From Meiothermus sp. (GTDB lineage: Bacteria; Deinococcota; Deinococci; Deinococcales; Thermaceae): DNA of 64,000 bases. Shown one piece after another: positions 1-64,000 of this stretch (within the stretch, counting starts at the first letter, position 1; every line of letters starts with the position of its first letter). The notes under the pieces are model-generated. The model saw nothing but the letters and a program-made list of their open reading frames with translations, had not been told where the DNA came from and did not search any database. Where the stretch lies: positions 2,274,501 to 2,338,500 of the forward strand of contig NZ_BPIM01000001.1 of assembly GCF_026004115.1 (NCBI RefSeq), given 5' to 3'. The translations under genes and the position numbers were made by a program.

Positions 1-1
1 C

Positions 2-247
2 TCCAACGCGGTTTCGCTGCTCGACCTGGAGACCGGCCAGAGCGAAAACCACCGGCTCGAGCTTGCGGGCACGACCTTCGTCAACCCCACCCACGCGGCC
101 CTCTCGCCGGATGGACGCCTGGCCTACATCGTTAGCAGCGGCACCGAGGGTCGCCTGCTGGTATTCGATTTGAAAAGCGCCAGGGTTCTGCGGGCCATTC
201 CGATTGATGGCCTTTCGTTTGATGTGGTGGTGGTCGGGCGGCACTAG
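2..247 (+). CDS. C-terminal end of a beta-propeller (YVTN-like) protein, 5' truncated by the window
   Basis: An open frame enters from the left edge and stops with TAG at 245-247, giving 81 residues. The visible part has repeat-like blade segments: one runs LLDLETGQ, and another has LSPDGRLAYIVSS followed by LLVFDLKSARVLRAI. The SPDGRLAYI pattern is typical of YVTN/WD40-like propeller blades in secreted or lipid-anchored bacterial proteins. The function cannot be told from this fragment. It ends 37 bp before the start of the next lipoprotein gene on the same strand, so the two could be co-transcribed. Confidence 0.6.
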   Translation, partial: SNAVSLLDLETGQSENHRLELAGTTFVNPTHAALSPDGRLAYIVSSGTEGRLLVFDLKSARVLRAIPIDGLSFDVVVVGRH

Positions 248-284
248 CGCTGGGAAGGGGCTTTGGAAGTCCCAGGAGGATACT

Positions 285-2159
285 ATGAAGAACAACCTTG
301 GTTTAGTGGCGTTGCTGGGCTTTTTGGTGGCTTGTGGCGGTGAAAACAATGGTGGAGGTAACACTGCCCCCAGCGCCCCCAATACCGTGGCCGGTCTGGT
401 GACCGATATTGGCTCCGGGGTGCGGCTTGCGGGCGTGACGGTGCGGGTGGTGGGCAGCAGCCGAAGCACCACCACCGACAACCGGGGCGAGTTCATCCTG
501 CAAAACCTGCCTGCCGGCCTGGTCAAGCTGGACTTCGAGAAGGTGGGCTACGCTCCAGGCCACGGCATCGCCGAGTCCACCAGCAGCGCCCAAACGGTGG
601 TGGTAGCCCTCAAGAAGGAGGGCACCGAGCAAGGCTACGACCCCACCCAGGCCCGCACCCTGTTCCAGCGCACCGAGGCCGGCCCTTATGCCGTCATCTT
701 CCAGCCCAATAGCCTGGACACCACCGATACCAACCTGCGGGTGGTGGTGACACCGCTCGACCCCACGAAGGAAGATACCGCCCTGCCTGGCGACCTGGTG
801 GCCGGCGGGGCCAGTCCCACCCCCCTGGCCCCGGTGACCTTTGCCGAGTTTAGCATCCTGGACTCGCAAAACCGCCGTATCAACCTCAAGCCAGGCTCCA
901 GCGCCATAGTGGAACTGCCCATTCCTCCTGAACTGCGCAGCCGCTACCGGATAGGCGATAAGATTCACTGCTACGCCTACAACCCCCAGACCGGGCGTTG
1001 GGAAGACTTTGTGGAGGGTACGGTGGAGCGCTCGAGCGTGGATGGCACCACTCCGGTGCTCAAGGCCAGCATCCGGCACTTCTCCTGGTATGGCGGGGCC
1101 CCGGCGGTGCAGGATCAGGAGTGTGTGGCTGTCGAGGTGCGCAACCGCTTTGGGCCGCTGGAAGGCGCAGTGGTTACGGCGCGTCCTGGGTTGCGGGCGG
1201 TAACCAACCGCTATGGACAAGCCTCTATCACTATAGAAAAGGGCGTGCCGGTCAACTTCACGGCCACCAAAACATATACCGATACCTTTGTGGATAACAA
1301 CGGCAATCTGATTCCAAAACCTGGCGCGAAGGTCATAGTCATCGGCAAGGTCTACGAGGACGACTTGATCGGCCTCGACGGCAAAAACTACAGCCGCACG
1401 CCGGGGCCGTGTCCGGGTGCTTCGGTGCAGTCGGTGCGGCCTGCCGCCACCAACCCCCTCCCGATTCGCGTGGCCCCCGCCCCGGAGGGTTTTTTCCAGG
1501 CCACCGCGCTATTGCAGCCGGGGGGTGTGGCTCTTGTGCAGCTCGAGAAGGGCATCCCCAACGCCGACGGCGACCTGGACAACGCCGAACCGGCCAGCGG
1601 CGCCCAGATCATCATCAGCGATAACACCGGTAAGACCGCGACTCTGAGTGAACTTGCACCGGGCAGCGGGGCGTATTTTGCGAATAACTTCACCGTCGAA
1701 CCTGGCAAACGTTACACCCTGAACATCGACGCTGACGGTAACGGCAGCTTGGATGGCAGCGGATCGGCCTTTGCGGTGGGCAATGTGGCCTGGAGCAACC
1801 TGTCGAACGGCGGGAGCTACAGTGCCTCCAGCCTAACCGCTACCTGGAGCGATAGCGCTGCTGCCCAGCCCGGCTACAACGCTTTGTACCAGGTCACCTT
1901 GCAACGCAACGGCGGCTCTGGGGTTTCCGACCTCGCTTTTTATGTGGGCTCAGAGCGCAGCTTCCAGCCCCGTGCCCAGACCAACCCACCCACCCCGCTG
2001 GCAGCGGGCACCTATACCGTCACGCTCAATGTGTTTAGCGGTGCATTCAGCGGAAGCAACCTCGACATCACCGACAATATCACCGGCGTGGGGATGCAGG
2101 GCCAGATTTACAGCATTCAGCCGGTCAATCCCATTACCATCACCCTCACCGCCCCTTGA
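285..2159 (+). CDS. Large lipoprotein with a carboxypeptidase-regulatory-like domain
   Basis: The product has 624 residues. The start at 285 is chosen because AGGAGG lies just upstream (274-279) and because it gives a clean lipoprotein signal: a hydrophobic stretch ending in LVAC with Cys17 as the lipidated residue, then a Gly/Asn-rich linker. Residues of about 35-105 resemble a carboxypeptidase-regulatory-like beta-sandwich (VAGLVTDIGSGVRLAGVTV, then DNRGEFILQNLPAG). The rest is beta-rich with further Ig-like or transthyretin-like patterns, for example around AVVTARPGLRAVTNRYGQA, and no catalytic motif was recognised. It is probably a surface-exposed structural or binding lipoprotein. An alternative in-frame ATG at 204 lies inside the preceding gene and is unlikely. 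Confidence 0.8.
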   Translation: MKNNLGLVALLGFLVACGGENNGGGNTAPSAPNTVAGLVTDIGSGVRLAGVTVRVVGSSRSTTTDNRGEFILQNLPAGLVKLDFEKVGYAPGHGIAESTSSAQTVVVALKKEGTEQGYDPTQARTLFQRTEAGPYAVIFQPNSLDTTDTNLRVVVTPLDPTKEDTALPGDLVAGGASPTPLAPVTFAEFSILDSQNRRINLKPGSSAIVELPIPPELRSRYRIGDKIHCYAYNPQTGRWEDFVEGTVERSSVDGTTPVLKASIRHFSWYGGAPAVQDQECVAVEVRNRFGPLEGAVVTARPGLRAVTNRYGQASITIEKGVPVNFTATKTYTDTFVDNNGNLIPKPGAKVIVIGKVYEDDLIGLDGKNYSRTPGPCPGASVQSVRPAATNPLPIRVAPAPEGFFQATALLQPGGVALVQLEKGIPNADGDLDNAEPASGAQIIISDNTGKTATLSELAPGSGAYFANNFTVEPGKRYTLNIDADGNGSLDGSGSAFAVGNVAWSNLSNGGSYSASSLTATWSDSAAAQPGYNALYQVTLQRNGGSGVSDLAFYVGSERSFQPRAQTNPPTPLAAGTYTVTLNVFSGAFSGSNLDITDNITGVGMQGQIYSIQPVNPITITLTAP

Positions 2160-2171
2160 AACCCCTTCTGG

Positions 2172-3410
2172 CTAGCAGATCGAGTCGGTGGGCTTGGGGT
2201 TAGACAGCCCAAACCACGGGCGTAGCAGCAGCCCGGCCCCGGTGCCCAACAGGGCCATGACCAGCCAGACCCAGCCGTGCAGGCTAAAGGAAGCCACCCC
2301 GCCGATGTAGGCCCCGATGTTGCAACCGTAGGCCAGCCGGGCCCCGTAGCCCATGAGGAGACCCCCCACCACCGCTGCCACGAATGGCTTCCAACCAAGG
2401 CGCGGGTTTTTGCCAAATACCCCTGCAGCAGCAGCGCTCAAAAGTGCGCCCAGCAGAATGCCCAGGTTGGTGAGGCTGGTGGGGTGGCCCAGAGGAGAAA
2501 GATCCAAAGGCGACTGACCGTTCCAGAAACTCCAGAAAGCAGGTTGGGCCAGGCCCAAGGCTTCTACCGCCTGCGAACCCCACAAGGTCAGGCCATAGGT
2601 AACCCCCCAGGGACGCCCACTCACGTAAAGCACCGCCCCATTGAGCGCGGCCAACACCAAAGCCGCCACCCAGAGCGGCCAGGTGCCACGCAGCACCCGG
2701 GCCCACCCTTGGGGCCCAGGAGGTTGGAAAAGAAGGGGAGGCCGCCGCTTGCGAACGATCCATTCGGCCAGGAGGGCCAGTCCCCCTACTAAGGCCAGCG
2801 TTAGGGCCAAGGCCCCCCAAAGCCCAAAGCGCTCGGCCAGCGAGATGGGTGCCAGGCTCCCTGCTGCTCCCGGCCCAACGGCCCAGAATTCCAGGTTCCA
2901 GGCTCCGATCACCGAGCCGGCCATAAAACCAACCAGGGCCACCAGCCCAACCCAGCTACCCCCGCCGGTGGCGTAGAGCGTCCCCGAGGCGCAGCCTCCG
3001 GCCAGTTGCATGCCCACCCCAAACAAAAAGGCCCCCAGCAGCAGCCCAGGTCCAATGGGAGCCAGGTAGCCAGCCAGGGGCTGGCCGCCCAGCCCCTGGC
3101 CCATGGCAAACAGCAGGGCAAACAGGGTGGCGGTTACTGCCAACAACAGCATGTGAGCTTGCAGAGCCCGCCCCTGCCCCACGCTCAAAAGTTGGCGAAA
3201 GGCCGAGCTGAAGCCAAACCGGGCGTGAAACAGACCAAAGCCCAGCCCTACCCCTAGCAAAAGTAAAATACCCTGAGCAGTTGGTAACTGCATATACAAA
3301 TATCCCGTCCCCAACAACCCAAGTCCAAGCAAACCATACTGCGGGCGAGGAGTTTCCTGGTGCTGAGCCCCAGCAGACCTGGATGGCGAACGTTTGTGCG
3401 CTAGCGACAT
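2172..3410 (-). CDS. YeeE/YedE (DUF395) family sulfur-compound transporter
   Basis: This 412-residue polytopic membrane protein has about ten or more hydrophobic segments arranged as two related halves. Each half carries the family signature around a conserved cysteine: GGCASGTLYATGGG near Cys140 and YGCNIGAYIGG near Cys363. In characterised YeeE/YedE proteins such cysteines line a pore that conducts thiosulfate or related sulfur species, so import of a sulfur compound is the likely role; the substrate here is inferred from family only. The start has a strong RBS (AAAGGAGGT). The promoter has a palindrome between its -35 and -10 boxes (see separate entry). The gene stands alone and converges on the upstream lipoprotein gene with a 12-bp gap. 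Confidence 0.85.
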   Translation of the reverse strand: MSLAHKRSPSRSAGAQHQETPRPQYGLLGLGLLGTGYLYMQLPTAQGILLLLGVGLGFGLFHARFGFSSAFRQLLSVGQGRALQAHMLLLAVTATLFALLFAMGQGLGGQPLAGYLAPIGPGLLLGAFLFGVGMQLAGGCASGTLYATGGGSWVGLVALVGFMAGSVIGAWNLEFWAVGPGAAGSLAPISLAERFGLWGALALTLALVGGLALLAEWIVRKRRPPLLFQPPGPQGWARVLRGTWPLWVAALVLAALNGAVLYVSGRPWGVTYGLTLWGSQAVEALGLAQPAFWSFWNGQSPLDLSPLGHPTSLTNLGILLGALLSAAAAGVFGKNPRLGWKPFVAAVVGGLLMGYGARLAYGCNIGAYIGGVASFSLHGWVWLVMALLGTGAGLLLRPWFGLSNPKPTDSIC

Positions 3411-3468
3411 GAATACCTCCTTTGGGGGCAGTAGTGGCCTCGAGCCTGCCTGCCCATCAATGGAGTTC

Positions 3469-3497
3469 AGCCTAGCAAAGTTGATAACTTTTGTAAA
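3469..3497 (-). promoter_or_regulatory. Promoter of the YeeE/YedE gene with a palindromic operator candidate in the spacer
   Basis: Read on the minus strand, TTTACA (3492-3497) is followed by a 17-nt spacer and TAGGCT (3469-3474). The spacer contains the perfect palindrome AAAGTT-ATC-AACTTT (3477-3491). A symmetric site exactly between the two promoter boxes is a classic position for repressor binding. The regulator is not identified. Confidence 0.5.
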
Positions 3498-3584
3498 CTA
3501 ATCAGATTTTGATGCCTCTACACTTGGGCACATGTAAAAAGCTCAGGTAATGCTTCTGGCGAGCGAGGTCGCCTCATAAGGAAA

Positions 3585-4049
3585 TTACCAACCTGAGCTG
3601 CCCGGCCCACCCTTGAAAGGCCCTGCGATGCCCTGGGTGATCCAGCCGCCGTAGAAGCGGCCCGGCTGTGGCTTGGCTTTTTCTCCGTCCACAAAGCCTT
3701 CGAGGGGTTCCAGATAAAATGCCAGGTAGCCCCGGATGGCGGAAAAACTGGACGTGGGGTCGGGATAGCTCCAGGCCGCGTTGGTCAGCACCGTGTCGCG
3801 GGTTCGCAGGGTCCAGTAGCGGGCCCGGCCCTTGAACTCACAGTGGGTCTCGCGGGCGGTGGCTTCCAGCAACTCCATGCGAATATCGGCGGGGGGGAGG
3901 TAGTAGACGGGCGGATGGCTGGTTTCCAGCACCCGGTAAGCCCGGTTGCTATCGGCAATAATCAACTCACCCAGCCGAACCTGAATGCGCCGCGAAGTGG
4001 GCTCACAGCGTGGGGGACGAGGATAATCCCAAACCGATTCCATAATCAA
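3585..4049 (-). CDS. DUF427 domain protein
   Basis: The product has 154 residues. It matches the DUF427 family by its pattern: VWDYPRPP near the N terminus, a segment on exposing a group and ornamenting side (VRLGELIIADSNRAYRVLETSHPPVYY), then CEFKGRARYWTL and AAWSYPDP. The family is a small beta-rich fold of unknown biochemical role, common in bacteria. The start codon overlaps the stop of the upstream gene by four bases (ATGA), so translation is probably coupled to the membrane protein encoded at 4046-4507. The C terminus (GGPGSSGW) is Gly-rich and probably disordered. Confidence 0.8.
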   Translation of the reverse strand: MIMESVWDYPRPPRCEPTSRRIQVRLGELIIADSNRAYRVLETSHPPVYYLPPADIRMELLEATARETHCEFKGRARYWTLRTRDTVLTNAAWSYPDPTSSFSAIRGYLAFYLEPLEGFVDGEKAKPQPGRFYGGWITQGIAGPFKGGPGSSGW

Positions 4050-4507
4050 GGCTGCTTTTTATGCAGGGCCTCGAGAAAAGCCCAGACGGTACTTTCCATG
4101 TCTTCAATGGCCTTTTTGCTACCCGTTACTAGCAGGGGAGATGCGTTGCCGTCATGTAAAAGCAAGATCCGGATGGGAAATAGAAAATAAGAAACGAAAG
4201 CAATCAGGGCCAGCGCAAAAGCGCCGTACTCCAGTGCTTGTGGACTGATTTTCAGAAGCTGGGGGATGTTGAGCCAGCCCAGCCAGCGCAGCCCCAGGCT
4301 GGCCAGCCCTACAAAGAAGCCCACAAAGGCAAAAGCCAAAAGCCAGTCTCGCATCTGGTAAGAGAGCTCGAGCCGGGTTACCAACGGTAGGTATATGCGG
4401 ATCGTGACTGTGCCGCTTTGGAAGCACAGCCAGCCGGTTTCTATAGAAGCTTCACGAAAACGGGAACCGCCAGCGGAATAGCGATGAGGCAAGGTGATTT
4501 TCTGCAT
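4046..4507 (-). CDS. Small membrane protein with two or more predicted transmembrane segments
   Basis: I do not recognise this 153-residue protein. It has a beta-rich, soluble N-terminal part (residues 1-55, YSAGGSRFREASIETGWLCF) followed by two hydrophobic segments, about residues 58-80 (LLAFAFVGFFVGLASLGLRW) and 92-115 (YGAFALALIAFVSYFLF), and then a short soluble tail. AAGGAG lies a few bases before the ATG. It forms a two-gene unit with the DUF427 gene through a 4-bp overlap and is divergent from the histidine kinase gene. Confidence 0.65.
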   Translation of the reverse strand: MQKITLPHRYSAGGSRFREASIETGWLCFQSGTVTIRIYLPLVTRLELSYQMRDWLLAFAFVGFFVGLASLGLRWLGWLNIPQLLKISPQALEYGAFALALIAFVSYFLFPIRILLLHDGNASPLLVTGSKKAIEDMESTVWAFLEALHKKQP

Positions 4508-4645
4508 CTAAGCTCCTTGAGGGGCAGGCCTGTTCGTTTGCGGACAGGCACTGAACACAGGCATATTTTTGCATGACAAATGCGCTTGTTTGAGCCAAAG
4601 CCGCTAAATGAATATTGTTATGCAAATAAGCTGCCTCGGATAAGC

Positions 4646-4651
4646 TACAAT
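4646..4651 (+). promoter_or_regulatory. -10 box of a leaderless promoter for the histidine kinase operon
   Basis: TACAAT ends 7 nt before the ATG at 4659 and there is no Shine-Dalgarno sequence between them. That spacing places the transcription start at or next to the start codon. No convincing -35 box was found at the standard distance. Confidence 0.55.
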
Positions 4652-4658
4652 TTTTCCG

Positions 4659-5948
4659 ATGATTTGGGCCTTCAAGCGCCTTTTTGCGGGCCGTCCGGTG
4701 GCGCAGGTGGTGGTGCTCCTTACCGCACTCAACCTGTTGACGGTGCTGGGATTTACCTTGCTGGTTCCGGCTCGCCCACTCGAGGTGCCCACTGTACTCC
4801 CCTGGCAAGACCTCGTCCAGACCGTCTGGCGCCTGGGGGCAGCTCTGGCCTTGTTTGCAGTGGTGTTGTGGGCGGTTCGCCCAGGGCAACGCCGGGCCTG
4901 GGAGTTTGGGGTCTTGATCGGGATTGGGGTAGCGGTAGTGGCCTGGCTGAGCCAGAACTACCTGCCTTTCCTGGCCCTGGGGCTGATACCGGTGGTGGCC
5001 CGCTACTGGCTGCCGCTGTGGGCTGTGCTGTTGATTGTGCTGGGTTTGGGCGGCCTGTCGGTGTGGTGGGCTCAGCAAGAACCGCTGCAAATCACCTTCG
5101 AGATTCTGCTGAGCCAGGGACCCCAGGGCAATACCGCCTGGAGTGCTTTGCCCACCCCCGCCGAGTACCCCAACCTGAACCTGGCCTTCTTCATCTTTAT
5201 TGCCTTTTTGTATTCGGGTTATGCGCTATTTACCCTCGAGCTGCTGGTGCGGGAGACCAGAGCCCGGGAGGAGCTCGAGCGCACCCGCCGGGAGCTCGAG
5301 CAGACCTCGCGCCAGGCCGGGGTGCTGGAGGAGCGCCAGCGCCTGGCCCGCGAGATTCACGACACCCTGGCCCAGGGCTTTGCCAGTATCGTGGTGCAGC
5401 TCGAGGCCGCCGAGATGGCCGCCCAAAACGAGACTTTGGCCGGACGCTACCTGGAGCAAGCCCGCACCGCCGCCCGCGAAGGCCTGTCGGAGGCCCGCCG
5501 CATGGTCTGGGCCATGCGCCCGGAAATCCTGGAGAACACCTCGCTGCCCGAAGCGCTGGGTCGCCTGCTCCAGCGCTGGCAGGAGGAGAGTGGGGTCAGG
5601 GCCCAGTTCACCCTGACCGGCGAGGCCCGCCCGCTGCACCCCGAGCTCGAGGTCGGCCTTTTACGCATTGCCCAGGAGGCCCTGGCCAATATCCGCAAGC
5701 ATTCCAAAGCCCGGCACGCCACCCTGACCCTTTCGTACCTGGACGATGTGGTACTGATGGACGTACAAGACGATGGGGTGGGCCTGCAACCGCCCATCTC
5801 GGGCAGCTTTGGTCTGCGTTCCATGCGCGAGCGGGTTGAGGCGCTGGGAGGACATATGACGGTGGAAAGCGAACCCGGACAGGGCACCACCCTGGCCTTT
5901 AGTCTGCCCCTGTATCGGGTAGTGCAAGCAAGGGTGAAGACCACATGA
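4659..5948 (+). CDS. NarL-type sensor histidine kinase (HisKA_3 / HATPase_c)
   Basis: The product has 429 residues. The N-terminal half (about residues 1-200) has several hydrophobic segments forming a membrane sensor region. A coiled-coil linker rich in E, R and L (TRAREELERTRRELEQ) leads to the HisKA_3 phosphoacceptor motif EERQRLAREIHDTLAQGF with His234. The ATP-binding domain follows, with the N-box near residue 345 (ALANIRKHSKA) and DDGVGL further on. This class phosphorylates NarL/LuxR-type regulators. The partner is encoded immediately downstream with a 4-bp overlap (ATGA), so the two are co-translated. The signal sensed cannot be read from sequence. Confidence 0.93.
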   Translation: MIWAFKRLFAGRPVAQVVVLLTALNLLTVLGFTLLVPARPLEVPTVLPWQDLVQTVWRLGAALALFAVVLWAVRPGQRRAWEFGVLIGIGVAVVAWLSQNYLPFLALGLIPVVARYWLPLWAVLLIVLGLGGLSVWWAQQEPLQITFEILLSQGPQGNTAWSALPTPAEYPNLNLAFFIFIAFLYSGYALFTLELLVRETRAREELERTRRELEQTSRQAGVLEERQRLAREIHDTLAQGFASIVVQLEAAEMAAQNETLAGRYLEQARTAAREGLSEARRMVWAMRPEILENTSLPEALGRLLQRWQEESGVRAQFTLTGEARPLHPELEVGLLRIAQEALANIRKHSKARHATLTLSYLDDVVLMDVQDDGVGLQPPISGSFGLRSMRERVEALGGHMTVESEPGQGTTLAFSLPLYRVVQARVKTT

Positions 5949-6589
5949 CAGGCTCGGCAACCATTCGAATTCTGCTGGTAGACGATCATCCTGTGGTGCG
6001 GGCGGGCCTTTCGGGGTTGCTTTCCTCCCAGCTCGACTTTGAAGTGGTTGGCGAAGCTTCGAACGGCCTGGAGGCGCTTGACCTGCTGGAGAAACAGAGG
6101 CCGGATGTGATGCTGATGGATTTACGTATGCCCCAGATGGATGGGGTAAGCGCCATCCGGCAGATCCGGGCCAAATTCCCCAGAGTTCAGGTTCTGGTAC
6201 TCACCACCTACGACACCGATTCCGAGATTGTTCGGGCGGTCGAGGCGGGGGCTACGGGCTATTTACTCAAAGACGTACCCCGGGAGGAACTCTTCCGGGC
6301 GGTTCGGCTTTGTGCCCGGGGCGAAGCTGTGCTTTCTCCCCCCATCGCTGCACGCCTGCTGGGCCGGATGCGCGGCCCCGCCGAAGAAAACCTTTCCGTG
6401 CGCGAGCTCGAGGTGCTCTCGCTGGTAGCTAGGGGTCTTTCCAACAAAGAAATTGCCCGCAAACTCAAAATCAGCGAGGCCACCGTTAAGACCCACCTGC
6501 TTCATGCTTTTGCTAAGCTAGGGGTTGATGATCGCACGGCGGCGGTCACGGTAGCGCTGGAAAGAGGTATTCTCCGGCTGGAGAGTTGA
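5945..6589 (+). CDS. NarL/LuxR-family response regulator
   Basis: This 214-residue protein has a receiver domain with the acidic pair Asp13/Asp14, the phosphoacceptor Asp59 (VMLMDLRMP) and a conserved Lys near residue 109 (YLLKDVPREE). A LuxR-type helix-turn-helix spans about residues 148-205 (LSVRELEVLSLVARGLSNKE, then ISEATVKTHL). It is translationally coupled to the kinase gene. Neither this pair nor its surroundings shows an obvious target operon. Confidence 0.95.
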   Translation: MTGSATIRILLVDDHPVVRAGLSGLLSSQLDFEVVGEASNGLEALDLLEKQRPDVMLMDLRMPQMDGVSAIRQIRAKFPRVQVLVLTTYDTDSEIVRAVEAGATGYLLKDVPREELFRAVRLCARGEAVLSPPIAARLLGRMRGPAEENLSVRELEVLSLVARGLSNKEIARKLKISEATVKTHLLHAFAKLGVDDRTAAVTVALERGILRLES

Positions 6590-6602
6590 AGCAGGTGGTG
6601 CG

Positions 6603-6718
6603 ATACCAGATTCGGTTGATTCGTTACCGAACGGTGGCGAATCAACCCGACCGAAATTACCCGCCTAGCGGAGGGCGATAGCGCCCCTGGGGTTTTTTGC
6701 CTTCTTTGAATCCGATGT
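6603..6718 (+). repeat. Degenerate copy of the ATACCRGATTC MITE-like element (copy 1 of 6)
   Basis: It starts with ATACCAGATTCGGTTGATTC and has the stem GATTCG...CGAATC. It contains a single diverged internal unit (CGCCTAGCGGAGGGCGATA) and ends in a decayed right end (GAATCCGATGT instead of GAATCCGGTAT). The segment with the long hairpin seen in other copies is missing. It lies between the response regulator gene and the next small gene. Confidence 0.7.
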
Positions 6719-6755
6719 GATACCTCCCCTGACCAAAAACCGTTATTGTAAAGTT

Positions 6756-7157
6756 ATGGGCCCCGGCATTCAAAGGTTCATGCGCTACCTCATTCCAGCA
6801 GGCATTGGTTTACTGGTCGCGCTGGGCGACCTGGGCAATGTGGACTTGCTCTTCGCTGGAACCCTGCTGCTCCTGATGGGTTTTTTGGTGGGGTGGTGGT
6901 GGCCGCGGCAATGGTGGCTCAGTGGGCTCTTGATGGGCGGCATTCTACCCCTGGTCCAGCTGTGGGCTACGGTGGCCCGGTTTCCCATGCCCTACGTGCC
7001 CGACCCTCTACAGGGCGTGTTGCTGCTGATACCAGCCCTGCTAATGGCGGGGTTTGGGGCTGTTGTGCACCAGAAAACACCCTACACGCCAGCCGCGCTG
7101 CGTGCACGCCTCCGCCGGGCGCAACAGGCCGACTACCACGATTACGAGCAACCCTAG
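6756..7157 (+). CDS. Hypothetical integral membrane protein
   Basis: I do not recognise this 133-residue protein. It has about four hydrophobic helices (around residues 10-25, 27-45, 50-70 and 80-100), with a Trp-rich loop WWWPRQWW between the second and third, and a basic soluble tail (ALRARLRRAQQ). The start at 6756 is chosen because TATTGT (6744-6749) lies 6 nt before it, the leaderless pattern seen for many genes here. ATG 6780 is another possible start. It overlaps the tail of the convergent gene ending at 7154 by four bases. Confidence 0.55.
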   Translation: MGPGIQRFMRYLIPAGIGLLVALGDLGNVDLLFAGTLLLLMGFLVGWWWPRQWWLSGLLMGGILPLVQLWATVARFPMPYVPDPLQGVLLLIPALLMAGFGAVVHQKTPYTPAALRARLRRAQQADYHDYEQP

Positions 7158-7477
7158 GCCACTTCAGCCGCTTTGCGAACCTCGCGCACAAATTGCTGGG
7201 TTTTGTCGTCCAGATCGTGTACAGCCCAGGGGATGGTTTTGGCCCCCGGCCAGCGGTCGAACATGGTATCCAGCCATTTCAGCAAGAGATCTGCGGTCAT
7301 GGGGCCCGAAGACTGGTAATGGACGCTGGCATTGCGAAGGGTAACCTTGCCCAGGGCTTCGTAGTGGCTGGGGGAGGTGTGCTTGACTACAATGCGGAAG
7401 GTATCGCCTGCGTCCTGCCCTACACACTCGAGAACCTGCCCCTCGGCCAGGTTGTTGATTTTATGTAGCGTGATCAT
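7154..7477 (-). CDS. Hypothetical protein, 107 residues
   Basis: I do not recognise this family. It is soluble, with an alpha/beta pattern: ITLHKINNLAEGQVLECVGQ, then FRIVVKHTSPSHYEALGKV, and a C-terminal helical segment (TQQFVREVRKAAEVA). The start at 7477 is preferred because TACCAT (7484-7489) lies 6 nt upstream with no RBS, which fits a leaderless transcript. It lies downstream of leuS on the same strand but has its own promoter. Confidence 0.6.
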   Translation of the reverse strand: MITLHKINNLAEGQVLECVGQDAGDTFRIVVKHTSPSHYEALGKVTLRNASVHYQSSGPMTADLLLKWLDTMFDRWPGAKTIPWAVHDLDDKTQQFVREVRKAAEVA

Positions 7478-7557
7478 GCCCCTATGGTACGAGGCTGCGC
7501 CGCCCGTTTCCAGTGCCATTTGTCCACAGCACCCAGGGGGCGGTTCGGCGCACTGGC

Positions 7558-10188
7558 TTACCCCCTTACCACGATGTTCAGCAGTTTGCCCGGAATGTAG
7601 ATTTCTTTGACTACTTCTTTGCCCTCGAGGTACTGCTGTACGTTGGGAATCTCACGCGCGCGCCGCTTGATTTCTTCTTCGCTGGCCTGTGCACTAATGG
7701 TTGTTTTGCCGCGCACCTTGCCGCTAACCTGAACGACCAGCTCAAAGCTATCGGCCACCAGCGCAGCCTCATCTACCTGTGGCCAGGGAGCACTAAATAC
7801 CGAAGAGTTGTGGAACTCGTGCCAGAGTTCTTCGGCCAGGTGGGGGGCGAAGGGGGCCAGCATCTGCAAGTAGCAGAGCACCGCGTGGCGGTAGACCGGG
7901 GTGATGCCCTGCTCCTTGCGGTAGTCGCTCAAGGTGTTGAGCAGTTCCATCAGGGCCGCGATGGCGGTGTTGAAGCGCATGGCCTCGAGGTCCTCGGTCA
8001 CTTTCTGGATGGTCTGGTGCAGCTTCTGGTAGAGGCCCTTGTGGGCCCCTTCTAGCGCAGAGGGCTCGTACAGGTCGCTTTGGGCCTTAAGCTCCATCCG
8101 GTGCTCGGCTACCATGCGGTAGACCCGGTTCAGGTAGCGCCATGCGCCCTGTACCCCCTCTTCCGTCCAGATCATCTCGTTTTCGGGTGGAGCGGCAAAC
8201 AGGATGGTAATGCGGGCGATGTCGGCGCCCTGCTCTTTCACGAAGGGCCCCACCATCACCCCGTTGCCCAGGCTTTTGGACATGGTGGCGGCCTTCCAGA
8301 AGTGGGTGGTGCCGTCTTCGTGGATGCGAAGTTCTGCACCCGATTTTCGGGCTTCTTCCAGCGTGAGGGTCTCGGGGATTTCCAGCTTGGCCCGCCGCTC
8401 GGGGTTTTTGAAACGGATGATATCGCCCCGGACTTCCACTTCGCCCACGTCCGTCCAGCCCTGCACCATGCCCTGGGTGAACAGGCCTTCGAAGGGCTCC
8501 TCGGCCTCGACCATCCCCAGGTCGTGCAAAAACTTGGTGAAAAAGCGGCTATACAGCAGATGCAAAATGGCGTGCTCAACGCCGCCGATGTACTGGTCTA
8601 CCGGCATCCAGAAGTTGGCCTTCTCGGGGTCGAAGGGCAGCTCGAGGTTTTGGGCGTCGGTATAGCGCAGAAAGTACCAGGACGAGTCAATAAAGGTGTC
8701 CATGGTATCGGTGTCGCGCCGGGCCTTGCCGCCGCACTTTGGGCAGGTGCATTCATAAAACTCGGGGTGGGCCGCCAGGGGGCTTTTGCCCTTGGGGCGA
8801 ATGTCGTCTACATCGCGCAGGGTGGGCAGCTCGACCGGCAGTTGCTCGTAGGGTACCGGTACGATGCCGCAGCTTTCGCAGTGGATCATGGGGATGGGGG
8901 TGCCCCAGTAGCGCTGGCGGCTAATCAGCCAGTCGCGCAGGCGGTAGTTGACCTTGCCCTCGCCTATGCCTTTTTCTTCCATCCAGGCGATGATTTTTTT
9001 CTTGGCTTCCTCCACATTGAGCCCATTCAGGAAGCCCGAGTTGATGGCCGGCCCGTCTTCGGTGTAGGCCTTGCCCTGCCAGCCCGCCGGGGGCTCGACG
9101 GTACGGATAATTTCCAGGCCGAATTTCTCGGCAAACTCCCAGTCGCGCTCGTCCTGCCCCGGCACGGCCATAATGGCCCCGGTGCCGTAGCCCGAGAGCA
9201 CATAATCGGCAATCCAGACCGGGATCTCCTTGCCGTTGGCCGGGTTGATGGCGTAAGCCCCGGTAAAGACCCCGGTCTTCTCACGGTCTTCCATCTGCCG
9301 CTCGACCTCGCTCTTCATCCGGGTAGCGGCTACATAGCTGTCTACGGCGGCCTTCTGCTCGGGCGTGGTGATAAGTGCCACCAGCTCATGCTCGGGGGCC
9401 AGCACCATGAAGGTGGCGCCAAAAATGGTGTCGGGACGGGTCGAGAAAACCCTGATCCTGGCCTCGTGCCCTTTAACCGGGAAGTCGAACTCGGCCCCAG
9501 TGCTCTTGCCAATCCAGGCCCGCTGCATGGCCTTGACCTTTTCGGGCCAGCGGGGCAGCTTGTCCAGATCGTTCAACAAGCGTTCAGCATAGTCGGTGAT
9601 TTTGAGATACCACTGCTCGAGCTCCCGCTTCTCTACGAGTGCTCCGCTGCGCCAGCCCCGGCCATCAATGACCTGCTCGTTGGCAAGTACGCTCTGTTCG
9701 ACCGGATCCCAGTTGACAAAGCTCTTTTTACGATAGGCCAGGCCGCGTTCGTACATCTTCAGGAAGATCCACTGGTTCCATTTGTAGTAGTCGGGCGTGC
9801 AGGTAGTAACCTCGCGGCTCCAGTCGTACTGAATGCCCATCAGGGCCAGCGATTCTTTCGACTGTTTAATGTTGCCAAAGGTCCAGTCGGCAGGGCTTAC
9901 GCCAAACTTCAAGGCGGCGTTTTCCGCCGGCAGCCCAAAGGCATCCCAGCCGAACGGGTGCAGCACGCTGTAACCCCGCTGTACCCGGAAACGGGCCAGG
10001 ACATCGCCCATGGTGTAGTTCTTGAGGTGGCCCATGTGCAAGTCGCCCGAGGGATAGGGAAACATTACCAGGATGTAGGCTTTTTTGCCGCCTTTGCTCT
10101 CGGTGGCCCTCAGAAGCCCAATCTGCTCCCAGTACTTTTGCCATTTGGGCTCGAGCTCGTGGGGGTTGTATTTGTCGGTTGTGACCAT
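7558..10188 (-). CDS. leuS: Leucyl-tRNA synthetase
   Basis: The 876-residue enzyme charges tRNA-Leu with leucine in the cytoplasm. The class I signature HMGH is at residues 51-54 ([15 protein letters not shown]). The second signature reads TMSKS (residues 635-639) rather than KMSKS, a common variant. A zinc-binding region with two CxxC-like pairs (HCESCG and CPKCGG) and the CP1 editing domain lie between them. Length fits bacterial LeuRS. GGAGAA lies 8 nt before the ATG. Upstream on the same strand is a leader peptide with an intrinsic terminator, so attenuation by leucyl-tRNA supply is likely (see separate entries). Confidence 0.98.
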
Positions 10189-10300
10189 GGTTCAATTCTC
10201 CACTTCTTGACAGGCCATTGTATTGGTTGGGAGGTTGAAAAAGGAAACGAGGGGCCAGAGTCTGGTGACCGGTGTCTTGTGGGGTAGTCCCTGGAGGTCA

Positions 10301-10329
10301 ATAAAAACCCCCTTCAGCGCTGAAGGGGG
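10301..10329 (-). terminator. Attenuator terminator upstream of leuS
   Basis: On the minus strand a 7-bp stem CCCCCUU/AAGGGGG closes over the self-complementary CAGCGCUG, followed directly by UUUUUAUU. It lies between the leader peptide and leuS. Its left arm is shared with an alternative hairpin (10325-10333 pairing with 10345-10351), so the two structures exclude each other. Confidence 0.85.
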
Positions 10330-10350
10330 AGCCTCCCAAACACGGGCCCC

Positions 10351-10383
10351 CTAAGGTAGTTCTAGGTAGATGAACCACTGCAT
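10351..10383 (-). CDS. Putative leuS leader peptide MQWFIYLELP
   Basis: This is a ten-codon open frame, ATG to TAG, with two CUA leucine codons (10363-10365 and 10357-10359). CUA is a rare leucine codon in this GC-rich window. It has no Shine-Dalgarno sequence, but TATGAT (10390-10395) lies 6 nt before the ATG, so the transcript would begin at the start codon. Its stop codon lies inside the element that can pair to form an antiterminator. The arrangement matches classical ribosome-mediated attenuation of amino-acid genes. It is inferred from sequence and too short to support by homology. Confidence 0.65.
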   Translation of the reverse strand: MQWFIYLELP

Positions 10384-10389
10384 GGTTTC

Positions 10390-10395
10390 ATCATA
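10390..10395 (-). promoter_or_regulatory. leuS: -10 box (TATGAT) of the leuS leader transcript
   Basis: TATGAT is read on the minus strand 6 nt upstream of the leader-peptide ATG. A T-rich stretch lies further upstream (10404-10425), but no clear -35 hexamer was found. Confidence 0.55.
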
Positions 10396-10670
10396 GCATG
10401 TGCGGCAAAACAAAAAACACTTTTCGGTAGCCCTGCAACCCTTGACCGATGGGCATTTGGGGTTACAGGGTTCTTGGTTTGACCCGCGAAGAATTCTAAA
10501 GAAGTGAGCGAATCGCTTAACGCTATCGCCTAAAGCAAAGTTCAGGACTCAGTTTTGCTGCGTAACGTTCTAAATGATCTAGAAAGCATGTTCATATTTG
10601 GATGATCACCTCTATATCTTCTGCATAAACTATTTTTCGGTCATTGGTGACTTTGGAAAGGATCGCATTG
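10396..10670. other. Intergenic stretch without recognised genes
   Basis: About 275 bp separate the leuS leader promoter from the next plus-strand gene. I see no supported coding sequence, tRNA or riboswitch motif. It is more AT-rich than its surroundings and probably holds the promoter of the gene at 10671. Confidence 0.4.
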
Positions 10671-11066
10671 ATGCACAACCGTCTGCCTTCCAGGACTTAC
10701 CCACAGCCAGGGCTGGTGTATCAGGCTATTCTGGTGATGGACTCGAGGAACGTGCGCACGTCCTTGCGGCGCGAGGCCCAACCCAGGTCGAACTGGTCGC
10801 AACTCTACCAGGCTGGGCCTTACCACCTGGATCTGAGCCTCAAGTGGGAGGAGTGCGGGCCTCGTTTGGTGGGGCAGGTGATCTCGAGGGAACGCATTTC
10901 TTTTGAACAAGCCCGGGTTTACTTGAAACAAGATGCAGTGCAGATACAAATACCCCTGGATCTGTCCGGGCGTTTCAGCCTGCAACTGGGGCCAGCAGAC
11001 CATTGCAATCTGGAGCTGCATATTCAGGGTGAAGTGGTTTGTCTGGATGGGCTCAGGTTGAGTTAG
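10671..11066 (+). CDS. Hypothetical protein, 131 residues
   Basis: I do not recognise this protein. It is soluble and beta-rich, with alternating hydrophobic strands (YHLDLSLKWEECG, RLVGQVISRERISFEQARVYL, CNLELHIQGEVVCLDGLRL), which suggests a small beta-sandwich or barrel. The start at 10671 is chosen because GGAAAGGA lies about 8 nt upstream. An upstream in-frame start at 10644 lacks an RBS. A different frame over the same DNA (10598-10906) is open but less protein-like. Confidence 0.5.
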   Translation: MHNRLPSRTYPQPGLVYQAILVMDSRNVRTSLRREAQPRSNWSQLYQAGPYHLDLSLKWEECGPRLVGQVISRERISFEQARVYLKQDAVQIQIPLDLSGRFSLQLGPADHCNLELHIQGEVVCLDGLRLS

Positions 11067-11129
11067 AGCCCAATACGCAACAACTGGCCGGGTGGCGGGG
11101 GTTTGCTAAAACTCCCGTATGCTTTTTAT

Positions 11130-11972
11130 ATGCAAATAGCCTTGCTGGGTCTGGGACTGATGGGCCGCCCGATGGCGCGGGTGCTGCTGGCCAGGGGGTT
11201 TCAGGTCAAAGGGTGGAACCGCAGCACCCTGTGCCCTGAGCTGGTGGAGGGGATTCCCTTACTTGATTCGCTGGAGGAGGCCGCGAAGACTGAGGTGCTG
11301 TTGCTGATGCTGGCGGACTCGGTGGCAGTAAATGCTGTGCTAGAACAGCTCGAGCCCCATCTGCGCCCCGGCCAGGTGGTGCTCGACATGGGTTCGTCCG
11401 ACCCTGCGTATTCCAAGCTCCATGCCGAGCGGCTTAAATCCAGAGGCGTCGGCTGGGTGGATGCCCCCGTTTCGGGTGGGCCGGAGGGGGCACGGAGCGC
11501 CACGCTGGCCATCATGGCCGGGGGTGACCCGGCCGACTATGCGCGGGTTCTGCCCATCCTGGAAGCCCTGGGAAGGCCCACCCATGTGGGCGAGGCCGGC
11601 GCGGGCCATACCGTCAAGGTCATTAACCAGCTCATGGTGGGCCTGTACATCGAGGCGGTGGCCGAGGCGCTGCTCCTGGCAGAACGCCAGGGCCTCGAGC
11701 CCCGCAAGGTTCAGGAGGCCCTCCAGGGCGGGTTTGCCGACTCGAAGGTCTTGCAAATCCACGGTACCCGCATGATCGAGCGCCGGTTTGTACCGGGGGC
11801 GCGGGTCAAGACCCAGCTCAAGGACTTGCGCCTGGCCCAGAAGCTGGCCCAGCAAGCGGGTCTGAATCTACCCCATCTCGAAAGCACCCTGGGGTTTTAT
11901 GCCGAACTCGAGGCTCTGGGCGACGGCGACCTCGACCATTCCGCCTTGTTCAGGCGGTTGGAATCCAGGTGA
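11130..11972 (+). CDS. NAD(P)-dependent 3-hydroxyisobutyrate dehydrogenase-like oxidoreductase
   Basis: The product has 280 residues, a typical length for the beta-hydroxyacid dehydrogenase family. A Rossmann motif GLGLMG is at residues 7-12. The substrate-binding segment DAPVSGGPEGA lies at residues 111-121, and the catalytic lysine region GHTVKVINQL carries Lys163 and Asn166. The C-terminal all-helical domain is complete. Members oxidise 3-hydroxyisobutyrate, tartronate semialdehyde or succinate semialdehyde, and the exact substrate cannot be assigned. TATGCT (11118-11123) lies 6 nt before the ATG, indicating a leaderless mRNA. The longer open frame starting at 11103 has no support. Confidence 0.9.
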   Translation: MQIALLGLGLMGRPMARVLLARGFQVKGWNRSTLCPELVEGIPLLDSLEEAAKTEVLLLMLADSVAVNAVLEQLEPHLRPGQVVLDMGSSDPAYSKLHAERLKSRGVGWVDAPVSGGPEGARSATLAIMAGGDPADYARVLPILEALGRPTHVGEAGAGHTVKVINQLMVGLYIEAVAEALLLAERQGLEPRKVQEALQGGFADSKVLQIHGTRMIERRFVPGARVKTQLKDLRLAQKLAQQAGLNLPHLESTLGFYAELEALGDGDLDHSALFRRLESR

Positions 11973-12056
11973 GTGCTGGTTTTGTATCAGCCCTTTGTCG
12001 TTCGTCACCGTGCTCGAGGCCTGACTGCCTTGGTCCAGCAGACCTATGGCCAGCGC

Positions 12057-12091
12057 AAAAAAACCACCCCCCGAGCTTAATGTGGGGGTGG
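12057..12091 (-). terminator. Rho-independent terminator of the FMN-riboswitch transport gene
   Basis: On the minus strand CCACCCCC and GGGGGTGG form a stem with a loop of about 12 nt, followed by a run of seven U (12057-12063). It lies about 30 bp past the stop of the binding-protein gene. Confidence 0.8.
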
Positions 12092-12120
12092 CCCTGGTAC
12101 TCAATATAGGTAGATTTTTT

Positions 12121-13098
12121 CTAGCGTTGGGCAGTTGTTTGAACCTGTACCCCCCGTTGCAAGAACTCGTTGGTGTAAAAAGCCGTGGCGGGCAGGTCGG
12201 TGCGGACGCGCCCGGTCTGCTTCAGCAGGTTGAGGCCGCTCTGCCAGCCCTGGGGGTTGGAGAAGCCCAGACCGTTCTGGCGGGTATAGGGCGACTGGTA
12301 GAGTCTTAGCGAGACCTCGAGCACCCGCAAACGATCCTCGCCCAGGTTCTGCACGTACTTCCTGGAAGCCTCGAAGGCTTTGCGCGGTTCACGCAGGGTC
12401 AGGGCCATGGCCTCCTGGGTGGCCTGCACAAAGCGACGGGCCAACTCGGCGTTTTCCAGCACGCGGTCGGTGGAGATGACCCCTACCCCCGGCGAAAGGT
12501 TGTAGGGGCCAGCCGGTATCACGTTAAGCTTGATGCCCCGCGCCTCCAGCACAATGGGCTCGTTGTTGATAAAGCCGATGGCCACATCTACCCGCCCGGT
12601 CACGATGGCCTCGGCCTGGGTAAAGCCAATTTGTTCAATTTTTACATCCGACTCACGCAGACCTGCAGCCCGCAGCATGGCCTGGAGTGAGGTGTAGGAG
12701 GTGCCAAACAGCCCCGGTATGCCGATGGTCTTACCCTTGAGGTCGCGCACCGAGGTGATATTTTTTTCGGCCCGCGAGAAAAGGGCGTTGGGTACGCTTT
12801 GGTAAAGGGCCAGCACGTACTTGAGCGGGGTGCCCTGGGCCCGCAGGGCGATGACATCTTCGGCGTCGGCCACCACAAAGTCGAGCCGGCCCTGGGCTAA
12901 CAGGGGATAGAGCTCCGAGGCAAAACCGTGCTGAAACTCCACCTCGAGGCCCCGCCTGGCATAAAGCCCCTCGACCACCCCAGCATAGAACGGGGCAAAC
13001 TGCACATCGGGCAGGTAACCCAGCCCCACCCGTACCTTTTGCGTCTGTGCCATTCCGAGCGACAACAAGACTGCCAGCAAAACAACCAACTTTTTCAT
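12121..13098 (-). CDS. ABC transporter substrate-binding protein, NMT1/THI5-like (probable RibY-type flavin-precursor binding protein)
   Basis: The product has 325 residues. The start at 13098 is supported by GAGGAG just upstream and by a clean signal peptide (MKKLVVLLAVLLSLGMAQ). The mature part follows the NMT1/THI5 periplasmic-binding pattern: VRVGLGYLPDVQFAPFYAG, a GLEVEF strand, then LDFVVADAEDVIALRAQG. Such proteins deliver small heterocyclic compounds to ABC importers. An FMN riboswitch sits in the 5' leader, which strongly suggests that the ligand is riboflavin or a precursor, as in the RibXY systems; the ligand itself is inferred. The gene is monocistronic: a terminator follows and the candidate permease-ATPase gene (14055-15533) is separated by an opposite-strand gene. 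Confidence 0.88.
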   Translation of the reverse strand: MKKLVVLLAVLLSLGMAQTQKVRVGLGYLPDVQFAPFYAGVVEGLYARRGLEVEFQHGFASELYPLLAQGRLDFVVADAEDVIALRAQGTPLKYVLALYQSVPNALFSRAEKNITSVRDLKGKTIGIPGLFGTSYTSLQAMLRAAGLRESDVKIEQIGFTQAEAIVTGRVDVAIGFINNEPIVLEARGIKLNVIPAGPYNLSPGVGVISTDRVLENAELARRFVQATQEAMALTLREPRKAFEASRKYVQNLGEDRLRVLEVSLRLYQSPYTRQNGLGFSNPQGWQSGLNLLKQTGRVRTDLPATAFYTNEFLQRGVQVQTTAQR

Positions 13099-13245
13099 TG
13101 CACTCCTCAACACACCGTGCTACCCACACATCGCCAGGGCAGGCACGAACTGCCTCTGGCCAAGCGCCTGTTGCCCAAGTTGTGATTGAGGATTTACGAG
13201 GTATTACCCACTTTACTCGCCCAGGCACAGGGGCACCCGGGCTTC

Positions 13246-13386
13246 ACTCCTTCTCCCATCCGGACTGTAACCGTCGGCTTGCGATTTACACGCAATCGGG
13301 CCTGGATGTGTGGCAGATTTCCAGGCTTCGCGGGCTTGGGCACAGGGCCCTCACCGCCGGTGGGGAATTTCACCCCGCCCTGAAGG
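13246..13386 (-). ncRNA. FMN riboswitch (RFN element)
   Basis: Read on the minus strand, the conserved RFN blocks appear in order: GGGCGGGGUGAAAUUCCCCA followed by CCGGCGGU, then AAGCCCGCGA, then CCGACGGUUACAGUCCGGAUG ending in GGGAGAAGGAG (long blocks quoted in parts). These are the hallmark sequences of the FMN aptamer. Downstream, GCCCGGG can pair with CCUGGGC, and the binding-protein gene starts about 150 nt further on. No U-tract follows that hairpin, so control of translation or of distal termination cannot be told apart. Confidence 0.95.
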
Positions 13387-13410
13387 AATTGGGCCAAGCG
13401 GCCCGATGTC

Positions 13411-13438
13411 AGTTTAGCCACAAAAGCGGAGCTTGCAA
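13411..13438 (-). promoter_or_regulatory. Promoter of the FMN-riboswitch transcript
   Basis: On the minus strand TTGCAA (13433-13438), a 16-nt spacer and TAAACT (13411-13416) lie just upstream of the riboswitch aptamer. Confidence 0.55.
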
Positions 13439-13467
13439 AGTGAAGCAGGCTGGATTTTGATGGATGG

Positions 13468-13896
13468 GTGCGCCTGGAACTGGAAAGCCTGCTGGCCCTG
13501 GCCGACGAGAGGGTATTGGAGCGGGGCAAGACCCTTTTTTTGCGTGGGGCCGTGCTCGAGGCGGCGCGCAGCCGGAACCGCTTGCAAGCGCGGGTGCAGG
13601 GGAGCGCACCATTTCCCTACCGGGTCGAGATTGACCTGAACAAAGGCGAGTGGCGCTGTTCGTGCCCCTACACCTGGGGGCCGGTGTGCAAGCACCTGGC
13701 CGCCGTAGCCTTCGCGGCCTTGGAAGCCCCCGAAATCTTCGCCCGGAAAAAGCTGGGCAGAAGCGCGCCGGTAAACCTGAAGCCCCTACTCGAGCTCTCC
13801 GACGACGAGCTGCTGCGCTTTTTGTGGCAACTCGCCGAGGAGCGCCCCGAGCTTATGGAAGAGTTTGCTTATAACCTGATGCAGCGCTACGAATAA
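13468..13896 (+). CDS. SWIM zinc-finger protein
   Basis: This 142-residue protein has the SWIM signature CxCx7CxH: Cys64, Cys66, Cys74 and His76 within WRCSCPYTWGPVCKHLAAVAF. SWIM domains bind zinc and are implicated in DNA or protein binding. The C-terminal part is helical with a repeat-like LSDDELLRFLWQLAEERPELMEEF segment. The start is a GTG at 13468; no in-frame ATG exists nearby. It stands alone between the riboswitch gene and the ABC fusion gene and is on the opposite strand from both. Confidence 0.85.
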   Translation: MRLELESLLALADERVLERGKTLFLRGAVLEAARSRNRLQARVQGSAPFPYRVEIDLNKGEWRCSCPYTWGPVCKHLAAVAFAALEAPEIFARKKLGRSAPVNLKPLLELSDDELLRFLWQLAEERPELMEEFAYNLMQRYE

Positions 13897-14054
13897 TCAG
13901 AGCTAGCTTCGACGCTAGGCGGCAAACCCACCGGGCCGGCGTGAACCGCGCAGCACAGGCCAATACCGCCCTGAAATGCCAGACGCTTTCTTCTGTCAGG
14001 AAGGGGTGTACCCCAAAGCGACAACCCTGCTGCTAAGTATTGGCAGGCCCTGCT

Positions 14055-15533
14055 CTACTTTCGCCGGTAGCGGAGCACATAGCTTTCCAGCAGGGCTACC
14101 AGCCCGTACAGCGAGATGCCCAGCAGCACCGTGACGGCCACTGCCGAGAAGGCATTGGCGTAGTTGAAGTTGCGCTGCTCGGTCTGGGCCAGGTGGCCCA
14201 GGCCCCCACCTCCCAGCACAAACTCGGCCACCACTGCCCCAATCAGGGCCAGCGAGACCGTCAGGCGCAGGCCGCCCAGGATGACCGGCAGGGCCCCGGG
14301 AAACTCGAGCTTCCAAAACACCCCCCAGGCCGTAGCCCCGATGGTCTGGAAGACCTCGCGGTAGGTGCGGTCTACCTCGCGCACCCCCACCATGGTCGAG
14401 ACCAGCACCGGAAAAATGGAGATCAGGGTGGCAATGGTCACTTTGGAACCCAGCCCATAGCCAAACCAGATGATCAGCAACGGGGCCACAATGATGGTCG
14501 GAACCGCCTGCAAGGCCACGATGAAGGGGGAGAGCAGCCGCTCCAGAGAGCGTTTTTGTCCCATGGCGTAGCCGATGGGCAACCCTATGGCCAGCGAGGC
14601 CAGTATGCCCAGCCCGGCAGTCTGGAGGGTGGCCAGGGCGTTTCGCACGAGCAAACCGCTGTTTTGCTGCATGGCCTGCCAGACTTCCAGGGGTGAGGGG
14701 ACGAACACCGGCACCCGGGCCGCCATAATGCCCCAGGCCAGGAAGAACGCGGTCAAAAGCCCCAGCACGCCAAAAATTTCCCAGGGTGGGCGCAGGGGCT
14801 CAGGCGAGGGCTCGATGAAGGTGGAGTCGGCCACGCCCAGACGCTCACGCAGCTCAGCCTCGAGGCCATCGGTAAATGCGGTAATACGCCCCTCCCCCCG
14901 GGTTTCCAGAATGGCCTCGACTTTGCCGCCGGTCAGCACCACCACCCGGTCGGCCAGGTAGACCGCCTCGCGGATGCTGTGGGTGACAAACACAATGGTT
15001 TTGCCGGTGCGCTCGTGGAGTTGTTTGAGCTCGAGGTTGAAGCGCTCTCGCACCAGGGCGTCCAGGGCCGCGAAGGGCTCGTCCATCAAGAGCACCTCGG
15101 CGTCCTGGGCCAGGGCCCGGGCGATGGCCACGCGGGCCTTCATGCCCCCGGAAAGCTGGTGCGGGTAAAGGTTCAGGTAGGGCTTCATGCCCAGGTGGGT
15201 CTCGATTTTGCCCCGGCCCGTCAGCTCGATGGGTAGCCGGATGTTCTGCTCCACGGTGCGCCAGGGCAAGAGGCGGTAGTCCTGGAACACCATAGCAGGC
15301 TGGCCCACCACTTCCACCGTGCCCTGTTTGGCCTTGAGCAGCCCCGCCATCACCCGAAGCAAGGTGCTTTTACCCCCGCCCGAGGGGCCGATGATGGCCA
15401 CAAACTCGCCCTTGTGCACCTCGAGGTCTACCCCCTTCAGCACCTCCCGGCCCCCAAGCTCCACCGAAACCCCCGAGAGTCGGATGGCGGCAGGGGCCTG
15501 GGCGGGGGCCTGGGTCGGCACCGGGTGGCTCAT
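14055..15533 (-). CDS. Fused ABC importer ATPase-permease (SsuB/TauB-like ATPase plus SsuC-like permease)
   Basis: The 492-residue protein joins two components that are normally separate. Residues of about 15-235 form an ABC ATPase: Walker A GPSGGGKS at 49-56, signature LSGGM at 127-131, Walker B VLLMDEP around 147-153, and the H-loop in VTHSI. Residues of about 255-492 form a BPD-type inner-membrane permease with the EAA-type loop (FQTIGATAWGVFWKLEFPGALP, quoted for position only). The family imports nitrate, sulfonate, thiamine-precursor or flavin-precursor compounds together with NMT1-like binding proteins. The only such binding protein in the window is the FMN-regulated one nearby. TATGCT (15540-15545) lies 6 nt before the ATG, and no riboswitch precedes it. 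Confidence 0.92.
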   Translation of the reverse strand: MSHPVPTQAPAQAPAAIRLSGVSVELGGREVLKGVDLEVHKGEFVAIIGPSGGGKSTLLRVMAGLLKAKQGTVEVVGQPAMVFQDYRLLPWRTVEQNIRLPIELTGRGKIETHLGMKPYLNLYPHQLSGGMKARVAIARALAQDAEVLLMDEPFAALDALVRERFNLELKQLHERTGKTIVFVTHSIREAVYLADRVVVLTGGKVEAILETRGEGRITAFTDGLEAELRERLGVADSTFIEPSPEPLRPPWEIFGVLGLLTAFFLAWGIMAARVPVFVPSPLEVWQAMQQNSGLLVRNALATLQTAGLGILASLAIGLPIGYAMGQKRSLERLLSPFIVALQAVPTIIVAPLLIIWFGYGLGSKVTIATLISIFPVLVSTMVGVREVDRTYREVFQTIGATAWGVFWKLEFPGALPVILGGLRLTVSLALIGAVVAEFVLGGGGLGHLAQTEQRNFNYANAFSAVAVTVLLGISLYGLVALLESYVLRYRRK

Positions 15534-15539
15534 GGCTCT

Positions 15540-15545
15540 AGCATA
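15540..15545 (-). promoter_or_regulatory. -10 box of a leaderless promoter for the fused ABC transporter gene
   Basis: TATGCT on the minus strand ends 6 nt before the ATG at 15533, with no RBS between them. Confidence 0.5.
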
Positions 15546-15653
15546 CTGTTCTCAAGAGCCTCAACTGCATTTGGGCGCCCAAAAGCGGGGCCAAAAATGT
15601 AAACCCTCCACCTCTCGAATAAAGACATCAGAGACCTGTTGTAGCTTCGCCTT

Positions 15654-15889
15654 ATACCGGATTCAAAAAGATAATCATCTAAACCAAAGACCCCCTGAGG
15701 CTATCTTTTTGAATCCTAGAGCACACCCCTCCCGAACGGTCGGCGAAAAAAGCGTCTCCCTTCCAAGGGGCGGTATCGCCCTCCGCTACGCGGATAACTT
15801 CCAAGGGGCGGTATCGCCCTCCGCTACGCGGATAACTTCGGCCCTGTTGGTTCGCCGCCATCCGGCGCCGAACTAACCGAATCTGGTAT
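15654..15889 (-). repeat. MITE-like element, two internal units (copy 2 of 6)
   Basis: This 236-bp copy is inverted relative to copies 1, 3, 4 and 5. Its plus strand runs from ATACCGGATTC to GAATCTGGTAT, an imperfect terminal inverted repeat. Inside are a perfect 13-bp inverted repeat (ATTCAAAAAGATA ... TATCTTTTTGAAT), a conserved core containing CCGAACGGTCGGCG, two tandem 38-bp units (each with CCGCTACGCGG and GGGCGGTATCGCCC), and a hairpin built on GTTCG...CGAAC. It has no open reading frame of note. Confidence 0.85.
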
Positions 15890-16127
15890 TATAAGGAACC
15901 TGCCTGTTGCATTCCATCTGGCCTTGGCAAAAAACCCTTTGTTCCTCCCCCGGCGGGGGAGGTTGGGTGGGGGCTGTGCCCACTTGAAGCGGAACCCTGT
16001 GTCAAGACCTTTTCTTTTTCTTGCGAGCAGCATTTGGGGTAACCGTTCGGAAAATTGGGAACGAAATAAACGGATTTCTCATTACTCGGGGACCAGAAGC
16101 GATACACCGGGGGTGCTGGTTTGGCCT
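15890..16127. other. Non-coding stretch with a GC-rich hairpin
   Basis: No gene is supported here. A perfect hairpin CTCCCCC-ggc-GGGGGAG lies at 15945-15961. On the minus strand a U-run follows about 15 nt later, so it may serve as a weak terminator for the BrkB-like gene ending at 16128, or it may be a dispersed palindrome. Confidence 0.4.
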
Positions 16128-17063
16128 TCATATGGTGTCGCTCGAGCGGTCGGTCAGGGTTTTGGCCAGCACTGCGCCCACCAGCAGTATCCACATGGTC
16201 AGGTAAAAGCCGGCCAGTGCCAGTAAAAAAGCGGCAATGGGGCCATAGATCAGCTCGTACTGGGTGCGGGGCAGCAGCAGCGGAAGCCCCAGGCGTACGC
16301 CCTCCCAGGCCAAAGCAGCCAGCGTCGCGGCCGCCAGCGCGGCGAGCACCCGGGGGGTGGGAATCGGTAGTAGCATATAGGTCAGGAAAAAAAGCAAAAG
16401 CGCCCCCAGAATGGGCACCACCACCTCCACCCCGTTTCGTAAAAAACTAAGCTCGGCGGGCAGGAAACGTAGCAAAAAGCCCATGGCCAGGCCCAGCAGG
16501 GCTAATAAAATCAGGGCCAGACCCAGCAGTAAGGGCGCCAGCAGGCCTGCAATGCGCCCCCGCATCACCTGCAGGAGTAGCCAGGCCCGTTGCAGCAGCC
16601 GGTGCAGGGGGTGGGGGTCGGGGGAGGCTGCCGCTTGCGAAGGTAGGGGGAGCTGGGAGAGGGGTAAGACCCCTCCAAAGATAATGCCCAGGGCGTAGGC
16701 CAGGGCCGCGAAAAAATTGCTGCTGGCCCAGAGCAAAATCAGCAGACTGGCAAAGGTGAGGGGGAAGGCCCCGCGGGTCAGGAAGTTCACCAGTGTCTGG
16801 GCCAGGTCGGGCTGGGTTGGAAAAAGCAGCACCACCAGTTCAACAAGCCTCACCAGCACAGCGTTGCGCAAATCTTCGTTGCCCGAAAGTACAAAGCCGA
16901 AAATGCCCGCCAGCAGAATCAGTAAAGGCATCAGGCTGAAGAGGGCGTAGTAGGCCAGCGCCGCCGAAAAGAAAGGGATATGCGAGCGGGTGTAAAGCTG
17001 GTAGACCTGGCCGAGGAAGGATTGCATATGTGCCTGGCGAGTGGGCCGTCCAAAGTTGAACAC
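16128..17063 (-). CDS. YihY/BrkB family (formerly RNase BN-like) integral membrane protein
   Basis: The 311-residue protein has about six hydrophobic segments. The N-terminal family signature (YTRSHIPFFSAALAYYALFS, then MPLLILLAGIFG) is clear, as are the later helices and a GPIAAFLLALAGFYLTMWILL segment near the C terminus. The family function is unknown; the old RNase BN assignment was an error. The chosen start is a GTG at 17063. An ATG at 17027 (MQSFLGQVYQ) is nearly as plausible because the family signature begins shortly after it. Confidence 0.85.
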   Translation of the reverse strand: MFNFGRPTRQAHMQSFLGQVYQLYTRSHIPFFSAALAYYALFSLMPLLILLAGIFGFVLSGNEDLRNAVLVRLVELVVLLFPTQPDLAQTLVNFLTRGAFPLTFASLLILLWASSNFFAALAYALGIIFGGVLPLSQLPLPSQAAASPDPHPLHRLLQRAWLLLQVMRGRIAGLLAPLLLGLALILLALLGLAMGFLLRFLPAELSFLRNGVEVVVPILGALLLFFLTYMLLPIPTPRVLAALAAATLAALAWEGVRLGLPLLLPRTQYELIYGPIAAFLLALAGFYLTMWILLVGAVLAKTLTDRSSDTI

Positions 17064-17124
17064 TGATGGTAAATGCCTGGTAGCTTACGGTCGCAATACT
17101 ACGGCTACTTTTGACGCGCTTAGC

Positions 17125-18378
17125 TCACTCGCGCACCTGCCCCTGGCCCAGGGCCACAAACTTGGTGGTGGTCAGCTCCTTCACCCCCATGGGGCCATAG
17201 GCGTGGAGTTTGCTGGTAGAGATGCCAATCTCGGCCCCCAACCCCAGTTGGAAGCCATCGTTGAAGCGGGGCGAGGCGTTTACCAAAACCAACGAGGCAT
17301 CCACCTCGCGCAAAAAGCGCAGGGCGTGGCCGTGGTGCTCGGTGCAGATGACTTCGGTATGGCGCGAGCCGTAGCGGGCGATGTGCTCCAGGGCTTCCTC
17401 GAGCGTGTCCACTACTTTTACGGCCAGAATCAAGTCCAGGTACTCGGTATGCCAGTCCTGCTCGCTGGCGGGCCGGGTGGGGATGAAGGCGCGGGTGCGC
17501 TCGTCGCCGCGAAGCTCGACTTGGGCCTCGCGCATGGCCTGGGCCAGCCTGGGCAGAAACACCGGGGCAATGGCGCTATGCACCAGGACTTTCTCCAGGC
17601 TGTTGCAGGTGCTGGGGCGCTGGGCTTTGCCGTTAACGGCGATGCGTACGGCGTTCTCCAGATGGGCGCTCTCGTCGACAAACAGGTGGTTGACCCCCTC
17701 GGCGTGGGCCAGCACCGGCATCCGGGCCTCGCGCTGCACCAGCTCGATGAGCTCTTTGCCGCCCCGGGGAATGATCAGGTCGAGCAGGCCGCCCAGGTGG
17801 CACATCTCCAGGATGGCGCTGCGGTCGGTGGTGGGCACCAGCTGAATGGCTTCCTGGGGCAGACCGGCCTCGTGCAGTGCTTCCTGGAGCAGCCGTACGA
17901 GAGCGTTGTTGGAGTGCCAGGCCTCTTTACCGCCCCGCAGCAGGATGGCGTTTCCGGCCTTCAAACTCAGGGCGCTGGCCTCCACGGTGGCGTTGGGGCG
18001 CGATTCGTAGATGAAGCCAATCACCCCCAGAGGAACGCGCATGCGGCCTACCTGAAGGCCGTTGGGCCGAATCTGCAAGCCCTCAATCTCGCCCACTGGG
18101 TCGGGCATCTCGGCTACCTGGCGCAGGCCGGTGCGCAGGTCTTGCAGCACTTTTTCGTTCAGGCGAAGCCTATCGAGCTTGGCTGCCGGGAGCCCGGCGG
18201 CCTGGGCGGCTTCCAGGTCCTTTTGGTTGGCAGCGTACAGGGCTTCGCGCTGGGCCTCGAGTCTCTCTGCTATGGCCAGCAAGGCTGTGTTTTTGGCGCT
18301 GGGCGAGGCTGCCGCCAGCGCCCTGGCGGCCAACCGGGCGGCCTGGGCATAGGTTTGGAGCATGGGGGTGCCGATCAT
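17125..18378 (-). CDS. proA: Gamma-glutamyl phosphate reductase
   Basis: The 417-residue enzyme reduces gamma-glutamyl phosphate to glutamate semialdehyde with NADPH, the second step of proline synthesis. The catalytic cysteine is Cys258 in KAQRPSTCNSLEKVLVH. The start at 18378 is preferred: GAGGT lies 6 nt upstream, and the extra 17 residues of the longer frame begin with TTG directly after the proB stop. It follows proB with a 51-bp gap and is surely co-transcribed. The length is normal for the family. Confidence 0.96.
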   Translation of the reverse strand: MIGTPMLQTYAQAARLAARALAAASPSAKNTALLAIAERLEAQREALYAANQKDLEAAQAAGLPAAKLDRLRLNEKVLQDLRTGLRQVAEMPDPVGEIEGLQIRPNGLQVGRMRVPLGVIGFIYESRPNATVEASALSLKAGNAILLRGGKEAWHSNNALVRLLQEALHEAGLPQEAIQLVPTTDRSAILEMCHLGGLLDLIIPRGGKELIELVQREARMPVLAHAEGVNHLFVDESAHLENAVRIAVNGKAQRPSTCNSLEKVLVHSAIAPVFLPRLAQAMREAQVELRGDERTRAFIPTRPASEQDWHTEYLDLILAVKVVDTLEEALEHIARYGSRHTEVICTEHHGHALRFLREVDASLVLVNASPRFNDGFQLGLGAEIGISTSKLHAYGPMGVKELTTTKFVALGQGQVRE

Positions 18379-18429
18379 AATAACCTCAAAGATACCACTG
18401 CTTTGGCGGGGCTCTATGCATGAAACCAA

Positions 18430-19569
18430 CTACATCCCCTCGAGTTCCGAAACCAGGGCAAAGTAGTCGCGGTGGATGGCCTCGTCGGTGTTTTTGTAAC
18501 CTAGAATGGCCTCGATATCTTTGGTTTTCTTGCGCCGGATACGGGCAAGCTCGGTAGCGCTGTAGTTCACCAGGCCAACCCCTATCAGGTTATCCTCTTC
18601 GTCCAGGCACCTGACCGCCTCGCCTACCCCAAACTGTCCGCGCACCTCGAGGATGCCCGCCGGCAGCAGTGAGGCGCCGCCCTGGCGCAAGGCCCGGGCT
18701 GCACCGGCATCTACTACGACCTCTCCCTGGGGCTTGGGGAGTTGGTACAGCCAGAGCTTCCGACCGCTGTACCGGCGGTTGCCCCCGGCAAAAAGCGTGC
18801 CAACCGGCTCGCCGCGCAGGGCTTTGGCAATGCTCTGGGGGTGGGTTCCGGGCAGCAGCAGGGTAGGGATTCCGGCAGCCTGGGCCTTTTCGGCTGCGAG
18901 CAGTTTGCTTTTCATGCCCCCGGTGCCCACCCGGCCCGGGCTGTCGCCGGCCATGCGCAGCACCCGGGTATCCACCCGCTCTACGTAGGGGATGGGTTTG
19001 GCCTGGGGGTTGGTGCGGGGGTCGGCCTCGTACAGGGCCTCGATATCGGAAAGCAAAACCAGCAAGTCGGCTCCCACCAGGGTGGCAATCAGGGCCGAAA
19101 GCTGGTCGTTGTCGCCAAATTTGATCTCCTCAACCATTACCGTATCGTTCTCGTTGATGGTGGGCACAATACCCCACTCGAGCAAGGTTTCCAGGGTTTG
19201 TCGGGCGTTCAGGTAGCGGTGTCGGTGGCCCAGGTCTTCGGCGGTGAGCAAAACCTGGGCTACCTTCAGGTCGTACCAGCTAAAAGCCTGCTCCCACAGA
19301 TACATCAGGGTGGGCTGGCCCACCGCGGCCAGGGCTTGTTTTCCCGGCATTGACCTGGGCTTCTCGGTAAGCCCCAGCTTTTGCATCCCGATGGCCTGGG
19401 CCCCGGACGAGACCAGCACCACTTCACGCCCCTCGCTGCGCAGAGCGGCGATCTGGGCGGCGATGGCCAGTTGTTGCTGCCTTCCCCTGGGCCCACTGAG
19501 CACGGCGCTGCCCACCTTGACGACCAGGCGGCGGAAAGTCTGAACCTCGAGGGGCCTGCGAACCTTCAT
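18430..19569 (-). CDS. proB: Glutamate 5-kinase
   Basis: The 379-residue enzyme phosphorylates the gamma-carboxylate of glutamate, the first step of proline synthesis. It has the amino-acid kinase fold (LVVKVGSAVLSGP at the N terminus, VLVSSGAQAIG, then INENDTV and FGDNDQLSALIA) followed by a C-terminal PUA domain (about residues 285-360, EVVVDAGAARALRQGGASLL). The start at 19569 is chosen because TACCAT (19577-19582) lies 7 nt before it, and because the extra 59 residues of the longer open frame are not conserved-looking. It heads the proBA operon. Confidence 0.95.
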   Translation of the reverse strand: MKVRRPLEVQTFRRLVVKVGSAVLSGPRGRQQQLAIAAQIAALRSEGREVVLVSSGAQAIGMQKLGLTEKPRSMPGKQALAAVGQPTLMYLWEQAFSWYDLKVAQVLLTAEDLGHRHRYLNARQTLETLLEWGIVPTINENDTVMVEEIKFGDNDQLSALIATLVGADLLVLLSDIEALYEADPRTNPQAKPIPYVERVDTRVLRMAGDSPGRVGTGGMKSKLLAAEKAQAAGIPTLLLPGTHPQSIAKALRGEPVGTLFAGGNRRYSGRKLWLYQLPKPQGEVVVDAGAARALRQGGASLLPAGILEVRGQFGVGEAVRCLDEEDNLIGVGLVNYSATELARIRRKKTKDIEAILGYKNTDEAIHRDYFALVSELEGM

Positions 19570-19642
19570 TGCCGTTATGGTAACGCTTCTTGGGCTTTTT
19601 CTCACTCGGCTAATGCGCTGCTTATGTTGATATGGGGGCATC

Positions 19643-21331
19643 ATGCGTGCCTGGTTTGGGCTGGCTTTGTTATCTTTGGCGGCTTGTAACCCCTCTCCGT
19701 CGGTGCCGGGGCCGGAGGTGCCCCTGGTCTCGGGCGAAGTCACCATTCAAAAAACCGAGTGGGGCCAGAGCGTCCTCAAAACAGGCCTGCGCCTGGTAGC
19801 GGGCAAACCTGCGTTGCTACGCGTGTACATGACCGCAGACCGCGAGGGCCTGCCTGGCCATCTCAAGGCGGAGGTGTTTCGGGGTTCCAACCGGCTGGGC
19901 GAGCTAAGCTTTACCGGCCCCGCCACCCTCCCCACCGCCATCAACCCTGCCGACCTAGCCCAGACCTACCGTGCCACCCTTCCGGCGGCCTGGGTAATCG
20001 CCGGAATGGAAGTACGGCTGCTGGCCGACCCCAGCAATCAGATTGGCGAAAACAACGAGGCCGACAACCGCCTGACCCTCACACCGGCAGTGGGGGTGGG
20101 CACGGTGCTCCCGCTTACTCTGGTGCCGGTGCTACAACCGGGGCAGACCGCCCCACCCACCCTTCCCGGCGTGGACTTGTTGCGGGACATGCTCCCGCTG
20201 CAGGGCGTACAGACCTCCACCCGGGCCCCATTTAGCTACGGCGCTACGGTGGGCAGTGCCAGCAGCGACTGGAGCAACCTGCTCAGTGCCCTGCGCAACC
20301 TGCGCACCAGCGACGGAAGCAGCCGGTACTACTACGGTGTGGTGCGGGTGGGTTACACCAGCGGCATTGCCGGGATTGGGTATGTGGGGTTGCCGGTCAG
20401 CGCCGGGTGGGATTTTGCCAGCTCTGCCGCCCGCATTATGGCGCACGAAATTGGGCACAACTTGGGCCGGGGGCATGCGCCCTGCAATGTGGCGGGTGAG
20501 TCGGGCTACCCCTACCCAGGCGGCTTTATTGGCACCTGGGGCTATAGCATGGCCAGTAGCGTGGTGTTCAACCCAGGCCAGTACAAGGACGTGATGAGCT
20601 ACTGCACCCCACAGTGGATTTCCGACTACATGTACGAGGGGATGCAAAGTTTTCTCGAGCGTCAGTCGGGGCTTGCGCAGTGGGCCGAGGTTCGATCCGC
20701 AAGCAGTGGGCTCGCGTCGGTCGGCCTCGAGGCCAACCTGTCTAGCGCGCAGTTGCAAAACCTGGGGGTAGCACAAGAGGTGCTGCTCGTCAGTGGGCGC
20801 ATTCGTGGCAGCGAGGTCATCCTCAACCCCATTGTGAAAATGAAGGCCGTCCCCGAAACGCCCCAGCCCGGTACGTATCGCTTGCGGCTCGAGGCGGCGG
20901 GGGGTCTGGTGGAGGTTTCGTTCCGAACCGAGCGCGTGGAAGCGCCACATGGGCCTGAGCAGCCCCCAGACGAATCCTGGTCAGAGGAGCACTTTAGCCT
21001 GCTCCTGCCCGACCCCGGCCCGCTACGGCAAATCGAAGTGGTACGCGAGGGTTTGTCGCTTTATCGCCGCGACCTACGTCTGACCCGCCAGAGTACCGAC
21101 AACCCCGCCGTGCGGCTTACCGAATCGGGCAGCAGCCTCACCCTTACCTGGATGCCCTCGGTCTTCCCCTACGCCTCGGTGGCCCACCTCGGCCAGGCGC
21201 GTACTACCCTGGCCTTATGGCTTGCGGGTGGGGAGGCCCGCCTTTCTACCGTGGGTCTGCCTTCGGGCGGACGCTGGGAGATAGCCCTGTCGGACGGCTT
21301 CAACACACAGCGCCTGGAGTTTGCGCGTTAG
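19643..21331 (+). CDS. Metzincin-like zinc metalloprotease lipoprotein
   Basis: The 562-residue protein starts with a lipoprotein signal (ALLSLAAC, Cys15). Residues of about 30-140 look like a CARDB-type beta-sandwich (PADREGLPGHLKAEVF, then SNQIGENNEADNRL). The catalytic motif HEIGHNLGRGH spans 268-278, with zinc ligands His268, His272 and His278 and general base Glu269. A Met-turn with Met318 (DVMSYC) places it in the metzincins. The C-terminal 200 residues are beta-rich and of unknown role. It is probably a cell-surface peptidase. It is divergent from proB and converges on pepF with a 1-bp gap. Confidence 0.85.
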   Translation: MRAWFGLALLSLAACNPSPSVPGPEVPLVSGEVTIQKTEWGQSVLKTGLRLVAGKPALLRVYMTADREGLPGHLKAEVFRGSNRLGELSFTGPATLPTAINPADLAQTYRATLPAAWVIAGMEVRLLADPSNQIGENNEADNRLTLTPAVGVGTVLPLTLVPVLQPGQTAPPTLPGVDLLRDMLPLQGVQTSTRAPFSYGATVGSASSDWSNLLSALRNLRTSDGSSRYYYGVVRVGYTSGIAGIGYVGLPVSAGWDFASSAARIMAHEIGHNLGRGHAPCNVAGESGYPYPGGFIGTWGYSMASSVVFNPGQYKDVMSYCTPQWISDYMYEGMQSFLERQSGLAQWAEVRSASSGLASVGLEANLSSAQLQNLGVAQEVLLVSGRIRGSEVILNPIVKMKAVPETPQPGTYRLRLEAAGGLVEVSFRTERVEAPHGPEQPPDESWSEEHFSLLLPDPGPLRQIEVVREGLSLYRRDLRLTRQSTDNPAVRLTESGSSLTLTWMPSVFPYASVAHLGQARTTLALWLAGGEARLSTVGLPSGGRWEIALSDGFNTQRLEFAR

Positions 21332-21332
21332 G

Positions 21333-23156
21333 CTAGCCCACCAGCTTCTCCAGCTCGTCCACCATGCTTTTCAGCACCCCAAACCCTCGCTCCACCGGCT
21401 CGAGGCTGTGCATATCAATCCCCGCGATTCTGAGCGCCTCCAGCGGATACACCGAGTCGCCCGCCTTGAGAAAGTCCAGATAGCGCTGGGCAGCGGGTTC
21501 GCCCTGCTCGAGCACATCCTGGGCCAGCGCATTGGCGGCGGCAATACCGGTGGCGTACTGGTACACATAAAAGGGGCTATACAGGTGCGAGAAGTGCATC
21601 CAACCCGCTCCGAGACGCTCTTTGTCTAGTTCTACTTCACCGCCATAGCCCTCGGCGAAGAGTTCGGCCAGACGTTCCATCAGGTAGGGAGCCGTGAGGG
21701 CCCCACCCTTTTCGATGCGGGCGTAGAGCTCCTGCTCGAAGCGGGCCAGGGTGGGCATTACAAACAAGTAGCGGTGGAAGTTGGCAAAGGCTTCCTCCAG
21801 CACTGCCAGCTTGTATTCCGGGGTTTGCGCCTCGCGCAGCAGCCGGGCCCGCACCAGGGCCTGGTTGAAGTTGGAGGCCACCTCGGCAATAAAGAGGCTG
21901 TAGCGGGCGTAGACGATGGGCTGGGTTTTGCGGGTGAAGTAGCTGTGCATGGAGTGGCCGAGCTCGTGGGCCAGCGTACTCAGCGAGAAGAGATCGTCCG
22001 ACCAGCTCATCAGGATGTAGGGGAAGGTGCCCTTCAGTCCGGATGAAAAAGCCCCAGCGCGCTTGCCCTGGTTTTGCCCCCAGTCCACCCAGCGCTCCTC
22101 AAACAACCCCCGCCGCATGAGCTCTACGTATTCCCGTCCGAGGGGCTCCATGCCCCGGCAGATGGTCTCGGCGGCCTCCCAGAAGGTGATCTTGGGGCTC
22201 GGCACCAGGGGGGCCGGGGCGTCGTAGATGGGCACGTCGTGGGTGTGGAGCTGTCCGCCCAGGGTCTTCTTGCGGATGCGCCAGAAACGGTGCCAGATGG
22301 GCAGGTGGGCCTGGAAGGTGGCCAGCAGGTTGTCGTAGACGGCCCGGGGGATGTTATCGCCGCAGGTGCGACCGCCCCCCGCCAGGGCCATCTCGAGGCT
22401 GCTTTTGTAGCCCCTGGTACGGGCCTGAAAAGCAAAGCTTTTAACGCTGCCTTGCAGCGTGGCGGCTAGGGTGTTTTTGAAGGCCAGGTGCCCATCGGCA
22501 TACGATTCCCAGGCAGCCTTGCACACCTCGGGGCTGGGGTGCACCAGCAGCTCACCGATGGTGGTATGGGAGACCGGTAGGTTGCGGCCCTGGTGCTCCA
22601 CCGGCCTAAACTGCATGTCGGCGTTGGTGGCGGCATAGGCGGTGGCTGCATGTGCTCCCAACGGGTCGGAGGCAGCTGCCAGCACCGCCTCGACCTCCTC
22701 ACTGCGCAGGTGGGGTTTGCGGATTTTTAGGGCCTCGAGGTAGTGCTCATAAACTGCCAGCGCAGGCTCGGCTTGCAGAAAACGCTCGAGGGTTTCGGGG
22801 GGAATGCGGAGTATTTCGGGCTCGAGGTAAGCCCCTGCTGCGGCCAGTTGTGCCACCACCGTGCGGGCCTCGCCCACCATGCGGGTAAAGGTGGGGTTGG
22901 TGCCCTCGGTCGAGAGTTGCAGCGAGGCATACTGAAATACCTTCATGGCCTTTAGCATCCGGGTCTCGTAGGTTTGCAGGGCCTCCAGCAAGACCTGGGC
23001 CGACTCCCCCAGCCGTCCGGCAAAGGGTTTGACCTCTTCCACCGAACGAGCGGCTTCTTCCAGGGCTTTTTGCCACTCGGCCTCCGAAGGGAAAAGGGCT
23101 TCAAGGTTCCAGGTTTGTTCCTTGGGTAGTTCGGATCGCTTGGGTAGGGTCCTCAT
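21333..23156 (-). CDS. pepF: Oligoendopeptidase F, M3 family
   Basis: The 607-residue enzyme is a cytoplasmic zinc peptidase that cleaves oligopeptides. The zinc motif HELGHS starts at His397 (Glu398, His401), with the third ligand in EVASNFNQ. The length matches PepF. The start at 23156 (MRTLPKRSELP) is chosen because TAGAAT (23164-23169) lies 7 nt upstream and the 46 extra upstream codons are translated out of the neighbouring gene's tail. It lies 26 bp after the beta-glycosidase gene on the same strand. Confidence 0.94.
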   Translation of the reverse strand: MRTLPKRSELPKEQTWNLEALFPSEAEWQKALEEAARSVEEVKPFAGRLGESAQVLLEALQTYETRMLKAMKVFQYASLQLSTEGTNPTFTRMVGEARTVVAQLAAAGAYLEPEILRIPPETLERFLQAEPALAVYEHYLEALKIRKPHLRSEEVEAVLAAASDPLGAHAATAYAATNADMQFRPVEHQGRNLPVSHTTIGELLVHPSPEVCKAAWESYADGHLAFKNTLAATLQGSVKSFAFQARTRGYKSSLEMALAGGGRTCGDNIPRAVYDNLLATFQAHLPIWHRFWRIRKKTLGGQLHTHDVPIYDAPAPLVPSPKITFWEAAETICRGMEPLGREYVELMRRGLFEERWVDWGQNQGKRAGAFSSGLKGTFPYILMSWSDDLFSLSTLAHELGHSMHSYFTRKTQPIVYARYSLFIAEVASNFNQALVRARLLREAQTPEYKLAVLEEAFANFHRYLFVMPTLARFEQELYARIEKGGALTAPYLMERLAELFAEGYGGEVELDKERLGAGWMHFSHLYSPFYVYQYATGIAAANALAQDVLEQGEPAAQRYLDFLKAGDSVYPLEALRIAGIDMHSLEPVERGFGVLKSMVDELEKLVG

Positions 23157-23182
23157 CCAGTTTATTCTAACTGACCCGCCGG

Positions 23183-24526
23183 TCAGTCGGACAGGAATTC
23201 CTTGAACCAGCGCCCGGAGTCTTTCAGAATGCGCTTCTGGGTGGGGTAGTCTATGTACACCAGCCCAAAACGGGGCTTGTACCCCTCGGCCCACTCGAAG
23301 TTATCCATCAGGCTCCAGTAAAAGTAGCCCTCTACCGGCACCCCCTCGCGCCTGGCCCGGAGCACCTGGGCCAGATGGTCCTGGATGTACTTCAGGCGCT
23401 TGGGGTCATGTACCCGCTCCCCCTCCGGGGTGTCGGGGAAAGCGGCCCCGTTCTCGGTGATGATGATGCGCTTTACGCCTTTGTAAGCACTGAACTGCTT
23501 GAGCAGGAGGTAGATGTTCTCGGGCCAGACCTCCCAGCCCATCTCGGTAAGCTCGCCGCTGCCGCGCTCGGCGTGGGGTATTTCCTGGCCAAAGGTGCCG
23601 GGTGTGAAAAGGTCGAAGCGCACCAGCTGGCGGAAGTAGGTCTGCAAGCCGATGAAGTCGAAATCGAAGGCTAGCTTCTCCATATCGCCGGGGCGGATGT
23701 GGCGCTGTAAGAGGCGCAAAAAGGGCATGGTTTTCCAGGGGTAGCCCAGCCCCAGGGCGGGCTCAATAAAAAGCCGGTTGGCAATTACGTCGTAGTTGGC
23801 AGCGGCCATGCGGCTGAGCCAGGTGGGGCCGGCAGGCTGCACATAGGCAGCCGAGAAGGTGGTGCCTATCTGGGCGTCCGGCAGGTGGGCACGGAGGATG
23901 CGCCCACCTTCGGCCTGGGCCATGGCGGCGTGGTGGATGGCGGGCAAAAAGTTGCCAAAGCCCTTGCGGCCTGGGGCATGGGTGCCCTGCATGTAGCCCA
24001 GCACGGTAAAAACCGTGGGCTCGTTGAGCACCATCCAGTGTTTGACCTTATCGCCAAAGGCTTGGCTGCAAACCTCCACGTACTCGGCAAACCACCCCAA
24101 AATGTCCCGGTTCGTCCAGCCCCCCTTGTCCTCCAGTACCTGCGGCAAGTCCCAGTGGTACAGGGTAACCCAGGGCTCGAGGCCAAGCTCGAGGGTGCGG
24201 TCGATAACCCGGTGGTAATAATCCAGCCCTTTGGGGTTGACCGGGCCGGTTCCCTCCGGCAAAATGCGCGGCCAGGCCAGGGAAAACCGGTTGACCTGCA
24301 TGTTCATCTCGCGGATGAAGGCAATATCCTCTCGGTAGCGGTGGTAGAAGTCGCAGGCCACATCGCCGTTCTCGCCGGTTTTAATCTTGCCTGGGGTATG
24401 AGAGAAAGTGTCCCAGATGGAGGGACTACGCCCGTCCTCGTTCACCGCGCCTTCAATCTGATAGGCGGCGGTCGCCACACCCCAGCGAAAGCCGGGGCCA
24501 AAGTCCTTTTTGCTAAAGGCTATCAC
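23183..24526 (-). CDS. Glycoside hydrolase family 1 beta-glucosidase/beta-glycosidase
   Basis: The 447-residue retaining glycosidase hydrolyses beta-linked glucosides or galactosides. The acid/base is Glu169 in VLNEPTVF and the nucleophile is Glu358 in ITENGAAFPD. The N-terminal family signature FRWGVATAAYQIEGA is present, and the protein is full length. It has no signal peptide, so it acts in the cytoplasm on imported sugars. The start is a GTG at 24526 with TAGATT (24533-24538) 6 nt upstream, a leaderless pattern. No sugar transporter lies beside it. Confidence 0.95.
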   Translation of the reverse strand: MIAFSKKDFGPGFRWGVATAAYQIEGAVNEDGRSPSIWDTFSHTPGKIKTGENGDVACDFYHRYREDIAFIREMNMQVNRFSLAWPRILPEGTGPVNPKGLDYYHRVIDRTLELGLEPWVTLYHWDLPQVLEDKGGWTNRDILGWFAEYVEVCSQAFGDKVKHWMVLNEPTVFTVLGYMQGTHAPGRKGFGNFLPAIHHAAMAQAEGGRILRAHLPDAQIGTTFSAAYVQPAGPTWLSRMAAANYDVIANRLFIEPALGLGYPWKTMPFLRLLQRHIRPGDMEKLAFDFDFIGLQTYFRQLVRFDLFTPGTFGQEIPHAERGSGELTEMGWEVWPENIYLLLKQFSAYKGVKRIIITENGAAFPDTPEGERVHDPKRLKYIQDHLAQVLRARREGVPVEGYFYWSLMDNFEWAEGYKPRFGLVYIDYPTQKRILKDSGRWFKEFLSD

Positions 24527-24641
24527 GGCATCAATCTACTACGGAGTCAGGCTGCTACCAATGGGTTTTTTGCGCTGGAAAAGCCAGGGCCAAAGCGTCT
24601 TTGTTCATCCTCCAACGAATCCACTGGGTATGGTATGGGCT

Positions 24642-25178
24642 ATGGAAATCCGGCCCGAACGCACCGACGAATACGCCCTGGTGGAGCAAATTCACCGCCT
24701 GGCTTTTGGCGGCGAACAGGAGGCCCGGGTGGTGGCCCGGGTGCGACAGTCGCCTTTTTATGTACCAGAACTTTCGCTGGTGGCAGTGGTGGAGGGCCGG
24801 CCCGTGGGTCACATATTGTTCAGTGAGGTGGGTTTGCAGGACGAACAGGGCGTGATGCGGAAGGTGGCGGTGCTGGCTCCTTTAGCAGTTCATCCCAGGT
24901 TTCAAAACCTGGGTGCAGGAAAACACCTGGTGGAAGCAGGTTTGGCCTGGCTGGAAGCCCGGCGGGCGCCGCTGGTGCTGGTGCGGGGCCACGCCCACTA
25001 CTACCCCCGCTTCGGTTTTGTGCCCTCGGGGCAACTCGGCATCCGCCCACCGTTTACAGTGGCCCCCCAAGAATACATGGCCAGGCCGCTTTCGGCTTAT
25101 ACCCCCGAGTACAGGGGCACAGTGCGCTACCCGGCGGCGTTTGCCGAGGTGGGCTACCCGGTGGAGTACGGGCTATAA
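24642..25178 (+). CDS. GNAT family N-acetyltransferase
   Basis: The 178-residue protein has the GNAT pattern: IRPERTDEYALVEQIHRLAF, a central LVAVVEGRPVGHILF strand pair, the acetyl-CoA loop region LAVHPRFQNLGAGKHLV (Q/RxxGxG/A type), and the C-terminal YYPRFGFVPSG motif. It resembles the YhbS-like subgroup, whose substrate is unknown. The start at 24642 has TATGGT (24629-24634) 7 nt upstream. The longer frame from 24510 would overlap the divergent GH1 start and is rejected. The last six bases overlap the convergent VOC gene. Confidence 0.88.
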   Translation: MEIRPERTDEYALVEQIHRLAFGGEQEARVVARVRQSPFYVPELSLVAVVEGRPVGHILFSEVGLQDEQGVMRKVAVLAPLAVHPRFQNLGAGKHLVEAGLAWLEARRAPLVLVRGHAHYYPRFGFVPSGQLGIRPPFTVAPQEYMARPLSAYTPEYRGTVRYPAAFAEVGYPVEYGL

Positions 25179-25940
25179 GCTTGTAATCTGAACCTGCGTT
25201 CCATTGGGATCGGTCAGGGTCTGGGGGGCTTGGCCCTGGATGGCCATCTGGTAGGAAAGCAGCCCGGTGGCGTCTTTGGGGGCGGTGCGGCCCCGGGCCC
25301 ACAGGTTGATGCCGATATGGTGGTGGTAGCTATCGGCGGCTAGGAAGCGGGCGCCGGGGTAGTCGCCCTGCATCAGCTCTAGGCCCAGCCCCTGGTAGAA
25401 GGCCTGGGCTTCGTCCAGGTCGCGCACGTGGAGGTGCAGATGCCCCAGGGCGGTCTCTGGGTCGAGCGGTTCGCTGCGTTTGGCTTCGGCGAGAAGGGCT
25501 TGCAGGTCGAGCGGCATGGATACCATCGCCAGCCGGTCGCCCCGAAAGGGCCATTCTTTGCGGGGTCGGTCGCGGTAAAGCTCGAGCCCGTTGCCCTCGG
25601 GGTCGGCCAGGTAGAGGGCCTCCGAGACCCCGTGATCGGAAGCCCCTTGAAAGTGGGGGTAGCGGGCCTCCACCAGCCGTCGGAAAATAGCGGCCAGGGC
25701 GGCCCGACTGGGCAGCAGCAGGGCCAGATGGTACAGCCCCAGGGTAGGCTGGGGGCGCAGGGGGGCGTTGGGCGCGTACAGCAGGGTAAGGGTGAATTTT
25801 CCGCCTGTGGGGGCCAGGGTGGTCTCTGGGCCTTGCTGATAAAGAACCTCGAGGCCCAGCAAGCCCTGGTAGAAAGCCAGTTGGCGCTCGAGGTTCTGTA
25901 CCCGCAGGTTGAGCCCGGTTAGCGCCAGCGTTGGGGTCAT
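25173..25940 (-). CDS. VOC (glyoxalase/extradiol dioxygenase-like) family protein, CatE-like
   Basis: The 255-residue protein has two VOC modules: residues of about 5-125 (LTGLNLRVQNLERQLAFYQG, then LYLADPEGNGLELYRDRP) and about 160-255 (LGHLHLHVRDLDEAQAFYQG, then SYHHHIGINLW). The ExxxG and His metal ligands of the fold are visible. It resembles the Bacillus CatE/YfiE group of catechol-2,3-dioxygenase-like proteins, but the activity is not certain. The start has TACTAT (25947-25952) 6 nt upstream, and a divergent leaderless gene starts 70 bp away. Confidence 0.85.
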   Translation of the reverse strand: MTPTLALTGLNLRVQNLERQLAFYQGLLGLEVLYQQGPETTLAPTGGKFTLTLLYAPNAPLRPQPTLGLYHLALLLPSRAALAAIFRRLVEARYPHFQGASDHGVSEALYLADPEGNGLELYRDRPRKEWPFRGDRLAMVSMPLDLQALLAEAKRSEPLDPETALGHLHLHVRDLDEAQAFYQGLGLELMQGDYPGARFLAADSYHHHIGINLWARGRTAPKDATGLLSYQMAIQGQAPQTLTDPNGTQVQITSL

Positions 25941-26010
25941 GGCTTCATAGTATCCAAAGTGCTATAAAATGTAAAGCATTTGGGGACTAGAATTTCGATA
26001 TGCTATCGGG

Positions 26011-26850
26011 GTGCGTGTTTTTGTAACGGGGGGGACAGGATACCTGGGGGCCGCTTTGTTGCGCCAGCAGCCTGGCCAGCCCTGGGTGCTGGGGGCCAGC
26101 TACTTTAGCGGTACCCCTGGGCTACCGGGGGTGGCGTGGGTTCGCCTGGATATTCGAGACGCTAAAGCCGTTGAGGCCACGCTGGCCCGGTTTCGCCCGG
26201 TGGTGGTCGTCCACACCGCCTACAGCAAGGCCGGCCCGGAGGCGCTCGAGTCCATTACGGTGCAGGGCAGCGCTCATGTGGCCCAGGCGTGCCGGAATAT
26301 CGGGGCACGGCTCATCCACCTCTCCACCGACCAGGTGTTTGACGGCGAGTACCCGCCCTACGCCGAGTCGGCGCCGCCCAACCCCATCACCCCCTACGGT
26401 CGGGCCAAGCTCCGGGCCGAGCAAGTTGTGCAGGCCATCCTGCCCCAGGCCACCATTGTGCGCACCTCGCTCATCTGGGGCCTGAACCCTGTGGACGCGA
26501 CCAGCCAGATGGTGCTGGAGATTGCCGATGGAAAGCGCACAGGGGGGCTATTTGTGGACGAGCACCGCTCCTTTGTGTTTGTGCAAGACCTGGCCAGCGC
26601 CCTGTGGGAGCTGGTTTTGCTGAGCCATCCGGGTGTGCTGCACCTGGGGGGCGCCGAGGTGCTGAGCCGGCTCGAGTTTGGCCGCTTGATTGCCCCCCTT
26701 CACGGACGTGACCCGGCCTACCTGCCGCCCCAGTCCCGTACCGACTTCCCCGAACCCCGTCCGGCCAACTGCGCCTTGGACAGCTCGCTGGCCCAGTCCA
26801 TGCTCCAGACCCGCCTGCGTGGGGTGCGCGAGGTACTGGACACACTATAG
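26011..26850 (+). CDS. RmlD-like NAD(P)-dependent sugar/epimerase-type reductase
   Basis: The 279-residue protein is an extended SDR. It has the nucleotide motif VTGGTGYLGAAL at the N terminus, STDQVFDG around 105-112, and the catalytic YxxxK as Tyr129/Lys133 (PYGRAKLRAEQ). The pattern is that of dTDP-4-dehydrorhamnose reductases. No other dTDP-rhamnose genes lie in the window, so the real substrate is open. It starts with GTG, and TATGCT (25999-26004) lies 6 nt before it, so the mRNA is probably leaderless with a GTG start. Confidence 0.87.
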   Translation: MRVFVTGGTGYLGAALLRQQPGQPWVLGASYFSGTPGLPGVAWVRLDIRDAKAVEATLARFRPVVVVHTAYSKAGPEALESITVQGSAHVAQACRNIGARLIHLSTDQVFDGEYPPYAESAPPNPITPYGRAKLRAEQVVQAILPQATIVRTSLIWGLNPVDATSQMVLEIADGKRTGGLFVDEHRSFVFVQDLASALWELVLLSHPGVLHLGGAEVLSRLEFGRLIAPLHGRDPAYLPPQSRTDFPEPRPANCALDSSLAQSMLQTRLRGVREVLDTL

Positions 26851-26902
26851 AAGCAGGGTACTGGGCTTTTTTGAATTTTCTCTGCAGGTTATTCTGAAGC
26901 CC

Positions 26903-27715
26903 ATGTTGAAACTCGGCGTGGACTTTGGGCTCTCCAATACCGATGTGGTGCTGGTGGAAAACGACCAGATTCTGGCTCACCAGACCCTAAAAACCGGCCC
27001 CGCCAGCCCGGAGGCGCTCCGGGGGGTGCTCCATCACCTGAACGTGCAATCCTCTGAACTGGGGGCCATTGCCAGCGCCGGAGGTTTATCGCGCCACCTG
27101 CCCGATACCTTCGAGGGGCTTCCCGTCGAAAAAATCAGCGAGGCCCAGGCGGTAGGGCGGGGGGCCCTGGCCCTGTCCGGCCTGACCGAAGCCCTGGTAG
27201 TTTCGGCGGGCACCGGTACGGCCATGATTGCCGCCCGCGGCGCCGAGGCCCAGCACTTCACCGGCTCGGCGGTGGGGGGCGGGACCTTGCTGGGCTTGTC
27301 CCGCTTGCTGTTGGGTACCTCCGACCCCCTCGAGGTGGCCCGTCTGGCTGAAGCGGGCAACCCCAGCGGCGTGGACTCAACTCTGGTAGATGTAATTGGC
27401 GGGGGTATAGGACACCTGCCCCCCGATGCTACCGCCGTCAACTTTGGCCGGCTGGTAGAAGGAGCCAACCCCAGCCGCGAGGACCTGGCGGCGGGCCTGG
27501 TGACGCTGGTGGGGCAGGTGATCGCCATGATTGCCATCAATGCCGCACAGGCCGCCGGCCTGTCGCAGATTGTGATCGTGGGGCATCTGCCCGACCTGAA
27601 GCCCATGCGCCAGGCGTTTGAGCGGGTCTGGTACTTTTACCAGATTGAACCCAGGCCCCTCATTCCCCACCTGTCCGGACTGGCCACAGCCTACGGCGCG
27701 GCCCTCTGTGTCTAA
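26903..27715 (+). CDS. coaW: Type II pantothenate kinase
   Basis: The 270-residue protein has the acetate-kinase/Hsp70-fold features of eukaryote-like pantothenate kinases: the phosphate loop GVDFGLSNTDVVLV, the GTGTAMI glycine motif, GGGTLLGLSRLLLG, and a C-terminal IVIVGHLPDL strand. Such enzymes phosphorylate pantothenate at the start of coenzyme A synthesis. The start at 26903 has TATTCT (26890-26895) 7 nt upstream. The longer open frame from 26690 overlaps the preceding gene and is not used. Confidence 0.85.
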   Translation: MLKLGVDFGLSNTDVVLVENDQILAHQTLKTGPASPEALRGVLHHLNVQSSELGAIASAGGLSRHLPDTFEGLPVEKISEAQAVGRGALALSGLTEALVVSAGTGTAMIAARGAEAQHFTGSAVGGGTLLGLSRLLLGTSDPLEVARLAEAGNPSGVDSTLVDVIGGGIGHLPPDATAVNFGRLVEGANPSREDLAAGLVTLVGQVIAMIAINAAQAAGLSQIVIVGHLPDLKPMRQAFERVWYFYQIEPRPLIPHLSGLATAYGAALCV

Positions 27716-27774
27716 AAAAACAAGCCGGGCCTTGCAGGGACGTTTGACATAAAAAGCCGTCGTAAACTGAAACC

Positions 27775-28203
27775 ATGAAACCTCCCGCGGGCCTTTTCGC
27801 CCACCTGGAAGACGATAACAACTACGACAACCTCAAGCTGGTGTTGTCGGATGGGGTAGGGGAGGAGGTGCTTTGGCTCTCGGCGCTCGAGCTGGCCGAA
27901 GGTTTAGCCCACCTGGAGGAAGACGACCTGCTCGATCCCCACGAGTCGGCCTGGTCGCACGAGGCCGTCGAGGTGCCCGAAGTGCACATCTCGCCCTATG
28001 GCGTAGCCCGCCGCAGCCCCCGTCTCGAGGGGGCCTACCGTGCTGCCCAGGTCGAACTCTACAACCCCTCCGGCCTCTTGCTGCTGCGCCGGGTGGTGGA
28101 AGATGGGGGCGATGTGCTCGAGATGACCACCCCCAACGGCTCGGTTTATACCTTCGACTATCAGCAGGTACGGGCCTACCTGCGTCTTTTGTTGCCCCAC
28201 TGA
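27775..28203 (+). CDS. Hypothetical protein, 142 residues, whose stop codon lies at a MITE insertion point
   Basis: I do not recognise this soluble, acidic protein (HLEDDNNYDNLKLVLSDGVG, then ELAEGLAHLEEDDLLDPHES). TAAACT (27763-27768) lies 6 nt before the ATG. Its TGA stop at 28201-28203 ends on the first base of the ATACC terminus of the MITE-like element at 28203-28438. The element may therefore have supplied the stop and shortened the protein. Confidence 0.6.
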   Translation: MKPPAGLFAHLEDDNNYDNLKLVLSDGVGEEVLWLSALELAEGLAHLEEDDLLDPHESAWSHEAVEVPEVHISPYGVARRSPRLEGAYRAAQVELYNPSGLLLLRRVVEDGGDVLEMTTPNGSVYTFDYQQVRAYLRLLLPH

Positions 28204-28438
28204 TACCAGATTCGCTTGATTCGTTACTGAACGATAACGAATCAACCCTACCGAAGTTATCCGCGTAGCGGAGGGCGATACCGCCCCTTGGAAGTTATCC
28301 GCGTAGCGGAGGGCGTAAGCCCCTTTGGAAGGGAGACGCTTTTTTCGCCGACCGTTCGGGAGGGGTGTGCTCTAGGATTCAAAAAGATAACTTTTGGGGG
28401 ATCTTTGGTTTGAACGATTATCTTTTTGAATCCGGTAT
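28203..28438 (+). repeat. MITE-like element, two internal units (copy 3 of 6)
   Basis: The copy is 236 bp, from ATACCAGATTC to GAATCCGGTAT. It carries two tandem internal units, the second slightly diverged (GGGCGTAAGCCCC), then the GCGTCTCC core and the long hairpin ATTCAAAAAGATAA ... TTATCTTTTTGAAT. Together with the leaderless promoter of the next gene it fills the 311-bp gap between 28204 and 28514. Confidence 0.85.
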
Positions 28439-28514
28439 AACATCATTATCTTGCGTTACAGTTTTGCTTTGGCGTGGAGGGGATTGATTGGCGATGCTCC
28501 GCTAAGATGGGCGC

Positions 28515-29309
28515 ATGCGCATTACCTCTACGTCCAACCCCCGCATCAAGGCCGCCGCACTTCTCAAGGAACGCAAAGGGCGAGAGCAAACGGGGTTGTT
28601 CTTGATAGAGGGCTCGAGGGAGATCGAGCGGGCCCTGGCGGTGGGCCTGGAGGTGGTGCAGGCCTACTGCGGTGAGCACCTGGATCCCGAGGAAGCCCGA
28701 ACGGTGGCGGAACTGGGCAAGCTCGAGCGCCTTGTAGTGACGGAAGTTTCAGAACCAGTGCTCAAAAAACTCAGCGCCAGGGAGAACCCGCCGGGAGTGG
28801 TGGCGGTAGCCCGGATGCCCAACCCTTCCTTGACTCGCTTCAAGCCGCCCCAAAACGCCCTGCTGCTGGTGGCGGTGGGGCTGGAAAAACCCGGCAACCT
28901 GGGGGCCTTGCTGCGCTCGGCCGACGCCGCCGGGGCGGATGCGGTGCTGGTGGTGGGCGGGGTGGACCTCTACAGCCCCCAGGTGATTCGCAACTCCACC
29001 GGGGTGGTTTTTTCACTGCCCACCTTTGCCGTACCGGAACAGGCAGTGCTGGACTGGCTGGAAGAACACCGGATTCCCCTGGTGGCCACCACCCCCCATA
29101 CCGACCAGGTTTTCTGGGACGCCGACTTGAGGGGGCCGGTGGCCATCGCGCTGGGGCCGGAGCACGCCGGGCTGGGGGAGTTGTGGTTGAACCGGGCCCG
29201 GCTGAAGGTCAAGATTCCCATGCAAGGCCAGGCGGATAGCCTGAACGTTTCGGTCACGGCGGCCTTGATGCTCTACGAGGCCAGAAGACAGCGCCGGGCT
29301 ATTGAATAG
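28515..29309 (+). CDS. SpoU/TrmH-family RNA 2'-O-methyltransferase
   Basis: The 264-residue protein has an N-terminal substrate-binding domain (ITSTSNPRIKAAALLKERKG, then LFLIEGSREIERAL) and a SPOUT catalytic domain. All three SpoU motifs are present: NLGALLRSADAAGADAV, IALGPEHAGL, and IPMQGQADSLNVSVTAAL. The family methylates ribose 2'-OH groups in rRNA or tRNA using S-adenosylmethionine. The exact target is unknown. TAAGAT (28503-28508) lies 6 nt upstream of the ATG. The tail overlaps the convergent SanA-like gene by 11 bp. Confidence 0.92.
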   Translation: MRITSTSNPRIKAAALLKERKGREQTGLFLIEGSREIERALAVGLEVVQAYCGEHLDPEEARTVAELGKLERLVVTEVSEPVLKKLSARENPPGVVAVARMPNPSLTRFKPPQNALLLVAVGLEKPGNLGALLRSADAAGADAVLVVGGVDLYSPQVIRNSTGVVFSLPTFAVPEQAVLDWLEEHRIPLVATTPHTDQVFWDADLRGPVAIALGPEHAGLGELWLNRARLKVKIPMQGQADSLNVSVTAALMLYEARRQRRAIE

Positions 29310-29964
29310 GGTCTATCCCAATCCGAATTGGGGCCCCCAGGTACCTGGGCTGCTTGTTCAACAGCAAATCCAGCAGCATCTGCACCCGGGCCAGGGGTTC
29401 GCGGAAGCGGGTGTTGGAGTGGAAGCCCTCCGGGGGGTCCGGGGCGTTATAGCCAATGGCCTCGAGGCCCCGGTGCCGTGCAATATAGACCGCCCGTTGG
29501 TTGTGAAACCGCTGCGAGACGATAGTAAAGCGCTGTTCCCCAAAAACCCCCCTGGCCCGCACCACCGAGTCCAGGGTGCGAAAACCGGCATAATCGCGGT
29601 AGATACGCTCTTTAGGAACCCCAAGAGCTATCAAGGCCTCACGCATGGCCGAGGGTTCGTCGTAGTAGGGGCTGCTATTATCGCCGCTCACCAGCAAATA
29701 ATCAACTTTCCCGGCCTGGTAAAGCTGTGCAGCCGCCTGGATGCGGCCCACAAAGTAGGGGTTGGGCCTGCCACGAACGGTGGTGGGGCCGGTACCCAGC
29801 ACCAGCCCCACCCGGTTGTGGGGTACCTGAAGAGGGTCTTGGTAGAGCCAGGGTTGGCTATAGCGCTCCACCCAGGCGTTCGTTCCTGACAGGATGAGAA
29901 GAGGGGGCAATACCAGCAATCCAGCGCTCCAGGATAAATATTTGAATAGCAATGTCCAGCGCAC
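29299..29964 (-). CDS. SanA/YdcF (DUF218)-like envelope protein
   Basis: The 221-residue protein has one N-terminal membrane anchor (about residues 5-28) followed by a DUF218 domain: VGLVLGTGPTTVRGRPNPYF, VDYLLVSGDN, ALGVPKERIYRDYAGFRTLD, and FTIVSQRFHNQRAVYIA. SanA-like members affect envelope permeability and vancomycin sensitivity in other bacteria; the enzymatic role is unsettled. It starts with GTG, and TATACT (29971-29976) is 6 nt upstream. Confidence 0.85.
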   Translation of the reverse strand: MRWTLLFKYLSWSAGLLVLPPLLILSGTNAWVERYSQPWLYQDPLQVPHNRVGLVLGTGPTTVRGRPNPYFVGRIQAAAQLYQAGKVDYLLVSGDNSSPYYDEPSAMREALIALGVPKERIYRDYAGFRTLDSVVRARGVFGEQRFTIVSQRFHNQRAVYIARHRGLEAIGYNAPDPPEGFHSNTRFREPLARVQMLLDLLLNKQPRYLGAPIRIGIDPIQ

Positions 29965-30038
29965 AATTTTAGTATAGACCTTATCCTGAACTTGATATTA
30001 GTAGACTCAACTGTTTTAGGTTGTGCGCCCCAGACCTC

Positions 30039-30085
30039 TTGACATTCTCATGGATAGCCCGAAATAATATGATTTCGGGTTGACA
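30039..30085 (+). promoter_or_regulatory. groES: groESL control region with a perfect inverted repeat
   Basis: TTGACA (30039-30044) is followed by the inverted repeat CCCGAAAT-AATATG-ATTTCGGG (30058-30079), which contains TAATAT and TATGAT, and then by a second TTGACA (30080-30085). An 8-bp perfect repeat with a 6-bp spacer over the likely -10 region of a chaperonin operon suggests a heat-shock repressor site. The CIRCE consensus (TTAGCACTC-N9-GAGTGCTAA) is absent. Promoter spacings are not ideal, so the exact transcription start is uncertain. Confidence 0.5.
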
Positions 30086-30130
30086 CTCTAAACCCAAGAC
30101 TGTCAAAAGCGCAACAAGGAGGTAGTATCT

Positions 30131-30427
30131 ATGGCAACAGCAACCATGCTCAGACCCCTCGGTGACCGTGTGGTGGTCAAGCGCATTGAAGAAGAAGCCA
30201 AGACCAAAGGGGGCATTGTGCTGCCCGACACCGCCAAGGAAAAGCCCCAGAAGGGCAAGGTGATTGCTGTGGGTACCGGGCGGGTGCTCGACAACGGCAC
30301 CAAGGTACCTCTGGAAGTGAAGCAGGGCGACACCGTGGTTTTTGCCAAGTACGGCGGAACCGAGATCGAGATTGACGGGGAAGAGTACATCATCCTCTCC
30401 GAGCGCGATCTGCTGGCGGTGATGTAA
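30131..30427 (+). CDS. groES: Co-chaperonin GroES
   Basis: The 98-residue protein caps the GroEL cavity. The family signature [20 protein letters not shown] and the mobile loop [17 protein letters not shown] are present, as is the C-terminal [24 protein letters not shown] lies upstream of the ATG. It is followed by groEL after 94 bp. That gap contains a short repeat sequence (GGATAGTCCATAGTC) but no clear promoter. Confidence 0.98.
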
Positions 30428-30521
30428 ATAAGAGCCGATGGCGGATAGTCCATAGTCAAAGACAAAAGCCCCAAAAGGCCATTAGCTATTCGCTATATGC
30501 AAAACTGAAAGGAGTACAACC

Positions 30522-32159
<1,638 letters not shown>

Positions 32160-32176
32160 AAAACCTCACCGGCTGG

Positions 32177-32213
32177 CCCCCTCTTCTCCACAGGAGAGGG
32201 GGTATGATTTTAA
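32177..32213 (+). terminator. Hairpin downstream of groEL
   Basis: CCCCCTCT (32177-32184) pairs with AGAGGGGG (32195-32202), and the stem can extend inward by three pairs. It is followed by TATGATTTT, an imperfect U-tract. It probably terminates groESL in its present position, although a stronger terminator follows the partial groEL copy at 40400. Confidence 0.6.
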
Positions 32214-32269
32214 CGCCGGTGTAACGTCACGGTTTGTACGATGAATGCGCTTCGGTTGTGGGGAGCGGT

Positions 32270-35200
32270 GTGCACCAGGAAGCCATCACTCAGCTCAGGC
32301 GGCACTTCAAGGCCGTGCTCTGTAGGCGCCCAGGTCAGGCGCTATGGCTATGGGGCGAGCCTGGGGTGGGCAAGACCTTCACCGCCCAGGCCCTGCTGCT
32401 AGAGACCCCCTGCCAGAGCCTGAGCCTGCACGCTACCCTCCCCGACAGGGCCCTGGTCCTCTCCCTCCCCCGACCTCCCAGGCGGCCTGCCTGGACCGAG
32501 GCCCAGCGCCAGCGGCTCATGCACAGCCAGTACGTGCCGCTAGCGACCCTGGTGGACACCCTGACGGCCACCATGAGCGCCCTAGCTCCTTTCGTGCTTC
32601 ACCTCGAGGACCTCCACGAGGCCAGCCCCGAGCGCCTCGAGCTGGTTCAAAAACTCGCCCGGGTCGTCCTGCGCTTGCGGGGGGTCGGGCTTCTGGTCAC
32701 CAGCCGCGGCGAGCCGCTTGAATGTTTCAAAGGGTATCGCATAGCGCCCTTAAGCGAGGCGGAGTCAAATCAGCTGCTCCGTGCCGAAGCCGCGCACGAG
32801 CTGCCCCAGGAGGGCCTGGAGTGGGTCTTTTCCCGTGCGAAGGGGAACCCCCTCTTCACGCTGGAGTTCTGGCGTTACCTCTCCCGGCAGGGCTACTTCT
32901 GGTCGGATGGCCGACACTGGCACTGGAGAAAACCCCCGGATGACTTCGTTCCCGTGAGTGTGGAGGCGCTAATTGCCCGGGTACTCTCCGGCCTTGTCGA
33001 GGCTCCGGAGCAGCAAGCCGCCCTGGAAGCACGGGCCATACTACCCAGCAGGTTCCATGGCGACGCTCTTGAGGCGCTATGGTCCAGGATGGCGGAGATG
33101 GATAGCCAAACCCTGAGCCATATCCAGCGACTTCTAAACCAAAAGGGGGTCTTGCAGCAGGATCGCTTTGCCCATCCGCTGATTCAGGAAGTGGCCGAGC
33201 GGGAGATCCCCGGCTTACGCAAGCAGGCCTACGCCCGCCGGGCCCTGGCGGCGCTGGCCGGGCAACCCGAAGAGGCGGCCTGCTTCATCGAAATGGCCCA
33301 CCTGGAACCCCAGGAAGCCCTCAGGCTGCTCGAGGCCGCCGCGCAAAGCGCAGAAGCCAGGGGGGACAGGCCGGGCCGGGCTAGGTGGCTGGCCGAGGCC
33401 GTGAAGTGGGGCGGCCTCGAGCAAGCCGGGCGAGCGTTCGAAGCCGCCCAGCTTCTCAAGACTGTGGATCCCACTCGAGCCGTTCAGATGGCCGAAATCG
33501 CAGCTTCCGCTCCCTTGCCCAACCCAGAGGCAGTTCTGCTGCTGGCCGAGTTGCTGGCGGCACAGGGACGCATCCGTGAAGCCGAGGTCTCACTGCGGCG
33601 GCTTCCTCGATCAGAAGACAGCGCGCTTCGCTGGTGGGAGACCCAGATCTACGTCCTGGGCCAGGGTGGCCGGTGGCAGCAGGTCGTCGAGCTGTGGAGC
33701 CAGCAGCCCGGCTATCAGGCCAGGGCCAGGCCCCGAACCCGCCTTCAGGTAGCAACCTGCCTGGCCTTCTTGAACAGGCTCGACGAAGCCCAGCACATCC
33801 TGGAGGAACTGCCCATCCTGGACTCGCTGCCCCCGGAAATTCAGCTCGCAGCGCTCAACCTCCAGGGACAGATACAGACCTATCGAGGTTGCCATGCCCA
33901 GGCACTCGAAATCGAGGAGCGCTTCATCGTCTTGGCCAAATCCATGGGCTCGGCACAAGCCATCGCCACCGGTCTGCTCAATCAGGCCAGCACCTACAGC
34001 GCTTTGGGGTTGCGCAGCCAGGCCAAAGCCTGCTTGCAAGAGGCCAGGGCCCTGAGCATGCACTCTGGTCAGACCATGCGCTACGCGGTGGTGCAGCTTC
34101 GGCTGGCCGACGGGCTGGCCGACGAAGGCGAGTTCGAGCAGGCCGAAGCCCTGCTGTTGGAAGCGCAGGGCCTGTTGCAGCAGTACCATCAGGTGCAGTG
34201 GCAAACCGAGAGCCACCTCAAGCTGGCCCGCCTCTACCTGACCTGGCAGCCGCTCCACGGGCCCGCCCTGGCGCTCAAGCACGCCCAGGGCGCGCTAGAG
34301 CTGGCTCGAGCCAGCCGCGACGTGAAGTTCATGGCCTCGAGCCTGGCCTACCTGAGCCGCGCTCACAGCCAGGCCGGCAGCCCCGTGGCAGCGTTGGAGA
34401 TCGCTCAGGAAGGCCTGGCCCTGTGCACCCGCGAGGGCATCAAACAGGCCGATGCCTGGCTTGCCTATGGCCTGGCCCTGGAGGCAAATGGGCGGCTGGC
34501 CGAAGCCCTCGAGGCCATCCAGGCTGCTTCCGCCCAGCAACACGAGCGCAAACTGGCCGAACGCTTTGCCCTCGAAGCCGACCGCATCTCCGCCAATCTG
34601 GAGAACGCGCGCAAACGCCACGAGTGGTTCGTCTCCCAGGGGTTGCTGGGGCTGGCCAGGCTGGCTTCGCGCTACTTCCCAGCGCTGGCCGGCCCGTCCC
34701 AACTACTACACGAAAGCCCCCCCCAAAGTGGGCTCCGCCTCAAAGTGCTGGGTCCGGTGGAGCTGGAGCGGGATGGCCAGCCCATCACCTACCGGGGCAA
34801 GAAGCGCCTGGAGTTGCTGTGCTATTTGCTCGAGGCCCGCATCGCCGGGAAGACCGAGGTGAGCGGGCTCGAGCTAGCGGACGTGTTCTACCCCGCAGTC
34901 GAGGAGGCCAGGGCCAGGGCCACGCTCAAGCAACAGGTTCACCTCATCCGCATGACCCTGGGCTCCGAAGCCATCCAGAGCACCCCGAGTGGCTATGCCC
35001 TCGGAGCCATCCGCTCCGATGCCGAGGAGTTCTTGCAGAGGGGGGATGCTCGCTTGTGGCGCGGGCCCTACCTCGAGCACCTCGGCGAAGGCTGGCACGG
35101 CAGCGTGCGCGAGGCCCTGACCCAGGCCCTGTACGCTGGGGCCGCAGCCCTGCTGGAAAGTGAGCCCAAAGAGGCCTCCCGGCTGGCCCAGATCCTACTC

Positions 35201-35389
35201 GAGATGGAACCCTACGACACCAGCTTCTTGCAACTCAGCCTGCAAGCCGTCCAGCGCTCCGGAAGCCCCAAGGCCGCCAGTCGGCTGTACAAAGAGGCCC
35301 AGGAGCGCTTTTTGGAAGTGGGCGAGGTCTTGCCGGGGCTCGAGGCTTTCCTCCAGGCAGCCCCTCCAGCCTGGGCTCATAAGCGATAG
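32270..35389 (+). CDS. Large AAA-ATPase/TPR regulator with C-terminal winged helix and BTAD-like domain
   Basis: The product has about 1039 residues. An N-terminal STAND-type ATPase has Walker A GEPGVGKTF and Walker B FVLHLEDLHE. A long middle region (about residues 350-790) is made of TPR-like helical repeats. The C-terminal 230 residues hold a winged-helix segment (LKVLGPVELERDGQPITYRG, then ARATLKQQVHLIRMTLG) and a BTAD-like all-helical domain, as in SARP activators. Canonical SARPs carry these two domains first, so the order is reversed here. GGGGAG precedes the GTG at 32270. An in-frame TTG at 32234 is an alternative without an RBS. It is the first gene of the island between the two groEL 3' ends and may control the secreted-protein genes that follow. 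Confidence 0.85.
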   Translation: MHQEAITQLRRHFKAVLCRRPGQALWLWGEPGVGKTFTAQALLLETPCQSLSLHATLPDRALVLSLPRPPRRPAWTEAQRQRLMHSQYVPLATLVDTLTATMSALAPFVLHLEDLHEASPERLELVQKLARVVLRLRGVGLLVTSRGEPLECFKGYRIAPLSEAESNQLLRAEAAHELPQEGLEWVFSRAKGNPLFTLEFWRYLSRQGYFWSDGRHWHWRKPPDDFVPVSVEALIARVLSGLVEAPEQQAALEARAILPSRFHGDALEALWSRMAEMDSQTLSHIQRLLNQKGVLQQDRFAHPLIQEVAEREIPGLRKQAYARRALAALAGQPEEAACFIEMAHLEPQEALRLLEAAAQSAEARGDRPGRARWLAEAVKWGGLEQAGRAFEAAQLLKTVDPTRAVQMAEIAASAPLPNPEAVLLLAELLAAQGRIREAEVSLRRLPRSEDSALRWWETQIYVLGQGGRWQQVVELWSQQPGYQARARPRTRLQVATCLAFLNRLDEAQHILEELPILDSLPPEIQLAALNLQGQIQTYRGCHAQALEIEERFIVLAKSMGSAQAIATGLLNQASTYSALGLRSQAKACLQEARALSMHSGQTMRYAVVQLRLADGLADEGEFEQAEALLLEAQGLLQQYHQVQWQTESHLKLARLYLTWQPLHGPALALKHAQGALELARASRDVKFMASSLAYLSRAHSQAGSPVAALEIAQEGLALCTREGIKQADAWLAYGLALEANGRLAEALEAIQAASAQQHERKLAERFALEADRISANLENARKRHEWFVSQGLLGLARLASRYFPALAGPSQLLHESPPQSGLRLKVLGPVELERDGQPITYRGKKRLELLCYLLEARIAGKTEVSGLELADVFYPAVEEARARATLKQQVHLIRMTLGSEAIQSTPSGYALGAIRSDAEEFLQRGDARLWRGPYLEHLGEGWHGSVREALTQALYAGAAALLESEPKEASRLAQILLEMEPYDTSFLQLSLQAVQRSGSPKAASRLYKEAQERFLEVGEVLPGLEAFLQAAPPAWAHKR

Positions 35390-35588
35390 CCAAAGTGCGC
35401 AAAATGCCAAACACTGAACACCCAAATCGCAACCGAACAGCGTTTCGCGTCTTGCGTACGACGTAAGGCATAGAACCCCCAGTCCTCGACCCTCGACGTA
35501 TTTTTGACCGGCTTTTGACCAGACCTCCCCCAGGCTAGACCCCAAGGTGAAGCGGGGTTTGGAGGAATGCAGGGGAAGGAGAGCGGTC

Positions 35589-35936
35589 ATGGATAAGCCG
35601 GTTTCGCCAGCGGACTGGTCAGGCATCTATGCGGGGCAGATAGGCGGGGTAGACTGCACCCTCGAGCTGAAACTCGACCCGCAAGGGAAGCTGCACGGGT
35701 ACTTCAACAGCGGAGATGAGCGCCTCGAGGTGCGCGGGGTCACCCCTGCGCACGGCGGGGCTATCCGGGGGCTTCTGCAGGAGCCCAGTGAGCCCGCCGG
35801 CATCGCCATCTTCCGGGCCTCGCTCGAGGGCCAGGGCCTGCTACTGGAGATGGACGTGCCCGACCCCGATGAGCGGGACTTCTCGGGGGCCGAGCGGGTC
35901 TGGCTGGTCCGCCTCGAGGCGCTCTCCGCCGGTTAA
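35589..35936 (+). CDS. Hypothetical small soluble protein, 115 residues
   Basis: I do not recognise this protein. It is beta-rich and resembles a small lipocalin-like or beta-barrel fold: DWSGIYAGQIGGVDCTLELK, then GKLHGYFNSGDERLEVRGV, IAIFRASLEGQGLLLEMDV and ERVWLVRLEAL. The start at 35589 has AAGGAG upstream. It lies 17 bp before the next lipoprotein gene, suggesting an operon inside the island. Confidence 0.65.
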   Translation: MDKPVSPADWSGIYAGQIGGVDCTLELKLDPQGKLHGYFNSGDERLEVRGVTPAHGGAIRGLLQEPSEPAGIAIFRASLEGQGLLLEMDVPDPDERDFSGAERVWLVRLEALSAG

Positions 35937-35953
35937 ACCTGAGGGAGGATCGC

Positions 35954-37576
35954 ATGAAGCTAAGACTCATTTTCCTGCTGCTGGCCCTGGCCGCCTGTCA
36001 GAGCGCCGACACCACCCCGCCCACCATCGTCTCGAGCATCCCCGCCAACGAAGCCACCGATATCGTCCCTTCTGCCAAGCTCTCCATCGTTTTCTCCGAG
36101 GCCATGGATCAGAACTCGGTCAAGGTGGTCCCGACCCCGGCCACCGATCTGGGCACGGCCATATGGAACGACGGCAAAACCGTGGTCTATACCCCCCCCA
36201 GCGGCTGGCAGGTGGGAACCCACTACACCCTCACCGTAGAGGGCAAAGACCTCGCCGGCAACGCCCTCACGGGGAACAAGACCATTGCCTTCCAGACCAC
36301 GCCGCCTCCGGACAGCACCCCACCAGCTACCCCCACCGGGGTCAAGGCCACTGCGGGCGACGGGGAGTTCTTCGTGGAGTGGAACCCCAACCCTGAGCCC
36401 GACCTGGCCGGCTACACCCTCTACGTGGGCACCGCCGCCGATGCGCTGCTGCCCACCCTGTTCGTCGAAAAGCCGGCCACGCTGGCCAAGGCGACGGGGC
36501 TCGAGAACGGCAAGGCCTACTTTTATGCCCTGGACGCGCAGGACACCAGCGGCAACCGCTCGGCGAAGTCCAGCGTGGCCTCTGTGACCCCCAAAGACAT
36601 GACTCCCCCCACCCTGCTCTCCTCGGAGCCGGCCAATGGGGCCACCGACTTAGCCCTGGTGCCCTTCCTGCGCTTCACCTTCTCCGAGCCCATGGACAAA
36701 AACTCCGTGGAGATCGGGATGTGCGTGAGCACCGACCCCCCCGCAAGCGCGAGCTGTGAAGCACCGGTACCGGTGAACTTCGGCACCCCTACTTGGAGCG
36801 AGGGCGACACGGTGGTGCAGTTCACCCCCACCGACCAGTTCCAAAGCGGCAAGACCCACATGCTGGTGATCTCGGCCAAGGACAGGGGGGGCAACCCCCT
36901 CTCCGGGCCGAACAAAGTGGCCTTCTCGCTGCGGGCCACGCCGGACACCACCCCGCCCGAGGTGAGTTCACGCGCCGCCATCATCAACCCTCAGACCCAC
37001 ACCGGCTACATCTTGCTGGAGTTCAGCGAAGCTATGAACCAGCAGTCGGTGCTGAACGCTTTCTTGAGCCAGCCCTCCCTCACCTGCTCTTGGGTCTGGA
37101 ACGCCAACGCCGTCCGCTGCAACACCACCTTCCAGCAGCTCACCACCTACACCATCACCCTCGCAACCGCCGCCAAGGACACTGCGGGCAACGCGCTGGC
37201 CACGCCTTACCAGTTCAGCTTGGACACCGGTAACTTCAACCCCCGCCTCAAGAGCACGAGCCCCCGCAACGGCGCGTGGGGCGTCTCGATCACTACCCCC
37301 ATCACCTTCACCTTCACCGAGGCCATGAACCCAAGCAGCGTGCAGGGAGCGCTGGAGGTCAGGGTGGGAACAAGCAGCATCTCCGGGACACTCAGTTGGA
37401 GTTCCGACAGCACCCAGGTGACCTTTACTCCCAACGCCCCCTACGGCTACGGCAGAACCGTCACCTGGAGGATCACCACCGCTGCGCGGGAGCAATCCGT
37501 CGGTCGGACGATAGGCCTGCCTCTTCCCGAAGAAGTCAGTGGCTCGTTCGTCACCGAGCTACAGGTAGGTCCCTAG
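35954..37576 (+). CDS. Lipoprotein with bacterial Ig-like (Big_5/SbsA-type) and fibronectin-III-like domains
   Basis: The 540-residue protein has a lipoprotein signal (LLLALAAC, Cys15). Three or more SbsA/Big_5 Ig-like modules are recognisable by the repeated pattern TTPPTIVSSIPANEATDI, then FSEAMDQNSV (near residue 50), FSEPMDKNSV (near 250), FSEAMNQQSV and FTEAMNPSSV. A fibronectin-III-like module (GEFFVEWNPNPEPDLAGYTL) lies between the first and second. Such proteins are cell-surface adhesive or structural proteins. AGGGAGGAT precedes the ATG. It sits between a small protein gene and a subtilisin-like gene. Confidence 0.85.
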   Translation: MKLRLIFLLLALAACQSADTTPPTIVSSIPANEATDIVPSAKLSIVFSEAMDQNSVKVVPTPATDLGTAIWNDGKTVVYTPPSGWQVGTHYTLTVEGKDLAGNALTGNKTIAFQTTPPPDSTPPATPTGVKATAGDGEFFVEWNPNPEPDLAGYTLYVGTAADALLPTLFVEKPATLAKATGLENGKAYFYALDAQDTSGNRSAKSSVASVTPKDMTPPTLLSSEPANGATDLALVPFLRFTFSEPMDKNSVEIGMCVSTDPPASASCEAPVPVNFGTPTWSEGDTVVQFTPTDQFQSGKTHMLVISAKDRGGNPLSGPNKVAFSLRATPDTTPPEVSSRAAIINPQTHTGYILLEFSEAMNQQSVLNAFLSQPSLTCSWVWNANAVRCNTTFQQLTTYTITLATAAKDTAGNALATPYQFSLDTGNFNPRLKSTSPRNGAWGVSITTPITFTFTEAMNPSSVQGALEVRVGTSSISGTLSWSSDSTQVTFTPNAPYGYGRTVTWRITTAAREQSVGRTIGLPLPEEVSGSFVTELQVGP

Positions 37577-37606
37577 GGCCCCTTTCACTTTAGAGGAGAA
37601 ACGGTT

Positions 37607-40042
37607 ATGCACAAGCATTTTTTGGCCATTCTGACCTTGCTCGTGGTTTCGGCCTGCCAGCAGCCGGCCCAGCAACTTCCCCCGCCCACCGTCAGCGTGG
37701 ACCCCACCGTGAGGCCCAGCGTGCCGACGCTGCCCGGCCTCGAGGACGGCGTGCCCCGCCCCCTGGCCAGCATCCGCGACGCCAAGGGCAACCAGGCCGA
37801 CTTCGTGGAGAACGAGCTGGTTGTTGCCACCGACGACAGCGCCGCCCTGGGCGCCTTCCTCGCTCGCTGGCAGGGGAGCATCCTGAAGACCTTTGACCCC
37901 GCCGCCGCGGGCCTGAGCGGGGTGAGCAAACAGTACCTGGTGCGCGTGCGCGCCGACGCCGCCGACATCTCCAAGCTTTCGGCCAACCTGCGGGCTTTGG
38001 ACAAGGACAGCCGGGGGGCGCTCTTGGTCTCGAGCGCCGCCGCCCACAAGCTGCTGGCCGCTGCCGCTCAGGAGCAAGTAGGCGGGCTCGCCATCGGGGT
38101 GAACTGGGTCAGCAAGGGAGACCTTTTTGCCAACAAGGTCACAGTAGAGGCCCCCGCCGGGGACAGCATCAGCGGCACCGCCTACACCATCAACGCCTTC
38201 AACTGGCCGCACATGAAGACCGGGGGCAACCAGGACATCGGAGTGGCCGAGGCCTGGCGGGCGCTGGAGCTGGCTGGAAAGCTCTCCAACAAGGTCAAGA
38301 TCGCCATTCTGGACATGGGTTTCCAGCCCAACGACGACTTTCCCTCTGGCTGGCTGGCCCTCTCCAACGTGCCCTTCGTCAATCCCATCGGAACCGAGAA
38401 TTTTCTCTCCTGCTCGGGCGGGAACCCTTGCCCCTGGCACGGTACGTCGGTGGCCCATGCCGCCGCAGGTCTGCCGGATAACAGCTACGGGGCCGCTGGT
38501 TCCGCCGGGCCGGTGGCCGACTTGGTATTGGTGTTCACCTCCTACGACTACTTCACCGTGATCGGAGCCCTCACCACGGCCCGCATCGCCGGGGCCAAGA
38601 TCATCAACATGAGCTTCAGTGCGCCGGTTCCGGCGGCGCTGGCCTGGACCGCCCTGCCCCTCGAGGCCGCCACCCGCGCCATCCGGCTCAGCGGAGCACT
38701 GCTCTTCGCCTCGGCGGGCAACGACGGCAAGAACGTCGAGGCTGAGGATTGCTTCATCGTCTGCTGGGAGGAGACCTGGTGGGTCCCCTGCGAGAGCGGT
38801 GGGGTGATCTGCGTGGGTGGGCTGGCCTGGGACTCCAAGAACCGGGCTTCCGGCTCCAACTACAGCTCCGATGATGGCGGTGACAGCGACCAGGACGTGG
38901 AGATCTTTGCGCCATTCACCCTTTGGGTGGGCCCCGACCCGGACAACCCCGCTAATTACGCCAGAAAAATCAGCGGCACCAGCTTCTCCTCGCCCTTCGC
39001 CGCCGGGGTTGCGGCCCTGATCTGGGCGGCCAAGCCCTCCTTGAGCGCGGGCGAGGTCGAGGACATCCTGAAGGACACGGCCCACACCAGCCCCGATCCC
39101 AAAGTCAAGAAGTACGTCAACGCCCTGGCCGCGGTGCGGCAGGTGCTGGGCAACGTCCCGCCCAACGTGCAGATCATTTCCCCCGGTAGCGGAAGCGTGC
39201 AGGTGGCGGTGAAATCGAGGCTCGAGGCCGCCGTCACCGATTTCGAGGATCCCTTCCCCTGCTGCACCGTCACCTGGAGCTCGAGCGTCGAGGGCAACCT
39301 GGGCAGCGGCTACAGCGTTGACTACCTCCCCACCAGCCTGGGCAGCCGCACCATCACCGTCACCGCCACCGACAGCGCCGGCGCGACCGCCAGCGTCAGC
39401 CGCGCCGTCACCGTGGTCAACACCCCGCCCACCGTGGCCATCAGCTCCCCCTATAGCGGACAGCAGTTCTTCCGGGGCGTGAGCTACACCCTGCGCGGGG
39501 TGAGCTACGATCCCAACGAGCCCGGCTACCAACTCGCCTGCTCCAGCATGGTCTGGAAGGATGGAAGCACCCCCCTGGGCACAGGCTGTGACCTTCCGGT
39601 GAGACTCACCTCTAATGGAAACCACACCCTCACCCTCACCGGCACCGACTCCCACGGCGGCAGCGGCAGCGCCTCCGTGAACATCAGCGTGGTCGACCCA
39701 CCCGCCAACCTGCCGCCCGTGGTTAACATCACCAGCCCCCAGAACGGCATCACCATCGGGCCCGACCAGGTGGTCAAGCTCGCCGGGAACGCCAGCGACC
39801 CCGAAGGCGGGGCGGTCACGCTGGCCTGGGACGTGACCACGGGCTACGACCCGAATACCGGGCAGGGCACCAACACCTACCCCGTCACCCCTGCCGCGGG
39901 TGGCGACTGGAAGCCCACCGACAGCATCCCCTACAACACTTGCGAGGTCAGCGACACCCTGCGCCTGCGGCTCAAGGCTAAAGACCCGCAGAACAACGAG
40001 GGGTTTGACTTCGTCGTGATCAAGGTCAGCCGCATCTGCTAG
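37607..40042 (+). CDS. Subtilisin-like (S8) serine protease lipoprotein with C-terminal Ig/PKD-like domains
   Basis: The 811-residue protein starts with a lipoprotein signal (LLVVSAC, Cys16). After a pro-region (residues of about 40-180), the catalytic triad is Asp236 (KIAILDMGF), His278 ([12 protein letters not shown]) and Ser459 ([16 protein letters not shown]). DMG replaces the usual DTG/DSG. Two or three beta-sandwich domains follow (about 525-811, for example [20 protein letters not shown] and [20 protein letters not shown]). It is probably a surface-anchored protease. GAGGAG precedes the ATG. It is the last intact gene of the island. Confidence 0.92.
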
Positions 40043-40113
40043 GGTCGGGGCGGGGTTTTTCGTCCCAAGAGCGGTCTGCGGAATGCCCGGTAGACCCGCA
40101 AAAGGGAGTTATC

Positions 40114-40203
40114 GGTGAATTTATACGCATACCTCAGCCTGCTCCTGCTCCTCGCGGCCTGCGCCCGACCGCCCGCGCCGCGACCGGCGAGTACGGCGAC
40201 ATG
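40114..40203 (+). pseudogene. Truncated lipoprotein gene cut at the groEL-copy junction
   Basis: GTG at 40114 with AAAGGGAG upstream opens a textbook lipoprotein signal ([16 protein letters not shown], Cys16, then ARPPAPRP). After 23 codons the sequence switches into the duplicated groEL 3' end (from about 40183) in a different frame, and TGA follows at codon 30. The body of the protein is missing. This marks a recombination breakpoint rather than a gene that ends naturally. Confidence 0.75.
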
Positions 40204-40359
40204 ATGGAGTGGGGCACTGTAGACCCGGCCAAGGTCACCCGCACCGCCCTGCAAAACGCGGCCTCCATCGGTTCGCTGATCCTCATGACCGAGGCCGTGG
40301 TAGCCGAGAAGCCCGAAGAGAAGAAGGCCCCGCGGCCCCCGCCGGCGGCATGGGCGGCA
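40183..40359 (+). repeat. Partial duplicate of the groEL 3' end
   Basis: This segment aligns with 31968-32145 in groEL. The first 138 bp differ at only three positions (one changes Ile to Thr, two are silent). The last part has a one-base deletion in the CCCCC run plus a few substitutions. The match stops about 15 bp before the groEL stop codon. Together with the intact copy it forms a direct repeat flanking about 8 kb of accessory genes. Confidence 0.92.
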
Positions 40360-40399
40360 ACGTCTGTGAAGGGCGCGATAAACCCTGCCCTACACCGGA

Positions 40400-40427
40400 C
40401 ACCCAACCCCGAGGGTTGGGTGTTTTT
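40400..40427 (+). terminator. Strong rho-independent terminator after the partial groEL copy
   Basis: CACCCAACCC (40400-40409) pairs perfectly with GGGTTGGGTG (40413-40422) around a 3-nt loop, followed by TTTTT. It may be the original groESL terminator, displaced from groEL by the island. Between it and the next gene at 40700 I see only the promoter listed next. Confidence 0.85.
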
Positions 40428-40649
40428 ATTTGGCTTGGCCAGTACGTTTGCCCTTGCACCCAACCCAGCATGCCGCTTGGCACGGTGCCATGAAAATGCG
40501 GTACTCCTAACTTTCATCTGCATTTGCAAAGCCGAAGACAGGGAATTTTAATCATCGGTCATGCTGTGTGGCGCTGCGAATAACGCAAAAAGCCTTGTGC
40601 TGAACGCAAAAATCGCTATGGCAGGAGATGAACCAGGGCTTGTTAGTAC

Positions 40650-40678
40650 TTGCACAAATAGAGCTCTAATGATATTTT
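40650..40678 (+). promoter_or_regulatory. Promoter of the barrel-like exported protein gene
   Basis: TTGCAC (40650-40655), a 17-nt spacer and TATTTT (40673-40678) precede a gene with a strong RBS (AGGAGG). The leader is about 15-20 nt. Confidence 0.5.
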
Positions 40679-40699
40679 CACCCGCAGGAGGTTTTCTGT

Positions 40700-41350
40700 A
40701 TGAAAAAACTCTTTTTTGCAGTGGTCGCTGTTCTAGCTCTCGCCGCGCCTGCTTTTGCGCAGTTTAGTGTGGGTGCACGCCTTGAAGCCAACTACAGCAC
40801 CACCCTGGCCCCTAACCTGACTGCGGGTGTGCTGGGTCGTCTCGAGGTGCCCATCACCCCCACCTTTGGCGTGGGAATTCTGGTTCGCCCCTTCGTGCAG
40901 TATGGGGTTGATCTGGTGAACGATGGCCCGCTGAGCGTGAGCGCCTATGCTCGAGTTCGCCTTCCTATCACCCTGGACATTACCCCCGCCAGCGGCTTTG
41001 GCTTTAGCATCTCCCCCCAGGCTGGCGTGGATCTAGCCTACGACCTGGGTGGTGGAGCCAGCCTGAGCAGCGGCCTGCGCCTTGTGACCGACCTGCCCAT
41101 TGCACCTTCGGGCGGTAGCTTTTCCTGGCTGATGGATGGGTATCTCGAGTTTGGCTATGCCCTGGATATGCTCAGCCTGTACGCTGGCATTTCCCTGGAT
41201 CAGATCGTACCCAGCCCCTTTGCCCAGACCATCTACCTGGGGGCCAGCTACGACATCCTCTCCAACCTGACCTTCAACCCCGAATTTGGCTTCAGCAACT
41301 TTGACTTCAACACCGCTTACTTGACCCTGCGTTTTGCGCTCAAGCTTTAA
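40700..41350 (+). CDS. Exported beta-barrel-like outer membrane or envelope protein
   Basis: The 216-residue protein has a signal peptide (MKKLFFAVVAVLALAAPAFA, cleavage after AFA). The mature part consists of alternating amphipathic strands rich in Gly, Ser, Leu and aromatic residues (FSVGARLEANYSTTLAPNLT, FGVGILVRPFVQYGVDL, AYLTLRFALKL) and ends in a strand-like LRFALKL, as in small outer-membrane barrels. No specific family was recognised. A bidirectional terminator follows directly. Confidence 0.75.
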   Translation: MKKLFFAVVAVLALAAPAFAQFSVGARLEANYSTTLAPNLTAGVLGRLEVPITPTFGVGILVRPFVQYGVDLVNDGPLSVSAYARVRLPITLDITPASGFGFSISPQAGVDLAYDLGGGASLSSGLRLVTDLPIAPSGGSFSWLMDGYLEFGYALDMLSLYAGISLDQIVPSPFAQTIYLGASYDILSNLTFNPEFGFSNFDFNTAYLTLRFALKL

Positions 41351-41363
41351 GCGAAACCGCTCA

Positions 41364-41399
41364 AAAAATATCAGCTGAAGTTTTTCGGCTGATATTTTT
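41364..41399. terminator. Bidirectional terminator
   Basis: AAAAATATCAGC (41364-41375) pairs perfectly with GCTGATATTTTT (41388-41399) around a 12-nt loop. A-runs and U-runs flank both sides, so it can end transcription from either direction. Confidence 0.8.
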
Positions 41400-41470
41400 C
41401 TTGGGCCAAGTTCACGAGAGCAGTCCAGAGCTTTTGGATTCAAGGCGCCCTTTACAGATAGAGATGTCTG

Positions 41471-41597
41471 ATACCAGATTCGGTTGGTTCGTCACAGAAG
41501 GGTGACGAACTAACCCGACCGAAGGGAGTACTCTAGGATTCAAAAAGACAACCTATAGGTTTTTTGTTTTTTTGAACTGTCTTTTTGGATCCGGTAT
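41471..41597 (+). repeat. Short MITE-like element without internal units (copy 4 of 6)
   Basis: This 127-bp copy runs from ATACCAGATTC to GGATCCGGTAT. It keeps the left hairpin (GGTTCGTCAC ... GTGACGAAC) and the right hairpin (TTCAAAAAGACA ... TGTCTTTTTGGA) but lacks the tandem 38-bp units and most of the core. Compensating changes in both stems indicate selection for, or mechanical maintenance of, the hairpins. Confidence 0.85.
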
Positions 41598-41628
41598 GAG
41601 CGGCTGCAATACGCAATGGGTTTGGAGA

Positions 41629-41931
41629 TCAGGTGACTTTATCCTGCCATTGTGCTAGGGCCTCTAGAGCGGGCTCGAGGCCCCGACCACGCTCGGTGAG
41701 GGCATAGTCGACCCGTGGAGGCACCTCGTGGTGCTCGGTTCGGCTAATCAGGTCCAGCTCTTCGAGTTCCTTTAGCCGCAGCGATAGGGTTCGCGGGGGC
41801 AGGGCTGTTACCTGCTGCAATGCACCAAATCGCAACGAGCCACTTCGGAGCGAACGCAGAATGGTGTATACCCCGCGTTGGCCCAACAATTCGAGTACTG
41901 CCTCGAGGGGCTTCTCCGCAGATTTAATCAT
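41629..41931 (-). CDS. HxlR-family winged-helix transcriptional regulator
   Basis: The 100-residue protein has the HxlR/MarR-like pattern: EAVLELLGQRGVYTILRSL, FGALQQVTALPPRTLSLRLK, then a wing with VDYALTERGRGL. It has no cysteine in the N-terminal sensor position. The start at 41931 is chosen because TACGCT (41938-41943) lies 6 nt upstream, and the preceding 61 codons have no RBS and look non-coding. It lies directly downstream of a second HxlR gene on the same strand. Confidence 0.8.
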   Translation of the reverse strand: MIKSAEKPLEAVLELLGQRGVYTILRSLRSGSLRFGALQQVTALPPRTLSLRLKELEELDLISRTEHHEVPPRVDYALTERGRGLEPALEALAQWQDKVT

Positions 41932-42159
41932 ACTTAAAGCGTAACCACGCTTATTCCAACTCAGGTATATCAGCATTACAATGCGACCATACGGTCGTTT
42001 TGGAAATAATTCCAGTAAAATGAACTGAAAAACGAAGATAACCACAACAAGGTTTTGGCTATCGCAAAACGGGTTTGGTTCTGCATAAGAGCCATCCTCG
42101 AGTATTAAGACCAAAAATTAGCCCAGTCTACAAACCTGGGTAACCTGCAAGCCTTGTGT

Positions 42160-42513
42160 CTATATGGTAGACGGTGCAGGCAGGTATTGTCGGCTCCAGC
42201 GGTCTATCGCTTCAATCACAGCCTGCAGGGCTTGTCCGGCCTCGGTCAGGGCGTAGCTGGTGCGGGGGGGCATGGTGGAGTGAATGGTTTTGGAAACGAT
42301 GCCGAGATGCTCGAGCTTTTCTACCCGCTGGGCCAGGGTGGCCGGATTACAGCCGCCCACTGCCCTGGAGAGTTCGTTGAAGCCTTTGGGGCCATCCAAC
42401 AAGCTGCGAATGATGTGTAGGGTCCACTTTTCCTGCAATACATTAATGGCTTCATAGACCGGACAGAAGCTGTGGTCTACTTCAGGGGTTTCAGGGGTAA
42501 TGGACCTGACCAT
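42160..42513 (-). CDS. HxlR-family transcriptional regulator with N-terminal cysteine
   Basis: The 117-residue protein has the full HxlR domain: CPVYEAINVLQEKWTLHIIR, GFNELSRAVGGCNPATLAQR, and a wing ending TSYALTEAGQAL. Cys17 sits where the redox-active cysteine of quinone-sensing YodB/HypR-type regulators is found. The start at 42513 follows TATAGA/TACACT; an ATG at 42534 is the alternative. The gene is divergent from a YceI remnant and a ring-cleaving dioxygenase, which are typical targets of such regulators. Confidence 0.85.
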   Translation of the reverse strand: MVRSITPETPEVDHSFCPVYEAINVLQEKWTLHIIRSLLDGPKGFNELSRAVGGCNPATLAQRVEKLEHLGIVSKTIHSTMPPRTSYALTEAGQALQAVIEAIDRWSRQYLPAPSTI

Positions 42514-42636
42514 ATCTATAACAGTGTAGCACATTTACTTTCTTTGCCCAAATGCTTGATAATACTTATCACTATAAAATGCTATGTGCTTGTTGATCCG
42601 AAGCAATAAGTCCGGATCAAATCCAAGGAGAACAAA

Positions 42637-42840
42637 ATGAACTGGAATCTCGATAGCAGCCACACCACCACCGAATCTACGGCGATCTGACCATTTGCAA
42701 CATCACCAAGCCGGTGGTACTCGAGGCCGAACTCAGCGCCCCAGTCAAGGACCCCTGGGGTCTGACCCGCACCGTGGAGCGACCGCTACCGGTGTTCTCA
42801 ACCGCAAAACTGGGGCCTGAGCAGCGCCTTGCCGTAAACT
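42637..42840 (+). pseudogene. Decayed YceI-family gene remnant
   Basis: AAGGAG precedes an ATG that encodes a YceI-like start ([11 protein letters not shown]) but hits a stop after 17 codons (42688-42690). In another frame from 42678 the middle of a YceI protein is visible ([20 protein letters not shown], then [12 protein letters not shown]), and a third frame near 42796 gives LNRKTGA, resembling the INRKDWGL motif of the family. About 100 codons are missing between the first two pieces. YceI proteins are small lipocalin-like periplasmic or cytoplasmic proteins that bind isoprenoids. The gene is dead. Confidence 0.8.
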
Positions 42841-43008
42841 TACACAGCTTTTGGGCAACCAGGCGGTATCGTTGGTTGTGGTGGATTGCCCAGGCAAGGG
42901 TTGCTGGATACACACCCAAGCCTGACAAAACTGAACACAGATACATACGTGGCGGGTGCTTTCGTGTGTTCTCTGTGGTGCGCTCTGTTTGTGTTCGAGG
43001 AAAATACC

Positions 43009-44025
43009 ATGCACAAGGTTCGTGGAATTCATCACATCACCGCGATGGCAGGCCACCCACAGCGCAACCTGGAGTTTTACACCGGCGTGCTGGGGTTGCG
43101 CCTGGTCAAGGTAACGGTTAACTTCGACGATCCCGAGACCTACCACTTCTACTATGGCGATGGGTTGGGCCAGCCCGGCACCATCCTGACCTTTTTCCCC
43201 TGGCAACGGGCCCTAGCCGGACGGGCCGGGGTGCATCAGGTGGCGATTATTAGCCTGGCGATTCCCCTGGAAAGCCTGGGTTACTGGATACACCGCCTGA
43301 TGGAAAAGGGGGTTGGATACGAAGGCCCCCAGCACCGCGAAGTTCTCGGCCCCCACGGCTTGGAAGAAGTCAGGGTACTCACCCTCCGGGACCCCGATGG
43401 CATTGTGGTGGAACTCGTAGCGGCTTCGAGCGTGCCCGCCATTCAGCACTGGGCCGGAGCCCCGGTACCGGAGGAGTGTGCCGTCCGGGGCCTTTTTGCA
43501 GCGCAGATGTGGGTGCTGCAAGCTGAACCTTCGGTGCGGCTGCTCGAGGGGCTGGGGTACCGGGTGTTGGGTCAGGTGGATGCCATCACCTATCTGGGTC
43601 CGTCTGAGGAAGAACCCTCTTGGGGCCGTATCGAGGTGCGCGAAACCGGCCAGTTTATGGCCGCCAAAGGGGGTGTGGGCACGGTACATCATGTTGCCTT
43701 CCGCGTACCCGACGATGAAACCCAGCAAGCCCTGCGCGAGCAACTCCTGCGCCAGGGGGTTCGGGTGACGGCGGTGCAGGATCGCCAGTATTTTCGCTCG
43801 GTCTATTTCCGCGAGCCGGGAGGGGTGTTGTTTGAGATTGCTACCGATACCCCTGGCTTTACCCACGACGAGTCCTTTGAGCAGCTGGGTACCAGCCTGC
43901 GCCTGCCTGCCTGGCTCGAGCCCGTCCGGGCCCAAATTATGCAAAAGCTGCCGGCCATTCCCTATGCAACACCTCTACCGGTGCAAATCCCAGGGCAGGT
44001 TTCGGCAGCCTCGAGTGAAGAGTGA
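43009..44025 (+). CDS. Ring-cleaving extradiol dioxygenase-like protein (MhqO/LinE type, VOC superfamily)
   Basis: The 338-residue protein has two VOC halves. The N-terminal half begins [20 protein letters not shown] and contains the metal-ligand His residues and [19 protein letters not shown]. The second half has [20 protein letters not shown] and ends [19 protein letters not shown]. Members open hydroquinone-type rings or protect from quinones. The start at 43009 has GAGGAAAA upstream. With the divergent HxlR genes and the YceI remnant it forms a probable quinone-response module. Confidence 0.9.
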
Positions 44026-44062
44026 TGGGCAGGCCTCGTATAGGCCGAGCCGATGACCTGTA

Positions 44063-44300
44063 ATACCAGATTCGGTTGGTACGGCGCCGGATGGCGGCGA
44101 ACTAACAGGGCCGAAGTTATCCGCGTAGCGGAGGGCGATACCGCCCCTTGGAAGTTATCCGCGTAGCGGAGGGCGATACCGCCCCTTGGAAAGGGAGACG
44201 CTTTCTTCGCCGACCGTTCGGGAGGGGTGTGCTCTAGGATTCAAAAAGATAGCCTCTGGGGGATCTTTGGTTTGGATGATTATCTTTTTGAATCCGGTAT
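44063..44300 (+). repeat. MITE-like element, two internal units (copy 5 of 6)
   Basis: The copy is 238 bp, from ATACCAGATTC to GAATCCGGTAT. It has the left hairpin (GTACGGCGCCGG...GGCGAAC region), two nearly identical 38-bp units, the core with CCGACCGTTCGGGAGG, and the right hairpin (ATTCAAAAAGATA ... TATCTTTTTGAAT). It directly follows the dioxygenase gene. Confidence 0.85.
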
Positions 44301-44305
44301 TATCT

Positions 44306-44320
44306 GCGCACTAAGTGCGC
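44306..44320. repeat. Perfect palindrome GCGCACT-A-AGTGCGC
   Basis: A 15-bp inverted repeat with a one-base centre lies just outside the MITE end. Apart from this palindrome, the rest of the gap to 44432 shows no supported feature. It could be an operator or simple secondary structure. Confidence 0.5.
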
Positions 44321-44432
44321 CACATTAGATTTTTGTGGTGACGGTTTCGGCGAAAGAAGTGGCCGGTCTTCAAAGCGGCGCAGCTTATGGGCTCCCCTTT
44401 TCGGGTAGAGCAAATTCCTAACGTTGTTGTAC

Positions 44433-45242
44433 TTAGCCCTGCGGCCCTTTGCGCCGGGCCCCGCTGGTCCAGGCCAGGTGTTCGGCGATGCGGGGAAACC
44501 AGCGGGCCAGCAGGTCGAAGGCCTGCAACTGCCAGGGTACAAACATCATGCGGGCGTTTTGCTCGAGGGCCCGCACAATGCCCAGTGCCGCTTGCCGGGA
44601 GGTAATCTCGGGTATGAATCGCCCGATGTGGGGTATGCGCTGCTCGGTATCGGTGTTATGGGTGAAATACTCGGAGTCGCTGATTTTGCCTGGAAAAAAA
44701 GCGCACACCTGTAGATTGGTATGGTAAAGATCGGCACGCAGGGCTTCGGTGAACCCGTTCAGGGCCCAGCGGGCGGCGACATAGCCGGTAGCCCCCGGCC
44801 AGACCAGCCGGCTGGCCGGTGAACAGACCGAAAGAATAAAGCCCTGGTTTTGCTGCAACATGGCCGGCAGAAAGACCCTCGTCAGGTAGGCCGCCGCAAA
44901 GTAGGGGGTGTCCATCAGGCGCTGGAGGTCTTCGAGGGGGGTTTCGTCTAGAAAGCGCCACTCGCCGGCCCCGGCACTGTGAATCAGGGTGTCCGGCGTA
45001 CCCAGCTCGCAGAGCACCCACTCGCCCAGGCGCATGGCCTCCTGGGGCTGGCTGAGGTTGGCGGGAAAGGCCCAGGCCAGTCCGCCAGCAGCGCGAATTT
45101 GCCCCTCGAGCTGTTCCAGGATCTGTGCCCGGCGGGCTACGAGCACCACCCGGGCCCCGCGCCTTGCGAGCTCGAGGGCAGTAGCTTTACCAATCCCGCT
45201 GCTGGCCCCGCTGATTACACACAGGCTGCCGGCAATCTTCAT
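44433..45242 (-). CDS. Short-chain dehydrogenase/reductase family protein with Lys-to-Arg change in the active site
   Basis: The 269-residue protein has the cofactor motif SGASSGIGKATA (residues 11-22) and a Tyr154 active-site position (ATGYVAARWALNGF). The canonical YxxxK lysine is replaced by Arg158, and the NNAG motif reads HSAG. Catalysis may therefore be altered or absent. The overall length and pattern are those of classical SDRs of the DltE/YciK type. It overlaps the upstream phosphoesterase gene by 4 bp (ATGA), so the two are co-translated. Confidence 0.85.
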   Translation of the reverse strand: MKIAGSLCVISGASSGIGKATALELARRGARVVLVARRAQILEQLEGQIRAAGGLAWAFPANLSQPQEAMRLGEWVLCELGTPDTLIHSAGAGEWRFLDETPLEDLQRLMDTPYFAAAYLTRVFLPAMLQQNQGFILSVCSPASRLVWPGATGYVAARWALNGFTEALRADLYHTNLQVCAFFPGKISDSEYFTHNTDTEQRIPHIGRFIPEITSRQAALGIVRALEQNARMMFVPWQLQAFDLLARWFPRIAEHLAWTSGARRKGPQG

Positions 45243-45865
45243 AGCTCAATCAGAGTGTACTCGAAGGCGTTAATCACCCGAACCCCCTCGGGGCTGGTGT
45301 ACTCACGTTTGGGCTGGGCCTCGTAGAGGTGGATGTGACCGTGAACGTGGATTCTAGGGCGATACAGACGGTGGAACAGCCCCAACGCAGTGCTGCCCCG
45401 GTGGGCGAAGTCCGCGCCGGCATGGGGGCCCGGAGGTGGGGCATGGGTGAGCAGGATGTCCACGCCGTGCCCCTTCAATAAACGGCGGCCCATCAGTACC
45501 GGATACCACGACAAAAAGCGGCTCTGGGCTTCGGCTTCGTTGTACTGCCCAATCTCGCGGTTGTTGTAGCGGGGACAGCCCCCCCAGCCCGCAATCCGAA
45601 GGCCCGCCACCTCCACAATGCGCCCGTGGGCCTTGATGGCCCCGCCAGGCGGGCTCAGGTTGCCCAGATAGTCCTGTACATATTCCTCTTTGTGATTGCC
45701 GTGCACATACACCACCGGTACCCGAACCTTGGTCGCTACGAACTCGATATAGCTACCCGGTAAATCACCGGCTACCAGCACCAGTTCAAAAGGGGGCAGG
45801 TTGTCGGGAAAGCGCTCCTGGTAGATGAAGGGGTGAATCTGATCAGAGAGCGCTAGAATGCGCAT
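45239..45865 (-). CDS. Calcineurin-like metallophosphoesterase
   Basis: The 208-residue protein has the family blocks: ILALSDQIHPF (the expected D-x-H is present as DQIH), LVAGDLPG, YVHGNHKEEY, DILLTHAPPPGPHAG and HVHGHIHLYEAQP. These bind two metal ions and hydrolyse a phosphomonoester or diester; the substrate is unknown. AGGAG precedes the start. It is the first gene of a two-gene unit with the SDR protein. Confidence 0.88.
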   Translation of the reverse strand: MRILALSDQIHPFIYQERFPDNLPPFELVLVAGDLPGSYIEFVATKVRVPVVYVHGNHKEEYVQDYLGNLSPPGGAIKAHGRIVEVAGLRIAGWGGCPRYNNREIGQYNEAEAQSRFLSWYPVLMGRRLLKGHGVDILLTHAPPPGPHAGADFAHRGSTALGLFHRLYRPRIHVHGHIHLYEAQPKREYTSPEGVRVINAFEYTLIEL

Positions 45866-46208
45866 TGCGGAGCACTCCTGAATACTTTAGGTGCAACTCG
45901 GTTGATCACAACATGGGGTTTGGGCATAAAGACACCCGATTGAGCTTGGAAATAGTCTCAGGTACACCTGGCAGTTTGTCAAAGCAGATCGATGTGTTTT
46001 TTAGCTTTATCGCGTTTCTCACATTTACGCTACACGCGATGCAGCGTAAATTACCCCACACACCATAGCTTCCAAAGGATGCGGTGTGGGGTATTCGTGG
46101 GAGGACGCTCTAGATTCGTCCAGGCTATGAGCTCGCTTTTAACCACGGAAATGATAAAGGCTTTGGGCAGCCTGGCGGTTTCCATGGATTGGCTTTAGTA
46201 TCGACAGG
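45866..46208. other. Intergenic region with two consecutive perfect hairpins
   Basis: TTTACGCT (46024-46031) pairs with AGCGTAAA (46043-46050). Immediately after, TACCCCACAC (46052-46061) pairs with GTGTGGGGTA (46084-46093) over a 22-nt loop. Neither is followed by a U-tract, so they are not simple terminators. No supported gene lies in this stretch. They could be part of a small RNA, a structured leader, or a transposable-element end. Confidence 0.5.
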
Positions 46209-47180
46209 ATGGTACCAAGCATTTTTGCCGTGAGCCTCGAGGCCCAGCCCGTGCCCAGGGTCTGGGGTGGGACGCGCATAGCCGAGAGGCTGGGCCTGCA
46301 AACCAACGAACCGCTAGGAGAACTATGGTTGGCTTACGACCAGAATCGCATTCGCTCAGGGCCGCTGGCAGGAAGAACCCTGGCCGAGGCCTTGCCTGAT
46401 CTGGGCCCAGACTTCATCGGCAAGGTCGCCCATGGCAAGTATGGCCTCGAGCTGCCCCTGCTCATCAAATTTCTCGATACCGCCGAGTGGCTCTCGGTGC
46501 AGGTACACCCGGACGATGCCTATGCCCACACCGTAGAGGCGGCCAGTGGTTTTCACGGCAAGACCGAGGCCTGGTACATCCTCGAGGGCGAGGGCGAAAT
46601 TGTCTATGGTCTGCGTGAGCCAATGGATCGCCAAGACCTGGCCAGGGCTGCCCGGAACGGTAGCCTTTGGGACGCGCTTCGGCGGGAGTGGGTGGTTTCC
46701 GAGCAGGTGATCCCCGTACCCGCAGGCACCATTCACGCCCTGGGGCCCGGCCTGTTGCTCTACGAGGTGCAGCAGCGTTCCGATCTGACCTATCGCCTCT
46801 ACGACTATGGACGGCCGCGTGAGCTACACCTGGAAAAAGGGCTGGACGTCGCCATCCGTACCCCCACGCCGCTGCCCCACCCGACCCCTCTCCCTTCCCA
46901 TCACAAGGAAATCTTGCTGGTCTGCGAGGCGTTTGCGCTCGAGCGCTACCACCTGCGCGGCAGGCTGACCCTGCGGGCACCTGAGGAGAGCTTTTTGCTT
47001 CTGACCCTGGTTGTGGGGGGTGCCGAGTGGCTCGAGGGGCCGCTCTCCTGGGGCGATACCCTGCTCATTGGGGCTGGCCAGGCTATCGAGCTCACAGGGC
47101 AGGCCCAGCTTTTGGGTGCATTTGTGCCTTGCCCGGACTGGCTGGACTGGTATCCAAAGTCGCTACGGGCGCTTCCATAA
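46209..47180 (+). CDS. manA: Class I mannose-6-phosphate isomerase
   Basis: The 323-residue enzyme interconverts mannose 6-phosphate and fructose 6-phosphate. The zinc site is visible in SVQVHPDDAYAHTVE and GKTEAWYIL (Gln, His and Glu ligands), with the later IPAGTIHALG-like segment (VPAGTIHALGPGLLLYEVQQ) and YRLYDYGR. Its length fits the short bacterial type. TAGTAT (46196-46201) lies 7 nt before the ATG, so the message is probably leaderless. Confidence 0.92.
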   Translation: MVPSIFAVSLEAQPVPRVWGGTRIAERLGLQTNEPLGELWLAYDQNRIRSGPLAGRTLAEALPDLGPDFIGKVAHGKYGLELPLLIKFLDTAEWLSVQVHPDDAYAHTVEAASGFHGKTEAWYILEGEGEIVYGLREPMDRQDLARAARNGSLWDALRREWVVSEQVIPVPAGTIHALGPGLLLYEVQQRSDLTYRLYDYGRPRELHLEKGLDVAIRTPTPLPHPTPLPSHHKEILLVCEAFALERYHLRGRLTLRAPEESFLLLTLVVGGAEWLEGPLSWGDTLLIGAGQAIELTGQAQLLGAFVPCPDWLDWYPKSLRALP

Positions 47181-47224
47181 GGCGTGTTTATCGTTTCTGG
47201 CCAGCAATTTGCTAGCATGATGCC

Positions 47225-47791
47225 ATGCTTCAGTACGATCAGCTACCCCTTGGGAGTCCTCTAATTGATGCCTCCTTGCCCGACCTTTCGGGCCAGGTGG
47301 TCAGACTCTCGGCCTTTACCGAGCCGTTTCTGGCGGTAATGTTCATCTGCAACCACTGCCCTTACGTCAAGGGTTCTATAGAGGAGCTGGTGGCCCTGGC
47401 CCAGAAATACCAGGGGAAAGTGGCCTTTGTGGGCATCAATTCCAACGACTACGAGCGTTACCCCGAGGATGCTCCCGAAGGCATGCGCTTGTTTGCTCAG
47501 GCGCACCGCTTCAACTTCCCCTATCTGCTCGACGAAACCCAGGCCACTGCTAAAGCCTACAAAGCCCTGCGAACTCCCGAGATTTTCGTCTTCGACCAAA
47601 ACCGCAAGTTACGCTACCACGGCCGGGTGAACGACACGCCCAAAGACCCCACCACCGTCACGGAACACACCCTCGATCTGGTGCTGGCGGCGCTGGTACA
47701 GGGCCAGGAACCGCCCGTTACCGAGGCCAACGCCATTGGCTGCACCATCAAGTGGAAGCCTGGCAACGAGCCCACGGTGCGCATCGGTTGA
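47225..47791 (+). CDS. Thioredoxin-like (AhpC/TSA/Redoxin fold) protein with CNHCP motif
   Basis: The 188-residue cytoplasmic protein has a redoxin fold: [14 protein letters not shown], the active-site CNHCPYVKG with Cys42 and Cys45, [17 protein letters not shown], and [17 protein letters not shown]. The CxxC variant occurs in a widespread family of thioredoxin-like proteins of unknown partner. TAGCAT (47213-47218) lies 6 nt before the ATG. It ends facing a small convergent gene with its own terminator. Confidence 0.88.
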
Positions 47792-47803
47792 GGCCGGGTC
47801 GTC

Positions 47804-47835
47804 GAAAATGAAAAGCGGCGGGGAAGACCCGCCGC
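47804..47835 (-). terminator. Terminator between the thioredoxin-like gene and the small convergent gene
   Basis: GCGGCGGG (47815-47822) and CCCGCCGC (47828-47835) form a perfect 8-bp stem with a 5-nt loop. On the minus strand it is followed by TTTTCATTTTC, giving a U-rich tail for the small gene at 47853-48047. Confidence 0.8.
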
Positions 47836-47852
47836 AGGTGTTTCTCGCCAGG

Positions 47853-48047
47853 TTATTCGTGGGGCAGGTCGTAGGTCTCGAGCGCCTCGCCCCAGGCCTT
47901 GCTCATGCGGAAGCCATCCCAGATGGCCTTGACCGAGCTCTTGGCAGGCGGACGGCTCAGAATCAGGCGAGCAGGGCGGGTCAGGCGGCTCGAGCCGGAA
48001 TATTGTGTTATTGGGGTGCTGCTGGTTTGTATCAGGGTGGTCTCCAC
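47853..48047 (-). CDS. Small hypothetical protein, 64 residues
   Basis: A GTG start at 48047 has an excellent RBS (AAGGAGGG) and a terminator follows the stop, so the unit looks real although I do not recognise the product. The sequence is Thr/Ser-rich at the N terminus (TTLIQTSSTPITQYSGSSRL), basic in the middle and more helical at the end (FRMSKAWGEALETYDLPHE). It has no signal peptide or membrane segment. The gap upstream to ispG holds only terminator-like sequence. Confidence 0.65.
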   Translation of the reverse strand: METTLIQTSSTPITQYSGSSRLTRPARLILSRPPAKSSVKAIWDGFRMSKAWGEALETYDLPHE

Positions 48048-48185
48048 GGTAGTCCCTCCTTGGATAGGAGGATAGGGCAAGTCGTGTTTATTTTGTCAAA
48101 GTCAAAGTTACAACATTTACACTCGCTGGAGAATATACACACATACTACTACACGTTATTTATTGTAGAAACACTGGCCTTACAC

Positions 48186-48216
48186 AAAAAAGGGCCTCAG
48201 CCGGTGTAGCAAGCCC
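48186..48216 (-). terminator. ispG: Terminator of ispG
   Basis: On the minus strand GGGCUU pairs with AGGCCC (one U-G pair) over a loop that can fold further, followed by UUUUUU. It lies about 75 bp past the ispG stop. Confidence 0.65.
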
Positions 48217-48289
48217 CGACAGTACTCAGAGTACTGCCGTAATGCTTTGGCAGCTACGCCAAACCTTTCGCCCAGAGAGCTCGAAATAG

Positions 48290-49513
<1,224 letters not shown>

Positions 49514-49643
49514 ACTTCCAAGTCTAATATGGCCGGGTCAGGTAAAAAGTAGACCAGGCTGGGGGTTAGGCCTCGAGCCTCGTGGGGCCGCGTAGGGTTG
49601 CGCGAGACAAGAAGGGGAAACTTTGGGTAATCTTTCATGCATT

Positions 49644-50114
49644 ATGGCAATTCAAGTAGGAGACCGCCTGCCCGATGTAACCGTGTTCAACACGGCTGCT
49701 GAAGCCGTATCGCTCGCCCAACTGCCGCAAGGAAAGCCGTTGGTGTTACTTTTTTTTCCTGCCGCCCACACCCGCGTTTGCGAAAAGGAGCTGTGCACCT
49801 TCCGCGACGGGCTGGCCGAGTACAACCAACTCGGAGCCGAGGTCTACGGCCTGAGCGTGGATACCCCCTGGACGCTGGGGGCCTATGCCCGGTCGCTGGG
49901 TCTGGCCTTTCCCTTGCTCTCCGACCACAACCGGGAGGCCACCAGGGCTTTTGGCCTCGAGATCAGCCTGCGCGGCCTGCCCGGCTTTTCGCAACGGGCT
50001 GCCTATGTGGTGGATGCTTTGGGCCGCATTGCCTGGGCCTGGGTGGCGGAGGTGCCCGCTCAGGAACCACCCTACGAAGAGGTGGCCGCTGCGGTGAGGG
50101 GGCTGTCTGGGTGA
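49644..50114 (+). CDS. Peroxiredoxin, BCP/AhpE-like
   Basis: The 156-residue protein has the peroxiredoxin active-site motif PxxxTxxC as Pro39, Thr43 and Cys46 (FFPAAHTRVCEKELC). A second cysteine (Cys51) five residues later is the arrangement of atypical two-Cys BCP-type enzymes. It reduces peroxides using thiols. The start at 49644 (MAIQVGDRLPD) fits the family N terminus better than the longer frame from 49623. Confidence 0.92.
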   Translation: MAIQVGDRLPDVTVFNTAAEAVSLAQLPQGKPLVLLFFPAAHTRVCEKELCTFRDGLAEYNQLGAEVYGLSVDTPWTLGAYARSLGLAFPLLSDHNREATRAFGLEISLRGLPGFSQRAAYVVDALGRIAWAWVAEVPAQEPPYEEVAAAVRGLSG

Positions 50115-50161
50115 AGGACGATAGTCCATAGTCGATAGACCATAGACCTACATTGCTCTAT

Positions 50162-51154
50162 TCACAGCAGCTCGAGCTTGGGCCACCCCAGTAGCAAGTC
50201 CTGCTCGGTGAGGGCTTCGCCTTCGGCCTCGGGGGTCCAGGCTACATAAGCGGCCAGGGTGTTGGTGGGGCTCGAGGAGGCCAGGGCCATCAGGGCCTGG
50301 CGGGCACCCTCGCGCCTGAGCGGGGTGGGAACGGGGGGTAGGCTGCCGCTTACGGCCAGTAGCAGCGTCACCAGGATATAGCGGCCATCGGGCTCGGCTT
50401 TGGGCTGGTATCCAGCCTGCACGACCTCCTTGCCTTCAAAGTGCCGGTAGGTTTCCAAAAACTCCGAACGGGTCTCGGTCATCCAGGCATCAAACTGCCC
50501 CTCAGCTTTCTGAAGGCTGCCTTGCCATACCTCATACATGCCAAATCGCCACCCGGCCTGCTCGCGCAGCAACAGCACAGCGGCGTTGTCCATAAGGTCG
50601 GCCAGCCCGCGCACGTTCTCGGTATCGGCAGCCTGGGCCATGTGGCGCAGATTGGCTTGTAACTCGGGGTTAAACAGGGTGGCCAGCCGAAGCCGGGCCA
50701 CCGTGCTTTCGGGTTCGCCACCCCCACCAATGCCGCTTCCGGCTCGCTGCAAGCCGCGAATCATGGAAAAGCTCACCAGAAGGATACCCCCAATGAAGAG
50801 CAGGGCCACCAGGTCGAAGCCATAGCCGGTGCCCGGGTTGATGTAGATGGGCGGGCGGGTACTGGGGTAGCTGGGGTAACTGGGGGGATAGTAGTCGCGG
50901 GGGTAGGTGGGGTAGGTGGGATAGCTCCTTGGGGTTGGCAGCGGTAGGGAAGGGGAGGGGGAGGGGTTAACCCTGGGAATCGAGGGCGCGGGCCTGGGTG
51001 TAGAGAATCCACCTCGGCCCCCAACGCCACCGCCGCTCCGCTGGGCCAGGGCTACATTCCAACCTGGCCAGGAGGTATGTGTCCATGTGGTTCCGGTTGG
51101 CAGGGGGGCCAGAGTCCAGAGCAAGAGCAGTATCCAAACCCCAGTAAATCTCAT
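50162..51154 (-). CDS. DUF1517 family membrane-anchored protein
   Basis: The 330-residue protein has a signal or anchor segment (WILLLLWTLAPLPTG), then a low-complexity Gly/Pro/Ser/Tyr-rich region (about residues 40-110), one membrane helix (about 116-135, FDLVALLFIGGILLVSFS), and a DUF1517 cytoplasmic domain (STVARLRLATLFNPELQANL to the end). The function is unknown. TATGCT (51162-51167) lies 7 nt before the ATG. It is divergent from lon. Confidence 0.85.
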   Translation of the reverse strand: MRFTGVWILLLLWTLAPLPTGTTWTHTSWPGWNVALAQRSGGGVGGRGGFSTPRPAPSIPRVNPSPSPSLPLPTPRSYPTYPTYPRDYYPPSYPSYPSTRPPIYINPGTGYGFDLVALLFIGGILLVSFSMIRGLQRAGSGIGGGGEPESTVARLRLATLFNPELQANLRHMAQAADTENVRGLADLMDNAAVLLLREQAGWRFGMYEVWQGSLQKAEGQFDAWMTETRSEFLETYRHFEGKEVVQAGYQPKAEPDGRYILVTLLLAVSGSLPPVPTPLRREGARQALMALASSSPTNTLAAYVAWTPEAEGEALTEQDLLLGWPKLELL

Positions 51155-51318
51155 TCATATCAGCATACGCCATTGTGTTGGAGGTTCTTATTGCTACTAC
51201 TAGATTCACTAAACTTGATAATGTAAGACTCATGGTGTGCTTTGTGTTTTGCCCCAAATCAAGTCCTGTTGGAAGGTGAGTCCAGGTTGTAAACTTGCGA
51301 TATAGATGGGGAATCCCG

Positions 51319-53772
51319 ATGAACGAAAAAACTGATAAGCCCAATACACATCTTCCCGATACCCTCCCGGTATGCCCGGTGCGTGGCTCGGTGATCTATC
51401 CCAGCATGGTGATGCCGATTGATGCAGGCCGACCCATCTCGATTCGCGCGATTGATGCGGCTCTGGCCCAGGAGCGGGTTATCCTGATTGTGAGCCAGCG
51501 TGACAAAGAAGTTGAAGAACCCGGTGCCGAAGACCTGTATGAGGTGGGCACGGCTTGTAACGTACTGCGCATGCGCAAAAACGCTGACGGCTCGGTGCAG
51601 ATGCTCGTACAGGCATTTGCCCGGGTGCGGGTTCAGCAGTACCGCAAGGCAGATGGATATCTGCAAGCCAGCGTGGTGCGGTTGCCCGAGGTCGAGGGTA
51701 AGGACACCGAGGTGCGGGCGCTATTCCGCGAAGTTAAGGAGCGCTTTGAAAACCTCCTAAGGGAGGGAAAGTATCTCTCGCCAGAGGTGGCCCAGTTTGT
51801 GTTGAACCTCGAGGATCCCTCGCAACTGGCCGACTACATTGCCTTTCACCTCGAGTTCAAGCTGGAAGACAAGCAGCAAATACTGGCGACCCCCTCGGTA
51901 GTGGACCGCCTCAAGCGCGTTGCCATTTTGCTCGATGCAGAGCTGGATTTGATGGAGACCCAGCGCCGAATCCAGCAACAGGTCAAAGAAGAAATTGACA
52001 AAAATCAGCGCGAGTTCTACCTGCGTGAGCAGATGAAGGCCATTCAGCGGGAGCTGCACGGTGAAGAGGGCGAGGTGGAGGTTGAGGAGTTTCGCGAAAA
52101 GATTGCGGCGCTCAAGCTACCTCAGAATGTGCTGTCCGAGGTGGAGCGCGAACTCTCGCGTTTTGCCCGGATGCACCCCGACTCCGCCGAAGCCAGTGTG
52201 GTGCGCACCTATCTGGACTGGATTACCAACCTCCCCTGGAATACCCGCACCGAAGATCAGATTGACCTCAAGGAGGCCCAAAGGATTTTGGAAGAAGACC
52301 ACTATGGCCTGGAAAAGGTCAAGGATCGTGTGCTGGAATACCTGGCGGTGCGCAAGCTGAAGCTGGAGCGCCAGAAAAATGGAGAGATTCCCCTGGAGGA
52401 GGTCTCCAAAGGGCCCATTCTGCTCTTTGTGGGGCCGCCGGGGGTAGGCAAGACCTCTATTGCCAAGTCCATCGCCAAGAGCCTGGGGCGCAAATACCAC
52501 CGGATCTCGCTGGGGGGTGCCCGCGACGAGTCCGATATTCGCGGACACCGCCGCACCTACATTGGGGCCATGCCGGGCCGCATCATTCAGGGGATGCGCC
52601 AGGCCGGTAGCAAGAACCCGGTGATTCTGCTGGATGAGGTAGACAAACTCGGGGTTTCTTACCAGGGCGATCCCGCTGCAGCCCTGCTCGAGCTGCTCGA
52701 CCCAGCGCAGAACAAGGAGTTCACCGACCACTACCTGGGGGTGCCCTTTGACATGAGCGAGGTGCTCTTTATCTGCACGGCCAATTTTCCCCAGAACATT
52801 CCGGGGCCCCTCTTCGACCGCATGGAGTTGATCGAGTTTACCAGCTATATCGAGCAGGAGAAGCTCGAGATTGCCAAGCGCTACCTGCTGCCCCGCCAAC
52901 TCGAAGAAAATGGCCTCAAGGAGAATCAGGTGGTGATTACCGAAGCCGCCTTGATGCGACTGATCACCCACTACACCCGCGAGGCGGGGGTACGCAACCT
53001 CGAGCGCGAAATAGGCACCTTGTTGCGCAAAGCAGCCCGCACCATTTTGGAGAGTGGGAGAAAACGGGTGCGCATAACCGATTCCGACCTGGAAAAATAC
53101 CTGGGCCCGGCCCGCTACCAGCCCGAATCGGAGGCCAGAACCCCCCAGGTGGGGGTGGCTACGGGGATGTTCTATACCCCGGTAGGTGGCGACATCATGT
53201 TTATCGAGGTCTCGGTGATGCCAGGCAAAGGCAACCTTATTCTGACCGGGCAGCTTGGTGAGGTCATGAAGGAGTCGGCTCGGGCGGCCCTTTCCTACGC
53301 CAAGAAAAACGCCAGCCGCTTTGGTATTCCGCTCGAGAAATTCGATAACTCGGATGTGCACATCCACGTTCCGGCGGGCGCTGTACCCAAAGAAGGCCCC
53401 TCGGCGGGCATTGCCATTACCTCGGCGCTGGTCTCGGCCCTGGCCGAAACTCCTGTGCGCAACGACGTAGCCATGACCGGAGAGATTACCCTCACCGGGC
53501 GGGTACTGCCCATTGGAGGGGTCAAAGAAAAGGTGTTGGGCGCACGGCGGGCCGGAATCCGGGAGGTAATCCTACCCAAGCAAAACCAGCCCGACCTCTC
53601 GGATATCCCTGCTTACTTACGCCAGAACCTCAAGTTCCACTTTGCCGAATCGCTGGACGAGGTGCTCGACTGGACGCTCGTAGGCGGCCTGGCTGCCCTC
53701 GAGCGCAAAGCCATTGCCCCCACGCCCAAAAAGGCCCGCCGGAGTAAGGTGCAACCTGCGGCCAGGGCCTAG
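51319..53772 (+). CDS. lon: ATP-dependent Lon protease
   Basis: The 817-residue protein has the LonA order: N-terminal substrate domain ([20 protein letters not shown]), AAA+ domain with Walker A GPPGVGKT (372-379), sensor regions, and the S16 proteolytic domain with the Ser695/Lys736 dyad (GPSAGIAI and [14 protein letters not shown]). It degrades misfolded and regulatory proteins. The ATG at 51319 is preferred over the upstream TTG at 51295. The preceding GGGGA is a weak RBS. Confidence 0.98.
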
Positions 53773-53833
53773 TCGGAAACACACCACCAGGAGGTAGCTG
53801 AGGGCGTTGCCCGCGTTACCCTACCTGGTTTCA

Positions 53834-54202
53834 TTATTTCTTCAACGCATCGCGGATTTCCCGCAGCAATACAATGTCTTCGGGTGGGGCCGCCGGTGCG
53901 GGCTCGGGCGCATTCTTCTTAGACATTTCTTGCAGCTTGTTCATGGGCGTGACCACAAAAAAGTACAGGGCAAAGGCGATCATTAGAAAGCTCACCACAG
54001 CGTTGAGAAACTTGCCGATATTCAGCGCTCCGAGCTTGATGGCCGAGAAATCCGGTGCGCCAAAAATCATGCCGATCAAGGGGTTAATAATATCGGCTAC
54101 CAGCGAGTTAATAATCGCCCCAAAAGCGCCCCCAATAATTACACCTACCGCCAGATCGAGCACGTTTCCACGCATGATGAATTTCTTGAATCCTTCCAGC
54201 AT
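53834..54202 (-). CDS. mscL: Large-conductance mechanosensitive channel
   Basis: The 122-residue protein is the pentameric membrane channel that opens under hypo-osmotic stress. The N-terminal helix MLEGFKKFIMRGNVLDLAVG, TM1 (GVIIGGAFGAIINSLV), the periplasmic loop, TM2 (VVSFLMIAFALYFFVV) and the cytoplasmic helix (LLREIRDALKK) are all present. GGAGGT precedes the start. Confidence 0.97.
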   Translation of the reverse strand: MLEGFKKFIMRGNVLDLAVGVIIGGAFGAIINSLVADIINPLIGMIFGAPDFSAIKLGALNIGKFLNAVVSFLMIAFALYFFVVTPMNKLQEMSKKNAPEPAPAAPPEDIVLLREIRDALKK

Positions 54203-54359
54203 ACAAACCTCCAGGTGGCTGCTCTGGATAGAGGCCGTCCCTTCTGTTCCAGTAGCGCCGTCTTATGGCAATTGATACTCCTATACACGACGACCTCTCG
54301 CCAATCTAAGCCCCAGGCGATTCGGGTGTCAAGGCATTTTCCTGCAAGCAGGTCTGGTT

Positions 54360-55472
54360 CTATGTTTCGCTGGGCTCGAGGGTTTTGCCCTGCATAGCCA
54401 ACGCATACACCCTTTCGTATTGGTCGGTAATCGTTTCGGGATTGAAATGGGCCTGGGCATACTGTCGAGCGGCTTCGCGCATCTGCGCCAGATGGGGTGA
54501 AGACAAAAGTTCCACTACTGTCTGGGCAAAGGCTTCCAGGTCGCCAAACTCCACCTGGCGCCCCACCTCTGGCGTCAACCATTCGGGAATACCCCCCACG
54601 CGGGTTGCCACCACCGGAACCCCGCAGGCCAGGGCCTCGAGGCCCGACTGTCCAAAGCCCTCATACTCCGAGGCCAGCAAGAACACGTCTGCTGCGCCAA
54701 TCACTTCTTCGGGGTTTTTGGCCGTAGCCAGCGAGGTCACGCTGTCGTCCACCCCCAGGCTATGGGCGATCGAGAGTGCCTCGGCCCGCTCCGGCCCGGT
54801 GCCCACCAGCACCAGCCGAGCCCTGAGTTTCTGGCGGATTTTGGCAAACACATGGATGATGTCCCCTACCCGCTTAACGGCCCGGAAGTTGGAGGCATGA
54901 ACCAGCAGAAACTCGTCCTGGGCGGCATAGAAGCGCTTAGCTCCGGGGTTGGGTCGAAAGCGCTCGGCGTCCACGGCATTGTAGATTACCTGTGGGTTCA
55001 CCCCAAAAGTACGCTGGGCTTGCTGGGCCAGGTTCTGCGAAACTGCGGTCACCGCGCTGGCTTTTTGTAGCGCCTTACTGGTGAGGGTCTGGTAGGCCGG
55101 GTCGATCCCCAACAAAGTTACGTCCGTGCCGTGAAGGGTGTGAACCAGGGGAATGCGGCCTTCGGTGGCCAGCTTGGCCGCAACGGCGTGGGGGATGGCG
55201 TAGTGGGTGTGGATGAGCTCCAGGTGCTCCTCCCGGATGGCCCGCTCCAAAGCCCCCGCCAGGGCCAGGGTGTATAGAGGGGCCGGAAAAACAGGATAAC
55301 TGGGTACCTCTACCGGCATAAACTGCACCGGGCTGTCCTCCGGCAAGCGCATGGGAAGCTCAGTAGCAAACAAGAAAACCCGGTGCCCCCTTCGAGCCAG
55401 CCGGTCGGCCAGCTCCGAGGCCACAATTCCGCTCCCGCCCAGACCCGGATAACACACCACCCCGATCCGCAT
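54360..55472 (-). CDS. bshA: N-acetyl-alpha-D-glucosaminyl L-malate synthase
   Basis: The 370-residue GT4 glycosyltransferase makes GlcNAc-malate, the first step of bacillithiol synthesis. The N-terminal signature GVVCYPGLGGSGIVASELA is characteristic of BshA, followed by IHTHYAIPHA, HTLHGTDVTLLG and the sugar-nucleotide site SEYEGFGQSGLEALACG. TAGGCT (55479-55484) lies 6 nt before the ATG. The other bacillithiol genes are not in the window. Confidence 0.93.
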   Translation of the reverse strand: MRIGVVCYPGLGGSGIVASELADRLARRGHRVFLFATELPMRLPEDSPVQFMPVEVPSYPVFPAPLYTLALAGALERAIREEHLELIHTHYAIPHAVAAKLATEGRIPLVHTLHGTDVTLLGIDPAYQTLTSKALQKASAVTAVSQNLAQQAQRTFGVNPQVIYNAVDAERFRPNPGAKRFYAAQDEFLLVHASNFRAVKRVGDIIHVFAKIRQKLRARLVLVGTGPERAEALSIAHSLGVDDSVTSLATAKNPEEVIGAADVFLLASEYEGFGQSGLEALACGVPVVATRVGGIPEWLTPEVGRQVEFGDLEAFAQTVVELLSSPHLAQMREAARQYAQAHFNPETITDQYERVYALAMQGKTLEPSET

Positions 55473-55743
55473 GGCCTTAGCCTACGCAACGGCGCATGGG
55501 CGCATTGGTGCTGGGTTCACGGTTGAAATCAGACGATGGGTGGTTACACTAGCGACTTCACACGCCAATTTTTTGGATCGATTTTCCCTTATCTGGGCTG
55601 CCTACCAGCAGCGTTCGTTCGCACGGGTGGAAGGTCGGGTAGGGGTTGGGCCGACCCGAGAGGTGTAACTTCAGGGGGGTACTGGGCGAGTGACCCACAA
55701 CGCGACCCTTGACGCTGGCTTGTAGACTCTAGACAATCGGGGG

Positions 55744-56802
55744 GTGAAGGCTTTCAAACCCCATCTCCAAGGGCTGCCCAGCTACCCCTACAAAAAGGTA
55801 GATGCTTCGGTCAAGCTTGACCAAAACGAGAGCCCCTACGACCTACCTGCTGAACTCAAGCAAAGGGTTCTACAGCGTTTGCAGCACCTTGATTTTAATC
55901 GCTACCCCGCGCTTCACGCCGAGGATGTACGCGAAAAACTCTCGGCGTATCTGGGATGGCCTATGGAGGGCCTGGTGGTCTCGCCGGGTTCCAACCTGCT
56001 CATTCAGGCCCTGGTACAGGCGGCGGGGCGGGTGCTGGATACGGCACCTTCCTTTCCTCACTACGCTTTTTCCGCTAAAATTTCGGCCACCCCTTACCAG
56101 GCCATCGCGCTGGGTGAGGGATTTGCACTACCGATGGAGGCGCTGCTCGAGGCCCAGCAAAAAACCCCTGCTGTACTCTTTCTGCCCAACCCCCACGCCC
56201 CCACCGCGCAGCTCTTCGCCGAGCGCGATATCCGCCGCCTGGCCGATAGAGCCGCGCAAACCGGCGGGCTGCTGGTTATCGATGAGGCCTACCACCAGTT
56301 TTCGGGCACCGACTACGCCTGGCTGGCCAGCGCCAACCCCCATGTGGCCATTCTGCGTACTTTCTCCAAGGCCTGGGGTCTTGGGGGCATTCGGGCGGGC
56401 TACCTGATGGCCTCGCCCGAGGTTTGCAACGTTGTGCAGAACTTTGTGCCCCCCTTTGGCCTGCCCGCCCACACCGGCCAGATTCTCCTCTCGGTTTTGG
56501 AGTCGCCCGGCTATGTGCAGGGTATTGTGCAGACCTTGCTGGCCGAGCGCGAGCAATTATTTCAAGCCCTGCACTCACACCCGACCTGGAAGGTCTACCC
56601 GAGCCAGACCAACTTTTTGCTGATCCGTACCCCCGATGCCGCCGCCGCTTACAGTGCACTGCTGGAGCAAGGGATCCTGGTGCGGCGGCAAGACCATTAC
56701 CTGGGCCTGGAAGGTTGTATCCGGGTCTCGGTAGGTACGCCACAGGAAAACCGGCGCTTTTTGCAGGCTGCGTTCTCCCTCGCCGAGGTGCCCCATGCGT
56801 AG
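55744..56802 (+). CDS. hisC: Histidinol-phosphate aminotransferase
   Basis: The 352-residue PLP enzyme converts imidazole acetol phosphate to histidinol phosphate. The PLP lysine is Lys209 (TFSKAWGLGGIRAGY), and the N-terminal LDQNESPYDLP and later CIRVSVGTPQEN match the family. It starts with GTG. A promoter with TTGACG (55709-55714), a 17-nt spacer and GACAAT lies directly upstream. It is the first gene of a hisC-hisB-hisH operon. No histidine-rich leader peptide was seen in the 270 bp before it. Confidence 0.95.
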   Translation: MKAFKPHLQGLPSYPYKKVDASVKLDQNESPYDLPAELKQRVLQRLQHLDFNRYPALHAEDVREKLSAYLGWPMEGLVVSPGSNLLIQALVQAAGRVLDTAPSFPHYAFSAKISATPYQAIALGEGFALPMEALLEAQQKTPAVLFLPNPHAPTAQLFAERDIRRLADRAAQTGGLLVIDEAYHQFSGTDYAWLASANPHVAILRTFSKAWGLGGIRAGYLMASPEVCNVVQNFVPPFGLPAHTGQILLSVLESPGYVQGIVQTLLAEREQLFQALHSHPTWKVYPSQTNFLLIRTPDAAAAYSALLEQGILVRRQDHYLGLEGCIRVSVGTPQENRRFLQAAFSLAEVPHA

Positions 56803-57379
56803 TGCGACCATCGAACGCAACACCGCTGAAACCCAGATTAAGCTAAGCCTGAGCCTCGACGGAGTTTCTCAGGCAAGCATTTCAACCGGACTGGGTTTTC
56901 TCGATCACATGCTGCTGGCCTTCCAGCGGCATGGGCGTTTTGGGCTGGTGGTAGAAGCCAGAGGTGACCTGGCCGTAGACGTGCACCACCTGGTAGAGGA
57001 TGTAGGTATTGTGCTGGGCATGGCTTTCAAGCAGGCGGTGGGGGAGGGTAGGGGAATCGAGCGCTACGGCGAGGCCAGCGTACCCATGGACGAGACCCTG
57101 GTGCAGGTGGTGCTGGACTTTTCCGGGCGCAGCTACCTGGCCTTTGCGCCCGAGGAACTTGGCATTGAAGGGACGGCGGGGGGCCTGAATGCCTACCACC
57201 TGCGCGAGTTTCTGCGGGGGCTGTGCAACCATGCGGGGCTCACCCTGCACGTGCGCGTACTGGCGGGCCGGGAAGCCCATCACGTGCTCGAGGCCGCCTT
57301 TAAGGCCCTTGCCCGGGCCTTGTACCAGGCCACTCGCCTGACCCGCACCGACCTGCCCAGCACCAAGGAAGTTTTATAG
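56795..57379 (+). CDS. hisB: Imidazoleglycerol-phosphate dehydratase
   Basis: The 194-residue enzyme dehydrates imidazole glycerol phosphate. The manganese-binding histidine motifs are visible: FLDHMLLAFQRHG, DVHHLVEDVGIVLG, NHAGLTLHV and REAHHVLEAAFKALARAL. It is the monofunctional type. It overlaps hisC by 8 bp. Confidence 0.97.
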   Translation: MRSATIERNTAETQIKLSLSLDGVSQASISTGLGFLDHMLLAFQRHGRFGLVVEARGDLAVDVHHLVEDVGIVLGMAFKQAVGEGRGIERYGEASVPMDETLVQVVLDFSGRSYLAFAPEELGIEGTAGGLNAYHLREFLRGLCNHAGLTLHVRVLAGREAHHVLEAAFKALARALYQATRLTRTDLPSTKEVL

Positions 57380-57406
57380 GATACCCGCGCAAGACGCACC
57401 GACGTT

Positions 57407-58006
57407 ATGAAAACACTCCTGATTGACTACGGCTCAGGTAACCTGCACAGTGCGGCCAAAGCGCTGCAAGCCACAGGCTACCAGGTTACCGTGTCGGCTG
57501 ACCCCAGCACGATAGACCGGCACGACCTGCTGGTGCTGCCAGGGCAGGGCCATTTCGGCCAGGTGATGCGTTCGTTCAAGGCTTCCGGGTTTGAGGAAGG
57601 GGTACGGCAGCATATTGAGGCAGGAAAGCCCTTCCTGGGGATTTGCGTGGGCATGCAAATCCTCTTTGAAGGCTCGGAGGAAGCGCCAGGAACGCCGGGG
57701 CTGGGCCTGGTGCCGGGGTGGCTGGCCCGCTTCAAGGCCGCGCGGGTGCCGCAGATGGGGTGGAATACGGTGGAGTATAGCGCCCACTTTAAGCACCTTT
57801 CGGGCCGCTATTTCTATTTTGTGCACTCCTATTTTGCTCCTTTGGTGGAAGGGAGCGTGGGTATCACCGACTACAGTGGAACCCGCTTTACTGCGCTTTA
57901 TGCGCGCAATAACGTGGTAGCCACCCAGTTCCACCCCGAGAAAAGCGGAGCGGTGGGACTGGCTTTGCTGGAGGTTACCCGGCTGTACTTCGCCGCCAGA
58001 CAGTAG
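57407..58006 (+). CDS. hisH: Imidazole glycerol phosphate synthase subunit HisH
   Basis: The 199-residue glutamine amidotransferase supplies ammonia to HisF. The triad is Cys80 (FLGICVGMQIL), His176 and Glu178 (QFHPEKSG). It follows hisB after 27 bp. hisF is not present downstream, so the operon is split. Confidence 0.96.
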   Translation: MKTLLIDYGSGNLHSAAKALQATGYQVTVSADPSTIDRHDLLVLPGQGHFGQVMRSFKASGFEEGVRQHIEAGKPFLGICVGMQILFEGSEEAPGTPGLGLVPGWLARFKAARVPQMGWNTVEYSAHFKHLSGRYFYFVHSYFAPLVEGSVGITDYSGTRFTALYARNNVVATQFHPEKSGAVGLALLEVTRLYFAARQ

Positions 58007-58056
58007 CCTGTAGAGCGGGCAGATTGGTTGTGCTCACCCTGCTTTTTGCCCGACTG

Positions 58057-58974
58057 TTACCTGGCCTGTAAAAGATCTTTTTCGGTGATCAGGCGACCCT
58101 GCCCTCCAACGGCGGTGGCTGCCAGAGAGCCCGCCAGGTTACCCAAACGGGCGGCCACAAAGGGGTCTTTGCCTTGCAGGATGGCATGGGCGAAGGTGGC
58201 CGTAAAGGCATCCCCCGAGCCGGTGGTGTCTACCACTTCTTCTAGGGGGTAAGGCTCAATTAGTTCTTGCCGGGTGGGGGTAATCACGATGGAGCCCATC
58301 GCTCCGACCTTAACGACCACCGTCTCGAGGCCCCAGCCCTTGAGCTCGTTAACCCCATCGCTAATCGAAGCGGTGCCGGTCAGGGCCAGCAACTCCACCT
58401 GGTTCATCAGCAGGTACGGAACACCCCGCAGAATGTCCAGCAGCTCCTTGCCGGCGGCCCGCACTGCGCCGGTGCCGAGGTCAACAAAAATGGGCAGTTC
58501 GCGTTTGCGGGCTGCGTCCAGGGCGTTGATGGCGTACTGCTTTTGCGGCCCGCCCACAAAGGCATAAGCGGAGAAAACAACGGCGTCAACCTGGTCGAGC
58601 ATCCTGGCCTTGAACTCGGCTGCATCGAGGTAGCGGCTGGCGCCCCCCGCTGAAATCATGGAGCGTTCGCCCCCAGGAATTAGCAAGATCAGGATCGAAG
58701 AGGTGGTTTGCTCGAGATCTACTTGTAGATATTTGAGGTCAACGTTTACTTTCTCAAGCTCCGACAAAGCCACGCTACGGAAGGGATCGTTCCCTACCCG
58801 GCTGGCCAGATATACCTTGTTGCCCAGACTGGCCAGGTGAGCGGCCAGGGTGCCTCCTGCGCCTCCAGGCTTCATTAAGGCTCGCTGCGCCGGAACCTCC
58901 TCGCCAGGCTCTGGGATTCGCTCGAGAAAATAAATTAGGTCAACTGATACGTCTCCTACGACAAAGAACCGCAT
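58057..58974 (-). CDS. PfkB-family carbohydrate kinase
   Basis: The 305-residue protein is a ribokinase-like sugar or nucleoside kinase. The N-terminal motif GGAGGTLAAHLASLG and the C-terminal anion-hole motif DTTGSGDAFTATF with catalytic Asp255 are present. The substrate is not clear. GGAGG lies before the ATG, and a TATAGT box lies about 45 bp upstream. Confidence 0.9.
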   Translation of the reverse strand: MRFFVVGDVSVDLIYFLERIPEPGEEVPAQRALMKPGGAGGTLAAHLASLGNKVYLASRVGNDPFRSVALSELEKVNVDLKYLQVDLEQTTSSILILLIPGGERSMISAGGASRYLDAAEFKARMLDQVDAVVFSAYAFVGGPQKQYAINALDAARKRELPIFVDLGTGAVRAAGKELLDILRGVPYLLMNQVELLALTGTASISDGVNELKGWGLETVVVKVGAMGSIVITPTRQELIEPYPLEEVVDTTGSGDAFTATFAHAILQGKDPFVAARLGNLAGSLAATAVGGQGRLITEKDLLQAR

Positions 58975-59097
58975 TCCGGCCTCCCAGCCACCGTTTCCCG
59001 CTTGCAGGGCTTACTGTTACTATAGTCTAGCGGTATAGCCAACTGATGTGGAGTAGCCTATCCCACCCATATGAGAAATCGCTAACAAGGCTATAGC

Positions 59098-60727
<1,630 letters not shown>

Positions 60728-60740
60728 GGGTGTCCTTTGC

Positions 60741-61415
60741 TCACGAAGCCTGCCCTTTTAGCAAAGCGCGTAGCTCGCCGTAAAGTTTACGGGTTTCGTC
60801 CGGGTGTTTGCCATATCCTCCATATTTCATCACAATCTGGGCGGCTTGCTTGCCCAAACCCGCCTCCTTCAGGCGTTCAATCAAGCGGTCAATCAGTTCC
60901 TGGGGTTCGGGTTTGGCCTCGGGGGGGGCAGGGGTGTTTTCTGGTCGGGCTATAGGGGGCGATGCAACCTCAGCGTCCCGGCTTCTATGCACAGCGGCCT
61001 CTAGGTGCGCCTGGGGAGGGTTGAATTTCCCGGTCTCGGGGTCGTGGTCAACCCACTGCTTCTGGCGGTACAGGTGCCGCCCCACGCCAAATTTTATCGC
61101 GGTTCGCAGAAGGGCATCGGCAAAAGCGGCCTTGAAGCTTTCACCTTCCCCCACGTCTTCTTTGGAAATATCCATCACGGTGAGCCTGCATTTCACCGCA
61201 TAATGGCCTGCTGCATCGGTTGGAACGTGAAGCACCTCATAGGTGTCTTGCCAGCCGTGGATACCGACCACCTCATCCAGCCGATCCAGCACCGCCCGGG
61301 CATCCGCATATGGCGCCACCAGAGCCCGCCTTTTATCTTTGGATAGAGCCTCCACCTGCCACTCAAGTTCCTCTGGTGGGAAGGGCTCGCTCAACATATC
61401 CCAGACATCGTTCAT
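60741..61415 (-). CDS. ddrA: DdrA-like Rad52/Rad22 family DNA-end-binding protein
   Basis: The 224-residue protein has the Rad52/22 core (ALSKDKRRALVAPYADARAV, then HGWQDTYEVLHV, VKCRLTVMDISKEDVGEGES and FKAAFADALLRTAIKFGVGR), the hallmark of DdrA in Deinococcus-Thermus. DdrA protects 3' DNA ends after radiation or desiccation damage. A Pro/Glu-rich linker (about 150-170) leads to a short helical tail. TAGAAT lies 8 nt upstream of the ATG. It is followed by a phosphoesterase gene. Confidence 0.88.
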   Translation of the reverse strand: MNDVWDMLSEPFPPEELEWQVEALSKDKRRALVAPYADARAVLDRLDEVVGIHGWQDTYEVLHVPTDAAGHYAVKCRLTVMDISKEDVGEGESFKAAFADALLRTAIKFGVGRHLYRQKQWVDHDPETGKFNPPQAHLEAAVHRSRDAEVASPPIARPENTPAPPEAKPEPQELIDRLIERLKEAGLGKQAAQIVMKYGGYGKHPDETRKLYGELRALLKGQAS

Positions 61416-61533
61416 CGGGCTTCATTCTAGCAGCCCATCCATCTGAGTTCTGGCTGAGTTCTGGCTGAAGGTGAAAGGCCCATTAACTTCCCTCACATGC
61501 GAGCTTAGATATCCAGAGGCTATTGTGGGGGCT

Positions 61534-61902
61534 ATGAAGTGGTTTGTTGTCATGCTTGTGTTGGGTTCGGTGGCCTATGCCCAGATTCACGTTACCCTCG
61601 AGGCCCCACCTCCCCCTACCCTGGTGGTCAGCGCCGATGTTCGCATCGCGCTGGTTCCAGGCATTGTGGTGGTGGAGCGGGTTCCCGAACCCCAGGGGAT
61701 TCTGGTGGTGTACCGCAGCAGCCGGGTAGCCGAGGTGTATGCCTACCACCACCGCGACCTGGTGGCCCGGGGCTGGACAAGGGTCAAATACCAGACCAGC
61801 GACGGCCGCTATAAGTCGGAGTACCGCCGGGGCCGGGCCAAAGCCAAGCTAGAGGTGCGTGACCGCCGGGGGCGTATTGAGGTGCGGGTCAAGGAAGGCT
61901 AG
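61534..61902 (+). CDS. Small exported protein, 122 residues
   Basis: A signal peptide (MKWFVVMLVLGSVAYA) precedes a proline-rich stretch (APPPPTLVV) and a basic, beta-rich domain (YAYHHRDLVARGWTRVKYQT, then AKAKLEVRDRRGRIEVRV). I do not recognise the family. The start at 61534 is preferred because TATTGT (61521-61526) lies 7 nt upstream. It is divergent from ddrA. Confidence 0.7.
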   Translation: MKWFVVMLVLGSVAYAQIHVTLEAPPPPTLVVSADVRIALVPGIVVVERVPEPQGILVVYRSSRVAEVYAYHHRDLVARGWTRVKYQTSDGRYKSEYRRGRAKAKLEVRDRRGRIEVRVKEG

Positions 61903-61939
61903 ACACCAGAAGCGCTCCCGGCTACACTAACAAACGCTT

Positions 61940-62015
61940 GGGGCCGTGGCGCAGTTGGGAGCGCGCTTGAATCGCACTCAAGAGGTCGGGGGTTCGAATC
62001 CCCTCGGCTCCACCA
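61940..62015 (+). tRNA. tRNA-Ala (anticodon CGC), with encoded CCA
   Basis: The cloverleaf is complete. The acceptor stem GGGGCCG/CGGCTCC contains G3:U70, the alanine identity pair. The anticodon stem CTTGA/TCAAG carries the loop ATCGCAC with anticodon CGC. The T-arm is GGGGTTCGAATCCCC. The discriminator A and CCA (62013-62015) are encoded. Confidence 0.97.
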
Positions 62016-62029
62016 GGTCCAGGACGATA

Positions 62030-62068
62030 AAAATCCGAGGGTTGGTTGCCTCGGATTTTCGTTTTTTT
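62030..62068 (+). terminator. Terminator of the tRNA-Ala transcript
   Basis: AAAATCCGAGG (62030-62040) pairs perfectly with CCTCGGATTTT (62049-62059) around an 8-nt loop, followed by TTTTTTT. Confidence 0.9.
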
Positions 62069-62257
62069 AGCGCACCTGGAATCAAGCCTGGCCACTTGAA
62101 TTGTGGTGCCAAATAAGGCCTATCAAGAAGAAGATAGGGAACGATAACCTTACCAGTTGTTTGTCAAAGACGTTCTCATGCCAAAAAAAAATCGTCATTC
62201 CAAGGAGGCGTAGCCCACGAAGAATCTGATAACCCTATGGGCAGGAGAAAGGTATTC
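62069..62257. other. Non-coding stretch with half of a dispersed inverted repeat
   Basis: No gene is supported. Near 62192-62230 a sequence beginning GTCATTCCAAGGAGG and ending AGAATCTGATA is related, in inverted orientation, to the sequence just beyond the MITE (62531-62572, containing GATTCCTTGCTGTGCTCGGA). The two look like halves of a larger repeat split by the MITE. Confidence 0.5.
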
Positions 62258-62531
62258 ATACCGGATTCAATAAAGATAATCATCCAAACCAAAGACCCCC
62301 AGAGGCTATCTTTTTGAATCCTAGAGCACACCCCTCCCGAACGGTCGGCGAAAAAAGCGTCTCCCTTCCAAAGGGGCTTACGCCCTCCGCTACGCGGATA
62401 ACTTCCAAGGGGCGGTATCGCCCTCCGCTACGCGGATAACTTCCAAGGGGCGGTATCGCCCTCCGCTACGCGGATAACTTCGGCCCTGTTAGTTCGCCGC
62501 CATACGGCGCCGAACTAACCGAATCTGGTAT
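62258..62531 (-). repeat. MITE-like element, three internal units (copy 6 of 6)
   Basis: The 274-bp copy runs, on the plus strand, from ATACCGGATTC to GAATCTGGTAT. It has three tandem units of 37-38 bp, so it is 38 bp longer than the two-unit copies. The first unit is diverged (GGGGCTTACGCCC). Core and hairpins match copy 2 closely. Confidence 0.85.
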
Positions 62532-62618
62532 CAGAGTGCACAAGATTCCTTGCTGTGCTCGGAATGACCATCTCGGGGCTGCAATTTATGCGTGAAATGC
62601 AGAGGCGCAAGCTATCGG

Positions 62619-63661
62619 TTAACCCATCCAAATCCTCCAGAGCGCACCCCCCAGCCCAAACAAGCCTAGCAGGGGGAGGGGAGGAAATTTTCGTAGCAAA
62701 AGGCCCAGGGCCAGCAGTGTGAACAACCACTCTGCCCATCCCACCAGGGTTTCGTGTCCCAGCAGCCACAGCGCCCAGCCAATTAGTCCCAAGGCCGCTC
62801 CAGAGGCGCCGGTTAGAAAGGCTTCGGCCAGGGGATGACCCTGTAGGCGCTGCAGGATGCCGGCTACCAGGAAGGTAAACACAAACGAGGGCAAGAAAAT
62901 GCCAAGGGTTGAAAGAAGTGCGCCCGGTATGCCCGCTGCCAGGTAGCCAGCGGCTGTGGCTGTGGTGAGCAGGGGGCCTGGCGTAATTTGCCCCAGGGCC
63001 AGCGCGTTCAGAAGTTCGCTCGAGGTGAGCCAACCTCGGGTTACCATGTCCTGCATCAGGCCCATCAGCACATACCCCGAGCCAAAAAGGGTCGAACCCT
63101 CCAGCAAGAAGAACCAGAATAGACCGATAGGTTCCACGCTCAACGCGGGAACCCGACTCAACATCCATATCAAACCCAGCAGTAGTACCACCCCCCACTC
63201 CACCAGACCCAACGCGGCCAGCGCCAGGCCCGCCAGCGCTAGCATCCAGGTCGGGGGTTTTTTTGGGGTTTCGGGAGTAAGTCCCACAGGGCCTGGGCAA
63301 TCAGGGCGATCACGCCTAGCTTGAGCCCCAGAAAAGCGCCCTGTATCAACGGGAGCGAGGCAACCTCCTGGTATAGCGCTACCAGCAAGAGGGTGACCAG
63401 TGCGGCAGGCACAATAAACCCCAAACCAGCCAACAACAAACCCCAGAGTCCACCCCTGGCATGGCCCCAAAGCATCGCCGTTTCGGTGGAGTTGGGGCCC
63501 GGAATCAGGTTGACGGCAGCTAACATTTTCCTGTACTCCTCTTTACTTACCCATTTACCTTCACCCACCAGCAGCCGCTGAAAGATTGCAAAATGGGCGG
63601 CAGGGCCTCCAAAGGCAGTAAGCCCCAGCCAGGTAAAGGTTTTGAGAATGGCCCCGTGCAC
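62619..63661 (-). pseudogene. chrA: Chromate transporter ChrA, split by a frameshift at an A7 run
   Basis: Two overlapping frames together encode a full ChrA of about 373 residues. The first frame, from a GTG at 63661 (TACACT 6 nt upstream), gives the N-terminal half (TFTWLGLTAFGGPAAHFAIF, NLIPGPNSTE) and ends at TAG after 140 codons. The second frame carries the C-terminal half (LEGSTLFGSGYVLMGL, LGQITPGPLLTTATAAGYL) and ends at 62619. The frames meet at CCCCAAAAAAACCCCC (A7 at 63258-63264 on the minus strand). One extra A would join them as QKKPPTWMLAL. It could be a true mutation, a sequencing error or transcriptional slippage. Confidence 0.85.
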
Positions 63662-63695
63662 CTCCTGAGTGTACAGGCCCAGGTGATTCTGAGTC

Positions 63696-63724
63696 TTGAC
63701 CGGTGGCGTGCTTATCGGTATTGT
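63696..63724 (+). promoter_or_regulatory. Promoter of the peptide-type ABC binding protein gene
   Basis: TTGACC (63696-63701), a 17-nt spacer and TATTGT (63719-63724) lie upstream of a gene with a strong RBS (AAAGGAGGT). Confidence 0.6.
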
Positions 63725-63748
63725 TGCAACGTATCGAAAGGAGGTCTC

Positions 63749-64000
63749 ATGAGGTTAATAAAAGCAGTTGGGCTTATTGCGGCATTGAGTCTGGGCGGTG
63801 TCCTGGCCCAGGATCGCACCCAGACCCTGATTTACGGTGGGGACTGGTCGGATCTGATTACCATGGATCCACAGGTTTCCTACGAGTTTTCCGGGGGGCT
63901 GGTCACCGACAACCTGTACGAAACCCTGGTCAAGTACGAGGGGGCCGACCTCTCGACCCTGAAACCAGGTCTGGCCGAGAGCTGGAAGGTGGATCGGGGG
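63749..64000 (+). CDS. ABC transporter substrate-binding protein, family 5 (peptide/solute), 3' truncated by the window
   Basis: The 84 visible residues show a signal peptide (LIAALSLGGVLAQ) and the start of a family 5 binding protein (SDLITMDPQVSYEFSG, then NLYETLVKYEG and LKPGLAESWKV). Such proteins carry oligopeptides or other solutes to ABC importers. AAAGGAGGT lies 3 nt before the ATG. The rest of the gene, and any permease genes, lie outside the window. Confidence 0.9.
   Translation, partial: MRLIKAVGLIAALSLGGVLAQDRTQTLIYGGDWSDLITMDPQVSYEFSGGLVTDNLYETLVKYEGADLSTLKPGLAESWKVDRG

Follow-up and report, generated by a model that had tools for sequence, protein, structure and literature searches.

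How transcription of leuS, the gene for leucyl-tRNA synthetase, is controlled in Meiothermus is a question raised by a short transcription unit directly upstream of this gene. We analyzed a window, a stretch of 64,000 nt from Meiothermus sp. (assembly GCF_026004115.1, contig NZ_BPIM01000001.1, positions 2,274,501-2,338,500) in a genome of 3.35 Mb. The leader is on the minus strand, and its features are given below 5' to 3' on that strand. leuS (10188-7558, ATG at 10188) encodes a protein of 876 aa and is preceded by a Shine-Dalgarno-like GTGGAG (10203-10198). Farther upstream is an extended -10 element, TGC-TATGAT (10398-10390, TATGAT at 10395-10390), of a promoter that we call P1. The spacer GAAACC (6 nt) separates TATGAT from an ATG at 10383-10381, which opens a frame of ten codons encoding MQWFIYLELP (10383-10351, stop codon TAG at 10353-10351). 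The frame contains two CUA leucine codons, at 10365-10363 and 10359-10357. It is followed by an intrinsic terminator, CCCCCUUCAGCGCUGAAGGGGG and then U5 (10329-10303, stem 10329-10308), which a generic terminator scan also found. A preliminary description of the locus had read these parts as a trp-type attenuator, and direct reading of the sequence finds each of them in place. An inverted repeat, CCCTGTAACCCC..GGGTTGCAGGG, is located upstream of P1 (10470-10425); it is shortened in locus L006.

The leader does not correspond to a known RNA family. Rfam matches in the window are limited to an FMN riboswitch and tRNA. The Leu leader (RF00512) has no match at its gathering score anywhere in the window, and the T-box riboswitch (RF00230) has none in the window, leader included. 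The FMN riboswitch (109 bits, 13391-13244, minus strand) is located just 5' of a gene that, from its sequence, we judge to encode an NMT1/THI5-like periplasmic binding protein (13113-12121, minus strand). Because the riboswitch adjoins the 5' side of this gene, its product possibly serves flavin rather than thiamine transport.

Comparison with related genomes indicated that the leader is widely conserved. The detector, which took no account of leucine, required a TANNNT box, a start codon (ATG or GTG) 4-9 nt farther on, an open frame 4-45 codons long and, close behind the frame, an intrinsic terminator. Applied to both strands of the 64-kb window, it gave a single match, the ATG at 10383. Among the leuS upstream regions of 87 genomes of the order, it was positive in 55, spread over 18 genera and all five families. 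Owing to the relatedness of the genomes, 55 does not count independent events. The number is also a lower bound, as the strict detector misses leuS leaders with imperfect terminators, which were recognized by eye (L014, L018, L029, L052 and L087). The short frame and the arrangement of the parts are thus shared with relatives; the preliminary description had made its reading depend on such conservation. Ten sets of dinucleotide shuffles of the 87 regions gave no match in nine sets and one match in the tenth (about 0.1 per set). As a negative control, leuS upstream regions from other phyla gave one match in 79. This match is an actinobacterium with the peptide MRTGLLLTGPYRI (CTC CTG CTT), in keeping with the leuS leaders already described in Streptomyces. 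Searches of the class and the phylum gave no families beyond those from the order search.

The attenuator is absent from some members of the order, for example Meiothermus rufus (L008). In three relatives within the genus, a tRNA-Leu with the anticodon UAA, as judged by eye, is located directly 5' of leuS. One of them (L017) has lost the leader; in the other two (L014 and L018), the leader is 3' of the tRNA gene and its terminator lacks most of the T run. At three weaker matches to the leuS query in the genome containing the window (L002, L003 and L005), the detector found no leader. Their weak matches suggest that these genes are probably valS, ileS and metG.

The most constant feature of the leader is one codon. 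All 55 detected frames contain CTA, and the conserved position corresponds to the first CUA of the frame described above; the second is conserved in part of the genus only. CTA accounts for 73 of the 96 leucine codons in the leaders (76%). Its share of leucine codons in leuS itself is 1.1% and 1.3% in the two main genera, Meiothermus (g1) and a genus (g2) that we call Thermus-like, a name inferred from similarity. In the window's leuS it is 1 of 71, in agreement with the rarity that had been proposed for CUA. Most Thermus-like leaders have a single leucine codon, which is always CUA. Frame length ranges from 7 to 22 codons, and from genus to genus the sequence around CTA is rewritten while CTA itself is unchanged. 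CTA stays, whereas the peptide, its length and the stop codon vary; the sequences thus argue that the codon CUA is conserved, rather than the amino acid, the peptide or pairing with the stop region. This leader has two leucine codons and its relatives often have one, so that as a sensor it is weaker than textbook leaders.

Two other explanations of the constant CTA were considered. Arrest-peptide systems likewise place a short translated frame ahead of a conditional terminator, and the leader could act through its peptide or by sensing a small molecule instead of through CUA decoding. However, the peptides diverge (for example MQWFIYLELP, MRFVKRLALT, MSPARLVP, MTRTGLPPA and MIHSGLDNSGSRQA) while the synonymous choice of CTA is kept. 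A peptide-based mechanism would tolerate the common codons CTG or CTC, and we find it scarcely credible. Alternatively, CUA could be kept for RNA pairing. The preliminary description had drawn a 1:2 stem between CCUA (10366-10363) and UAGG (10353-10350). In Meiothermus the codon always precedes a G, and the resulting CTAG can pair with the stop region. Yet the stop codons of the 55 leaders are TAG in 21, TAA in 22 and TGA in 12 while CTA stays, which rules out CCUA/UAGG as a conserved element. In addition, the base after CTA varies outside Meiothermus, and the distance from CUA to the stop codon ranges from 3 to 9 codons with CTA staying in frame. We therefore regard a pairing role as very improbable, and decoding of CUA as the preferred explanation of its conservation.

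If CUA is decoded, a ribosome waiting at it should alter the folding of the RNA downstream. Three elements are relevant. Element 2, AGGGGGCCCG (10352-10343), is the 5' part of the predicted antiterminator; with a ribosome modeled at CUA, its pairing partners are 10338-10335 and 10329-10324. Element 3, CCCCCU (10329-10324), is common to the antiterminator and the terminator and would act as the switch, as suggested by folding and by comparison between genera. Element 4 is its partner in the terminator. In the constrained folding, a ribosome at CUA covered 12 nt from the first base of the codon, and RNA was taken up to the terminator loop. All 55 leaders were predicted to antiterminate with the ribosome at CUA and to terminate with the ribosome at the stop codon. 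The mean antiterminator energies were -19.4 and -3.4 kcal/mol, respectively. The difference was at least 3 kcal/mol in 55/55 leaders at both 37 and 60 °C, and likewise with a footprint of 15, but it is partly built in, as a ribosome at the stop codon covers more RNA.

The position of element 2 is a less circular test. With only RNA through the CUA codon blocked, element 2 starts a median of 13 nt after CUA (sd 3.7), and its distance relative to the stop codon has an sd of 9.6. In the window, it begins 13 nt downstream of the C of CUA. The frame stops short of element 2 in nearly all leaders of families f1 and f4, and crosses it in f2, f3 and f5. Since the distance from CUA is tight and that from the stop codon is scattered, the antiterminator lies roughly a ribosome footprint past CUA in both arrangements.

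The antiterminator is further supported by shuffling and by comparison between genera. Shuffling the element 2 segment weakened the antiterminator, with a mean z of -1.96 and values below -1.5 in 35 of the 55 leaders. The effect is clear in most genera and weak in Meiothermus (z -0.8), because its G-rich segment pairs almost as well when shuffled. Within Meiothermus, no covariation of the antiterminator pairs was found, and the columns are nearly invariant. For these two reasons, support for the 2:3 stem comes mainly from other genera. Between genera, elements 2, 3 and 4 vary in step, for example as AGGGGG/CCCCCU/AGGGGG, GGGAAGGG/CCCUUCCC/GGGAAGGG, GAGGG/CCCUC/GAGGG and GGGGC/GCCCC/GGGGC. The terminator shows one compensatory pair, UA to AU, in three relatives. 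Thus all three pairings of the preliminary description can be drawn in the window, and two of them, the antiterminator and the terminator, are backed by relatives. Its proposed comparison of leuS leaders in relatives gave a conserved CUA and this compensatory pair, but not the covariation within the genus. Three features of trp-type attenuation can be recognized here: a leader frame with CTA in 55/55 and a terminator between frame and gene are apparent in the sequences, and the calculations predict an antiterminator with one strand in common with the terminator, released when a ribosome sits at CUA and masked when it sits at the stop codon.

The fold without a ribosome appears to differ between genera. 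In the window, the predicted ribosome-free fold contains a hairpin within the leader frame, GUGGUUC/GAACUAC (10378-10356, pairing 10378-10372 with 10362-10356), beside the antiterminator. It is possibly a pause hairpin; it can also be drawn in L006 and is variable elsewhere. In Thermus-like genomes, GGCCAGG in the frame pairs with CCUGGCC just 3' of element 2. Modeling indicates that this is a true protector stem, which would hide element 2 and leave the terminator free. An equivalent stem that differs in a base pair (GCCCGG with CCGGGC) could form in the single genome of genus g3. Overall, a 1:2 pause or protector stem is predicted in Thermus-like and f4g8 genomes, and Meiothermus has the variable in-frame hairpin only. 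In the Meiothermus leader without a ribosome, the antiterminator is predicted to form while the terminator is still incomplete, and a failure of leader translation might lead to read-through into leuS. The untranslated default may therefore be read-through in Meiothermus versus termination in Thermus-like genomes.

The promoter suggests how the ribosome would reach the leader frame. In 48 of the 55 detected leaders, the gap between a TANNNT box and the leader start is exactly 6 nt, and the TGN ahead of the box is also present in Meiothermus relatives. Since the start codon follows the -10 box by 6 nt, there is no room for a Shine-Dalgarno sequence or ribosome-binding site. The leader transcript would thus be leaderless, with its 5' end at the leader AUG or beside it. 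A TANNNT box beside the start codon is an experimentally supported route to leaderless mRNA in this phylum (PMC12340547). The terms 'leader peptide' and 'attenuat' are absent from the text of that paper.

Our analysis also revealed a second promoter, P2, between the terminator and leuS, which the preliminary description had overlooked. In the window, its -10 box is TACAAT (10222-10217), 34 nt ahead of leuS. A TANAAT box 31-34 nt before leuS and past the terminator recurs in 10 of 13 Meiothermus loci and 2 of 2 loci of the sister genus, and in 0 of 22 Thermus-like loci. Because of this promoter, the attenuator probably governs only part of leuS transcription in the window's genome. P2 also bears on a different interpretation, in which the short unit is a separate gene for a small RNA or a micropeptide, closed by an ordinary terminator, and leuS is driven by P2 only. 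The good TACAAT box and M. rufus, in which P2 is kept alone upstream of leuS, are compatible with this arrangement. However, the unit precedes leuS in five families, with CTA every time, and an independent gene would have no use for an element 2 capable of disarming the terminator. In Thermus-like genomes, the terminator directly adjoins the leuS ribosome-binding site and a second -10 box is not seen, so read-through must feed leuS. An independent gene is unlikely in the extreme.

Conservation, codon statistics and footprint geometry strongly support the trp-type attenuation through CUA proposed in the preliminary description. The leader is very probably a ribosome-mediated transcription attenuator of leuS that senses the Leu-tRNA reading CUA. 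From the observed parts, their conservation, the codon bias and the geometry, we infer where transcription starts and how stalling, termination and the leucine response proceed, as follows. RNA polymerase would begin on or beside the leader AUG, and a ribosome would load on the bare 5' end. When CUA-reading Leu-tRNA is plentiful, the ribosome would reach the stop codon and cover element 2. Elements 3 and 4 would then fold as the terminator, and little leuS would be transcribed from P1. When a shortage of leucine or LeuS leaves this tRNA uncharged, the ribosome would wait with its A site at the first CUA. The front of the ribosome would then reach just short of element 2, and the 2:3 pairing would block the terminator and allow leuS transcription. 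P2, beyond the terminator, would provide a floor of leuS expression in Meiothermus.

Similar leaders are found before other genes, and those of ilvB add to the case for attenuation at leuS. In the window's genome and its relatives, ilvB leaders are rich in codons for Leu, Ile and Val, many of them CTA and GTA. The ilvB leader of the window's genome (L212, G000:C1 about 2847100-2847520) encodes MFSTGSLILVVMGLVITGPMGDLV and contains CTA, GTA and ATC/ATT codons. Its -10 box, TAAACT, is 10 nt ahead of the ATG, a terminator-like hairpin is located before ilvB, and the arrangement is conserved in relatives. Across Thermaceae examples, the distance from the -10 box to the ATG of ilvB leaders is 9-10 nt; those with 10 nt are missed by the strict detector. 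leuA has a single case (L177). Short leaders with Phe codons and terminators precede pheS in families f2, f3 and f5 (L230, L231 and L242). No leaders were found before trpS in relatives.

The general mechanism and its target are of kinds already known. The leu operon attenuator of E. coli and Salmonella has an ordinary 5' leader, and the E. coli pheST attenuator has an ordinary ribosome-binding site. Like the Meiothermus leader, the leu attenuator (RF00512) uses CUA as a control codon; unlike it, it has several CUA codons and controls leucine biosynthesis, not a synthetase. The pheST attenuator (PMC1262725) is likewise a classical attenuator of an aminoacyl-tRNA synthetase operon, but senses phenylalanine and belongs to gamma-proteobacteria. 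The closest parallel is leuL2 of Streptomyces lividans, a leaderless leader peptide with a terminator before leuS (PMC8079986); classical attenuators of Streptomyces leuS were predicted in 2005 (PMC1262725). The combination that the preliminary description took to be undescribed is therefore known from Streptomyces. leuL2 resembles the Meiothermus leader in its leaderless peptide (MRAVRLLLSEPR), Leu codons, terminator and position 5' of leuS, but is found in another phylum and has three adjacent Leu codons; our data hold no evidence of common descent. Mycobacterial leaderless short ORFs with polycysteine are amino-acid-responsive attenuators (Canestrari et al., 2020, as cited in PMC13236596); they share the leaderless attenuator, but respond to cysteine through a run of Cys codons. 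Attenuation of amino acid and aminoacyl-tRNA genes is the subject of a 2010 comparative paper (Lopatovskaya et al., as cited in PMC4833913). Literature on leuS, Thermus and Meiothermus leaders, searched mostly outside subscription journals, yielded no description of the Thermaceae element.

What is new, as judged from the genome sequences, is the conservation across the order, the invariant CUA sensor and the sister leaders before ilvB, leuA and pheS. The leader would extend leaderless, ribosome-mediated control of a synthetase to the Deinococcus-Thermus thermophiles. Ribosomes may load on a leaderless mRNA once its 5' end emerges, which could make coupling to termination possible within about 75 nt. 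Among the leucine codons of E. coli, CUA is predicted to be the one best suited to control (PMC1183508), and the leu leader of Salmonella became less sensitive when CUG was substituted for CUA (Carter et al., 1986, as cited in PMC1183508). With one codon invariant across the order and the rest of the leader nearly free, these leaders may offer a clean natural test of the selective-charging idea, in which CUA is the most sensitive leucine codon (PMC1183508). Tentatively, and with slightly less than an even chance in our judgment, leuS expression across the order is set through this one-codon sensor by the charging or modification state of a rare CUA-reading tRNA, not by a run of codons, and the leader belongs to a set of leaderless or near-leaderless attenuators (leuS, ilvB, leuA and pheS) that largely use rare A-ending codons.
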